DNA of 45,822 nt from a virus, in IMG/VR virus record IMGVR_UViG_3300049043_000192, positions 1 to 45,822 of that record. The stretch is one strand, 5' to 3'. The notes under the pieces were generated by a model. It made no database searches. It was not told where the DNA came from and saw only the letters and a list, made by a program, of their open reading frames with translations. The position numbers and the translations under genes were made by a program. The stretch's first letter is position 1. Every line of letters begins with the position of its first letter. This document shows positions 1-45,822 of this stretch, piece by piece.

Positions 1-2397
1 CACATCGCCGGTTACTGCAACGCTGGTGGCGACATTGCTGCCGTTACCCACCAAAATGTTGCCGCTAGTCAGTGATGCCAGCTTGCTAAATGCAATTGCC
101 GCACTGGCACTAATGTCCGAGGTTGGCGATTGAGCCAGACAACACAATGTTGCCCGAGGCGTCGGGGAAAGTAATCGTCCGATCTGCCGTCGGATAAGTA
201 ACGGCAAAGGATGTTTCAAAGGCGTTATCACTGGCGCCTTCAAATGACAAAGTGCCAGCCGTGCCAATCAACAACGTGCCGGTAACAGTGCCACCCGCTT
301 TCGGGCAGTTTCGTTATCAACTTCTTCAATGGCAGCCTGTACGTTGGTGGCTGCAATATCACCGGCTGGTGAGAAGCTGACGTTGCTGGCAACCTGTGCC
401 GAAATGGTTTGAGAAACGTCGATTTCGGTCCATGCCGTGCCGTTTGACAAAATGATGTCCGGCGGGCTCAACGCAACCTGAGGTGCATTGCCCGAGGTGA
501 TCGTGCCAGCCTCTGATACCACCAAGTAGTACCGGCTGTTTGCTTGTGCAGCGGCGGGCAATGCCTGACCAGCCACCAGACCGATTGCTGTACCTTCTGC
601 CGTTACTGAAGCAACAAGGCCGGTGCCGCCACCAGTTGACGCATCAAACGTGCCAGCAAAAACAATCTCGCCAACTGAAATACCAATCGGCTGGTAAACG
701 TTGCCGTCCCAGAGGAATAGGTCGCGGCTAAGCGGATTAAAGAAGAATTGACCGATGTGGTCAGCAGTTGGCGTAGTGTCGCCAATCTTGGAGACGGCGT
801 AGTTGGAAAGTTTGCCGCCGGTAATTGCGTTGGAGCCGATGCGGGCAACATCCAGCGTGCCAGTGGTCAGTAGTGCTGCGCTGTGGTTAGGCAGATCCGC
901 TGCAAGCAATGTGCCGCCGGAAGACACATGACCTTGACCGTCAATGGTGACTTTGGTGTAAGTGCCAGCGGTTGCGGTGTTGGTGTGGTTGAGGTTGCCG
1001 CTACCGTCAACGCTGAGGCCGGTTCCGGGAATGACGGCGCCTTTGGCAACACTGGTGGCAGCCGGTAGGTCGCTGCTAATGATCGTGCGGCCATTGGTAA
1101 CAAGACCTTTGGCGTTGTAGGTGACGAGACCGTAAGTGACGTTGGCGGTTACGTCGTTGTCAATTTCAAGGACGCTGCCATCAAGCCGCAGACCTTCCCC
1201 GTTAATTGCAACGCCACCTTTTTCGCTGGTGGTAGGAAGCGGAAGATCAGCACCAGTGATGGTGCGGTATGACACGGCGCCAGCGTTAGCGGCGGGACCG
1301 GCAAGGAATTGAGCGGCGGCGCCGGTGTTGTCGAGCGAAGTGGTTAGTGATGCAGTACCGCTGCTGGTGCTGACGGCAATGTTGACGATGCCGCTGGTGT
1401 CGCCCGCAACGGTGTTGATTGAGCCAGCGCCTTTAACTGCACTCCAAGTAGCGCCTGACCAGCAATACAGCGTGTTGTCTGTGGTCAGTAGCGCCAGTTG
1501 ACCAACAAAAGCACCGCTGCCCGGCAGTGAGGTAACAAGATCAACGCTGCTTTCGTCAGCAAGTTTGGCGGCAGTTACGGCATCATCAGCCAGTTCGCTA
1601 GCGGTGATGCTGTTTGCTGTGGCGATTGTGCCAAGACCAAGCGTTGTGCGCTGTGCGGCGGCATTTACATCATCAAGTAGTGCCCGACCGGCAGCGGTGC
1701 AAGCAATTTCTTCGATGTTTCCGGCGCCAGCAGTGCTACGTCCCAGCAGACGGTCGGTGGTGCTGACGTTTTGGACTTTGGCATAGGTGACCGCATCATC
1801 AGCAATTTCGCTGGTGTTTACGGCGTCGGCTGCAATCGCGTCAGAGGTAACGCTGTTGGTTGCCAGTTGATCGGCAGTTACGGCGTCGTCGGCAATCTTG
1901 GCGGTGGTTACTGCGTCATCAGCAAGAGCAGCAGTACCGAGGCCAGCAGCATTGACTTTGGCGGTTGTTACAGCACCGTTAGTCAGTTGTGCAGTACCAA
2001 CTGCGCCCGTACCAACGCCAGCAAAAACGTTTGCATAAGCGCCTGCACTGTAAATTTGCAGGATGCCGCTAGTGCTGTTGAAGTAACCGCGACCTTCAAA
2101 GTTGTTGGTTGTGGGGGTGGTGGTATCGACGACAATGCTGCTATCGGCTGCCAGCTTGGCGGCGGTGATTGCGCCAGAGGCAATGGCATCGCTGCCGAGT
2201 TTGGTGGCACTGGTTTGATCCAGCTTGCCAAGGTCAATACTGCCAGCGTCTACAAGATCGAGACCGGCGTCAACAAGATCCTTTGCGGTGACCTTTTTGG
2301 TCTGGGATGCCGAAATATCGGCAATAGGCAGAACGTCTGTTGCGGCTACACCGGCTTTGGGTAGCGCGTCAAGCTGCGTAATACGTTGATCCGCCAA
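1..2397 (-). CDS. Tail fibre / repetitive tail protein, N-terminal part (continues at 45822)
   Basis: This is the first part of a long fibre protein that likely sits at the tail tip and contacts the host. It starts at 2397 with MADQRITQLDALPKAG. Most of it is low-complexity repeats of the type DDAVTTAKIADDAVTADQL, rich in A, T, D and G, as in trimeric beta-helical fibres. Reading breaks twice near the 3' side, at about 298 and about 124. Restoring one base at each gives a continuous protein with a TADRTITFPDASGN block that closely matches TADRTITFPDATGT in the part encoded at 44755-45822. The frame then runs through base 1 into base 45822. The joined gene is about 3465 bases, roughly 1150 residues. 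Assignment to fibres rests on composition and position. The exact adhesin is unknown. Confidence 0.75.
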
Positions 2398-2434
2398 GGC
2401 TTAACTCCTGTGGTCGCCGCAATCTTCTGGCAGT

Positions 2435-3310
2435 CTAGTCGTCGATCTCTTTGAGCAGGTAATCTATGGACTGCTCCAGTTCCACGCGGTCGTCGTCTTC
2501 CTTCAGGATGTAAGAGGAAGGTTCGCCCACCAGTAAGCGGATTTCGCCAGTGGTTACGAAGTCGAGCGTGCAGGTAATCGCTGCGTTGGTGTCTACTGTT
2601 ACACCGGACGAGGTGATGACAGCCTGAACTTCGTAGTACAACAGAATCGTTTGCTGGATCCAGGCTGTTATCGAATTTACGTAAAGTGCAATGTCGCACT
2701 GGCTGCCAACTTCAACGCGCTGAATTGTTTGTAGCAGCATCAACGGCACTTCTTTAATACCAGTGCTTTGGTAATCAAAGATGCAATCAATTTTGCCGCT
2801 GCCGCTGATAAGTCCCGCGCTGTATTGAGTCTTAAATTTATCGTTTAGCGCGGTGGTGTCAACGGCTTCACGGGCTGTGTTAATTTCGTAGCTGGTGACG
2901 CTGCCTAGAACGTTGTAGACAGAATCACGGATAGAAACTTCGATAGCTAAAGGGTTGCCAGTAAAAGTAGTAAGCGTGTATTCGGCTGATCTGTTGTTAT
3001 TTACAGCATCCGTAAAAGTCGAAAAAAATCGCAGACCGCCTACAGAGTTAACATGAACATAGCCGGTAATTGAGTGCTGGACTGTATTATTTGACCAGTT
3101 AGACGATGCAAAACAAATAAGTCCGCGAACGTCATTTGTAGAAATTTCAATACGATCACCTGTCAACAAGTTATCTACCGACTTATCAAAACCCAATCGT
3201 GCCAGAGATGTATTTACGTCAAACGGCTGGATTTGATCGGCAAAGTAATTTCCCTCGCCGCCTGCACGACGAAGACGGATATTTCCTGTATTGCCGAGAA
3301 AAACCGCCAT
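2435..3310 (-). CDS. Minor tail protein, tail-tube-like
   Basis: A 291-residue protein starting MAVFLGNTGNIRLRRAGG. Its opening resembles the next gene upstream (MAFFTGRSGSLVFGG), and it has a VTSYEINTAREAVDTT segment equivalent in position to RDWS-type segments in the other tail-tube-like proteins here. This suggests a tube-fold paralogue. The ATG overlaps the TAA of the upstream gene (TAATG), so the two are probably translationally coupled. It lies between the tail-tip genes and the fibre gene, consistent with a distal tail role. The acidic C-terminus ends in LLKEIDD. The family name is uncertain. Confidence 0.6.
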   Translation of the reverse strand: MAVFLGNTGNIRLRRAGGEGNYFADQIQPFDVNTSLARLGFDKSVDNLLTGDRIEISTNDVRGLICFASSNWSNNTVQHSITGYVHVNSVGGLRFFSTFTDAVNNNRSAEYTLTTFTGNPLAIEVSIRDSVYNVLGSVTSYEINTAREAVDTTALNDKFKTQYSAGLISGSGKIDCIFDYQSTGIKEVPLMLLQTIQRVEVGSQCDIALYVNSITAWIQQTILLYYEVQAVITSSGVTVDTNAAITCTLDFVTTGEIRLLVGEPSSYILKEDDDRVELEQSIDYLLKEIDD

Positions 3311-3741
3311 TAGGCGATCACCTCAATGAAGTCACCATCCATCGTGAACTGGATCGGCACCACGCTGAGTTCGCCGGTGCTAACGCTGACTTGGGCGCTG
3401 GTGATATAAGCGTTCAGGCGAATATCATCGGAACCACTGCCGCCTACGTTCAGTTTCAGTTCCACGCGATCACTTTCAGTGACGGCGCCGCCTTTCATGA
3501 TCTTGGCCAACAGTGCGGTGAACTGTGTGTAAGAAGCAGTTTCGCTGGATTCCAGCCGGTAATACATCAGCGTGGCACTGCCAGTAGCGCCTTTGATGCC
3601 GGGCGTAAAAGTATTGACGGAACTGTCGATCGTGTTGGTACTAAGCAATTCAACGGTCGTATCCAGTGACCAATCACGGATCTTGGCAACGGGTTTGCCG
3701 CCAAATACCAGTGAGCCGCTGCGACCTGTAAAAAACGCCAT
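3310..3741 (-). CDS. Tail-tube-like minor tail protein
   Basis: A 143-residue protein beginning MAFFTGRSGSLVFGGKPVAK. It carries IRDWSLDTTVELLSTNTID, which parallels VRDWSFEISRAEIDVTTIG in the major tail tube protein at 12968-13738. It also has a C-terminal VSVSTGELSVVPIQF strand like that of tube proteins. This points to a short tube-fold paralogue, perhaps a distal tail ring component. It is not the main tube, which lies at the expected place before the chaperone and tape measure. It is followed immediately by the overlapping 2435-3310 gene. Confidence 0.6.
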   Translation of the reverse strand: MAFFTGRSGSLVFGGKPVAKIRDWSLDTTVELLSTNTIDSSVNTFTPGIKGATGSATLMYYRLESSETASYTQFTALLAKIMKGGAVTESDRVELKLNVGGSGSDDIRLNAYITSAQVSVSTGELSVVPIQFTMDGDFIEVIA

Positions 3742-3767
3742 CGTCTGCGGAGTTAGTTACCCACAGT

Positions 3768-4137
3768 TTACAGAACTGCTACCAACTTGATTTGAACAGT
3801 GCTGTAACCGTTTTTGACGCTGGTAATGGATGGTGCCTCGGCATACCGCCAAGCGTTGCCGGTTCCAATGTTTAATGTTCCAGGAGACCAGCCCGAGACG
3901 GCTTCGCTGGGCAACGTAAACGTGGAGTAGGTGCCTTTGGTTTCGTCGAAGTGGGTGACAAAACTGTTGGCGTAGGTGTCACTGATGTTTTCGTGAGGTC
4001 AGTGATGCTGTCCCACCAGTGCGGCGGCTACCGTAAAGGATTCGGGTTTCAGCGCCAGATTGTGACCGAAACGTTTTGATCGGAAAGTCGCCTGCATCAA
4101 AACTGCGGCTGGATGGCTTGAGGGTAGGAAAGGCCAT
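3768..4137 (-). CDS. Tail protein between the tip and tube-like genes (frameshifted)
   Basis: A gene hidden by one indel. From ATG at 4137 it reads MAFPTLKPSSRSFDAGDF, then PIKTFRSQSGAETRILYGSR and RTGGTASLT. After a shift near 3995 it continues with ENISDTYANSFVTHFDETKG and ends GYSTVQIKLVAVL at 3768. That gives about 122 residues. The SFDAGDFPIK...LYGSRRTGG...YSTFTLP pattern is one I associate with small phage minor tail proteins. The start lies inside the end of the upstream tail-tip frame (41-base overlap). Confidence 0.65.
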
Positions 4138-7100
4138 TGCAGGAGTCAACCAAGAAGTTGCCGCTGTTGGTCACGTCCAATGCAATGGTGCTCACAAAAC
4201 TGCTGTTGCAGGGGAAGTGAGATGCACTGACTTGGACGGTGCCGTCTGCATCCAGCGTAAGTTGTTCCACCTGATAAACGTTCTCTGAGACGGTTGGATT
4301 GACCACAGTAAAGACGGAGCTGTACAAGGCAGTTTGCTGAACCACGCCGCCGCTTATGGTCATGGTTGCTTGGTCAACGGTTTCGGAGCCAGTTTTGTAG
4401 TACAGGACCGTGTACTGGCCGTCGGTGAAGGTGGTGGCGCTGGTGATGACGCCGGTGGCGCTGATGCTGCCATTTTGGGCAGAACTGTACGGATTGGCTT
4501 CGGTCACTACACGGATGTAATCGCCGGGTGCCAGATCAATTCCGTAAGGCGAAGTCTTGAACTGGATTGAGTGAGTGACTTGCCGCCGGATAGACAGGAA
4601 GAACCGCGCCACCAATTCCGCGTGGGTGCGGCTGGTGCAGTATTGCGTCATGTCAAACGACTCAAGCGGGTGGCCGCTACTGGCATTGTTGTTCCAGCGG
4701 ACAACGATGTTGCGTTCTTGAGGCAGTTGGTTTTCGCGTTCTTCGCGGTAACGGACGATAGCTTGGAAGTCTTTGCGTTCTTCGGCAGAGATGTAGTTCA
4801 GCTCAAAACTGTCTTCAAAAATGTTGCCTGCGGTAAAAAGCTGTTTGATTGTGATGGGCGTGGTGCTGATGGCGCCGTTTGGTGCGGTAGGCAGTGCTGG
4901 CGTCAGGCTGAATTTGCCGTCAGAAATTACGAAGTTACACAGCATGAAGGGAGCTGTGTCGGCAATGAACTGGCGGATGTTGACAGTGCTGGCGATGGCG
5001 CCATCGAAGAACAGACTGTTTGTCTTTAGGAATTTGGCAGTCTTTTCAAAGTCAACTGTGTTAATCAACGGTGCGTTGTTGATGCTCATGTTGAGCAGGT
5101 CGCCCACACCAGCCACACGGTCGGTGAGCATGTAGTACACCAGATCGCAGAATAGGTTGCTGGGTTTGATTTCTGTCTTTTCGTCTGGGTGGAAGCGTTT
5201 GACGGGGATGCCGTTTTTGATCCAGAAACGGATTTGATCCAGTGAGTTGAAGCTACGGGATGCCTTGAGTGCCAAGCCCGCTGTGGTCATGTAACTGTAT
5301 AGAGGATCTTGGTCGTTGGCGACCATTTCGTTGACATAAGTGATGACATGCTCAGGTCCGTTGGCATTGGATTTTTCAACCAAACTGCCGTAAAAGCTGA
5401 TGTCGGCATACTGGCTTTCGCTTTCAAACGATCTGCCGTTATAGGTGTATTGCTGGGTATAAGTTTGACCGCGTGCTTCAATTACAAACTCTGCGCCAAC
5501 TTGTGATCCGGGGGAACGGAAAGGATTGCTTGTGCCAACAAAATACGTTTGTGTAAACAGATCACCGACTGACCAGTTATCTGAAACTTTGCTGGTGTCA
5601 TTGCTAATTGTGATTACAGGTGCGTTCCACAGTTTTGTGATTCCGCTCCAGTGGGTTGGGTCGGAGTAAACGCTGGTACTGAAATTAAGGCGGATGTACT
5701 TGCTATCGACAGCAACGTCGATAAACGCACTACGTTGTGTACCTACGTCGTAATTACGAGCTGGTCCGAACAGTTCTTCGTAGAAGGCTTGGCTGCGGCC
5801 TTGTGTTGCGGTCGAATTGACAACACTTGTGACGCGACGGCGTTGACCGACTGTGATAAAGGCTGGAGCTTGATCTGGTTGGCGATAGGGATTACTGGAA
5901 TTGACTGGGAATGAAATTGTAAATTCACTTAATGCGTTCCAGTTGCGGGAACTTTCAAGGATGGTTTCGTTACTAATAACCCACATAAATTGCTGCCCAA
6001 ATCCAATGCTGGCCGTTTTGGTCAGCGTATAACGCACTGTGTACGAACGGTTATCTGCGAGGTTCCAGGTGTAATCACGAGTAACGGTTGTGCCTGCGTT
6101 TCCGGGGTAGTTATCAGCAGACCCAACGCCCATTGCGGTGGCAAGTTCCCATGTAAATGCCCCGTTTCTGCCGCTGGTGTATTCAAAAACAGGATCGGTG
6201 TACCACGAGGCAAATTCCGTTGCAGCAAGACTGACAAGGCTGTCGTCCGATTCGGGCAGGAACGTGGTTAAGCCAACGCTGGTGGGGCGGTCGTTTACAA
6301 CAGTGCGATCTAGGAAGGTTGGGAGATTTCTAAATTCGTCGTTGTGCTGAATATCTAATTTGGTTACTTTGCTTCCGACGGCTTGGATTTTGAATACGCC
6401 GTAAGCGGTGGTGTAGTTAGCAGATAGGATTTGGCGTTCAGATGTGCTGCTAATTGAACCACCGTTGTACAGATGCCAATACTCTGCAGTATCTGGTGAA
6501 TTAAACCCGATGTCGGCGCCGTTTTTGGGAATGAACTTGTACTCGTATTGCCGCTTATCAGGATGGGTGATACGGATAAAGTTGTACTGTTCGATGGGCT
6601 GGCTTCCAATCACCATCAGAACTGCGCGCCATCGGTTTCGATGTGTAAGCAACACCAGAAGGATTAAGTCCAGCAGGACGGATAAAGATGGTAAACAGTG
6701 AAGCGCGTTTGATGTAAGCGTTGATGGATCCAGTTGAAACTTGGATGCGCTTTTCGTCTCAGTTTGCGAAGTTGCTGACTTCGGGATGTTCTTGAAATTG
6801 CAAACATTGTTTAGCCTTTGATATACGTTGCTGCGGATGCCAAACTCGGTAACGTCACACGGGCGAGTGTTGCGGACCTTGGCTTCTGCTACTTTCATCA
6901 ACGGGAAAAATGCTGATCCAGCGTTGTATTGTGTTGGCGTATTGTTATCGTTGCCGATGTAGTTCAGAACGCAGCGTGTAGTCAGACACCATGCCGATAA
7001 TGCTGTTGGCGGATGCAGCAGCATCAATGCACTTCAATGTGATGAGCTGATGCCTGCACAACATCGCGTTCACCAAAGCGCCCGACTACGAGCTGTTTCT

Positions 7101-8470
7101 TGCCACGTAGTACGACCGATCATAAAAATTTCGCCTATTTGCATATCATCGTCTGCCGCAATTCGCATCTCGGCAGTTGCGTCGTTAATATCGTCAACGC
7201 TAATTTCGCGGTCGGTCCTCTTATAAAAATCACTGGGAATCATGTTATGGGCGATTGTGAAAATAATTTCATCGCCTACGCCAACTGACTGTGTAGCTAC
7301 GCCAGTGGAATCGGGAATTGTAATTGTGCGTTGCTACGTTTACTTTTTTGAGTGACGTAATGCCCATGCGGCGGCTGTAGTTACGTCCGGTGCCTTCCAT
7401 TCCAAGGGGACGAATGTCGCGGAATGTTCCACCGTCATCAATGCCGTTGACATAACCCGTGCCGTTGGCATCACCGGCAATTTTGACCCGTTCATAGGTC
7501 AGGTTTTCGCCGGGATCGTCGCGGACATTAAGTTGGTGGGGGATGCCGATGACGCGCCAGTTGACGCGGTAGTGGCTGCCATTTGCAATGGGTGAGTAAC
7601 AACCAAGTTCAGCGTTGTTGCTTAAACCGTGTGCAGCAGAAAAGGCATCGTCATTAGCTTGTGTGCGACTGGGGCAACTAAAAATATCGCTGTGACTTTC
7701 AGGGTCGCCTGATGCTAACGTCCCACGAGTTCCGTACAGCAAGTCCGATGTTTGGATGCGGCGGTTGACCAGACTATTTACGTCGCGCTTCCAATCGAAA
7801 GCAAAGGCTTTCGTTGTATATCGTGTCAAGCGCACCATTGCCGAGAAAAATTCCTTCTATGGCAGGTGGTTCGATGCCGTCAGGCCGCACGCCTTCTGTG
7901 ACGCCTTGTTCACCTACAACAAACAAAAGTTTGACGCCTTGCTGTCTCCCGTAACTGAACATCCGCGACCACACCAGTTTCGGTGTAATCAAGATGCCAC
8001 CAGTTGTTCCAGTCCAACGACCAAACACAATGGGGATTGGATCGCCGTAATTCTGCAAGGTCAGCCTGACTGTCAAATCCAAAAGTGGGGCTAAATCGTT
8101 GACCGCCAACAATACTTGCAAGGTTTAACTGTCCACCACCTTGTTGCTGCTGGAATTGCGGCGCACTAGGTTTTGGCGTTAAAAAATATGATGCCGCTGT
8201 AGAAGCCGCGCCAACGAAGAGACTGATGGCAAGTGCCGTAAGTGTTGCGGCATCCGCGTTTATATCAGGTATTAAATCGTATTCTGCTGGTCGTGTTTTT
8301 GCGTGCTTATACGCTTCAGCTACAGAAAAGCGGTACTCAGCTTCGTTTAATCCTGTTATTTCGCAAAGTTGTTTTTCGAACGGAAGCAGACGGGGGCTAT
8401 AAACATTTGCGCCGGACCCCAAGCCACTGCTTTTAGGTAACGGTTGACGTACAGGATCCCGGTCTGCCAT
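4097..8470 (-). CDS. Tail tip / host-specificity protein, lambda gpJ-like (several frameshifts)
   Basis: A very large tail-tip protein of about 1450 residues assembled across frames. It starts at 8470 (MADRDPVRQPLPKSSG), then has a hydrophobic stretch (TALAISLFVGAASTAASYFL), GDPIPIVFGRWTGTTGGI, and a middle domain with NWRVIGIPHQLNVRDDPGE. A long C-terminal part follows from 7027. Indels are visible near 8050, 7800, 7310, 7100 and 7040. Restoring them gives, for example, DSTGVATQSVGVGDEIIFT. Position after the NlpC-like gene and before minor tail proteins matches lambda K-I-J order. It likely forms the tip that binds the host. The C-terminal frame ends at 4097. The exact natural end is uncertain. 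Confidence 0.75.
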
Positions 8471-8736
8471 GTCACCGCAAATGCCCAATTACTCTCGCGG
8501 AGCGACGAGATGTCCCCATCGTACTCGGGTCGTGGAATACGGCGACCCCACTGCAGCAACTCCCGCACCACCACACGCTTGGAAGCCGTGTACCAGTCGT
8601 CGTTGAAGGGGGAGTGTTGATGCCAAGCTGCTCCAGCACTGTGTAAACCAAGTGGATGCAGTCGATTTCGTCGCCGCTGCCATCCGCGCCGAGGCGGTAC
8701 GGGCGTACCAATCAGATCACTGCAAACTGAGTCCAC
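8356..8736 (-). CDS. NlpC/P60-like tail peptidase, lambda gpK-like (frameshifted)
   Basis: Joined across two indels (about 8700 and 8610) this reads SDLIGTP, PYRLGADGSGDEIDCIHLVY, then DWYTASKRVVVRELLQWGRR, ESNWAFAVTWQTGILYVNR and AVAWGPAQMF. The DCIHLV motif supplies the catalytic cysteine expected at the start of the NlpC/P60 helix, and ~120 residues is usual for this tail-associated peptidase. The most likely start is GTG at 8736, which overlaps the end of the upstream gene. The end overlaps the next gene's start by about 115 bases, which is long, so one boundary may be wrong. Likely role: cell-wall cleavage or tail-tip assembly. Confidence 0.7.
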   Translation of the reverse strand: MDSVCSDLIGTPVPPRRGWQRRRNRLHPLGLHSAGAAWHQHSPFNDDWYTASKRVVVRELLQWGRRIPRPEYDGDISSLRESNWAFAVTWQTGILYVNRYLKAVAWGPAQMFIAPVCFRSKNNFAK

Positions 8737-9182
8737 TGCTTACAGGAATGTTGCCGATCAGTTTCTGCGTCAATCGCCGCATCGGGAACTCGGCGCCAAC
8801 GGCATCCAATACCGTATTCAAAGTCAGCGTCAACTCGGCTTCCTTCCACGCGCCGCTGGTAACAAGACCGTAATACTGATGGAGCTGGGTAAAACTGGTT
8901 CGATTATCGGGATCCAGCAACATCACCTCAACATGTGCCAGCCAGCGTTTATTGAGGGCTTCGACCGCCCAGTTACGGCTGAGTGCGTTGTTGGGCAGGA
9001 GCAGACTTGCCTCGGTGTTATCGCCCGTGCGGTTGATAGTAACCCCCGAAAACCCGAACGGCAAAAAGCCAAACTGCGAGCCAGCGTCAGGTAATGGTTT
9101 CGCTGATAAAAAAGTTCTGGAAACGTTGGCGGACAGTAACGCCTTCGCTGAACGTCACGAAGTTGCCGATTGCGAGTTCCAT
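8717..9182 (-). CDS. Minor tail protein, DUF1833-like (frameshifted)
   Basis: Starts at 9182 with MELAIGNFVTFSEGVTVRQR, breaks near 9090, then continues DAGSQFGFLPFGFSGVTINR and ALNKRWLAHVEVMLLD to a stop at 8717. The total is about 155 residues. The GDNTEASLLLPNNALSRNW and LDPDNRTSF segments fit the DUF1833 tail family that sits between tape measure and NlpC-like genes, as here. The ATG begins 15 bases after the tape-measure stop. Confidence 0.7.
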
Positions 9183-9197
9183 CAGATTCCGATCCGT

Positions 9198-12100
9198 TTA
9201 CGGGTGCCGGTAGAAGTATTGCAGGCGGCGGAGTGTGCGTTGTTCGCCTTGCGCGGCACCTTGGGCGGCAGCCTGTTGCATACCACGCTGGAACTGGTCT
9301 GCCGTAACGTAATCGACTTGGTTGATGCGTTCCACCGTAAAGCGCACGTCGATGGGACCGCCACCACCTATTGCAGCGCCACCGGCACCATCGGAACCGG
9401 ATGGAATGACGGAAGAACCACGGGCACCGGCGGCGTAGCGATTCATGGCGCCACGCATCTTGCTGGCGGGAATGACGTATTCGGGCTGCCCGCCTTCGCC
9501 AACCATGCCCATCGTCGGACGGGTGACTACGCCACCATCAGCAAAGGCTTGGAATCCGCCGGACCAATAGGCGCCGTCTTTTGCGCCTTTGAATCCGAAC
9601 GCAGTGGCTAGATGCGAAATAATTCCAACTTTGTCGCCACCGCCTAAAGCCCCAAGGGCTTGGGCAATGCCATACATAATCAACATTCGGCCGATCGTAA
9701 ATAGCAGGTCGCCGGCAAGATTTTGCAGAGCCGAACCTAGTTCTTCTGTACCTCTTACAGCCGCAGTAAGTGCGCCGTCAAATACACCAGATACTGTTGA
9801 TGCTATGCCTCCGAATAGATCTTTTTTCCATCTGGAGTTTTTCTGCTGCAGTTTTAAGTGCATCATTCTGCTCAACAAGTGTGACTAAGATCTTTGCCTG
9901 TAATGGATCTGTTACCCCTTTTAAGATTGCGGCTTTTCGTAGTTCCAGTTCTACTTGTTTGCTGTTTCCTGCCAAAGAAGCTTGAAGAAGATAGTTTTCT
10001 TCTTGTAGTTGAGTTTGTCTTTCATATCCAGGAGCTAAACGATCTAACTCCATGCGGGCAAGATCCTGCTCTGTCTGTTGCCGAATAAGTGCCTGTTTAG
10101 CTTGCTGGGTCTGTGCTATTGCAAGCTGACCAGCAGTTGTTTTTTCTTTTTCGAGTAATTTAGCTGTTTCGATTCCCCACTCTCTTAACTGCTTTTCACC
10201 TTCTTAAACGCCTAGCTAGTTGGGCATTTCCTGCGCTTTGAGCAGCAAAAATTTGTTGGTTGTATTGGTACTGTGCGCGAAGTTCCGCTGTAGCAGCTTT
10301 TTGATTTATTAGTAATGTAGCTAAACGTTTAGCTTCACTTTCACCGCTAGGCCCTTTAGGTCCAGGGCTAGGTGGCGCTTGACCTAAGGAACTTACATCT
10401 ACACCTGTAACTTGTGTTTGCTGTGTTTGTAGTCCAGTCGCAGCTTTAGTGACTTGTGATTCAAAAAATTGACGTTCTACAGGTTTAAGAGCTGCTATAC
10501 CACCAGCTGTCAACGTGTTACCGCTTATTAAAGGAGACTTAGATCCAGAAAGTCTTTTTTTAAGCTCAGGAAATTTTTCAAGCGTTGCTTTACCAGCTAA
10601 CGCAGAAGCTTTTACGTCTAAAGAAGAACCACCACTAAAAGCTTTAGCAACATTTTGCACTGCCTGTGCAGCTAAACTTATTAAGCCAGCTAGCCGTTCA
10701 GCGAGCCAATTAAATGCTGGCGTCAAATTTTTAACAATCGCGTTACCGAGATCGCTAAGCGCAGTTCCTAGATTCTTAGTTGACTTACTTAACTGATCGA
10801 AGCCGGTTTTTGGTTTTGCGGCTGCGGTAACACCTGCATTACCTACTTGTACAAGAGTATCGACAAGTGTTTGTAAAGATATTTTACCTTTTTTGGCCAT
10901 CTCCAACAAAGTATCTCGCGATACTCCAAGCTTTTTAGCTAAAGCATCTTGTATATTTATACCTTGACTTGTTAGTTGGTTTAATGTTGCTTGACTAACG
11001 CGTCCTGACTCCAAAGCAGATGTAATAGCGTTACCTACTTTGTCGAAAGATCCACCATATTTATCTGTTAAATTTGTTACTACTTGAATTAAGGCAGCTT
11101 GGTCTTTAAGTTCTAAACCTAGACCGCGAATGTTTTGAATTACTGCAGTAAATTTTTCGACGTCCGTATTTGCTTTTTTAAAAGCGTCTCCTAAAACATT
11201 CGCTTGTTGCGCTGAAAAACCGATGTCTTCACCGAGTTGTTTTATTTTTTGGGCTTGCCCCGCAATTTCACCAATAGCCGTACCTGCAATAGATAGAGCA
11301 AATCCAAACCCGCGACCAAGCAAGCCGCCTGCAAGACCGCCTAGACCGCCACCTGCTGCAGCGGCTGCCCCTTGACCAAATAGCAGAGGAAAACCACCAC
11401 CAATAATTGCGCTGCTTACTGCTCCTGGAATACGCTTGCCCAAAGTTCCGAAACCTGCGCGAGCGGCTGTTTGGGCTCCAGGAAGCATTGATTGTGCTCT
11501 ACCTCCCATAAGCTGCATAGGACCTTCTACAGGAAAAGTTCCTCCGCCTACGCGTGGACGTGCAATTCCGGCGGCAAGGCGCTCTCTGGCAGCTGCACTG
11601 GCCGCACCTTCTCTACTTCGTATAGCAAGAGCTGTTTTCTGAGCTTGTTGGTAAAGATCAACAGATACTTTTTCAGCTTCTGTAAAGAAGGTGTTCCAGC
11701 TCTGTTTAAGGTTTATACCTTTTGCAGCTGCTGTAGTTTTTAGGTCACTACCTAGTTCTGCAGCTTCTGTAAAGAAGGTGTTCCAGCTCTGTTTAAGGTT
11801 TATACCTTTTGCAGCTGCTGTGGTACGTATATCGGTACCTAGTTCTGCCGCGTCTTTGAAGAATGTATTCCAATTTTGCTGGATTTCTTTTGCCCGCACC
11901 ATTGCAGGTGGAAGAGCCGGCATTTGCTGGCGGTAACCTGCGTTACCAGTTGGCACAATTCGTCGTTGTGCTGCAGTTTCAGCAGCTTGTATATTCCGAG
12001 TAAGTCGTAGACGTTCTCTTAAACCACTATTTAACTCATTTGTAGCGTTTACATATACTTTTGCTGCTGCATATGCTTCTTCTGTTCCCAAAGCAACTTT

Positions 12101-12292
12101 ATTAAAGTTTGCAGCCGCTTCAGCTACAACTTTATTTAAGTTGTTAATACTACGTGGGATTAAGTTAGCGACTCCTGCAAAACTTGAATTAAGGGAGTTA
12201 ACAGCGTCAGACGCGACTCTTATATCGTTTTGTAGCCGTTTTAGTTCCTGTGCACCGCGAACCGCAATTTCAATATCGGCTCTGTAGGCCAC
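9198..12292 (-). CDS. Tape measure protein (frameshifted in the C-terminal third)
   Basis: Sets tail length and helps DNA exit. The frame starts at 12292 (MAYRADIEIAVRGAQELKRL) and is intact to about 10196. Indels near 10196 and 9840 move it into two further frames (EGEKQLREWGIETAKLLEKE, then LFGGIASTVSGVFDGALTAA), ending at 9198. The joined protein is about 1030 residues. It has an N-terminal coiled region, a 29-residue tandem repeat (LKQSWNTFFTEAAELGSDLK), a glycine/alanine hydrophobic core (about residues 290-350), a typical tape-measure domain (SALESGRVSQATLNQLTSQG) and a long coiled stretch. A GMVGEGGQPEYVIP motif near the end is common in tape measures. Confidence 0.9.
11674..11850 (-). 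repeat. 87-bp tandem repeat inside the tape-measure gene
   Basis: Two nearly identical 87-bp units begin at 11674 and 11761. A third, diverged unit follows to about 11880. Each encodes 29 residues centred on the SWNTFFTEAAELG motif, so the frame is kept. Duplication of such units changes protein length in 29-residue steps, and tape-measure length is known to set tail length. Confidence 0.85.
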
Positions 12293-12329
12293 GGCGGTAG
12301 GTCACAGTCTGGTACTTCAGTCTACGGTG

Positions 12330-12352
12330 TAAAAAAGCCGCCGGGTTAACGG
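12330..12352 (-). terminator. Rho-independent terminator between tail chaperone and tape measure
   Basis: On the minus strand GCCGCCG and CGGCGGC form a stem around TTAACC, followed by TTTTTT. The stop codon of the gpGT extension lies in the loop. It stands 38 bases before the tape-measure start, so it could lower tape-measure transcription relative to upstream tail genes. Confidence 0.7.
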
Positions 12353-12872
12353 CGGCGTTTGGCCTTGTCGAGTTCCTTCTGTTGGTCCTCGTTCAGGATT
12401 TGGAAGTAGGCGCTCCAGCCGAGGATCTCCTCGATGGTCATTGTGGTCCGAACTTGGCTAAGGGTTAGCCCCAGCTCTTTGGCGATGCCGAATTGGAGCA
12501 GGAGCCAGTTGTCCTTGCGGAGTTCGGCGCTCAGCTCTTTGGGTCGATGGGCTCGGCGTCGTCCGTCAGAATCGCCAGCATCAAGGCTTGGAGATCTTTG
12601 TCCTTGACTTCGTTCTTGAGGACGTCGATCTCGCCAGGGCTGAACAGTTTTGCTCCAGTCTCATCGAAGGCTTTGGTGATGAGGAGTTGGAGGGCAAAGG
12701 CGTTGGCGTCGTCGGTTTTGGCCTGCTTTTGGGCGCGTTCGCGTTCGGCGGCTACCAAAGGGGTCACCCACATTTCAAATGTGCTGCCGTCGGACAGTTC
12801 GACGACTTTTTTGACGGGCTCCAGGTTGGCGGCCTTGCGGAGTCGGTCGATTGCGCGGACAGGAACTGGCAT
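12346..12872 (-). CDS. gpGT-like tail assembly chaperone made by -1 frameshift
   Basis: The long form of the tail chaperone. Ribosomes read the short gene from 12872 and slip back one base at the C CCA AAG heptamer (12537-12543). They then continue in the -1 frame as ELSAELRKDNWLLLQFGIAK to EDQQKELDKAKRRR and stop at 12346. The extension is about 64 residues and has no good start of its own. The layout matches lambda G/GT: between tail tube and tape measure, with the slip a few codons before the short form's stop. Known role of the family: holding tape measure and tube protein during tail assembly. Confidence 0.85.
12531..12872 (-). CDS. gpG-like tail assembly chaperone (short form)
   Basis: 113 residues starting MPVPVRAIDRLRKAANLEPV and ending AEPIDPKS. 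A compact alpha/beta start (VELSDGSTFEMWVTPL) followed by helices is typical of the G-type chaperone. It lies just downstream of the tail tube gene and its terminator, and just upstream of the tape measure. It is the product made when no frameshift occurs. Confidence 0.8.
   Translation of the reverse strand: MPVPVRAIDRLRKAANLEPVKKVVELSDGSTFEMWVTPLVAAERERAQKQAKTDDANAFALQLLITKAFDETGAKLFSPGEIDVLKNEVKDKDLQALMLAILTDDAEPIDPKS
12537..12543 (-). promoter_or_regulatory. -1 programmed ribosomal frameshift site (CCCAAAG)
   Basis: On the coding strand the heptamer C CCA AAG (X XXY YYZ) lies in the zero frame of the short chaperone, with the stop TGA two codons later. The -1 frame stays open for about 64 codons. 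This is the classical slippery layout for gpG/gpGT. It is unlike the scattered indels elsewhere, because the site, position and gene family all agree. Confidence 0.85.
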
Positions 12873-12910
12873 ACCAGAAAATTGGGTATGGCACTACTGT
12901 AGCGGATTAG

Positions 12911-12941
12911 AAATAAAAAACCCCGGCGGTGAGGCCGGGGT
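12911..12941 (-). terminator. Rho-independent terminator after the tail tube gene
   Basis: On the minus strand ACCCCGGC and GCCGGGGT pair around CTCACC and are followed by TTTTTTATTT. It lies 27 bases past the tail tube stop, fitting high expression of the tube gene with reduced read-through into the chaperone. Confidence 0.85.
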
Positions 12942-12967
12942 CTCGTTCCCAACTAATCCGTAGGTTA

Positions 12968-13738
12968 TCAGGATTTAGCGAAATCGAAAGTGGGGCTGCC
13001 GGCGGGACGGAAGTTGACGGTCACCGATTGGGCGTCGTCCGGGTTGATGTTCAGGCTGGCGGAAGTCAGCACGGCGTCGAAACTGATCGAGCGGCTGAGG
13101 GTTTCGCTCAGGCTGCCACCGCTATACACACGGTCGGTGTAGAGCTTGAAGGCGGCACCGTTTTGCTGGCGCTGGAGCACGTCTTCCACCATCCGGTTGG
13201 AGAGGGCGGCATCTTCGTTGGTCATGTACACGGTGGCAGTACCAGAGCCGTCGCCGAAGCCGCTGATGTAGCTGCGGAAAGGCACGTACTGGCCGGGGGT
13301 TTGACCGATCGTGGTGACGTCGATCTCGGCGCGGGAGATCTCGAAGCTCCAGTCGCGGACTTGGCCGACCACAGCAAACTCGGCGTAGGCCACCTGGAAC
13401 TCGTTGGGGGCGGCGGCGGTGCCGTCGTCGGTGATGTTCACAGCGGCACCACCGGCGGTGGCGGACACTTGAAGTGCACCAGTGCTGGCGGTGTAGGCAA
13501 TCACGTAGTAGGTGGTGGCCAAGGCAAGACCGGCGGGAAGGGTGCCGGTTCCGGCGCCGCCGGTTTGGCTGTTCACCACGCTGAATTGCACCGGGTCGCC
13601 CACCTTGAAGTTCAGGTAGGTCTCGACGGTGATGGTTTCGGTCGAGGTGTTGACGCCGGACTCACCGAACGTTCCGGTCGTACCAGCGGGTTTGTAGTAG
13701 AGAGCGCCGGACGTGCCGGACAGAACAGTGGTGGCCAT
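12968..13738 (-). CDS. Major tail tube protein
   Basis: 256 residues, starting MATTVLSGTSGALYYKPAGT. It is beta-rich with VGQVRDWSFEISRAEIDVTT, then SYISGFGDGSGTATVYM and a C-terminal SASLNINPDDAQSVTVNF, the pattern of siphovirus tube proteins that stack as hexamers around the tape measure. An inserted region (about residues 35-115, GDPVQF...TYYVIAYTASTGAL) looks like an extra Ig-like or decoration domain. It is followed by a strong terminator and the gpG/gpGT genes, the usual tail order. Confidence 0.85.
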   Translation of the reverse strand: MATTVLSGTSGALYYKPAGTTGTFGESGVNTSTETITVETYLNFKVGDPVQFSVVNSQTGGAGTGTLPAGLALATTYYVIAYTASTGALQVSATAGGAAVNITDDGTAAAPNEFQVAYAEFAVVGQVRDWSFEISRAEIDVTTIGQTPGQYVPFRSYISGFGDGSGTATVYMTNEDAALSNRMVEDVLQRQQNGAAFKLYTDRVYSGGSLSETLSRSISFDAVLTSASLNINPDDAQSVTVNFRPAGSPTFDFAKS

Positions 13739-13813
13739 AGGGGCGTACCAATGGGGTATGTGGGGCGGGCACTGCCCGGCTTATCACAGGTTAGCGCCTG
13801 TGGTAAGCATTAC

Positions 13814-14245
13814 TCACGAAAGAACAGTTGCCACGTAAGAGGTGTCAATTCGTCCCACGAAATGTGGCGCTTCCTCTGTAGCGGAAAATGTCGGTCCGTT
13901 TATTTCGCCAACGCGGATGAATACGCCGCTGTTTGTTTTAGCGGTGTTGTTGATGGTCTCCAGCACGTTGACTGCCGTGGTCAGCAGTGTTTGGTTGCGG
14001 GCGGGACCTTTGCCTTTTTCGGTGAAGATTCGGATGACGATGGCGCCACGGGCGTTGTCCATGCTGGTGGTCAGCATGGGTTCGTTGGTGAGGCCAAAGG
14101 TGACGTTTACGCGGACGTATTCGGTGGTCGTGTTGGGCGGGACTGCGGTGATGTTGTCAAAGTAAACCGGCACTGCTGGTACCAGTGCACCAAATGCGGT
14201 CAGCAGCGGATTTTCGACGGCGGCGCGGATGGATTGGTAGTTCAT
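13814..14245 (-). CDS. Tail terminator / tail completion protein
   Basis: 143 residues, MNYQSIRAAVENPLLTAFGA. It has a mixed alpha/beta pattern with VPVYFDNITAVPPNTTTEYV and RGAIVIRIFTEKGKGPARNQ, which resembles DUF4128-type tail terminators that cap the tail tube. The ATG overlaps the TGA of the preceding gene (ATGA), so it is probably coupled. It sits directly before the tail tube gene, as expected. Confidence 0.7.
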   Translation of the reverse strand: MNYQSIRAAVENPLLTAFGALVPAVPVYFDNITAVPPNTTTEYVRVNVTFGLTNEPMLTTSMDNARGAIVIRIFTEKGKGPARNQTLLTTAVNVLETINNTAKTNSGVFIRVGEINGPTFSATEEAPHFVGRIDTSYVATVLS

Positions 14246-14816
14246 CGAGGATCACGCATGGCAGCGTCCATTTCAATCTGCACCGCTTTGTTCAAAGCTC
14301 CACCGGAAGCATAAGTAGCAAGCCAGTCCAAAGGTGCTGTGCGGCTTGCGCTTCCGTTAGGGCGGCCGCCGTCTACTTGACCTCGATAAGTGTTTCGAAG
14401 ACGGGTTGAATCGCGCTGGTCCCATTTACTTAGTCCCAGTTGAGTTTGGGGGATGGGGGCGTCGTTGGGGCGTATAAACGTGCTTTGTACTTCGTCCGTG
14501 GCTTCTGCGGCATAGGGAGAAAAGTTGGATATACGGAAAACAACTTTGTCTTTAAGAAGGAAACTGGCAGTTACTTGGCGTCCTGAAACAAGCGGGTTGA
14601 AATCGTCCGCGGTTCACCAGGTTGGCCATCGCCTTTTGTTGTAGCCGTAGGGGTTTCTATTTGCCAAGAATTGGAGAATTTTCCAGTCCAACTGGGGCCA
14701 GCTTGCTGGAGTTCACGTACAACGCGTTCTGCGGCGCGTTTAGGACCATTAAATAGCGTTGTAGCAAAGACGCGATCCAGTTCTTCAAGTGCTTTCGGTA
14801 ATTGGTTGCGGGCCAT
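14242..14816 (-). CDS. HK97 gp10-like neck or minor capsid protein (frameshifted)
   Basis: Starts at 14816 with MARNQLPKALEELDRVFATT and reads to about 14590. There one indel moves it into a frame that continues PLVSGRQVTASFLLKDKVVF, SNFSPYAAEATDEVQSTF and WDQRDSTRLRNTYRGQVDGG, ending AAMRDPR at 14242. The joined length is about 191 residues. Position between the head-closure gene and the tail terminator fits a head-tail joining (gp10-like) role. The start overlaps the preceding stop at 14816. Confidence 0.6.
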
Positions 14817-15193
14817 TATTGGGGCCTCACGATGAGGGTGTGGTAGACGGGGTTGTCGCCGCGGTAGGTGCTGATCGAGATGATCTTGGCCTCGCGGGTT
14901 ACGCCGGCTTGGGTGTACTGGATGCGGTCAGCTTCTGTTGGGTAATACGTTCCAAGCTCGCTGTTGCCGATAATGACCTTCAGGTCGGTGGACTGGTACA
15001 GCCCTTCGGATTCGCGGGCGGTAAGGCGGGTAATAACGCCTTTCAGTGTTACCGAAGTGTCGGCGCCAGTGACTGTGCCAGTCGTGGGGTCGTAGGTGCG
15101 GGGTGTAGTGGTTTTGATGTACGTGATGGTCTGGCCCCAGTCGGCAAGGAGTGAGGTGGGGATTGGGGCGAATGTGGTGTCGATCAGGCCCAT
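14816..15193 (-). CDS. Head-tail joining (head closure) protein
   Basis: 125 residues from ATG at 15193 (MGLIDTTFAPIPTSLLADWG). An upstream in-frame start is possible, but this ATG sits two bases after the upstream stop. The small beta-barrel pattern (QTITYIKTTTPRTYDPTTG, then YPTEADRIQYTQAGVTREAK) is typical of SPP1 gp16/HK97 gp7-like closure proteins. Its place after the adaptor gene supports this. Confidence 0.65.
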   Translation of the reverse strand: MGLIDTTFAPIPTSLLADWGQTITYIKTTTPRTYDPTTGTVTGADTSVTLKGVITRLTARESEGLYQSTDLKVIIGNSELGTYYPTEADRIQYTQAGVTREAKIISISTYRGDNPVYHTLIVRPQ

Positions 15194-15194
15194 G

Positions 15195-15725
15195 TCATCC
15201 TCGCTGCAGGCGGACGGCGTAGTTTGCTGCCCCACCCATGCAGTAGGCGCCGAGGTAGGACTGGAGCCACGGGTAGACGTCGAAGACGTTGTTGATGACG
15301 CCGCTGGTTTGGCTGGACTTGTTGTATTTGACCTTCAGTTCGCCGAGTTCAACTTGGTCGTAGATGCCCGTGGTGCCGGTGCTGCCGGTGATGGCGTCGG
15401 TGTCGTTGGCGAGGGCGCGTGCCAGCTCGTAGGTGGCAGTCTTGATTTCGGTTGGAATTAAAGTGCAGGCCAGGTCGATGCCGTCAACTGTGTAGTTTTC
15501 GCGGGGCCACTTGAGGGCTTGGGCGGTGGAGCAGCGGTCGCCGTAGAACGTCAGCGCGTCGATCCAGCGGGTGGCGGAGATGAGGGCGCGGTTTTTGGCG
15601 TCGTTGGTCTTATCGGACCAGGTGGAAGACTCCGGCGTGGTCTCGAAATAGGTGTCGGCAGCGGCCAGCGTGACATAGCTGTTGGCCGAGGCTCCACCAA
15701 CTGTGGCGTCGATCGTGGCAGCCAC
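15195..15725 (-). CDS. Head-tail adaptor, DnaT-like domain family
   Basis: 176 residues starting MAATIDATVGGASANSYVTL. The SANSYVTLAAADTYFETTP opening, the W...K..ALISATRWID helix and the KWPRENYTVDG segment are typical of phage proteins often annotated as 'DnaT-like ssDNA-binding'. In this neighbourhood they act as HK97 gp6-like head-tail adaptors. It ends NYAVRLQRG. The context is capsid upstream and closure protein downstream. Confidence 0.7.
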   Translation of the reverse strand: MAATIDATVGGASANSYVTLAAADTYFETTPESSTWSDKTNDAKNRALISATRWIDALTFYGDRCSTAQALKWPRENYTVDGIDLACTLIPTEIKTATYELARALANDTDAITGSTGTTGIYDQVELGELKVKYNKSSQTSGVINNVFDVYPWLQSYLGAYCMGGAANYAVRLQRG

Positions 15726-15728
15726 GGC

Positions 15729-15923
15729 TTAATACAGTCTTTTCTTGAGTTTAGCTCCAGTCAGAAACTTTCTTGATTTAGGGGGTGAGCTAAGGAGGGC
15801 GGCGTGGTAAACCTCGGCGCCAGCCATTTCGAGGTCGGCCTGGACTTCAGCGTGCTCACCGTATGGAACATCAATAAAGCTGCGGCGGTTATCCTGTAGT
15901 ACGAATAAACGGACTTGTCGCAT
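15729..15923 (-). CDS. Small conserved head-region protein
   Basis: 64 residues from ATG at 15923: MRQVRLFVLQDNRRSFIDVP through the C-terminal KKRLY. It is basic at the C-terminus. No family recognised. It precedes the adaptor gene by 3 bases. Its start codon lies in a CATG that also provides the start of the opposite-strand gene at 15922, so any promoter for one lies inside the other. Confidence 0.55.
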   Translation of the reverse strand: MRQVRLFVLQDNRRSFIDVPYGEHAEVQADLEMAGAEVYHAALLSSPPKSRKFLTGAKLKKRLY

Positions 15924-16197
15924 GACTCCCCGTAAAGCTGCTACCGCAGACACCAGCGTAGAAGAGGTGGTGGTTAAGTCCACTCCCGATCCCACAAAGC
16001 CTCGGGTGTGGGCTGATGTGGCTGAAGAAATTCAAAAGCTGCGTGAAGCTGGTGCCAACGTGCCAGAGATTTGCGAAAAGCTGGAAGTTTCGTATGTGCT
16101 GGTGAATCAGGTGTTTCTCCAGTCGTACAAAATGGCGATTGATACTGCTCAGGTGTTCGAGCGGCAAGAGAAAGTTAGGTTGGGTTTGGAAGGCTGA
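15922..16197 (+). CDS. Small helix-turn-helix protein, opposite strand
   Basis: 91 residues, MTPRKAATADTSVEEVVVKS at the start. The core AEEIQKLREAGANVPEICEK LEV is a helix-turn-helix of the kind found in small phage DNA-binding proteins. The gene is on the plus strand between capsid and adaptor genes, against the surrounding operon. It ends just before a bidirectional hairpin that also ends the capsid transcript. It is possibly a regulator of the head genes. The N-terminal 30 residues look unstructured. Confidence 0.6.
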   Translation: MTPRKAATADTSVEEVVVKSTPDPTKPRVWADVAEEIQKLREAGANVPEICEKLEVSYVLVNQVFLQSYKMAIDTAQVFERQEKVRLGLEG

Positions 16198-16203
16198 TAG
16201 GCA

Positions 16204-16238
16204 ATAAAAAAGGCCCCCGTAAGGGGGCCATTGTTTTG
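16204..16238. terminator. Bidirectional rho-independent terminator
   Basis: GGCCCCC-GTAA-GGGGGCC stem at 16212-16229. It is flanked by A6 on the left (T6 for minus-strand transcripts of the capsid gene) and by TTGTTTT on the right (for the plus-strand gene 15922-16197). Both converging genes end within 20 bases of it. Confidence 0.9.
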
Positions 16239-16246
16239 CCTAGAGA

Positions 16247-17350
16247 TCAGGCGTAGGCGGTGGTGTCCGAGGGGGTGTTCACCAGCAGGCGCACGATCGG
16301 CACCATCTTGGTGGTGCTGTACACCAGGCCCCAGTTGCCGGTGGTAGCCAGACCAGCGTTGGTCGGGTTATCGGTGGCGTTGGAATACTTGGTGCCGGTG
16401 ATGTGGAAGCCGTAGTGGTAGTCGACGGCAATCACGTCCTGCATGGACAGGATGTTGCGGTCGGCGGCCAGACGGAGGTCCTGTTGGATGCCTTCGGAAA
16501 CGACGCCAGACTTGAACAGGTAGACGGGGTACTTCACCGCGTGGGTGGCAGTACCGCCGGTCAGGTAGGTCAGTTGGTCGTCGATCACCACGCGGAGACC
16601 GGCGAAGGTGGCCACTTCGGCTTGACCCACGCCAATGCCGCCGCCACCCCAGGTGATGGCGCCGCTAGCTGCCAGAGCCGAGGTGCTGAAGGTCAGCATC
16701 CCCACCTGCTGGAGGTAGTAGGCCACGTTGGAGTGCATGGCGATGGTGTCCAGCTCGTCGCCGCGCTCACCGAGCTTGGCTTTGGCTTTGACAACGTTCG
16801 CCGCGGTCAGGTAGTTGGCCTCGCCCATGGAGCCAGGCACGCCGGCATAGCTGGCGTTCAGTTGGTTGGCGCCAATCACGCCAGCGGCGGAAATGCCACC
16901 GAACAGACCCAGCAGCTGGTTAATCAGCGTGGTGGTCTTCAGTTTGTTGATGGCGGCGGTCAGCTGGTTGCGGACGTGAGCCAGCGGGTCGGCACCGGAG
17001 CCGAGTTTGCTGAGGTCGTCTGCGGCATAGGCAAAGCCACGATGCAGAATCGTCATGATCTGCTCGTCGGCGGTCGACTTCTGAGGGGTCAGATAGCCGG
17101 CAGTCGAGGTGCCCCAAGCGGCCGAGGAGAGGATTTGCTCTTCGGTGGGGTTGATGGGATCGAAGAAAGGCACGCGCACGCGGGTGCCGCCGGCGCGGGC
17201 GTCAAGAGCAGCGTTGCGCTGGATGATGCCGCTTTGGATCCACTTCGATTGCTCGAAGATGCCCTCGCTGGTGTAAGCAAGGAACTCGGGACGTGCGACG
17301 AGATCCGACAGGAATGTACCGCCGGAATAATTTTCGAGAGAAGCAGCCAT
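16247..17350 (-). CDS. Major capsid protein
   Basis: 367 residues starting MAASLENYSGGTFLSDLVAR. A long N-terminal helix region is followed by GGTRVRVPFFDPINPTEEQI, AYAADDLSKLGSGADPLAHV (spine-helix-like), and a C-terminal RLAADRNILSMQDVIAVDYH with YGFHITG. This is the pattern of HK97-fold coat proteins of siphoviruses. A good ribosome site AGGAG lies six bases before the ATG. It is preceded by the scaffold and portal genes and followed by a strong terminator, consistent with high expression. The frame is intact. Confidence 0.9.
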   Translation of the reverse strand: MAASLENYSGGTFLSDLVARPEFLAYTSEGIFEQSKWIQSGIIQRNAALDARAGGTRVRVPFFDPINPTEEQILSSAAWGTSTAGYLTPQKSTADEQIMTILHRGFAYAADDLSKLGSGADPLAHVRNQLTAAINKLKTTTLINQLLGLFGGISAAGVIGANQLNASYAGVPGSMGEANYLTAANVVKAKAKLGERGDELDTIAMHSNVAYYLQQVGMLTFSTSALAASGAITWGGGGIGVGQAEVATFAGLRVVIDDQLTYLTGGTATHAVKYPVYLFKSGVVSEGIQQDLRLAADRNILSMQDVIAVDYHYGFHITGTKYSNATDNPTNAGLATTGNWGLVYSTTKMVPIVRLLVNTPSDTTAYA

Positions 17351-17394
17351 TGTGGGCTCCTATGAAGGGTTTGCGGAGATGTGCCCCACAGGGG

Positions 17395-18105
17395 CTATTT
17401 GAGGCCGGCTTCAGCTTTGAGTAGCCGTGCTTTGTCGGGATCGCTGGCCAACATCATCATTTGCTGAGTGACGTTCCAGGTCTCCTTTAGCCACGGGTTG
17501 ACTTGGCCGGGAAGAGCGGTGGTACGGGCACTACCCGCAACACCCATGCCGGCGCGATTCGTAGCGGCAAAATGATGCTCGTAACCGCTGCCGGGGTTTT
17601 TTAGATTGGCGATATACTCGCCAATCGGAACTTCCACGCCGCCGACATAAGCCACAGGCTGTCCTTCTTTGGCGCGAAGATTCTCCTGCACTAAACGATA
17701 CAGCTGATCCGGTGCAAGCGCACCAGCAGAAGAAAGTTGGCCGATTGCACTGGCTCGGAGTTGTTCTTGTGTATAGCCTTGTTTGATTTGCTCGACCTCG
17801 GATTCTTTGGTGGCTAATTGTTGCTTGAGGTCAGCAACTGTTTGTTGGGCTTCCTCCCAAAGGGTGCGAAATTCGCCGGATTCTGCCAATTTTTGGGTTT
17901 TGGCGGTTTCTTGTGCCAGGCGGAGTTCGTCGAGCTGTTTTTGTAGGTGTTCGCGGTTTTCGCGGTCCTTACGGCGCTCGGCGATAAGTTCCTGGTTTTT
18001 GGAGCGGAGGGCTTCGAGTTGGGTGGCCAGATCGGAGCTTTCAGCCACAGGCTGAGGGGCAACAGGCTCCACGGGAGTGGCTGTTGCTTGCTGGTCTTCG
18101 GGCAC
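17395..18105 (-). CDS. Capsid scaffold protein
   Basis: 236 residues from a GTG start. Residues ~25-125 form a charged, Glu/Gln/Lys-rich coiled coil (LEALRSKNQELIAERRKDRE, QLATKESEVEQIKQGYTQEQ). The C-terminal part has NPGSGYEHHFAATNRAG and ends KARLLKAEAGLK, a basic helix as used by scaffolds to bind the coat protein. The place between portal and capsid is typical. No protease gene is visible. Confidence 0.85.
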   Translation of the reverse strand: MPEDQQATATPVEPVAPQPVAESSDLATQLEALRSKNQELIAERRKDRENREHLQKQLDELRLAQETAKTQKLAESGEFRTLWEEAQQTVADLKQQLATKESEVEQIKQGYTQEQLRASAIGQLSSAGALAPDQLYRLVQENLRAKEGQPVAYVGGVEVPIGEYIANLKNPGSGYEHHFAATNRAGMGVAGSARTTALPGQVNPWLKETWNVTQQMMMLASDPDKARLLKAEAGLK

Positions 18106-18140
18106 GGTTGTGTATTACTTGGACGTTTGTACTTTAACAG

Positions 18141-19583
18141 TTAAGAAGGTTTTGATTCGTCCATGGAATCTTGAGAGCCAGGCTCTTCGTTTATTTCTGG
18201 TTCTTCGGTGATGGCGGTGGCAGGTTTGCCGGCGGCTTCGATCTCGTCCTCGATGTTTACGGTGTCGGGCAGAATTTCGCCGCGGCGGAGGATCTCCAGC
18301 AGCATTGAGTCGCTGATCTTGCCGGCTTGGTTGAGTTGGGTAAGGACGGCGACGTCTTGGCCGATCAGGCGGTAGTAGTCAAAATCGCGGTCGATCGTGA
18401 TCTCGGGTGGTTCGATTCCGACGTATTGGGCGGCAAACTCGAAGGCTTGATTGAGGGCGCTCTCCAGTTCTTGGCTGATGATCGAGAGGACGCTGTTCGA
18501 CTGGGCTTGGTCGATGCGTTTGGCCTCGGCAGACTCGGCGACGAATTTTTGGCCGAAGAGTTTGGTCACGCCCAACGTGGACATTTGACTCTCCAGTGAC
18601 TGGAGTTCTTGCATCTGGGCGTCGAAACTGGTGGCGTCGGCTTGGACGTAGTAAGCCTTGTTGCCCGGTTGCATGGCGATGGCGTAGTTCACGCCCATCG
18701 TTGCGCTGCCGGTTGTGTCGTCCCAGCCCTCTAAAACAAGGGTGGGCATGGCGGCAATATGCAAGGCGTGAATAAGGTCCGCCTGGCGTTGGTAGTGGGT
18801 GATGTTGAGGTTGGCGATGTCCAGCAGTGGCGGTTGGGACGTAAGTAGGCCGCGGCGGTTGCTGTAGATCGGTACCAGGGGGATTTCGTCGAGGCTGTAG
18901 CCGCCGGACTCGCTAAATTCGACGACTTCTTGGCCGAGCGTGTACAGGTCGTAGCGGCCGGGATAGATCACCCGCATTTGCTCGATCTGTTCCTCGCCGA
19001 AGTCGTTTAGGGGGCGGACGTCATAGTCGTGGATGCGAACTTGGAGGAGGCGGTTGGTGACGGCCTCTTTGCGCCAGCCCCAGATTTGGGCGGCGTCGAC
19101 GTGGACAAAGTAAGGGCGGCGGCCCATGGCACGCTCTTCCGCCAGATTCATCGCTCCAGCGGCGGCCGGGTAGTCGACGAGGATGGCGCTGTGGCCGTAG
19201 GTGAGGCTGCTGACGAGGGCGCGGCGGGCGTATTCGTTGATGTTGGAGCCGAGGCCGTCGATGTTCTGGATTAGTTCCAGCCAGTAGTCGTCGCCTTCGA
19301 CGTGGATGGGTTTGCGGAGGATGGCTCCAGCGGCGGTTTCGATGAGGCGGCTGGTATAAGGCGAGAGGACGCTGCGGTCGACGCGGGTTTCGTAGGCGTC
19401 ATCGTCTTCTCGTGGTTCTTGTGGCAAATATGTTTCGCTCAGGTCGCGGATGTAGTTGGTGCCGCGGGTTACGGCAGCCATCACACTCCAGTCCGGCATC
19501 ATGCCGATGACTTCGAGGCTGCGGACAAATGGAGACTCGCTGACTACAGCTCCAGTCGGGGGGATGTTGGCGCTGTAGACCAC
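18141..19583 (-). CDS. Portal protein (DUF4055-like)
   Basis: 480 residues, intact. It starts MVYSANIPPTGAVVSESPFV. Segments include YTSRLIETAAGAILRKPIHV, SLTYGHSAILVDYPAAAGAM, and the long helix QATSFDAQMQELQSL-type region before AESAEAKRIDQAQSNSVLSI, typical of DUF4055 portals. It forms the dodecameric vertex for DNA packaging and tail attachment. An acidic C-terminal tail (residues ~445-480) may be disordered. It lies upstream of scaffold and capsid. Confidence 0.9.
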   Translation of the reverse strand: MVYSANIPPTGAVVSESPFVRSLEVIGMMPDWSVMAAVTRGTNYIRDLSETYLPQEPREDDDAYETRVDRSVLSPYTSRLIETAAGAILRKPIHVEGDDYWLELIQNIDGLGSNINEYARRALVSSLTYGHSAILVDYPAAAGAMNLAEERAMGRRPYFVHVDAAQIWGWRKEAVTNRLLQVRIHDYDVRPLNDFGEEQIEQMRVIYPGRYDLYTLGQEVVEFSESGGYSLDEIPLVPIYSNRRGLLTSQPPLLDIANLNITHYQRQADLIHALHIAAMPTLVLEGWDDTTGSATMGVNYAIAMQPGNKAYYVQADATSFDAQMQELQSLESQMSTLGVTKLFGQKFVAESAEAKRIDQAQSNSVLSIISQELESALNQAFEFAAQYVGIEPPEITIDRDFDYYRLIGQDVAVLTQLNQAGKISDSMLLEILRRGEILPDTVNIEDEIEAAGKPATAITEEPEINEEPGSQDSMDESKPS

Positions 19584-19627
19584 GGCTGGACTCCTACTTT
19601 GTACCTATTTTGGCATTGGGATTATGA

Positions 19628-19825
19628 GTGTGTCCCATGCGCGAGTGGAATACTCCCGTGCGCGAGCCGTGGAACGCGGTAATTCATCACGCGCTCAAAG
19701 GAATTGATAATCACACGCACCAGTACATGAAGACTGGGAATGTTTGGCACTTGGAGAAAGCGCAGTTTCTTAGGATTTATGTGAAAGAATTGAAAATGTG
19801 GATACATAAATGTGAAGGAAGGTAG
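19628..19825 (+). CDS. Small conserved phage protein, opposite strand
   Basis: Up to 65 residues. The second ATG (19637, MREWNTPVREPWNAVIHHAL) is an equally likely start. The sequence continues KGIDNHTHQYMKTGNVWHLE and KAQFLRIYVKELKMWIH, a helical protein rich in His and aromatic residues. No family named with confidence. Its TAG at 19823-19825 directly abuts the stop of the minus-strand gene 19826-20098, so the two genes are tail to tail with no gap. Confidence 0.6.
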   Translation: MCPMREWNTPVREPWNAVIHHALKGIDNHTHQYMKTGNVWHLEKAQFLRIYVKELKMWIHKCEGR

Positions 19826-20098
19826 TCACCATTTGGTGCGATTTGCCCAGTAAGCGGCGGACATTTTGCCTTTGGAGATATTTTCGGCGTGGCGAGCTTT
19901 GAAAGATTCGCGGCGTTTGCGGTCGGCGCTGGATTCGCCTTCGCGTTTGGGTGATCCAGAGACGCCTTGTTGGCCGAAGCGGATCAGTTTTACCGTGTCG
20001 CCCTCTTTGGCGAGGACGACGTGGGATTTTTTGGGGTGGTTGGGGGTGCGCTTGGGCTTGTTGTAGCCCTCGAATTTTTCGCCGCGATACTCAATCAT
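19826..20098 (-). CDS. Conserved basic phage protein (KPKRTPNHP family)
   Basis: 90 residues from ATG at 20098: MIEYRGEKFEGYNKPKRTPN. The motifs KPKRTPNHPKKSHVVLAKEG, IRFGQQGVSG and KMSAAYWANRTKW mark a family found in phage packaging/head regions. I believe it corresponds to DUF6321, but that name is from memory. It is very basic, suggesting nucleic-acid contact. The function is unknown. The start overlaps the previous gene by 8 bases. Confidence 0.7.
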   Translation of the reverse strand: MIEYRGEKFEGYNKPKRTPNHPKKSHVVLAKEGDTVKLIRFGQQGVSGSPKREGESSADRKRRESFKARHAENISKGKMSAAYWANRTKW

Positions 20099-20288
20099 CG
20101 TCAGCTTCCTCGTCGTCGGGGTCGTCAATGGGCACCAGCACTTCGATGCCCATGGCAAGCATACGGATGAAGTTGCCGAGAGTTTCGGGTACAGAGGGGG
20201 TTTTGAAGATAAAAGTGGCCGTTGTGGTGCCTTCTTCACCGTCAATTTCGACGTGGAGACAGTTGCCAGTGACGGTTTGGATTGTCAT
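20091..20288 (-). CDS. Small acidic hypothetical protein
   Basis: 65 residues, MTIQTVTGNCLHVEIDGEEG, with a predicted beta-rich start and a very acidic tail (DDPDDEEADDD). The ATG overlaps the preceding stop by one base (TAATG). Function unknown. It sits between packaging and portal genes. Confidence 0.6.
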   Translation of the reverse strand: MTIQTVTGNCLHVEIDGEEGTTTATFIFKTPSVPETLGNFIRMLAMGIEVLVPIDDPDDEEADDD

Positions 20289-20653
20289 TACATCGCACCC
20301 AACTTGACTGAAACAGTAGTTGTATTGGTGCTGGTAAGTGTTAAAAGATGGACGCGAATGAAGCGGTTTGGTTGGTTTTGGACGTAATACATCACCGTTT
20401 GGTCGGCGTCAATCGTGTACGCCCCAGCGTGTTTGGTAACGACGGTTAGGTGGCCCCAGTTGGTGCCGTCGAGGCTGCCGTCAAAATCAAAAACGGCTTG
20501 TTTGCCGCCGCCGGTTAGGCCGGAGACGGTGACTTGGATACCCCAGTTGAGGGCGACGGCTTCGTTGCTGGTGAAGAAACCCGTGGTGGTGCGGGATCCA
20601 AGGTCCCAGACGGTGAGTTCGCCGTCGTAAATGATGCCGCCGTCGATTGCCAT
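20288..20653 (-). CDS. Beta-rich hypothetical virion-region protein
   Basis: 121 residues, MAIDGGIIYDGELTVWDLGS. The alternating pattern (AVFDFDGSLDGTNWGHLTVV, then RFIRVHLLTLTSTNTTTVSV) suggests a small jelly-roll-like beta sandwich, as seen in head decoration or discoidin-like domains. No family named. It lies between two small basic genes upstream and the portal region. Confidence 0.55.
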   Translation of the reverse strand: MAIDGGIIYDGELTVWDLGSRTTTGFFTSNEAVALNWGIQVTVSGLTGGGKQAVFDFDGSLDGTNWGHLTVVTKHAGAYTIDADQTVMYYVQNQPNRFIRVHLLTLTSTNTTTVSVKLGAM

Positions 20654-20656
20654 GGC

Positions 20657-20821
20657 TTACTTTTTGCGTTTTTTGGCGGTTTTGGCGGATTCGCGGAAGG
20701 CTTTGGCGGTTGGGGCGCCAGCACTGCCCGGTTTACGCATTTTTTCGCCGCTGCCGGCTTCGATCCGCTCCCGTTTGCGGCGGATATTTTCATAAAGACC
20801 GGGTTTTTTGCGGCTGGCCAT
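20657..20821 (-). CDS. 54-residue basic phage protein (GLYENIRRKRERI)
   Basis: Reads MASRKKPGLYENIRRKRERI, then EAGSGEKMRKPGSAGAPTAK and AFRESAKTAKKRKK. The GLY.NI..KR.RI..GSGEKMRKPGS.GAPT pattern recurs in phages next to terminase genes. The function is unknown. The ATG overlaps the TGA of the upstream gene (ATGA). The high Lys/Arg content suggests DNA or RNA binding. Confidence 0.7.
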   Translation of the reverse strand: MASRKKPGLYENIRRKRERIEAGSGEKMRKPGSAGAPTAKAFRESAKTAKKRKK

Positions 20822-21039
20822 CACTTTTTACCTTTTTTGGTGGATTTTTTGGCGGGTTTGGTCATGCCGGCCTCGGACATGGCAATGGCGATGGCTTGCT
20901 TGCGGGATTTCACCACCGGACCTTTTTTGCTGCCCGAGTGGAGTTCGCCTTTGCCGTATTCACGCATCACCTTGGCGACCTTTTTCTGGGCTTTGGTCGG
21001 TTTTTTGGCGGCCATTTTGATGGTGTACGTGCTTACCAC
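20821..21039 (-). CDS. Small basic protein, DUF6496-like
   Basis: 72 residues. VAKVMREYGKGELHSGSKKG, then KSRKQAIAIAMSEAGM and a Lys-rich tail. This is the pattern I associate with DUF6496: a short helix, HSGSKKGPVV and a KQAIAIA.SEAG helix. It overlaps the terminase stop by 7 bases and is coupled to the next gene by ATGA. Role unknown. The sequence suggests nucleic-acid binding. Confidence 0.7.
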   Translation of the reverse strand: MVSTYTIKMAAKKPTKAQKKVAKVMREYGKGELHSGSKKGPVVKSRKQAIAIAMSEAGMTKPAKKSTKKGKK

Positions 21040-22283
21040 ACACGATAAGTTGTTTTTCCGAGCGATTCAGGTTTGGCCAAATTGAAGGTTTGTAGGCATA
21101 AATACCCAAGAGCGTCGAAAGCGTGATCCACGCCAAGGTTCTTGTTGGGGAGGCCGGTGTTGGGGGCATAGGTGAGGGTGCGGAGGGATTTGATGAGTTC
21201 CACGCAGCGGGGGTGGATGAAGAGGCGGCGTGTTCCAGACGCATCTAATAGTGCGGTGTTAACGCAGGTGATTTTGTCGCGGATTTTCCACGGGTTGCGT
21301 GGGCTGGAGACGGTGAAGCCGGATTTGCGGAGGATGTTGTGGTCGGTGGCGCCAACGCCGCTGGTTTTGCGGGCGCCGCCGGTGGGGTCGGGGCACGCGA
21401 TGATGCGGCGCTCCACGCCGTAGCGGGATTGGATTTCTTCGCAGAGGTCCCAGGTGGTGGCGCCGCCGCGCATGATGATTTCGTCGAAGACCCAGAGGAC
21501 GTCGCCTTTTTTGACGGCGCAGACGGCGGACATGGGGTCGACGTTGAAGTCCACGCCAAGGAGGAGGGGGAGGACGGGGAGGTCTTGGACGATTTTGTCG
21601 ATGTTGGCGTCCGAGAATGAGACGGCGACGAGACCGCTGAGATTCTCGAAGCTGGCCTCGAACTCTTGGCGGAAGGTGCGGGCGTCGAGTTGGGCGCGGG
21701 CGGCTTCGATTTCCTCCGGGGGGACGTTATCGCCGTCAATGGTGGTGTACTGCCAGCGTTGCCAGTCCGGGTCGTCGTTTTCGCAGTAGCACCAGAGGTC
21801 GTAGAACCAGCTCGCGGTGCCGTCTGGGGTGGAGATGAAAAGTGCCCAGCCTTGTTTGTCGGCGAGTGCGGGGCGGATCACCTCGAACCAGACGTCGGCG
21901 GACATGAACGCGGCTTCGTCCAGCACTACGCCAGCCAGACTGCGGCCGCGCAAGGCCATGGCGTTTTCGGTGCCCTTCAGTTCGATCGTGCTGCCGTTGA
22001 CCAGCTCAATCTTGAGGTCGGTCTCGTTTTTGCTCTTGATCCAGGCTTTGGGGACGAGTTTCTTCATTACCTTCCAGGCGATGTCCTTCGCCATCCGGTA
22101 TGTAGGGGCCGCGTAGAAGAATGTTTCGCCCGGCCTTTCGATCGCCCCACGCAGCAATTCGATACACGAGAGGTAGCTTTTGCCGAAGCGGCGTCCTGCT
22201 ACCAATACTCTGAAACGTTTGCGGCTGGTGAAAACTTGCCCTTGGGCGTGGCGGAGGGAGAGTGTTCCAGCCTCGGTGGGCAT
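21033..22283 (-). CDS. terL: Terminase large subunit
   Basis: 416 residues, intact. The ATPase has a Walker A-like VLVAGRRFGKSYLSCIELL near residue 25 and Walker B GVVLDEAAFM near residue 135. The RNase H-like nuclease follows with LLLGVDFNVDPMSAVC (first Asp), VFDEIIMRGG and a late DHAFDALGYL. It powers DNA packaging into the head and cuts the concatemer. Four small genes lie between it and the portal, and the putative small subunit lies four genes upstream at 23358. Confidence 0.95.
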   Translation of the reverse strand: MPTEAGTLSLRHAQGQVFTSRKRFRVLVAGRRFGKSYLSCIELLRGAIERPGETFFYAAPTYRMAKDIAWKVMKKLVPKAWIKSKNETDLKIELVNGSTIELKGTENAMALRGRSLAGVVLDEAAFMSADVWFEVIRPALADKQGWALFISTPDGTASWFYDLWCYCENDDPDWQRWQYTTIDGDNVPPEEIEAARAQLDARTFRQEFEASFENLSGLVAVSFSDANIDKIVQDLPVLPLLLGVDFNVDPMSAVCAVKKGDVLWVFDEIIMRGGATTWDLCEEIQSRYGVERRIIACPDPTGGARKTSGVGATDHNILRKSGFTVSSPRNPWKIRDKITCVNTALLDASGTRRLFIHPRCVELIKSLRTLTYAPNTGLPNKNLGVDHAFDALGYLCLQTFNLAKPESLGKTTYRVW

Positions 22284-22427
22284 TTTGTAGTAAACGGGTA
22301 CCTTCTAGTGTATGCCAGGAATTGCTACCCTACCCCCGTGTAGTACAGAAGAATAAATTTGGATTGTGTCAGTAGGTTCCCCGGACCCTGCCTACGCGCA
22401 AAAATAACTCGAACCCTGCCCCCTTAA

Positions 22428-22466
22428 GTATAAAAATAGGCGGCCCGGTAAGGTATAACGGGCCGC
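22428..22466 (-). terminator. Rho-independent terminator upstream of terL
   Basis: On the minus strand CGGCCCG and CGGGCCG form a stem around an 11-base loop containing TTATACCTTAC, followed by CTATTTTTATAC. It ends the three-gene transcript of 23020-22480, so terL needs read-through or its own promoter in 22284-22427, where I see no clear one. Confidence 0.75.
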
Positions 22467-22479
22467 GTTACTGTTTAGG

Positions 22480-22677
22480 TTAAGAACTGGCGAGAATTTG
22501 CCGGGCTTGTGCTAGTACTGATTCCCTCGATCCTTTTAGGTTGTGCTCACTTTTAAGGATCGAATAGGCGCTTGGGCCGCGGCGTTTCATACCCTTAAGC
22601 TCCAGCTGGAGCGCTGAGGTCAGCGCATAGAGTCGGAAGCGGTCGATCTGGGGGCCGGTGATGACGTGGGCTGTCAT
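22480..22677 (-). CDS. Small conserved hypothetical protein
   Basis: 65 residues from ATG at 22677: MTAHVITGPQIDRFRLYALT, then LKGMKRRGPSAYSILKSEH and a C-terminal RQILASS. It is helical and basic. The ATG overlaps the TGA of the 25-residue gene before it (ATGA). No function recognised. Confidence 0.65.
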   Translation of the reverse strand: MTAHVITGPQIDRFRLYALTSALQLELKGMKRRGPSAYSILKSEHNLKGSRESVLAQARQILASS

Positions 22678-22751
22678 AGCAAAAACAGGATCAGTAGGGT
22701 GGGCAGCAACGGAAGCGCTCCTAGGAGCATGAGGCGAACGGCTCGGATCAT
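22674..22751 (-). CDS. 25-residue hydrophobic membrane peptide
   Basis: Reads MIRAVRLMLLGALPLLPTLL then ILFLL. Two arginines are followed by an almost pure Leu/Ile membrane segment. It is joined by ATGA overlaps to both neighbours (22748-23020 upstream, 22480-22677 downstream), which strongly supports real translation. Function unknown. It could be a toxin-like, superinfection-exclusion or holin-accessory peptide. Confidence 0.6.
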   Translation of the reverse strand: MIRAVRLMLLGALPLLPTLLILFLL

Positions 22752-23020
22752 GCGGCAACCTGCTCAGACTGCAACTGCGCCAGCTTGGTGGCTATCTCAG
22801 TCAGGATTCGGGTCTGGCGATCGGTGCGGCTGCTGTCATCCACAAGACGGCGGATCCAGTAGCTGACGCCGCACAAGAGTTCGTCGGTCTCAATCTCACT
22901 AACCTCGGCCATGCGACCGCGGGCTTCGGTCACCTGGATCCGGGTCTTATTCTTCCACTCGAAGAGTGAGACGTTCTCAGTGGAAGCAACAGTGATGGTG
23001 ACGGTTTGGGTAGTTTCCAT
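22748..23020 (-). CDS. Hypothetical protein, first gene of coupled trio
   Basis: 90 residues, METTQTVTITVASTENVSLF. It has a beta-strand start (ITVASTENVSLFEWKNKTRI) and a helical C-terminal half (SRTDRQTRILTEIATKLAQL). A promoter-like sequence lies 50-80 bases upstream, and an upstream repeat array lies beyond that. No family recognised. Confidence 0.6.
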   Translation of the reverse strand: METTQTVTITVASTENVSLFEWKNKTRIQVTEARGRMAEVSEIETDELLCGVSYWIRRLVDDSSRTDRQTRILTEIATKLAQLQSEQVAA

Positions 23021-23069
23021 TGTGGGGTCCCTTGGTTTGGGTGTGGCGGAACGGATCCGCTTACCGACC

Positions 23070-23099
23070 TTTATAGACCGGATTCGAACCGCTTGGCAA
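23070..23099 (-). promoter_or_regulatory. Sigma70-type promoter before the 23020 operon
   Basis: On the minus strand TTGCCA (23099-23094), an 18-base spacer and TATAAA (23075-23070). The predicted start is near 23062, giving a leader of about 40 bases. The spacer holds the palindrome TTCGAA inside GGTTCGAATCC, which could be an operator. Confidence 0.55.
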
Positions 23100-23180
23100 T
23101 ACTGTTACAGATTAAAATAGCTTATGGGTGCCGGATGCTAGGATCCCCAAGCTAGTGCAACCGTACTACCCTGCGACACT

Positions 23181-23276
23181 AGTACATCAGACCTATAGTA
23201 CGCCTGTGCTGTAGTACACCAGACCTATAGTACGCCTGTGCTGTAGTACACCAGACCTATAGTACGCCTGTGCTGT
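23181..23276. repeat. Three tandem 32-bp repeats
   Basis: Units at 23181-23212, 23213-23244 and 23245-23276. The last two are identical and the first differs at one base (CATC for CACC). Each unit holds two AGTAC cores in the arrangement AGTACACCAGACC-TATAGTACGCC. No spacers separate them. They lie 80-180 bases upstream of the 23020 operon's promoter-like sequence, in a non-coding gap between that operon and the small terminase gene. Confidence 0.9.
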
Positions 23277-23310
23277 AGGCCATGTGTACTAGCGCCCTGG
23301 CGCGGGCATG

Positions 23311-23368
23311 TATGAATGGCAATTATGAATGGCAATCCAGGCAGTTATGAATGGCAATTATGAATGGC
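23311..23368. repeat. Four ATGAATGGC repeats
   Basis: TATGAATGGC occurs at 23311, 23324, 23346 and 23359. Each pair is spaced exactly 13 bases apart, with TATGAATGGCAAT as the unit. The last copy overlaps the stop of the small terminase gene, where its reverse complement supplies the final codons GGC CAT TCA TAA. The same motif clusters again at 26245-26586. Confidence 0.9.
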
Positions 23369-23828
23369 CTTTTGGCGCGTCGCCGCGTTTATCTTCAATA
23401 GTTATAGCTAACTGGGGCGCGGCTTGGCTTGCAACTTCTTGAGAAAGTTCGCCAGCAGCTCTTCCCAAGCTATCTAAAAGGTGACAGGCAACTTGATAGT
23501 TTCCTTTGCGAATTGCCTTTTTAAGTACAGCTAACCGTGACGCGGTGATAATGTTCAACATTTCGGTGCGATCTTCTAGTCTTTCTTCTTTCAAAAGCTG
23601 CATGGCTTTTGAGATGTCATCGTGAGCGGTTCGAATACTGATGCCGAACCGAGACGCAACGAGTTCGGCGTTAGCGCGGCGGGTGTTCCCTTCCAACAAA
23701 AGGCTGTAAGCGTAGTTAATGCGCTCATCCATCCGGGCCTGGGTGCTACGGCCACCGCGCCACCGCTTGCTCTCATCGTTGGCAACGGTTGTAGGTTTTA
23801 CTACTTCTTGGCCTTCGGATTCGGGCAC
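23358..23828 (-). CDS. Putative terminase small subunit (helix-turn-helix)
   Basis: 156 residues from a GTG start. After a variable N-terminus come RMDERINYAYSLLLEGNTRR and ANAELVASRFGISIRTAHDD, a clear helix-turn-helix. Helices LNIITASRLAVLKKAIRKGN and YQVACHLLDSLGRAAGELS follow. This layout fits small terminase subunits that bind the packaging site. It lies upstream of terL with three tiny genes between. A DNA-binding regulator is the main alternative. Confidence 0.55.
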   Translation of the reverse strand: MPESEGQEVVKPTTVANDESKRWRGGRSTQARMDERINYAYSLLLEGNTRRANAELVASRFGISIRTAHDDISKAMQLLKEERLEDRTEMLNIITASRLAVLKKAIRKGNYQVACHLLDSLGRAAGELSQEVASQAAPQLAITIEDKRGDAPKGHS

Positions 23829-23904
23829 CGGCTGTAACGCTAACTTGCTGGCCCCATGCTACCCTCTGCGCTCTCACGTTTTGCAAGCGGCCGCAGGCCG
23901 CGCA

Positions 23905-23932
23905 GCAAAAAAGCCCGGCAGGATAGCCGGGC
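23905..23932 (-). terminator. Rho-independent terminator after the antirestriction gene
   Basis: On the minus strand GCCCGGC and GCCGGGC pair around TATCCT and are followed by TTTTTTGC. It starts about 23 bases past the stop of 23955-24615. A second GC-rich hairpin (GCGGCC-GCA-GGCCGC) follows at 23887-23901. Confidence 0.85.
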
Positions 23933-23954
23933 CGTTGATCGGTGGGCGTGCCAG

Positions 23955-24615
23955 TTAGACCCCGTTAAAGACCAACCAGTCACCACCGCCGAGACTGTGC
24001 AGCCTGTAACCGTCGCCGATCTCAAGCTCTCGCCAAGCGGCGGCCCAGTCGACGCAGGTTAGCGGCCACTCCATTTGATCCAACTTGACGCCCAGATCCT
24101 CCGCCAGCTGTTGAGCGTAGTCTGCGCCGGCCCGTTCTTCGCTCCATCCCTCGGCCCGCCCCTGGTACGAATCCTCAGCGGTGTTGGGGTCGATCCCGTC
24201 GTCGTCTAGCTCAGCAATCAACGACAGCCCAGCCGGTGGGGTCATCGTTGCCCAGCCCGAAAAGCTCCAGCGCTTCCGCCCAGGATTCGTCAGGCCAGAA
24301 CCCGAAACAGGCACCGTCGCCCTCGCTGCTTCCGAAGTAGAAGCCGCAGGGTGCCAGATCCTGCAGCGCGTCGGTCAATTCTTCTAGGGTCTGCGCCGCT
24401 TCGTCGTCGTTCCAGTCGGCTTCGCTGGAATCCTCACCGACTAGGCGGTTCAGGCTGGCGAGGGTGGCGGCGTTGATCGCTTGGGGTCGATCTGCCAGAA
24501 CCGCCAGGGATTCGGCGGCGCTCCAGAACTTGGGCAGCAGATCCTCAATGCGGAGGGTATCGCAGCTCACGATCCACGGAACGGAATCGAGCTGTTCGGA
24601 GTTGTAGCGGGTCAT
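23955..24615 (-). CDS. ArdA-like antirestriction protein (frameshifted)
   Basis: Starts at 24615 (MTRYNSEQLDSVPWIVSCDT). It runs to DGACFGFWPDESWAEALELF in one frame, then after an indel near 24240 continues AELDDDGIDPNTAEDSYQGR, EGWSEERAGADYAQQLAEDL and CVDWAAAWRELEIGDGYRLH to 23955. That is about 219 residues. The EDSYQG motif, the acidic nature, and a W-x-A-x-x-R-(D/E)-L helix followed by a G-x-W-L-V-F end match the C-terminal domain of ArdA DNA mimics, which block type I restriction enzymes. Call by motif only. Confidence 0.6.
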
Positions 24616-24674
24616 GGGGTGAGCCTTAGGGTAGGGCTGTCATTGTGAATAGTAGAACCGGAACCGGCCCGGCG

Positions 24675-25293
24675 TCAAGCCAGCGTCGTAGGGTAAGCGT
24701 TCAGGTTTTCCAGAATCAAATTCCGGAGCCGGTCGAAACCAGAATCATCGCGCCAGGGTGCGGAATCATCACGGGCCGCAAAAACGCACAACCCCAGATC
24801 CTGCAGCATCCGCACCCGCTCGGCGATGCTCTCGCCGCCCCAGTCGGAAGCGATGCCGTCCCATTCAAGTTGACTGTGGTCATCCTCTGAGATCAGGGGA
24901 ATTCTCCAGAGCTTCGACCGTCTCCAGCACGTCAGCCGGAACCCGCAACAGATCCAACACCACACCCTCACCGTTCCACCCGTAACCCACAGTCAGGATG
25001 CCGCCGTGGGGGTCGGGAGTGCTGGCGGAATCGGTGAGAACCCGGAAGTTGGACAGGCCCACTAATCCGGTGTTGCTGTAATCACTCCAGCCGCAATACG
25101 ACGGCACGAAACCTAGGGAGACGCCGCGCCACCGCTCAGACAGGCAGGTTGCTAGGTGATCCTCCGGACTCTGGTGCCACTGGTGGCTGCAGTCTGTCTC
25201 GGGCTCACCGTCTCGAATCAGGATCCAGTGGCCGGAGCATCCGGCGAGACGTTCGATTCGCTCCAGCAGAGCGGGGGAAGCTGTGGGTCGCAT
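24675..25293 (-). CDS. Unrecognised protein (frameshifted)
   Basis: From ATG at 25293: MRPTASPALLERIERLAGCS, then GHWILIRDGEPETDCSHQWH and NTGLVGLSNFRVLTDSA. An indel near 24900 leads into EDDHSQLEWDGIASDWGGES and GFDRLRNLILENLNAYPTTL. The total is about 206 residues, Trp- and Cys-containing, with a beta-rich middle (GGILTVGYGWNGEGVVLDLL). I recognise no family. It lies upstream of the ArdA-like gene in the same direction, so it may be another accessory or host-interaction gene. Confidence 0.5.
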
Positions 25294-26240
25294 GGCAGGA
25301 TTCGCCGAAGTGCTCCCGTAGTGTACAGCATGAGAGCACCCTTGCAAGCCTCCCGGCGTGCTGATACTGTTGGAGGGTACCGAAACCCACGGCACAATGC
25401 CACCGCAACTTCGGCAACCGACCGCTAGGCCCGCTTCAGCGAAACTGGCTTAACTTCCTGCGCCACAATCCCGGCCCGCACTTCGTCGCACTGCCCCAGC
25501 CAGCAGATCATCCGCATCGCGGAATCGCTGCAGGCCCGCGGCCTACTCACCCGTGGCCGCCAGCGCGACATAAAACGCCCGCGGCGTGAATCCGGTGCTC
25601 ACGGTCAGCTGGAGGCGGTGTGAGCGGCGGAGACTGGAACACCACCCGCGAAGCTGCAAAGCTGAGGCTCGCAAGCGGATCAAGCGCGACCTTGACCGAC
25701 GAGATCTCTGCGTCAGGCAGAAGCGAGCCCTCCGGGATTTGCGCTTCTGTGCGTGAACTGCTCGACACCCTCAGCCCGGAGGCCAGTGGCTGGGACTCTA
25801 CCGCTGGAATCTGGCACCAGCTGCACGGATCAGGTGAGGGCATCCGGGAAGCTGCGTCGAGTCTACAGAATCCCAGGCGGTATTGGAATCAGTGCCAACA
25901 GCGCAACGGGGGCACCTTAGCTGCCCGAGGCGATGCTGGTGCCGGTTGGCTTGCCGAGAATTCACAGTGCAGAATTTGCGCGCACACGATAACGCCGCGC
26001 AACCCGTGCGAGGCGCCAGCCGAGCACGTGCAGCCGCAAGCCGCGCACGGATGCCGGCATCACCAAACCCCGCAAGCCTGCGAGCCCCGGAAGCGCTCCA
26101 GCTGATGCCCCAGCCCTCACCCCAGCGGTGGGGGCACTCCCTCTCCCATGGGTGAGACTCATGAGACGCACTGTGAGAACCCCTAGGGCTAAGCACGTAG
26201 CACGCGTGCTACATCCGCCGCCGGACGATACCAGTGCACC
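25294..26240. other. GC-rich stretch without a clear gene; possible decayed plus-strand gene
   Basis: No complete ORF looks convincing. Plus-strand fragments in three frames read like protein: SQQIIRIAESLQARGLLTRG (about 25500-25560), AEARKRIKRDLDRRDL (about 25660-25710) and QWLGLYRWNLAPAARIR (about 25785-25835). They could be pieces of one broken gene of about 130 residues. After about 25850 I see only repeats and palindromes. Longer open frames here look like effects of high GC content. Confidence 0.35.
26197..26212. promoter_or_regulatory. Perfect 16-bp palindrome
   Basis: GTAGCACGCGTGCTAC reads the same on both strands. It is 14 bases after another palindrome (CCCTAGGG) and about 30 bases before the ATGAATGGC cluster. 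It is possibly an operator or the top of a small hairpin. No gene start is nearby on the right-hand side. Confidence 0.5.
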
Positions 26241-26244
26241 AGGG

Positions 26245-26586
26245 CATGAATGGACTTTTAGGCAGTCATGAATGGCTTTTCGTCGAGGGCGCCAGCCCGA
26301 GACATGAATGGCTTTTTACAGCCCTCTGCCACTGCCCATCCACCAGCTCCCAGCGGTGTTCCCAGTCGCCGCACCAGGCATCGCTTGTGGTGAATGGCCA
26401 TCCTGAATGGCTGGGTGAATGGCGCCGGCAGGTGTCAGATACGTACCAGCGACATACCTGGCAAGTTATGCCTAGGGGCAGTTCATGCGGCATGAATGGG
26501 GTTTTGCAGGGCTTCAAAGTAGCGTTCCACCCGTTCCAGGTAAGCGACCTCGGCTCTCTTCAAGTCATCGGCGTCTAGTGAATGGG
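26245..26586. repeat. Cluster of eight (C/T)TGAATGG repeats
   Basis: CATGAATGG or TGAATGG(C/G) begins at 26245, 26267, 26303, 26391, 26404, 26416, 26491 and 26579. Several copies are followed by a run of T (ATGAATGGCTTTT). GGCAGTCATGAATGGC here differs by one base from GGCAGTTATGAATGGC at 23340, linking both clusters. Copies lie in the Cys-rich gene, at its stop codon, and in the 3' end of the nuclease gene. Confidence 0.85.
26266..26493 (-). CDS. Small Cys-rich (zinc-type) protein carrying repeat motifs
   Basis: 75 residues from ATG at 26493: MPHELPLGITCQVCRWYVSD, then TCRRHSPSHSGWPFTTSDAW and CGDWEHRW. The C-x2-C-x6-C-R-R ... W-C-G-D-W pattern matches small metal-binding proteins common in phages. 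The start overlaps the nuclease stop by 11 bases. Two copies of the 3' sequence AAAAGCCATTCATG encode KSHS, so the repeat seems to have extended the C-terminus. The second copy supplies the stop TGA. Confidence 0.55.
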   Translation of the reverse strand: MPHELPLGITCQVCRWYVSDTCRRHSPSHSGWPFTTSDAWCGDWEHRWELVDGQWQRAVKSHSCLGLAPSTKSHS

Positions 26587-27298
26587 TTTGGGGCGTACCA
26601 CAACGACGCGCCAGGACGATGATTGCTCCAGAGGGTTTTAAGCCGGTTAAATGTGTAAGTCCAAGAGAATAAGCGCCGCATTGATGTACATAACTATGGG
26701 ATGAATCGAGGTTTTTACGATTTACTGAGGTTTTCCAGTCAGCAACAATTAACCCTGAATGGCCCTTGAGGCACAGTAAGGCATCTGCTGTTCCAGCAAA
26801 TCCAGCCGGGTGGTGGATGCTGAACTCGGAGGCGAAAATCTCGGTGGCGTGCTCTGTGATCCAGTCAGACAAGCCTCTTGCGTAGCCCGCGGCGCTGAAT
26901 CCAACTTTGGGAACGTTGGGTCTCACCCGCTTGAGTGCCCACTGTGTGATCGGGGCGGGGATACGTGCCAGTCCCAGCTCATCCCATTTGATCGCGTTGC
27001 GCTTGTTGGCGGTGTTGCGTGCCAGCTGTTGGGCAGTCTTGAGCAGATACTCGGCTTGGTTGTGGGCAAGATTGCCGCGGGTGGCGGCCATTTGCCTCTG
27101 CGCTCCAGCCTCGGAGGGTCCCAGGCGTTGCTCCCAACGCACCAGGCCGCTCGTGTCGCTTGTTTCCTTCAGGATGTGTGTAACACTAGTGTAGACGTTA
27201 CCGGATGAGTCTCGGTAGACGCGGTGCGGGCCTGTATCGTCACGCTCCAGCCGCCATTTACGCAGTCCTGCCAAGGTGTCTTGCGTATTTGAAGGCAT
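26483..27298 (-). CDS. PD-(D/E)XK nuclease, RecB/Cas4-like exonuclease
   Basis: 271 residues from ATG at 27298 (MPSNTQDTLAGLRKWRLERD). Motifs: YTSVTHILKETSD near the N-terminus, TRGNLAHNQAEYLL (motif I region with His), EFSIHHPAGFAGTADALLCL (motif II Asp), IVADWKTS (motif III, D-x-K) and YVHQCGAYSLGL (motif IV Q-x3-Y). This is the standard order for RecB-family exonucleases used in phage recombination or replication. It is downstream of the ssDNA-binding-like gene, from which a terminator separates it. Confidence 0.85.
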   Translation of the reverse strand: MPSNTQDTLAGLRKWRLERDDTGPHRVYRDSSGNVYTSVTHILKETSDTSGLVRWEQRLGPSEAGAQRQMAATRGNLAHNQAEYLLKTAQQLARNTANKRNAIKWDELGLARIPAPITQWALKRVRPNVPKVGFSAAGYARGLSDWITEHATEIFASEFSIHHPAGFAGTADALLCLKGHSGLIVADWKTSVNRKNLDSSHSYVHQCGAYSLGLTHLTGLKPSGAIIVLARRCGTPQTHSLDADDLKRAEVAYLERVERYFEALQNPIHAA

Positions 27299-27330
27299 TT
27301 GAATAGTTTTTCCCACTCTCATAATACCAA

Positions 27331-27357
27331 GAAAAAAGCCCCGCACAATGGCGGGGC
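27331..27357 (-). terminator. Rho-independent terminator after the ssDNA-binding gene
   Basis: On the minus strand GCCCCGC and GCGGGGC pair around CATTGT and are followed by TTTTTTC. It lies 19 bases past the stop of 27376-27957 and 33 bases before the nuclease start. Confidence 0.85.
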
Positions 27358-27375
27358 AGTGTTATTTAGTGGCGA

Positions 27376-27957
27376 TCAACCTGCCTTGAAGGGGTTGGTT
27401 CCATCCAGGAGGCGGGTGATGTCGAAGCCTTCAGATTTGGCCTCCAGCCAGGCGGCGTCGATGTGCTCTTGGCTGCCCTTCTTGCGGGGGACGGGGCGGA
27501 CGGTGTACTCGGTGAGCAGGCCGCTGCCCTTCTTGCTGACGGTGAAGTCCCACTCCAGCAGGTTCTCGTAGTCCTCCATCTGGCTGATTTGATCCAGCTC
27601 TTTGATGATGGACTTTTGAGTGATCTGCAGGACTTGGACTTTGCCGGAGTCGTAGTTGTAAACCGGCATGGCGATGAAGAACTTCACGTCTGCGGTGCCG
27701 GGGCCGCCGCGGCCTTCGCGGGGCTCGAACTCGCCCATTTCCACCTTGATGTCCTCGTAGGTGGGCTCTTCGGCGAAACGGAACGGCTTGTTGGTGCCGT
27801 TGCTGGAGCCCCAGGACTCGTAACCCTCCAGGGGTTCGTCGGTGAGGAGCGCGAAGCGGACGGTTCCGCCGTCAGCCAGCTTGCTAAGGCTGAGGTAGCC
27901 GCCACCGGTGGAGCTGTTGTTGACGGCTGCGGAGGCTTGCTTGGAAAGGAAAGGCAT
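27376..27957 (-). CDS. Gp32-like single-stranded DNA-binding protein
   Basis: 193 residues from ATG at 27957 (MPFLSKQASAAVNNSSTGGG). The core has GGTVRFALLTDEPLEGYESW, FIAMPVYNYDSGKVQVLQIT, a KSIIKELDQISQME helix and LEWDFTVSKKGSGLLTEYTV, an OB-fold-like order resembling T4 gp32-type proteins. I see no clear acidic tail; it ends LLDGTNPFKAG. It is the first gene of the minus arm, opposite the primase-helicase, which fits a role in replication and recombination. Confidence 0.65.
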   Translation of the reverse strand: MPFLSKQASAAVNNSSTGGGYLSLSKLADGGTVRFALLTDEPLEGYESWGSSNGTNKPFRFAEEPTYEDIKVEMGEFEPREGRGGPGTADVKFFIAMPVYNYDSGKVQVLQITQKSIIKELDQISQMEDYENLLEWDFTVSKKGSGLLTEYTVRPVPRKKGSQEHIDAAWLEAKSEGFDITRLLDGTNPFKAG

Positions 27958-28103
27958 TGTGGTTTCCGTGTTTTTTGTGGTCGCCCGAGGGCAACGTGTG
28001 AAACAGTAGCACGGTATTGACGATCTGGCTAGCCTAGTAAAACGCCCCAGCTGCGGACGGCAGCCAGGGCGCGTGTAACACAACACTGTAGGAGTCTAAC
28101 AAC
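27958..28103. promoter_or_regulatory. Divergent intergenic region between the two arms
   Basis: 146 bases separate the minus-strand ssDNA-binding gene from the plus-strand primase-helicase. Both arms must start in or near it. Plus side: a TTGACG box at about 28016 and an AGGAG ribosome site nine bases before the GTG at 28104. No spacing-perfect promoter could be called by eye. It is the natural place for early promoters and perhaps an origin. Confidence 0.5.
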
Positions 28104-30266
28104 GTGTCTAGTAAGACGCAAGACCTGCTGGCCTTCGTGCGCCAGCTGCCGGTTGGGATGGCGTACACCCCGATCTACGAAAAGGGAGTGGTTACGCCTA
28201 GCGGCAAAGTCAGCGAGGGCAAGGCAGCCCCTGTAGACGGGCATGGGACCATTGATATGAATGGTGCTGATGTAGCACTTCAAATTGAGCGTCAGCCGCA
28301 GACCAGTTCAAAGCCGTTGGTGTGTGGACAGGCCCGCGTAGCAACGGACTTGTAATCCTTGACGTTGACCGGAATCTCAGCCGTCTGCGAAAAAGCGTTG
28401 GGGTTCCACCTTGGATGGGGCTCCAGTCGTTACCATCGACAAAAGCCAACGCCGCAAAATATTTATTCCGGATCCCTAAGGAGCTCTGTGGGGATCTGTG
28501 ACAAGGTTTTGGACTTTCAGATACTGGTGCGGGTTATGAGGTCTTGTGGCATAAGCGCCAGGGGCTTCTGTATGGCGCTTATCCGGGCTCTAAGGACGGC
28601 AAGGCACCGGAGGGCTTCTATGGCTTTGAAGGCGATCTAGAGGCGATTCCAGAGGCTCCTGAGTGGCTTGCTGGCTGAAATGCGTGACCGTTTTGGTAAA
28701 GGCGTTGAGGATGCCGGCTTCATTAAGAACAGGAAGGCGCTGGATTTCTCGGATCGAGACCCGGCTGAGGTGGCTGAGATTATTCAGTCCGCTCTGAAAG
28801 TTATTCCTGGGCAGGGGGCTGGCAGCCGGGACCACTGGGTGAAGGTGGGGATGGCGATCCACAGCGAACTGCCAAACGACGTTGGTTTGACGTTGTGGGC
28901 AGCTTGGTCGGCTGAAGACCCCGAATATGCCGACGAGTGGACGGGCTCCAATCCCTGTGAAGACGTTTGGAAGAGCTTCCGCAAAGGGGCCGTAAGCCTC
29001 GGTTCGCTTGTTCTGGATGGCGGACCAGCAGATGCCGGGGCGGCTGTGGCTTGCTGAGGATTTGCGGAAAGTGGTGGCCGATGTTGAGGCCGACACTGTT
29101 ACAAGGATTCGGCACGTAACCCTTAGTTATGGCGAAGTCATTAGTCGTGCCAAGGAAATCGCAAGAACTGGATAACCCGGCTGAAATGGCTCACCGCATG
29201 AACGCTTTGGCGCTTGAAGCCGGTTATCGGGATGCGGGGGCGCTAGAGAGGTTGCTGATTAGTCAGATCCAGTACGAACAGCGGGATGACGATATGGAAA
29301 TTGGAGTTTTGCTGGATAAAGAGGTCCAGTTGGATTATCTGATTCCTGACTTGCTGCCTAAACCCGGTGTCGTGATGATCCACGGGGCTGGTGGTGATGG
29401 CAAATCCATGACCGCGTGGACGCTGGCAAAACATGTTGCTCGTGGTTTGCCGTTTTCCATTCGAGGTGCTGATGTACCAGTGCAGCAGGGGAAAGTTCTG
29501 ATTCTTAACGGTGACCAGTCCGAAGTTCAGGTAAAGCAGCAGATGCAAGACCTGGAACTCGGTCACAACGATCCAATCCGGGTTGTGATGGGTTGGGATC
29601 TGAACTGGTATCTGCGTTTTGTCAAACTCGTTGAAAAACACAAGCCCGCATTGGTGGTGATCGACTCCATCACCGGTTGCAGTAGAGGCTCGGCGTTTGA
29701 CGAAAATCGCAAGGAGTTTGCTGGGCCGCTCTACTGGCTGCGCTAACAACAACGGAAGGCTCTTCCCGCCATGCACGATCCTCGTGGTACATCACAGCAA
29801 CAAATCCGGGGGTTCCGGGGGACCACGGCACTCAGGGACGCCGTAGACGAGGCATGGAGCCTCAGGAAGCCCTCTGACAAGGAGATGGAGCGTGTGGGGT
29901 TCTCCAGCCGCCTCATCACGGTGGAGAAGAGCCGTGCAGGCCGTGGTGGCAGCAAGTTGCTGCTCAAGATGCTGGAAGATCTGACCTTTGAGCTGAAGGA
30001 CTACGTGGAGCTCGACCACCGAAAGCGCCACGCCAGCTTCCATCGTTGATCGTGTGCTCCAGCGGTTGCGGTCGGCCGCCAAAAGCAATGAGGGTCGCAC
30101 CCGGCAGGATCTGCACTCCGACCCATTGTGCGGAGGCAGCGTGGTGGGCATCAAGAAGGCGCTCCAGCGCTTGGAGGCACGGGGTTTGATTTTTAGTACA
30201 GAAGAACCCAGCTCCAGAAGGGTTGGTTCCAGCGTTAAGAGGTACTTCGCTTTAGCTCTCGCGTGA
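28104..30266 (+). CDS. Primase-polymerase / helicase fusion (multiple frameshifts)
   Basis: About 720 residues when joined, from GTG at 28104 (SSKTQDLLAFVRQLPVGMAY). Prim-Pol domain: VGVWTGPRSNGLVILDVDRN with the catalytic D-V-D, then YEVLWHKRQGLLYGAYPGSK. PriCT-2-like domain: DHWVKVGMAIHSELP and ALWAAWSAED-type sequence before CEDVWKSFRKG. RecA-like SF4 helicase: Walker A MIHGAGGDGKSMTAWTLAKH, Walker B PALVVIDSITGCSRGSAFDE, then LVVHHSNKSGGFRGTTALRD. C-terminal winged helix: KKALQRLEARGLIFSTEEPS. Indels are visible near 28300, 28490, 28670, 29000, 29160, 29745, 29815 and 30045. It likely primes and unwinds DNA at the phage fork. Confidence 0.85.
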
Positions 30267-30267
30267 T

Positions 30268-30459
30268 ATGTGTGAGAGAGAGTGTCCCCCTATGGATAAA
30301 ACCAGTGCTGGACTGGAAAAATTAGGGGGACAGGGTGTGGAGGTGTCCCTCCTAAATGCGGATGTTGCTGGCACCCCTCAAGCCGTGGAGCAACCGCCCA
30401 CCGCAGATGCTGCCGATTTAGGGGACACGAAAATGGCTGTCCCCCGAGACTGCTTGTAA
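30268..30459 (+). CDS. Possible C-terminal tail of the helicase, or small separate protein
   Basis: Open frame of 63 residues (MDKTSAGLEKLGGQGVEVSL, NADVAGTPQAVEQPPTADAA). One indel near 30446 would extend it to 30496 as ETACNDAGFEQGTLIL. No ribosome site is evident, and it begins one base after the helicase stop. It may therefore be the frameshifted tail of the helicase. The stretch is marked by repeated GGGGACA/TGTCCCC words. Confidence 0.35.
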   Translation: MCERECPPMDKTSAGLEKLGGQGVEVSLLNADVAGTPQAVEQPPTADAADLGDTKMAVPRDCL

Positions 30460-30518
30460 TGATGCGGGTTTTGAACAGGGGACACTGATTCTGTAACCCC
30501 CAAAGGGAGGACTACTCC

Positions 30519-30569
30519 ATGGAAGAGATCCGAGCTGCTATTGATGCTGCTGCGAGGATGTGGCAATGA
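30519..30569 (+). CDS. 16-residue leader peptide
   Basis: MEEIRAAIDAAARMWQ, preceded by GGGAGG ten bases upstream, with its TGA overlapping the next gene's ATG (ATGA). The next gene has no ribosome site of its own, so this peptide probably serves translational coupling. Confidence 0.45.
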   Translation: MEEIRAAIDAAARMWQ

Positions 30570-30853
30570 AGTACTACACAAAGAGAGGGGAACTCACTTA
30601 TGTTCCACAAACAGACGAAGAACGCTTTGCTGTTTGGGTGCAAAAAGTTAACGATTGGCGGTTAGTTGTAGTTAAAGAAGCTATAAAAGACAAATTTGGC
30701 AAACCAGTTAGAAATAGATTGGGGCAAATTTTATATAAAGAGGTTACAAAAGTGGTGGGTACAGGTATAGCTGAACCTACTCAAGAGGAACTGGATACTG
30801 CGTGTACCAAGCCGTGTCGTTACAGGAGGGCAGCTCGTGCCTCACGCGCCTAA
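30566..30853 (+). CDS. AT-rich hypothetical protein
   Basis: 95 residues, MKYYTKRGELTYVPQTDEER, then VWVQKVNDWRLVVVKEAIKD and KFGKPVRNRLGQILYKEVTK. It is basic, with a beta-alpha look. The DNA (30566-30790) is clearly richer in A and T than its neighbours, suggesting recent acquisition. The last ~15 residues (CRYRRAARASRA) may be an out-of-frame tail, since they overlap the next gene's ribosome site. No family recognised. Confidence 0.5.
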   Translation: MKYYTKRGELTYVPQTDEERFAVWVQKVNDWRLVVVKEAIKDKFGKPVRNRLGQILYKEVTKVVGTGIAEPTQEELDTACTKPCRYRRAARASRA

Positions 30854-31175
30854 CTTTCTTCTAGGGCTAGTGCGGGCTGCCGCCTGGCTGTTGTGGAGAG
30901 AGCCCGTGGCCAAGCCCGAACCGCCCCAGCCGAAGCGTCCCAGGAAACCGACCTTGGGTTACACGGTTGGGGATATTCCCTTCGAGTTGTTGGCCATCGT
31001 CCGCATCGCCTGGTACCGCAAAGGCCAGGCGTATGAGGTCGAGGAGTTCCAGATCGAGGAGTGCGAGAGCGCCCACGCTCAGTTCCACTACATGGTCGGC
31101 CAAGCGCTCCAGCGCGGGGCTGACGTCTGCGTACTGACTCAGTACCAGCCGGAGGACTTGGGGGTGCCGACGTGA
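30837..31175 (+). CDS. Hypothetical protein
   Basis: 112 residues from GTG at 30837, chosen because AGGAGG lies eight bases upstream. MPHAPNFLLGLVRAAAWLLW suggests a membrane-associated N-terminus. It is followed by a Pro/Lys linker (EPPQPKRPRKPTLGY) and a globular part, DIPFELLAIVRIAWYRKGQA to GADVCVLTQYQPEDLG. Function unknown. Confidence 0.55.
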   Translation: MPHAPNFLLGLVRAAAWLLWREPVAKPEPPQPKRPRKPTLGYTVGDIPFELLAIVRIAWYRKGQAYEVEEFQIEECESAHAQFHYMVGQALQRGADVCVLTQYQPEDLGVPT

Positions 31176-31265
31176 TTCCGCCGGTCGTCGTGTTCGGGCT
31201 GACGGCCACATGAAGAATTGCAACAGCCCGGCTGGACGCTCGGCTGGTTATGTGCAACAGTAAGG

Positions 31266-31296
31266 GCACGCCCGCAACGGCGTGCCTTTCTATTAC
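31266..31296 (+). terminator. Rho-independent terminator in the plus arm
   Basis: GGCACGCC-CGCAAC-GGCGTGCC followed by TTTCTATTA. It ends the primase-helicase transcript. The gene at 31299 begins right after it and would need read-through or a new promoter. Two 13-16 codon frames (GTG at 31172, ATG at 31211) lie just upstream and are too weak to call. Confidence 0.75.
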
Positions 31297-31298
31297 TG

Positions 31299-31547
31299 AT
31301 GCACATGGACGACTTTTTGTACACCAAGGTGGATAACACCAAGCTCAGCCCCTGGTACTTCGGGGTCAGCTGGGCAGTGATGATGCTCCAGCAGAAGGTT
31401 GCCTCGCTCGAAGAGCGGGGACTCAACGCCAACTACGACATCCGCCAACTCCAGCAGCTTCAGGACCTGGAGCAGTTCCTCAAGATGAGCTGGGATGTCT
31501 GGATGGATGGCATTGAACGCCGTCAGACTGCACAGGAGGTCCAATGA
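31299..31547 (+). CDS. Hypothetical helical protein
   Basis: 82 residues from ATG at 31299 (MHMDDFLYTKVDNTKLSPWY). Then VSWAVMMLQQKVASLEERGL and a Gln/Leu-rich helix (DIRQLQQLQDLEQFLKMSWD). It is probably a helical bundle or coiled coil. No family recognised. It overlaps the next gene by ATGA. Confidence 0.6.
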   Translation: MHMDDFLYTKVDNTKLSPWYFGVSWAVMMLQQKVASLEERGLNANYDIRQLQQLQDLEQFLKMSWDVWMDGIERRQTAQEVQ

Positions 31548-31808
31548 CCTGCGTATTGGAAATCGAGGATCTGTGGTTTGAAGATGGTGGCACCAGGATT
31601 GTTGTTGATGCCGTTGTTGCTGACATGGTGGTGGTCCATCCCGCAAACCCGCCTCGACCCACCAGAGTGGGGGCCTGCCTTGTGCCGAGGCTCCTTCGAC
31701 CTTCACGAAGAGGATTTGATTCCCGCCAGCGATGACGGACTCCGCAAACTCCTCTCCGACAGAATCGACGACTGGACCCCGCTCGACACGTCCGATTGGG
31801 ACGACTGA
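31544..31808 (+). CDS. Conserved small acidic protein (frameshifted)
   Basis: Starts MTCVLEIEDLWFEDGGTRIV, VDAVVADMVVVHP, shifts near 31640 and continues TRLDPPEWGPALCRGSFDLH, EEDLIPASDDGLRKLLSDRI and DDWTPLDTSDWDD. About 88 residues, beta-rich then acidic. The pattern looks like a small gene family of cyanobacterial phages, but I cannot name its function. Confidence 0.55.
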
Positions 31809-32058
31809 ATCGCGGGAACTCCGCAACGCCGACGATTACGACGACTGGGAGTACGGCACCGAGCCCATTCCCGGCGATACGCACTGGGTCCGCGCCAAAA
31901 CGCTGACCCAGCTTTATCGTCACCTGATCTACGTGTTTGCCACCAGCGACACGATCTGCTCCAGCAGACTCGCCAAGCTGGCCATCCACGAGATTCTCAA
32001 ATTGAGACTCATGGATCTCACCAAGATTAGACACCAAGACCCACGGTATTTCGCATGA
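31732..32058 (+). CDS. Hypothetical protein
   Basis: Up to 108 residues. The well-formed part begins near ESRELRNADDYDDWEYGTEP and continues GDTHWVRAKTLTQLYRHLIY and RLAKLAIHEILKLRLMDLTK. The true start may be later than 31732, because the first ~25 residues run opposite the end of the preceding gene and look unstructured. It ends with ATGA coupling to the next gene. Confidence 0.5.
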   Translation: MTDSANSSPTESTTGPRSTRPIGTTESRELRNADDYDDWEYGTEPIPGDTHWVRAKTLTQLYRHLIYVFATSDTICSSRLAKLAIHEILKLRLMDLTKIRHQDPRYFA

Positions 32059-32249
32059 ATCACGACTGGTACAACGACTATTACCGCCAATCCCGGGGCT
32101 ACGGTCCCGGGGAAATCGCCGAGTTGTATCGGCAACCTGCTAAACCATCTACTTCCGTCCCAAGGGAGTTTCAGGGGCGTTTTGCGACGCCGGCTGAATA
32201 CGACGCTTGGGTGCGGGAGCGCTGGAGCATTTACACCAACGGTTATTGA
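32055..32249 (+). CDS. Small Tyr-rich hypothetical protein
   Basis: 64 residues, MNHDWYNDYYRQSRGYGPGE, then TPAEYDAWVRERWSIYTNGY. Rich in Tyr, Trp and Arg. It overlaps both neighbours (ATGA before, TGATG after). Function unknown. Confidence 0.6.
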   Translation: MNHDWYNDYYRQSRGYGPGEIAELYRQPAKPSTSVPREFQGRFATPAEYDAWVRERWSIYTNGY

Positions 32250-32509
32250 TGACTGATCCGAACAACATGATTCCGTTCTACAGGTCTTTCCTGTTGGGGC
32301 GGACGGTTTACCTCGACAAAGTTAAGGAGCTGCCGCTTCGGGACTTGGAGATTCTCAACGTCGAAACACTGGCCGCGCTCCACGAGAGTCGGCACAACTA
32401 CAGCCAGCTGGAGGAGAAACACTCCGACGAGGCTGGCACTGAGTTCCGCCGCATGAAAATTGCTGGCTATTTCCAGGCTGCCCTGGAGATTGAACTCGCC
32501 TCTCGCTGA
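32249..32509 (+). CDS. Hypothetical protein
   Basis: 86 residues from ATG at 32249 (MTDPNNMIPFYRSFLLGRTV), chosen over an earlier in-frame start because it overlaps the upstream stop (TGATG). Mostly helical: LRDLEILNVETLAALHESRH, then RRMKIAGYFQAALEIELASR. No family recognised. Confidence 0.6.
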   Translation: MTDPNNMIPFYRSFLLGRTVYLDKVKELPLRDLEILNVETLAALHESRHNYSQLEEKHSDEAGTEFRRMKIAGYFQAALEIELASR

Positions 32510-32539
32510 TCCTGTACTACACTTCACCCGTTCTACCTC

Positions 32540-32941
32540 ATGGACATGTACATCCTTTCTGGAAAACAGTTCGATCAAATCATCAAAGCTCTGGACGACG
32601 TACGTTTTGCCCTTGATACGTGCCAGCACATCGAGCTGGATCTGACGAAGCCCAAGCAAACCATCCCGCTGCTCGCCGGCGAAAAAATCGTACGGGCAAC
32701 ATCCGTACAAACACCGAAGTCTCAAAGTAAGACTCGTGGGTCCAGCCGCAAGAAGCGGGCGGCGTTGACGGAGAAGAAGGTGCTGGAGATCAAGCGCCAG
32801 TTGGCGGCTGGTGGTAAGTCGGTGGCCAAGATCGCTCGGGATTTTGGCGTGCATAGCACCACGATCAACTGCATCAAGTGGAACAAGACTTGGAAGCACG
32901 TGGTGCTCCAGCAGGAACAGCCCACCGCTGTGGTGCTCTGA
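32540..32941 (+). CDS. Helix-turn-helix DNA-binding protein
   Basis: 133 residues, MDMYILSGKQFDQIIKALDD. The C-terminal half, KKVLEIKRQLAAGGKSVAKI then ARDFGVHSTTINCIKWNKTW, is a resolvase-type helix-turn-helix as in HNH-associated or regulatory phage proteins. The middle is a basic linker (KTRGSSRKKRAALTEKK). It sits just before dCTP deaminase and is probably a regulator of this arm. Target unknown. Confidence 0.7.
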   Translation: MDMYILSGKQFDQIIKALDDVRFALDTCQHIELDLTKPKQTIPLLAGEKIVRATSVQTPKSQSKTRGSSRKKRAALTEKKVLEIKRQLAAGGKSVAKIARDFGVHSTTINCIKWNKTWKHVVLQQEQPTAVVL

Positions 32942-32944
32942 GAC

Positions 32945-33457
32945 GTGTCGATCCTGTGTGACCACCAGATTGTGTCGCTGGTGCGGCGGAATCTCGTTAG
33001 CCCCTACGATGAGGCGCTGCTGAATCCCGCGAGTCTTGATGTGAGACTCGGCAAGAACCTGTTGGTGGAGGATGCGGTTAGTCCGCAGTTAGTCCACCGC
33101 TCGATTGCGGGGCACACGCAGGAAGAACCGTTCATGCTCCAGCCGCATGAGTTCGTGCTGGCGGAGACGTTGGAGGAGTTCCAGCTGCCTGACTGTATTG
33201 CTGGGCAGCTGGCGCTCAAATCCAGCCGGGCGCGGGAGGGGATCGAGCACCTTCTCGCGGGTTACATCGACCCCGGTTACATGGGGCGGCTGACGCTGGA
33301 GTTGCAAAACGCACGCTCCATGCACGCTGTCGCTCTGTGGCCTGGGATGCGGATTGGGCAGATCGTGTTCCACCGCATGTCCATGCTTCCGGGCAAGGAC
33401 TACTCAATGACTGGCCGTTATTACGGCGACACTGCAGTTCAGGCTTCTAAAGGATGA
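32945..33457 (+). CDS. dcd: dCTP deaminase
   Basis: 170 residues from GTG at 32945. Motifs of the trimeric dCTP deaminase/dUTPase family: LLNPASLDVRLGKNLLVED, LALKSSRAREGIEHLLAGYI with the catalytic region, DPGYMGRLTLELQNA, PGMRIGQIVFHRM and a C-terminal GRYYGDTAVQASKG arm. It converts dCTP to dUTP, feeding thymidylate synthesis and nucleotide balance during phage replication. No thymidylate synthase gene is seen in the window, so host ThyX/ThyA would finish the pathway. Overlaps the next gene by ATGA. Confidence 0.93.
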   Translation: MSILCDHQIVSLVRRNLVSPYDEALLNPASLDVRLGKNLLVEDAVSPQLVHRSIAGHTQEEPFMLQPHEFVLAETLEEFQLPDCIAGQLALKSSRAREGIEHLLAGYIDPGYMGRLTLELQNARSMHAVALWPGMRIGQIVFHRMSMLPGKDYSMTGRYYGDTAVQASKG

Positions 33458-33717
33458 CGACTTTTAACTTTTCAACCGGCGATCAGGTTCACCACCCCCA
33501 GCACTACACGGCGGGGAAATTTGAAGTCATTGACATCTTGGAGGATCTGGTTCAGTCCGCTCCAGATGCTGTGACGGGTTCGCTCCAGTGGCAGTGTTTG
33601 AAGTATCTCAGCCGGATGTGGCTGAAGAAAGATCCGCTGGAAGATGCTGAAAAGTGCCGCTGGTATTTGAACCGACTGATTAACACGTTGGCGACGGAGG
33701 CTTATCGGAATGACTGA
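33454..33717 (+). CDS. DUF3310 / SaV-like protein
   Basis: 87 residues. DQVHHPQHYTAGKFEVIDIL, then WQCLKYLSRMWLKKDPLEDA and EKCRWYLNRLI. The HPxHY start and the K-Y-x-x-R-x-x-x-K-D-x-x-x-D-x-x-K-x-x-W-Y-L helix pair define DUF3310, a family often labelled nucleotide kinase-like in phages. It is coupled to dcd by ATGA overlap, supporting a nucleotide-related role. Confidence 0.88.
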   Translation: MTTFNFSTGDQVHHPQHYTAGKFEVIDILEDLVQSAPDAVTGSLQWQCLKYLSRMWLKKDPLEDAEKCRWYLNRLINTLATEAYRND

Positions 33718-34054
33718 CCACCCCATCACCCCGCCGCCGGAGTTGGTTAAGCAGTGGTGGAAAGAGGCCCAAGCAGCGGACTACATGGATCTGCCGTGCT
33801 GGGTAACCCTACGTCGCCACCCGCGCCGCCCAATGGGGCGCAGACCAGGAACTGGCGGCGTGCTGTGCATTGCATAGGCTCAGTGGTACAAAGCGCAGTC
33901 GTTTCTCAAGCTCGATGGTGACGATCCTGTACCCTCCTCCGCATCGCCCGCCGCCCGAAGCCGCCGAGCTTGAAGGAGCAGGCGTTAGGGGCACTCGGTC
34001 GGTCTTAACTCCAACGCGCATACAAATTGGGATGAAACTGACTGAGCGACTTTG
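33710..34054 (+). CDS. Conserved hypothetical protein, several frameshifts
   Basis: Starts MTDHPITPPPELVKQWWKEA, QAADYMDLPCWVT, then in another frame YVATRAAQWGADQELAACCA, then WYKAQSFLKLDG or KPPSLKEQALGAL in others. The ITPPPELV...AAQWGADQELEACC...KPPSLKEQAL pattern is one I recall from cyanobacterial phages, where it is a single gene of about 100 residues. No function is known to me. The 3' end is uncertain because of three or more indels. Confidence 0.5.
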
Positions 34055-34086
34055 ATCCTTGCTACGTCGTGCCGCGGAGCAACTTG

Positions 34087-34259
34087 ATGGATAAATTTTT
34101 AACGTTTGCTGTTTGGTTACTTGTATTTTAGGGTTTATTGCTTATCAACTTTTACAGGAGTTGCAGATGGGACAGCGTTGCGCTGGTAACAATGGAGCAA
34201 TGGTTATAACAACTGCGATTAACTGTTGTTTGCGTTCGTCGTGCACTGGAGTAATTCAA
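34087..34259 (+). CDS. Possible small membrane protein (frameshifted)
   Basis: MDKFLTFAVWLLVF is followed, after one indel near 34130, by GFIAYQLLQELQMGQ. Together they form one transmembrane segment with a short polar tail. End point uncertain. It sits between two broken conserved genes. Low confidence because no intact frame exists. Confidence 0.35.
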
Positions 34260-34719
34260 TGGCTGAGTACTAAAGCAACGCCCGAACAATGGAGACAGTG
34301 CAGGAAAAGTTTTTTCCTGAGAGCGAAGATGCCACTTGCTTGCTGGAATTGCGTTCCAGGGTTGAAACACTAGAAGACAATTGTTGAGCTGGTGTTTTGA
34401 TGAGAGTACAAACTTTCGTATCAATGGCAGTTGATTGATAGAGTGGCAAAACTTGAGATGGGCGCTGGTATCCGCGTACATTGTGGCCGAAGGAGTAGAA
34501 GATAGCACTTCAAGCCAACTTCAAATTCAGATCAAATTAGAAGTTCGCTGGTAAGAACGGGTAGTAGAAGTGCTTGATGAGCATCATGTCGTAGGTGCTC
34601 TTGATGAATCTTGGCACCAGCAAGCCCGCGCTGCGATTGACGAGATTGCAAAGTGGTTGGCAGAAAATTCTGGTGGCACTCGTGCTGCATGGATGTTGGA
34701 GCGTGAACTTGAGCGATGA
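34260..34719 (+). CDS. Conserved hypothetical protein, heavily frameshifted
   Basis: Fragments in order: MAEY, KATPEQW, METVQEKFFPESEDATCLLE, LRSRVETLEDN, then RWALVSAYIVAEGVE, EVLDEHHVVGALDE, and ESWHQQARAAIDEIAKWLAE with WMLERELER at the end (34719). The KATPEQW start and an AAIDEIAKWL... C-terminus belong to a family I recall from cyanobacterial phages. At least four indels break it, more than in neighbouring genes, so genuine decay is possible. Confidence 0.45.
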
Positions 34720-35183
34720 GCTGCACGCACAGCTTTCGGAATATTGTTTCGACGTACCGGTGGAAAAGTAAGAAAGGATTGACTTACCTATTGGTTCCAG
34801 TGCAAGTGCTTGTGGGCATAAGTGGACGGTCTATTACGACACAATTCAACAAGCAAGAGTTGCAGCAGTTTGAGTTGCCGCGTGAGGCTATTTGTAAACC
34901 GATTAAATTTTCGGAAGAGGAAATTCGGCAGATTCTGCTTGATACACGCCCCTATGCACAGATCGCACGGTATTGGGGTACAGCACGCCAGTCGATCCAG
35001 CAGATTAAAACTGGCAAGTCGTACAGGCGAGTTTGCCCGGAGATTCCGCGCAGGGTGCCGAAAGCGATGCCGGTTTTGTCGTGCCGGCAATGCGGGTTTT
35101 GGGGGAACGCAGGTTGCTCGCTGGACGTTCCAGAGGCTGGTGACGGATTCGCTGACGAGTGCTCGTTTTTCAAGAAGGCGTGA
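34716..35183 (+). CDS. Helix-turn-helix protein with Cys-rich C-terminus
   Basis: Open from 34716, but the reliable part starts near FNKQELQQFELPREAICKPI. A helix-turn-helix follows: KFSEEEIRQILLDTRPYAQI, ARYWGTARQSIQQIKTGKSY. It ends with a metal-binding-like LSCRQCGFWGNAGCSLDVPE and DGFADECSFF. The first ~40 residues may be out of frame. It is probably a small DNA-binding regulator and lies right before the DNA polymerase gene. Confidence 0.6.
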   Translation: MSCTHSFRNIVSTYRWKSKKGLTYLLVPVQVLVGISGRSITTQFNKQELQQFELPREAICKPIKFSEEEIRQILLDTRPYAQIARYWGTARQSIQQIKTGKSYRRVCPEIPRRVPKAMPVLSCRQCGFWGNAGCSLDVPEAGDGFADECSFFKKA

Positions 35184-35213
35184 TACAGTAGTAAAGTACA
35201 CGCCCTACCAGGC

Positions 35214-37041
35214 ATGAAAATTCTTCAAGGGATCAAGCACCTGCAAACGCTCGACGGCGCTGACTTCGTGGCGTTTGATGTGGAGACCACCGGGCTCCAG
35301 CCGAAATACGGTGGCCTGAGACTACTGCAGCTGGCGACTTTCGATCAAGCGCCAGTCGTGATGGACTGCTGGAGCTTCAGCGACGAGGACTGGATTGTTT
35401 TAGAGCAGTTCTTCTGCCAAGAGAGGACTTGGCTGGCGCATAATGCGTCGTTCGACTTGGGGTGGCTGCAGGAGCATGAGATTTATCCCGAAGGGACGGT
35501 GCTCTGCACGATGCTCGCCAGTCGGATCTTGACGAACGGACTGCCGAACGTGAAGCACGGGCTCCAGCACGTTGTAAAGCGACACCTGGGTTTTGAGATT
35601 TCCAAGGAAGAGCAGAAAAGCGACTGGTCTGGTGATATTTCCACGTCTCAGTTGGAATACGCCGCCAAGGATGTGGTGGTGTTGACCCAGTTGTACACGC
35701 CTGTTGTACAAAAGATGGCGATTGGTGCGTTGATGCCTGCCTGGCAGTTGGAGTGCAAGGCGTTGCCGGCGATGGCGCAGCTTATGGCGAACCGGGCTTC
35801 CTTTCAACAAGGAGTCCTTACTCCAGCTGATCGAGGACCTTGATATTGAGCACGTCGAGATTGGCGACAAGTTCATCGAGGATTTTGATGCTGCGCTGCC
35901 CGAGGAGCACAAACTTCACCGCAACGCGCTGGGGCAGATCAAGTTCCAGACCAAACCCGGAAAGAAAGGTGGTAAGCCCGATCCTGAGGTGTTTAACCTC
36001 AACAGCCCGGTGCAGTTATTAAAGAAATTCACCGCTTTGTTGAATAAGCAGCCGGTGGATAACAAGACGGGTAAGGCGAGTGCCAGTAAGTCGGCGCTCC
36101 AGGAACACGTGGCGGATCATAAAGTTGTGGCGGATTATTTGCGGTGGAAGCGTGTAGAGAAGCGGCGGCAGATGGCGGAGACGTTGTTAAAAACTTATAG
36201 CGAAGATGGGTTTATTCGTGCCAGTTATATGCAGCTCGGGGCTGATACTGGGCGCATGAGTTGCATGAGTCCCAACCTGCAACAGATACCAAGGGATCAG
36301 CGGTTTCGGGCTTGCGTGCAGGCACCAACTGGTTGGCAACTGGTTGTAGCTGACTATGGGCAGATGGAGTTGCGGTTGGCGGCTGCGGAAGCTGCTGATC
36401 CTCTTATGACTCAGGTGTTCCAGCAGGGGAAGGACCTTCATACGATTACAGCGACGCAGATTTATGGGGTGAAGGAGGAAGATGTTACGAAAGATCAAAG
36501 ACAAGTTAGTAAATCTGCGAACTTCGGTTTGTTATACGGAAGCGGTGCAAATGGGCTCAGAAACTATGCAGCAACGATGGGAATACAGATGGATCTTGAT
36601 GAGGCGAAGGAGGTGCGGGAAAAGTTTCACGCTGCATATAAAGGCATCGCCGAATGGCAGCAGCAAAATGCTCGCGCTGCTGATGCGGCTAAGGACAATC
36701 CATCTATCCGCATACGCATCTCGGGCTTGCGGAGGTTTTTACCGGGTGAGAACAACAAACTCACCACCCGCTGCAACACGCCGATCCAAGGGGCCGGTGC
36801 AGCCGTGCTCAAACTTACGCTTGGCAAACTGTGGCCGCTCCTTAAATCAGACGGGGAGGACGTGGTGCGTTTGGCCGGCGTGGTGCATGACGAGATCATC
36901 CTGCTCGTCCGCGAACAGCACGCCGAACTCTGGGCAGCTCAGCTCCAGGGAGTGATGGAGGAGGCCGAGGCACAGTGGTTGGGAGACATTCCTCCGCTTG
37001 CCGAGGCTAAGGTCGGGTTGAGTTGGGATCAGTGCAAGTGA
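35214..37041 (+). CDS. polA: Family A DNA polymerase (one frameshift)
   Basis: About 608 residues when joined over one missing base near 35798. The 3'-5' exonuclease is complete: Exo I FDVETTGL, Exo II LAHNASFDLGWL, Exo III YAAKDVVVL. The polymerase has motif A VVADYGQMELRLAAAEAADP, motif B (O-helix) RQVSKSANFGLLYGSGANGL and motif C GVVHDEIILL. The O-helix residue equivalent to E. coli Phe762 is Phe. There is no 5'-3' exonuclease domain. After the junction the protein reads GLPFNKESLLQLIEDLDIEH, a normal linker. It replicates the phage genome together with the primase-helicase. Confidence 0.93.
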
Positions 37042-37205
37042 TCCAGGCGGATTACGAGTATCGGGTCAGGATGTATCGCCTTCATGGCCCGATGCACGAC
37101 GTTTATGTTGTTGCGCCTGACGCGTTCCAGGCGCACATGAAGGTTCGGCAGGAGCATCCGGGCTGCTACGTGCAGTCCATCATCCGAGTCGCAGAGTTGG
37201 ACTAA
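37038..37205 (+). CDS. Small conserved hypothetical protein
   Basis: 55 residues from GTG at 37038, overlapping the polymerase stop (GTGA). IQADYEYRVRMYRLHGPMHD, then VVAPDAFQAHMKVRQEHPGC and YVQSIIRVAELD. It is a small beta-alpha-beta protein. Function unknown. Confidence 0.65.
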   Translation: MIQADYEYRVRMYRLHGPMHDVYVVAPDAFQAHMKVRQEHPGCYVQSIIRVAELD

Positions 37206-37413
37206 TGAGTCTCGCTCGCACGGGAAGGGAGTTGGTGATGGAGTGGCTCCAGCGGGAGATTCGGCTGGCGAAAACGGCGGATTTGCACAGAATGGCTGCG
37301 TTTTTGGAGTGGGCGCGGCAAATTCGCAAAGGGTGCTCCAAGCAGAGGGGTGGGGCGCGGGTGGCGCAGTCCAATGCTTGGCGGAAAAAGTGGATGACGA
37401 TATTCGGTGGTGA
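37205..37413 (+). CDS. Hypothetical helical protein (probable frameshift near its end)
   Basis: MSLARTGRELVMEWLQREIR, then TADLHRMAAFLEWARQIRKG. The open frame runs on to 37555, but across a gene on the other strand. One indel near 37383 gives the better ending EKVDDDIRW and a TGA at 37411-37413, which exactly abuts the stop of the minus-strand gene 37414-37590. It overlaps the preceding stop by one base (TAATG). Confidence 0.5.
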
Positions 37414-37590
37414 CTATTCGTTGCCGTGCCCGTGCCCGCAATGGAGTAACAGGGTTTCGGCCTCTTCTTCAGTTGGCGATTCGATGGTGGCAACGGGTTT
37501 GCCGCAGGCGGTGCAGAGGTACCAGTGGGTGGAGCCTTTACCGCCGATGCCGTAGTTGGCGTTGCAACAAGGGGTGGAATAATCGGACAT
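37414..37590 (-). CDS. 58-residue Cys-rich (zinc-ribbon-like) protein
   Basis: Reads MSDYSTPCCNANYGIGGKGS, THWYLCTACGKPVATIES and a tail EEAETLLLHCGHGHGNE. CC ... C-x2-C forms a likely metal site. It is the only minus-strand gene inside the plus-strand arm. It is short but well formed, and its TAG lies next to the proposed stop of the converging gene. Confidence 0.55.
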   Translation of the reverse strand: MSDYSTPCCNANYGIGGKGSTHWYLCTACGKPVATIESPTEEEAETLLLHCGHGHGNE

Positions 37591-37646
37591 GGGGCGTGTC
37601 TAATGTTTCTCAGTATGATACTCTGTAGGAGACTAGACCGGTAGCC

Positions 37647-37922
37647 ATGCCGCTGAAGCACGGAAACAAGCACTATTGCCAGTTGCTGCTTGACCCGCAC
37701 CGGTACAGGTTGGCGGAAGCTCTTGCGGCGGCAGAAGGCAAGAAAGTGACAGGGCTGCTTCGGGATATGGTTTATGCGGCGCTGGAAAAAATCCTGCCGT
37801 CGTCTGAATACAAGGCGGCGGAAGCGGCGGATGAAGCTGCCTGGCGTGAGTCGGTAAAGCGGCGGGTGGAAGGACGGATGCGCTCCAGGAAAGAAGGGAA
37901 AGTGTCAGAAACTGACGCATGA
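37647..37922 (+). CDS. Small ribbon-helix-helix-like protein
   Basis: 91 residues, MPLKHGNKHYCQLLLDPHRY, then LAEALAAAEGKKVTGLLRDM and VYAALEKILPSSEYKAA, with a charged C-terminal helix. The strand-helix-helix start (YCQLLLDPHRYRLAEALA) suggests a ribbon-helix-helix DNA-binding fold. Likely regulatory. Target unknown. Confidence 0.55.
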   Translation: MPLKHGNKHYCQLLLDPHRYRLAEALAAAEGKKVTGLLRDMVYAALEKILPSSEYKAAEAADEAAWRESVKRRVEGRMRSRKEGKVSETDA

Positions 37923-38001
37923 GACTCAGTTACAGATCGTCATAGTCTGGTTCGACTTCGATAGACTCCTGTAGTCTCACACAGTAAATCACTTACACCT
38001 G

Positions 38002-38213
38002 ATGACGCGCTACATGGTTTTGGCCGATGACTGCTGGGTAACAGCGGTCTACGGTCCAGGGGATGGGATTGGTTTTACGACCAAAAAGAAGATGCCTCTA
38101 GCTGGGTCACATACGAACGGGCTGTGGAGGCGGCGAAAATTGTCGCGGCACGCACGAACGGTCCTGTGGCTGTGCATAGCGTTGAAGAACCTAACTACCC
38201 CAAGTCATGGCAA
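38002..38213 (+). CDS. Small hypothetical protein (frameshifted)
   Basis: MTRYMVLADDCW, one indel near 38038, then NSGLRSRGWDWFYDQKEDAS, SWVTYERAVEAAKIVAARTN and PVAVHSVEEPNYPKSWQ. About 70 residues. No family recognised. The end overlaps the next gene's start by seven bases. Confidence 0.5.
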
Positions 38214-38464
38214 TAGTCTCCCGGTCGCGTTTGTTCGAGCTGAAGATTTGGATGCCGGGGCAGGGGGCGATGCGGGATTTGATTCGCGCAACGTCGATAA
38301 ACGAAGCCGTGGCGTTTGCCCGTAACCGGTATCCGAAATGTGAAATTGAGGTGCCCGAGGAGGTGGTCAAACCTAGGCTGGCGCGGTCACAGTCCAGCGC
38401 TCGGGAAAAATCTAAGCGCCGGGACAGACTTATTGCTGCGAAAAAGGATCAGTCAGCTTCCTGA
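38207..38464 (+). CDS. Small basic hypothetical protein, last gene of the plus arm
   Basis: 85 residues, MAIVSRSRLFELKIWMPGQG, then MRDLIRATSINEAVAFARNR and a Lys/Arg-rich tail. Beta-alpha start with a disordered basic C-terminus. Function unknown. Its stop lies nine bases from the stop of the converging minus-strand gene. Confidence 0.6.
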   Translation: MAIVSRSRLFELKIWMPGQGAMRDLIRATSINEAVAFARNRYPKCEIEVPEEVVKPRLARSQSSAREKSKRRDRLIAAKKDQSAS

Positions 38465-38473
38465 GTGGGCGGT

Positions 38474-38695
38474 TTAGGCCGAGTCGCGGTCTACGCCGAA
38501 TTGCGCGGTGAGGTTTTCTGCGGCTTCGCGGATTGCCCACCGCGATTTTGTTTGCTCCAGCTGGTGGAGCGTGTTGAGAATAAGGGCGGCTTCGAGAAGG
38601 CCGCGATAATCGCCGGAGTTGAAGCGATCGACTAGCCACTGATCGGTCGCTGCCTTGTGGAAACAGGACTCGGTGGTGTGTTCAATGGGGCGCAC
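38474..38695 (-). CDS. Hypothetical protein, last gene of the minus arm
   Basis: 73 residues from GTG at 38695 (RPIEHTTESCFHKAATDQWL), then VDRFNSGDYRGLLEAALILN and TLHQLEQTKSRWAIREAAEN. Helical. It follows the endolysin gene by two bases, so probably shares its transcript. No function recognised. Confidence 0.6.
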   Translation of the reverse strand: MRPIEHTTESCFHKAATDQWLVDRFNSGDYRGLLEAALILNTLHQLEQTKSRWAIREAAENLTAQFGVDRDSA

Positions 38696-38697
38696 GG

Positions 38698-39825
38698 TTA
38701 CCTCGGGCGTATTTTCATGAACCAGCCGGTGTCTGTGCCCTCGATGAGCCAGCGCGGTAGCCAGTTCTTACGGGAGTAAACCACGCCGGCTCCTCCCTTG
38801 TGGCTGACATAACCGCCGTTGACGAGGTTGGCCTCGCCGTACGGATCGTTGTGGATGAAGTGGGTTGGCGTAAACCCCACCACAACGCTCCAGTGGCCGG
38901 TGCCGCTTGGGTCAGTAACTGGTCCTTTATGTAGCCAGCCGACTGGAACTGGATGGCCGTTGCTGATCTCCTCTTCCAGTTCTTCGACGGTGCCGTCCAT
39001 CTCGAAAGTGGCGGCAAGTCCCAGTGCTTTGAAGGCGGCAATCTGCGCTTTGGGATCGGTGGTGTCGCCAAAACGGGCGCGGAGCTTGTTGTACTCGTAG
39101 TCGCCCGAGATTTTGCCGTAGTAGCGAGCCACCATCGCGCAGCTGGAACTAAAACACTGGCGGTAACCAGTGGCGCCATCGTCAGGTCCCAGTTGGTATT
39201 CGTAGGCAACCTTTAGGATTTTTTCCTTGGGTTTAACCAGCGGTTTTGTACCGGAGTGTTGGCTCATCAGTTTGATGAGTTTTTCGGCGTAAGTGGGGTC
39301 GGTTGCGTAGCCCTCTTGCACCAGCCACTTGGCGGCTTCTTCGCGGGTGGTGGCGTTGTTGCAGCCTTTGTAAGTTTTGAAATCTTTGTACCAGTGATCG
39401 ACGAGGTAGATCACGCACGCCAGCAGATCAGGAAAGTCGATGAAACTATCGGTAATCGTGATCCACTGGCCGTTAATAAATTCTTGCGTTTTGGTGGCGC
39501 TGCCTTCGCCTTTGAGACCAAAGAAGTTATTGCGGCCAGAAACGAGTTTGCCCCAGCTAGATTCCAGTGCCCATTGGGCAGCGACAAGTTCGGGAAATTT
39601 GGCGCCGGCGACACGGGCGGCTTCGAGCACGCCTTCCCAAGTGTTGGGGAAAATGGTTTGTTTGCCAGCCGCACTCCAGGTCTTGAACCAGCCTTGGTCT
39701 CGGCCAAGAATGTGGGGATTGGCCTTGTTGATGGCGTGCTCCAGCTCGGTGATGGCGGCCATCTGGTGGGGGAGGGCCTTGTAGTAGCGGAATAGGTCGC
39801 TAAGACGGATCTTGTTGGTTGCCAT
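38698..39825 (-). CDS. Endolysin: glucosaminidase domain plus C39-like peptidase domain
   Basis: 375 residues, intact. The N-terminal half holds a FlgJ/glucosaminidase-type module: LVAAQWALESSWGKLVSGRN (catalytic Glu), NNFFGLKGEGS, DLLACVIYLVDHWYKDFK and EEAAKWLVQEGYATDPTYAE. The C-terminal half (from ~210) resembles a C39-like cysteine peptidase: GYRQCFSSSCAMVARYYGKI (Cys), GHWSVVVGFTPTHFIHNDPY (His and Asp/Asn). It would cut the glycan and possibly the peptide of peptidoglycan to release virions. There is no signal peptide, so it depends on a holin. It lies downstream of two small membrane-protein genes. Confidence 0.85.
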   Translation of the reverse strand: MATNKIRLSDLFRYYKALPHQMAAITELEHAINKANPHILGRDQGWFKTWSAAGKQTIFPNTWEGVLEAARVAGAKFPELVAAQWALESSWGKLVSGRNNFFGLKGEGSATKTQEFINGQWITITDSFIDFPDLLACVIYLVDHWYKDFKTYKGCNNATTREEAAKWLVQEGYATDPTYAEKLIKLMSQHSGTKPLVKPKEKILKVAYEYQLGPDDGATGYRQCFSSSCAMVARYYGKISGDYEYNKLRARFGDTTDPKAQIAAFKALGLAATFEMDGTVEELEEEISNGHPVPVGWLHKGPVTDPSGTGHWSVVVGFTPTHFIHNDPYGEANLVNGGYVSHKGGAGVVYSRKNWLPRWLIEGTDTGWFMKIRPR

Positions 39826-40170
39826 CGGACCAAGGGGCGTGGATGCTCATGGCGCCACCCAATAGGCGGCTGTTGCCGGTTTGTAGCTGTTCATCAATTT
39901 CATGGTGAACGATCACAGGAGGTGGATCGGTCGGCTGTGTTGCGTGCCAGTCGGTTTCGGCTTTGTCCAGCTTGCCGGGGAGTAGCAGTTCAAACCACCA
40001 CTCCCGGACGGCTTGCTCCCAAGTTTTGCCTAGAGCTTTTTTCCTTTGATGGCGCGGAGGGCGTGGAACACCAGCTGGATGATGCTGTTGTCCTTCAGCG
40101 GAGACAGGGCGATCAACTCGGAAGCTGCCGCTACGAGAATCCAAAAAACTGGATGTTGGATGAAGTCCAT
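39800..40170 (-). CDS. Small membrane protein upstream of endolysin (frameshifted)
   Basis: From ATG at 40170: MDFIQHPVFWILVAAASELI, then ALSPLKDNSIIQLVFHALRA. After an indel near 40038 it continues LGKTWEQAVREWWFELLLPG and TDWHATQPTDPPPVIVHHEI to 39800. About 122 residues with one N-terminal transmembrane segment. The place next to the endolysin suggests a holin or accessory lysis protein. It overlaps the endolysin start by 26 bases. Confidence 0.5.
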
Positions 40171-40269
40171 GGGAAATAGGAACCCTGTAGGAAGTTTAGC
40201 TGTACTAGAGAAGAACACCAGAGCGCGTAATAGTTTCTACCGCTACCGTTGCAGTAGCCACTGCTGGGT

Positions 40270-40590
40270 ATGGACCATCGCATTGAGGGTGGCGAATACT
40301 TAAACAAAAAAGAAGCGAAGTTAAGGTTTAGGCAATCCATCCTCAGTGACTGGGATAACAGATGTGCGTATTGCGGAGATCCCTTAAAACGCAATGCCAC
40401 GCTGGATCACGTTCACCCCAAAATGAAGGGAGGGCTTACACACCAGTGGAATTTGGTGGCTTGCTGTTTTGCGTGCAATATCGGTAAGTCTTCGGAGGAT
40501 TGGCTGGAGTGGTACAGGCGCCAACCGTTTTGGACGCCGGAACGGGAAGATCAGATTATTTTTTGGATTACTGGGGGTCTTGTTGCTTAG
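40270..40590 (+). CDS. HNH endonuclease
   Basis: 106 residues, MDHRIEGGEYLNKKEAKLRF. CAYCGDPLKRNATLDHVHPK is the first zinc pair and the D-H motif. HQWNLVACCFACNIGKSSED is the N residue and the second Cys pair, then WYRRQPFWTPE. A complete HNH nuclease. It is the only plus-strand gene in the lysis block, between two minus-strand genes, and its end overlaps the converging gene 40568-40753 by 23 bases. It may be a mobile homing-type nuclease or help packaging. The direction favours the first. Confidence 0.85.
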   Translation: MDHRIEGGEYLNKKEAKLRFRQSILSDWDNRCAYCGDPLKRNATLDHVHPKMKGGLTHQWNLVACCFACNIGKSSEDWLEWYRRQPFWTPEREDQIIFWITGGLVA

Positions 40591-40753
40591 GGTCCCAGCC
40601 CATGCCTTCGAGATACATCATTGCGATGTAGTGGTCTTCGGCGTAACGGCACACACTGTCTTTGCAAGCGCGATAGTAAATGTCACCGGAATCGCCGATT
40701 AGCTGATCCAGTGAATAGCCGTTGCCGTATTCGGTCTTGTGGATGACGGACAT
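40568..40753 (-). CDS. Small hypothetical protein in the lysis block
   Basis: 61 residues, MSVIHKTEYGNGYSLDQLIG, then DIYYRACKDSVCRYAEDHYI. Its ATG shares one base with the stop of the holin-like gene (TGATG), so it is probably coupled. Two cysteines (ACKDSVC) could bind metal. No family recognised. Confidence 0.55.
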   Translation of the reverse strand: MSVIHKTEYGNGYSLDQLIGDSGDIYYRACKDSVCRYAEDHYIAMMYLEGMGWDPKQQDPQ

Positions 40754-40996
40754 CAGCGGCGCAGCTCCAGCTTGATAATGCGGACGTCGTGGTCTTTGAC
40801 GGTATCTTCGAGTTCGCCAACGCGGGTCTTAAATTGCTCTTGGTTTTGCTATTACACGTTCTAATTGAGATGGGACTGTATAAACCAAGTAGCCGATTCC
40901 AGTTATCGCTCCACCGGCCAACAATACGACTAAACCGGCAGCAGCTTCTTGCTTGACACCCCGCCAAAAGCTAGTGTCTGACGGGGTTTGGGCCAC
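40753..40996 (-). CDS. Candidate holin-like membrane protein (one frameshift)
   Basis: From GTG at 40996: AQTPSDTSFWRGVKQEAAAG, then the membrane segment LVVLLAGGAITGIGYLVYTV and PSQLERVIAK. After one extra base near 40852 it reads QEQFKTRVGELEDTVKDHDV, RIIKLELRR. About 81 residues. One transmembrane helix followed by a C-terminal coiled coil is a known small-holin or phage membrane layout. It lies in the block that leads to the endolysin. Function inferred from structure and place. Confidence 0.6.
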
Positions 40997-41021
40997 TTGT
41001 CGTCAGGAGTCTCTTTGTATC

Positions 41022-41165
41022 CTACTTACCTTGGCCGCGACTAAGTTTGCGGCGTTGTTTGCCCGAAAACGGTAGGCTTTGTTGGCCTTGGCCTTGCCTG
41101 GTGCGCTTTGGTTTGCCCGGAATGTGTTGGACGCGAGCCGTCCCAGTCTTGGATTTAACGGCCAT
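41022..41165 (-). CDS. 47-residue very basic protein
   Basis: MAVKSKTGTARVQHIPGKPK, then RTRQGQGQQSLPFSGKQRRK and LSRGQGK. About one third Lys/Arg, with no acidic residues. The RVQHIPGKPKRTRQG.G pattern is one I recall from cyanobacterial phages, without known role. The ATG overlaps the preceding stop at 41165. Confidence 0.6.
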   Translation of the reverse strand: MAVKSKTGTARVQHIPGKPKRTRQGQGQQSLPFSGKQRRKLSRGQGK

Positions 41166-41688
41166 CAGCCTTCGCCGCCATCGCTAGGAAGCTCCAGCCC
41201 ATCAACAGGAACATCGCTAGCAAGAACAGGAGAATAGGGGTCACTCGGCCATACCGGGTATTCGGTGCCCGTAATGTATGCCGCCAGAGCTGGGGTGTCC
41301 AGTGTTGCCTTGATGGCTGCGTTTTTCTGTCCTGTGGCCAGTCGAATATCCTCACGCCAGGTTTTGAGCTTAGGGTCAGCAGCTTTGCCGTTGTCAGCTT
41401 CGCGGATGATGATCCAGTCCGTAGGCGACAGCAGCGTGTTGGCAGTCGCGCGGGTTTGCGCCACCCATTGATCGACGAGTTGAGCGTGGTCCTTGGGGAT
41501 CAGCTTGCCTTTGTCGTCATAACCCCAGTAGAACCGCTGGTCATAAGGAGCGGATCCGGCACTTCGGTAATGCCGATGGCGGCGCGTTCCTCGGGCGTGG
41601 CAAGCCTGAGCCAGTTGGCGGGGTATTGGATACCGTCGTGGGTGAACGCCACGTCTGGGCTCAGTGGCTTGCCGTCAAGTACAAACAT
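41165..41688 (-). CDS. Possible tail-fibre assembly-type protein (frameshifted)
   Basis: MFVLDGKPLSPDVAFTHDGI, QYPANWLRLATPEERAAIGI, an indel near 41553, then YDQRFYWGYDDKGKLIPKDH, TLLSPTDWIIIREADNGKAA and PKLKTWREDIR to DGLELPSDGGEG. About 174 residues. The PANWL..AT.EE..A.GI start and the LSPTDW...R core with WREDIR resemble tail-fibre assembly chaperones or DUF4376-type proteins encoded after fibre genes, as here. Confidence 0.6.
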
Positions 41689-41773
41689 GGCTTCAGGGCT
41701 GTAATTAAAGGTTAGCGCCAGCAGGCACAGCAGTCTTGTTGATTAGTGAGGGTGACTAACGTGCCTAATGACG

Positions 41774-41989
41774 TTATGGCGAGGTAGTGATGTTAGGGGT
41801 TGCCATTTCCAGTTCCATGATGGTGGTGGTCTGGTGATGGCGAATGATTAGTTTGTGCGGCTCGTCTTGGGAGTAGGTCGTTAGATAGCGCAGACCTTCT
41901 TGACGGACTGCTTCAAGATCATTTGCAGATCCACCGGCTGCCCATTCCCCTTGGGAGTCTTCCAGCTCCCATTCGTAATGCTCGTCCAT
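41774..41989 (-). CDS. Small acidic hypothetical protein
   Basis: 71 residues, MDEHYEWELEDSQGEWAAGG, then NDLEAVRQEGLRYLTTYSQD and EPHKLIIRHHQTTTIMELE. Beta-alpha-beta look. Function unknown. It is followed by 85 bases without a gene. Confidence 0.55.
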   Translation of the reverse strand: MDEHYEWELEDSQGEWAAGGSANDLEAVRQEGLRYLTTYSQDEPHKLIIRHHQTTTIMELEMATPNITTSP

Positions 41990-42004
41990 AATTAGTGGAA
42001 GCGT

Positions 42005-42200
42005 CTACAAGGGTGTGTCGCGCAGTTCGGCGGCGATGCCAAGAATTTCGGATGGCAAGATTATTTCATTTCCAAGTTCATCTGGGAAAGCGAGGTGCTT
42101 AACAAGCACCTCAAGAGCGGCGGCAAGGTTATTGATTGTGAGATGCGATGAGCGGTTGGCATCGAGTATCACTTTGCGCTGCGGGTGAAAGTTCAGTCAT
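42005..42200 (-). CDS. Small hypothetical protein (one frameshift)
   Basis: MTELSPAAQ, an indel near 42170, then VILDANRSSHLTINNLAAAL, EVLVKHLAFPDELGNEIILP and SEILGIAAELRDTPL to 42005. About 64 residues, helical. The MTELSPAAQ.VLDA start is common in small genes of cyanobacterial phages. No function known to me. Confidence 0.5.
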
Positions 42201-42313
42201 TAGTGTGTTTCGCTAGTGGGGAGCCCCAGGGGTGTTCCGCTGCACTACTACACTACTACATGCGTCAAGCCCTAGCTGTCGCCGCAGAACACTTGTTCTC
42301 TAATGGGGCAGCT

Positions 42314-42355
42314 TTGTCAACGCTAACCGCCTGTTTTGTCAACCCTATTGTCAAC
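42314..42355. repeat. Three TTGTCAAC direct repeats
   Basis: TTGTCAAC at 42314, 42336 and 42348. TTG-W-CAA is an odd palindrome. Read on the minus strand the sites are GTTGACAA, each containing the -35-like TTGACA, and lie 115-155 bases upstream of the 42200 gene. The site may be a promoter/operator between the tail genes and the lysis block. Confidence 0.7.
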
Positions 42356-42359
42356 GTCA

Positions 42360-44751
42360 TTACCGGGCGCGGGCGATGGAGAAGGGATTTTCCGCCCACG
42401 CAAAACCAATGTATGTGGCGCCAGATGAATTAACGCTGGCGTCAGTTGTGCGCAACTTAAATCCGTTGCTGGTGATGTCTAGTAGATCAGTTGTGCCTTC
42501 AGCGTTAGAGAGGTTTGGATACAGCGGATTGTTGTCCACGTTGTAACCCTCACGCGCCGTATCAACCAAGGTCCAGTTTCCGGTGGTGCTAGAACACTTT
42601 AAAAGCACCAAGCGAGGGCGGAATCCAAGATACACAAAGCTGCCATCTGTCGATCCGTTGCCTGTGTAACTGAACCCATTACTGTACCCGGATACTGGGG
42701 CGAAGCAGTAGGCGACAATCCCGTTACCATTACCATTCACTGAAGCATCGGCAACACCAATTACAGTGCTGGTTGGCGTTGACCCCCATTCCGTGCTGAA
42801 AGTTGCTTTTGCTCCAGTGCTGTTTAATACAAGGTATTCATTAGCTGAAAATCCAGTAAACCAAACTGCCCAGGCATTTGTTGTGTTTCTGTTCTTGGCA
42901 ATAATCATTGCCGGTGTTACGCCTAAACCGTGACCAACAGTCGCGTTTGTGGCTCCATTGCCTGTAAACGTAACAACACTGAACCCCGCACTAGCGTTAG
43001 CCCTCACCGTAGAAGTGATGCTGCCTGCTGTGTTGGTGGAATCAGATCCAGCAGCGTCCCAGCACCATGCCGCATAGGTGGCTGAGGTGGTGTTGAGTTT
43101 GGCAAGCGCACCAAGCGAAAATCCGTCGCTGTTAAATGCAGTCAGACCCGTGCTTTGAGTTGTTTCAGCAGCGGTGCTGTTGCTGACAAGATCTTTGGTG
43201 GTGCCGCGCACTGCGTCATACAGCGCATGATCTGTTGCACCAGAACGCCCTTTAATCCACACAAACTCGGGCTGGAAACCAAGCCCACTAATCGTCTGGG
43301 TACTGCCGTTGCCGGTGTAGAGCTTGGTGTCGAAGTAGCTGCTGCCCTTGAGGATCGTGGGCGTGGGGAGGTTGGCGGTGTTGAGACTCTTGTAGCCCGA
43401 GGGGGCGGCGTAGGCGAAGGAGCGTTGGCCGAAGTTGGCGACGAAAACAGACCCACCACTATTTGATGAGTCAGAAATTGCAGGAAAAAACTCTCCAGAT
43501 AAAGAGCTGTAAGCAGTGCCCTGACTAGACCCGTTCTTGTAAAAAACTACTGTTCCTGCATCGAGCGTCTAACGCGACTCCGATCACATCGTTCGCTGTG
43601 TATGTAACACCATAGGAACACATAGGAGTTGCTGTTCCCTTTTAGCGCACTATTGACGTACGAATAGCCAGACCCATAAAAACCTAATGCGCTAGTCAGC
43701 GTTGCGCCAGCCTTTGCAATTCCAATTTCAGAGCTTCCTGTAATCGTTGTTGGTGTTATTTCCCAGTACCACTTGCCTGAGCTGAATGCCTATTGTTCCG
43801 TAGGTCAACCCATAATTTGCTGAAGGCGTTGTAACTTCTAAGTTTCCATTGGCTAAAGATGTTGGCTCCAGTATTCAGCGGATTCAACGTCGCATAATTC
43901 CCCACCACGGTTCCACCAGCATCGCCGCCGCTGGATGCGGTGCCATTAGTGGGGGAGTCTACGAGGGAGTCGTTGCCAGCACCTGCGGTGACGCTGAGAT
44001 TGTTTGGCGTCCAGTTATTGCCGTTGCCAGCAGTGTCCTTCCCTAATGTGGTGGCGGTTGCTGCGCTGTTATCCGAGAACGGCAGGTGGAAGCCGTTGGT
44101 GCCGTAGCTGCCGGTGTAGGCGATGGGGTTCCACACGCCAGTGGTGGCATCGAATGCACCGAAGCTGGTGGGCGTTAGCGCCTGACCGTCAATGAAGTAG
44201 ATGTCGGCTAGGTAGCCGTCAAAAGGCAGAGCCATCCCCAGCCAATGCCAATGTATTGCGTGTCAGCAGCATTTATTCCGCGCCAGCCAACGCTTGATCC
44301 GGGGTACGAAGCCGTATCAAATACAGTTATTCGCTCATTATTCACGTACATCCGCCAACGGTCTGTTGACGTGGCGTTAGTAGAGTCGTAATTAACAACA
44401 ATGTTGTACCAGGCTGATGGATCACGCAACACCCTCGTTGATGTTAAGCGAGCGGCTTGGCTGCTTCCGTTATTGAGCACTAAATCAAGCTTGTCGGAGT
44501 TATTTATCTGAATAACTCCATCATTGCCAAGCTGTTGACCCACCTGCGATAATTCGCCTGTTTATTCCAAGTTTTCCCAGCTTCATCCAAAAGCTGAAAG
44601 TCATTGTTGTTTGATTGCCCGCCGATGCCGGGGTGCGGGACAAGTAGGCACTGTCACTACTGTTGAACCTGAGGCTTCTGGAAATGCTGTAAGCACCAGC
44701 AGCGGCTGCGCTCTTTAACAGCAGTGCGTTGGCGTTTCCGGGAACTCCCAT
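42360..44751 (-). CDS. Large tail protein with LamG-like and repeat domains (several frameshifts)
   Basis: About 797 residues when joined. It starts at 44751 (MGVPGNANALLLKSAAAAGA). N-terminal concanavalin/LamG-like region: SISRSLRFNSSDSAYLSRTP, WMKLGKLG, DPSAWYNIVVNYDSTNATST, FDGYLADIYFIDGQALTPTS. Then GTNGFHLPFSDNSAATATTL and NWTPNNLSVTAG. The C-terminal domain is GFSVVTFTGNGATNATVGHG, MIIAKNRNTTNAWAVWFTGF, YIGFAWAENPFSIARAR. Indels lie near 44530, 44220, 43780, 43560 and 43250. This order is typical of phage tail proteins that bind cell-surface glycans. The ATG is three bases after the fibre gene's stop. Confidence 0.75.
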
Positions 44752-44754
44752 TGC

Positions 44755-45822
44755 TCAGCTCAGGTTGGTGATAAGAGTAGCCGTGATCTGTGTACTGGAC
44801 TGAACCGAGTACACCAGACAATCTCGCCCACTGGCCGTAGTTGTCAGCGTTGGTGCCGTCCCACCCGTGAAATCCCAGTAGCTGCCGTATGCCAAAGTCC
44901 GGCTACCTGTGCCGTCTTGCGTAATCCAAATACAGCCGCTAGCTCCAGCCGTTAGGTTGGTGGGGTTAGCCAAGGTGCGGTTGCCGCCGAGGGTGACGCT
45001 GAAGTTGTTGGCTGCACTGAAATCAGGTGTAATCGTGGCACCATCAGTTAGTGCGGAAATTGCGCCGCGTTGTTGTGCTGAGAACGATTGGGCGGTGTTA
45101 GTGACGGCAACGTTGGTGATGGCGCCCGTGTTGCCGTTGACGCTGAGAACGCCGGTGTTGGCAACCGCAGTACCAGTAACTGAAATGCCCGAGCCAGCCG
45201 TGACAACGGTGATGTTGGCGCTGCCGTCAAAGCTCACGCCTTGGATATTGCGGGCGGTGGCAAGCGTGGTGGCGGTGGTGGCGTTTCCGCTTAAAGCAGC
45301 GGTGATTGTTCCAGCGGAGAAGTTGCCGGATGCGTCGCGGGCGACGATGGCGCTTGCCGTGTTGGTGCTGACGGCGGTAGTAGCACTGTTGCTAACTTTT
45401 CCAGCGGTACTAATTGTGGCCAGTTTTGTATCTGCAATCGCTGCACTAGCGGAAATATCTGTGTTTGTAATTGCGCCAGACAACACCAATGTGCCAGTGG
45501 CATCCGGGAAAGTGATCGTGCGGTCAGCAGTAGGTTCGCAACTAAGTGTTAGTTCGTGGGCATCGGCGGTAGTGCCCTCTAACGTCAACGCGCCAGCGAT
45601 ATAAACCGTGCTGTCGAACGTGGCGGCACCGGTTACATCCAGCGTTCCGGGCAAATCAATACTGTCGGTCCATTCAACGCCGGTGCCAGCAGCATCCGTT
45701 TGAAGCAGTTGACGGGCAGCACCGTCCGCCAGTTTGCTAACTGCAATTTCAGCCGTGGCGCTGATGTCTGCGTCAACAATGACGCCCGATCCAATCGCGG
45801 TAACACCGGCATTGCTGATCGT
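44755..45822 (-). CDS. Tail fibre / repetitive tail protein, C-terminal part (continues from base 1)
   Basis: The frame enters from base 1 across the window end: VAVTGDV at bases 1-21 joins TISNAGVTAIGSGVIVDADI at the right end, with no stop. It continues QLLQTDAAGTGVEWTDSIDL, PGTLDVTGAATFDSTVYIAG, TADRTITFPDATGTLVLSGA and ends SSTQITATLITNLS. No true start lies inside this part. The internal MPGTL is within the protein. The C-terminal LAYGSYWDFTGGTAPTLTTT is a common fibre ending. A stop at 44755 is followed three bases later by the next gene's ATG. Confidence 0.8.
   Translation of the reverse strand, partial: TISNAGVTAIGSGVIVDADISATAEIAVSKLADGAARQLLQTDAAGTGVEWTDSIDLPGTLDVTGAATFDSTVYIAGALTLEGTTADAHELTLSCEPTADRTITFPDATGTLVLSGAITNTDISASAAIADTKLATISTAGKVSNSATTAVSTNTASAIVARDASGNFSAGTITAALSGNATTATTLATARNIQGVSFDGSANITVVTAGSGISVTGTAVANTGVLSVNGNTGAITNVAVTNTAQSFSAQQRGAISALTDGATITPDFSAANNFSVTLGGNRTLANPTNLTAGASGCIWITQDGTGSRTLAYGSYWDFTGGTAPTLTTTASGRDCLVYSVQSSTQITATLITNLS

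Follow-up and report, generated by a model that had tools for sequence, protein, structure and literature searches.

A strand-polar CCATTCA word cluster covering the exonuclease to small-terminase-like stretch is common to a large, uncultured virus family with photosynthetic bacteria as hosts

Introduction

To our knowledge, the phages with known packaging sites are a handful of models, and sequence alone is a poor guide to such sites. Iteron origins, such as the lambda origin and plasmid iterons, comprise short direct repeats near replication or recombination genes. Chi (GCTGGTGG in E. coli) is distributed genome-wide and is host-encoded. In phage P1, 161 bp of pacA hold the seven TGATC(A/G) hexamers of the pac site (PMC10028697). 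In SPP1, pac comprises three sets of direct repeats (boxA/B/C) at the start of the small-terminase gene, and the small terminase (TerS) of SF6 binds pac without sequence preference (PMC4737164). Multi-site cis-acting control regions of phages are already known; the one described here is built from the word CCATTCA.

Results

The window, by which we mean the whole stretch of DNA that was analyzed, is an IMG/VR record of 45,822 bases that represents a whole virus record and, by gene content, a siphovirus-like phage. It encodes tail, major head, portal, and large terminase (TerL) proteins, a dCTP deaminase, an ssDNA-binding protein (Ssb), a PD-(D/E)XK exonuclease (Exo), and a family-A DNA polymerase. 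The lysins of the window and of Synechococcus phage S-CBS1 share 59% identity. An 87-bp tandem repeat (2.3 copies, positions 11674-11872) lies within the tape-measure gene. The features of the region that carries the repeats are given in Table 1.

Table 1. Features in and around the CCATTCA cluster of the window.
Feature	Position	Strand	Remarks
Large terminase (terL)	21033..22283	-	PF03237 1e-17, phrog_2 1.2e-47; 80-96% identity across core family
32-bp tandem repeat	23180..23278		3.1 copies, 98% matches, TAGTAC-rich; adjoins array 1
Array 1, four CCATTCAT(A/G) copies (ATGAATGGC on plus strand)	23311..23368	-	3' end of TerS-like gene and just after
Small-terminase-like HTH protein, TerS candidate	23358..23828	-	last codons built from motif (KGHS*)
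Variable cargo genes between the two sub-clusters	23955..25395	-	ArdA-like 23955-24314; 24211-24615; 24880-25395
Array 2, eight CCATTCA copies	26245..26586	-	between and inside exonuclease 3' end and Cys-rich ORF
Small Cys-rich ORF with motif copies	26266..26517	-	
PD-(D/E)XK exonuclease (exo)	26483..27346	-	three motif copies inside; PF12705 2.3e-8, phrog_298 1.7e-28
Ninth cluster-2 copy	26756..26762	-	inside exonuclease gene, codons for GHSG
ssDNA-binding protein (ssb)	27376..28086	-	phrog_1607 1.4e-5
Outlying copy, same polarity	28258..28264	-	upstream of ssb

Read on the minus strand, the core of the repeat is CCATTCA, which corresponds to TGAATGG on the plus strand. A preliminary description of this DNA had reported four copies at 23311-23368 and eight at 26245-26586. 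The first four are exact, with ATGAATGGC at 23312, 23325, 23347, and 23360. The other eight are present as TGAATGG (starts at 26247, 26269, 26305, 26391, 26404, 26416, 26493, and 26579), with the full ATGAATGGC in two only. The 16-base stretch said to be shared with one mismatch was recovered as AGGCAGT(T/C)ATGAATGGC. Clustered copies thus number four within 23313-23367 and nine within 26247-26762, and all 13 are on one strand. Copies were also said to end minus-strand genes, which is true of ORF 23358-23828 (GGC CAT TCA TAA, ...KGHS*), and to have entered the Cys-rich gene, within which we likewise found them; a further copy, at 26493, falls within the last exonuclease codons (NPIHAA*). That description mentioned neither that the copies without exception share one strand nor that exonuclease and small-terminase-like genes anchor them. 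A stretch resembling the Cys-rich ORF, with the same motif copies, was detected in six related loci (L255, L404, L407, L413, L431, and L435).

Spacings between copies are irregular (9-95 bp and more) and show no phase. Flank preferences (AAAnG on the 5' side, T then a purine on the 3' side) extend the consensus to AAAnGCCATTCATR. A chance origin is ruled out, as shuffles of the window never matched the observed counts (six ATGAATGGC versus a shuffle mean of 0.41 and maximum of 2; 17 TGAATGG versus a mean of 6.0 and maximum of 12), and the heptamer and the counts in relatives agree.

A search with the exonuclease recovered 49 related contigs, nearly all of which carry CCATTCA on the exonuclease sense strand, within the exonuclease gene or just beyond it. 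Searches with terL and ssb were added, yielding a set of 107 IMG/VR loci that encode ssb or the exonuclease plus terL. In every one of the 107, the ssb/exo-terL interval contains two or more copies; in total, 719 copies are sense and 22 antisense there (1.29/kb), as compared to 16 sense and 16 antisense outside of the interval (0.019/kb). Dereplication left the pattern unchanged (86/86 loci; 598 sense versus 18 antisense), and in near-complete relatives nearly every copy falls between ssb and terL. No heptamer of the interval is more over-represented than CCATTCA (259 versus 9 expected, in 35/35 loci). Single-mismatch variants with the same polarity are so much rarer (at most 94 versus 719 exact copies) that CCATTCA can be considered a strict word. 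Two other conserved noncoding words, TCTGACAC and GTAGTACGG, were set aside as confined to a few relatives. One relative, L520, whose contig ends after exo, has no copy around terS-terL. Matches to terL were found on at least 600 contigs in one IMG/VR scan. The CCATTCA cluster is thus common to a large virus family, uncultured and infecting photosynthetic bacteria, in which the copies together form one polar, multi-site DNA element in the stretch from the exonuclease to the small terminase.

Copies within coding sequence allow the target of selection to be evaluated. Among 33 exonuclease genes, 92 copies were observed versus a mean of 14.7 and a maximum of 25 in synonymous shuffles, and these occupy all three codon frames. 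Each of 84 unique exonuclease genes carries one to seven copies, which are spread over 22 alignment positions with no position universal. Selection therefore targets the DNA word: its presence is retained while site positions turn over. The three codon frames, the excess over synonymous shuffles, and the noncoding arrays rule out an artefact of a repeated protein motif. Clusters in three other genomes (G036, G037, and G029) were rejected as protein-repeat artefacts; in G036 and G037 (L476 and L477), HRTDGPAVE...LNG protein repeats mimic the motif by codon choice and are false positives of the pattern search. The suggestion of a spreading repeat made in the preliminary description survives in the sense of site turnover and not in the sense of a mobile repeat, since phage-like arrays are missing from 300 picocyanobacterial genomes.

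The two arrays had been described as bracketing a segment with an ArdA-like gene, and ORF 23955-24314 is indeed weakly ArdA-like (phrog_2059, E = 0.0075). Exo and terS are adjacent in some relatives (32-144 bp apart) and the cluster spans both (L268), whereas in the window they are separated by about 2.6 kb that carry the ArdA-like and other cargo genes. Because the cluster is continuous in relatives with adjacent exo and terS, the bracketing is better read as cargo within one cluster; we infer that the two arrays of the window represent one exonuclease-to-small-terminase cluster into which cargo would have been inserted. The 32-bp tandem repeat next to array 1 may be a putative piece of the same control region.

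The bracketing had also been taken to suggest recombination borders for the exchange of cargo genes. As refutation of its readings, the preliminary description had named a conserved segment with random repeats in relatives; we observed the opposite, a variable segment with constant repeats. Cargo between exo and terL does vary, and 4.3% of homology breakpoints lie within 10 bp of a copy versus 2.3% (0.023 +/- 0.010) at shifted positions. However, this roughly twofold excess is no larger than about 2 s.d., the conserved exo itself contains many copies, and neither strict polarity nor conservation of copy count is expected of simple borders. Relatives with no cargo between exo and terS moreover retain the cluster. 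Recombination borders are thus a weak reading, and we consider them highly improbable.

A gene-blind scan of all viral contigs for three nearby copies returned at least 118 loci. Among the viral loci listed, 91/118 carry a relative of terL, exo, ssb, or terS, as compared to 0/120 of the three-copy loci in bacterial genomes. The motif is retained in phages of 27-66% G+C and over terminase identities from 96% down to 23%. Among the phages recovered, A+T-rich ones (27-37% G+C) have a TerL that is 80-84% identical; in G+C-rich ones, identity is about 27-54% for exo and 23-28% for TerL. In five of the A+T-rich relatives (L118, L028, L036, L068, and L086), TerL is 80-84% identical to that of the window despite about 30% versus 55% G+C, conservation that is unusual for a phage protein. 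More distant still, G038 (TerL 24% identical) has a nine-copy array, as does G035 (79.5 kb), although no window protein was recognizable in the 20 kb of G035 searched. Both arrays are largely noncoding and follow a small-terminase gene (phrog_6299, 4e-8 and 3e-9) and a winged-HTH gene; neither genome has a phrog_298 exonuclease match.

Wherever an exonuclease was identified, the copies are sense with respect to it. In the A+T-rich L118, L029, L028, L010, and L036, the genes around the cluster are reversed while the copies keep their polarity on the genome map, which argues that the element acts as DNA and not as mRNA. The terS gene of this lineage is likewise reversed, at a distance of 1-4 kb. 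TerL is reversed in L034 and L073, and the L034 copies have the same orientation as a TerS-like gene. An RNA-level reading, in which CCAUUCA in the transcript would regulate an ssb-exo-terS operon, accords with copies of the core family lying on the sense strand of those genes. It is largely refuted by the A+T-rich relatives, whose copies are antisense to local genes, unless long antisense transcripts exist, and we give it next to no weight.

Direct polar repeats with ssb and an exonuclease as neighbors could also be iteron-like initiator sites of a one-directional replication origin in the exonuclease/small-terminase region. Strand asymmetry in the window has one sign almost throughout, consistent with one-directional replication, and the G035 and G038 arrays follow the winged-HTH gene, which in G038 is weakly DnaD/O-like (phrog_186 0.016, phrog_678 0.027). 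These weak winged-HTH neighbors are the only initiator-like genes found beside arrays; no initiator of a known family was found beside the cluster in the core family, and no clear GC-skew switch was seen at the cluster of the window. Nor are the repeats regular: spacing has no phase, and copies spread over up to 3 kb and into codons. The iteron-like system suggested in the preliminary description is supported as a functional cis-element, with its irregular, dispersed, and partly coding copies speaking against iterons proper, and an origin appears unlikely.

That description had also proposed a search of host genomes for the repeat. Of 300 picocyanobacterial genomes, comprising the family of a Synechococcus assembly (G041), four matched the three-copy pattern, and all four matches were short and unrelated. 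An origin of the repeat in the host was rejected: the word is not enriched in the Synechococcus sample and phage-like arrays are absent from the 300 genomes. A contig belonging to this phage family (TerL 84% identical over the gene) was found in one assembly of the group, which supports picocyanobacterial hosts. In the host sample (L490-L508, G041 C1 1-380000), octamers such as AATTAAGT occur about 121 times on one strand only and are probably a CRISPR or other repeat array.

Strict, polar, dispersed, and position-tolerant copies, present in every unique exonuclease gene and agreeing in polarity with exo wherever it was found, invite comparison with Chi. A translocating nuclease or helicase, putatively the phage exonuclease complex or host RecBCD, would stop degrading close to the packaging cut when it meets CCATTCA in one direction. 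Yet the copies occupy one region only, and polar over-representation genome-wide was found in neither the host sample nor the phages. The sampled Synechococcus genome has 37 copies versus 45 expected, so that CCATTCA is not the Chi of that host, and G035 and G038 carry the array with no phrog_298 exonuclease match. End protection of this kind is, in our estimation, quite unlikely. A second strand-biased word, CTGGAGC (also CTGGAAC and CTGGCAC), is distributed genome-wide (45:8 in the window; 412:94 in 13 genomes including relatives, with polarity kept where genes run opposite), occurs at 2.3 times expectation in the Synechococcus sample, and looks like a Chi or primase site.

The gene at 23358-23828 lies upstream of terL, and its product has a C-terminal tail that is conserved in the family alignment. 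The protein matched phrog_34910 (E = 0.0015), which has no assigned function, and its AF2 model comprises an HTH, a long helix, and a hairpin. A fold search of the PDB placed the G20c small terminase first with a weak score (E 0.53), and a sequence search of the PDB for the TerS-like protein returned nothing convincing (best E 0.0058, circular tendon repeat protein). Position and these weak profile and fold matches make it a TerS candidate. A same-strand TerS-like ORF, detected with the family profile, adjoins the array with its 3' end (0-60 bp) in G024, G027, L064, L067, L103, and L114, and in L034 array copies lie inside such an ORF; phrog_34910 was matched by five of six of these ORFs tested (not that of L034), as by the window gene. 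The TerS HTH varies strongly between relatives (SIRTAHDDI versus SVATAWRDW types) while the motif is unchanged, suggesting that this HTH is unlikely to be the direct reader. Distant TerS-like homologs (28-34% identity) occur in picocyanobacterial genomes (L517, L518, and L519; G317 C12, G136 C1, and G295 C8) and are possibly satellites or prophage remnants.

The CCATTCA cluster was not found in whole records of the cultured cyanophages S-EIV1, S-2L, KBS-S-2A, S-CBS1, and MED4-184 or in the terminase regions of S-CBS2, S-CRES1, and S-CRES3. Nucleotide BLAST against phages gave no match to a cultured phage, and a literature search for CCATTCA plus phage returned one irrelevant paper and no description of the word.

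Discussion

The reading that we consider most likely, and hold tentatively, is that the cluster is a putative pac-like packaging-initiation region. It lies in or next to the TerS candidate gene and upstream of terL, as a pac site would, although 1-4 kb separate it from terS in A+T-rich and type-B relatives; the type-B copies lie at exo, with terS about 2 kb away. The map is circular: relatives differ in where their contigs end, and the genes at the two window ends are neighbors in relatives. A fixed genome terminus at the cluster was rejected, as contig ends of relatives do not cluster. Varying ends with no common end fit headful packaging and do not prove it.

Under the packaging reading, the density and direction of sites on concatemers would be recognized by the terminase complex, either by itself or together with a partner such as the exonuclease or a host protein. 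A first cut would be made at the cluster, and headful packaging would proceed from there in one direction, toward terL and the portal genes. The number and direction of sites would count and their exact spacing would not, and such tolerance would let sites shift in coding and noncoding DNA alike and outlast the insertion of cargo among them. A factor other than TerS may read the word, given that SF6 TerS binds with no sequence preference. A bolder and doubtful proposal is that CCATTCA is a putative phage-specific polar word (KOPS- or Chi-like) that a packaging or exonuclease motor recognizes as it travels along the DNA, and which would set the place and direction of packaging in unrelated cyanobacterial phage lineages, independent of the small-terminase HTH. 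Such a signal would be categorically new.

CCATTCA provides a sequence handle on the start of packaging (or replication) in a large uncultured phage group, as well as a clean case of binding-site turnover within coding sequence. If truly related to packaging, it could also expose satellites or stretches of host DNA that these phages carry.

Among described systems, iteron origins share with the cluster short direct repeats near replication or recombination genes; CCATTCA differs in its irregular, wide spread and in that an initiator was not found. Chi is likewise strict, polar, dispersed, and tolerated in genes, whereas CCATTCA is confined to one phage region. The P1 pac is similar in that a short word is present in multiple copies in or next to the small-terminase gene and is tolerated in coding sequence. 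The P1 hexamers form a compact site and include the palindromic Dam sequence GATC, whereas CCATTCA is non-palindromic, strictly polar, and non-GATC, and its cluster, with its putative packaging role, is broader (0.6-3 kb) and extends into the exonuclease gene. SPP1 and SF6 likewise have direct repeats at the small-terminase gene, and the SPP1 genome, at 44 kb (PMC6316719), is similar in size to that of the window phage. The boxA repeats of SPP1 are missing from SF6, whereas the CCATTCA heptamer is invariant across families.
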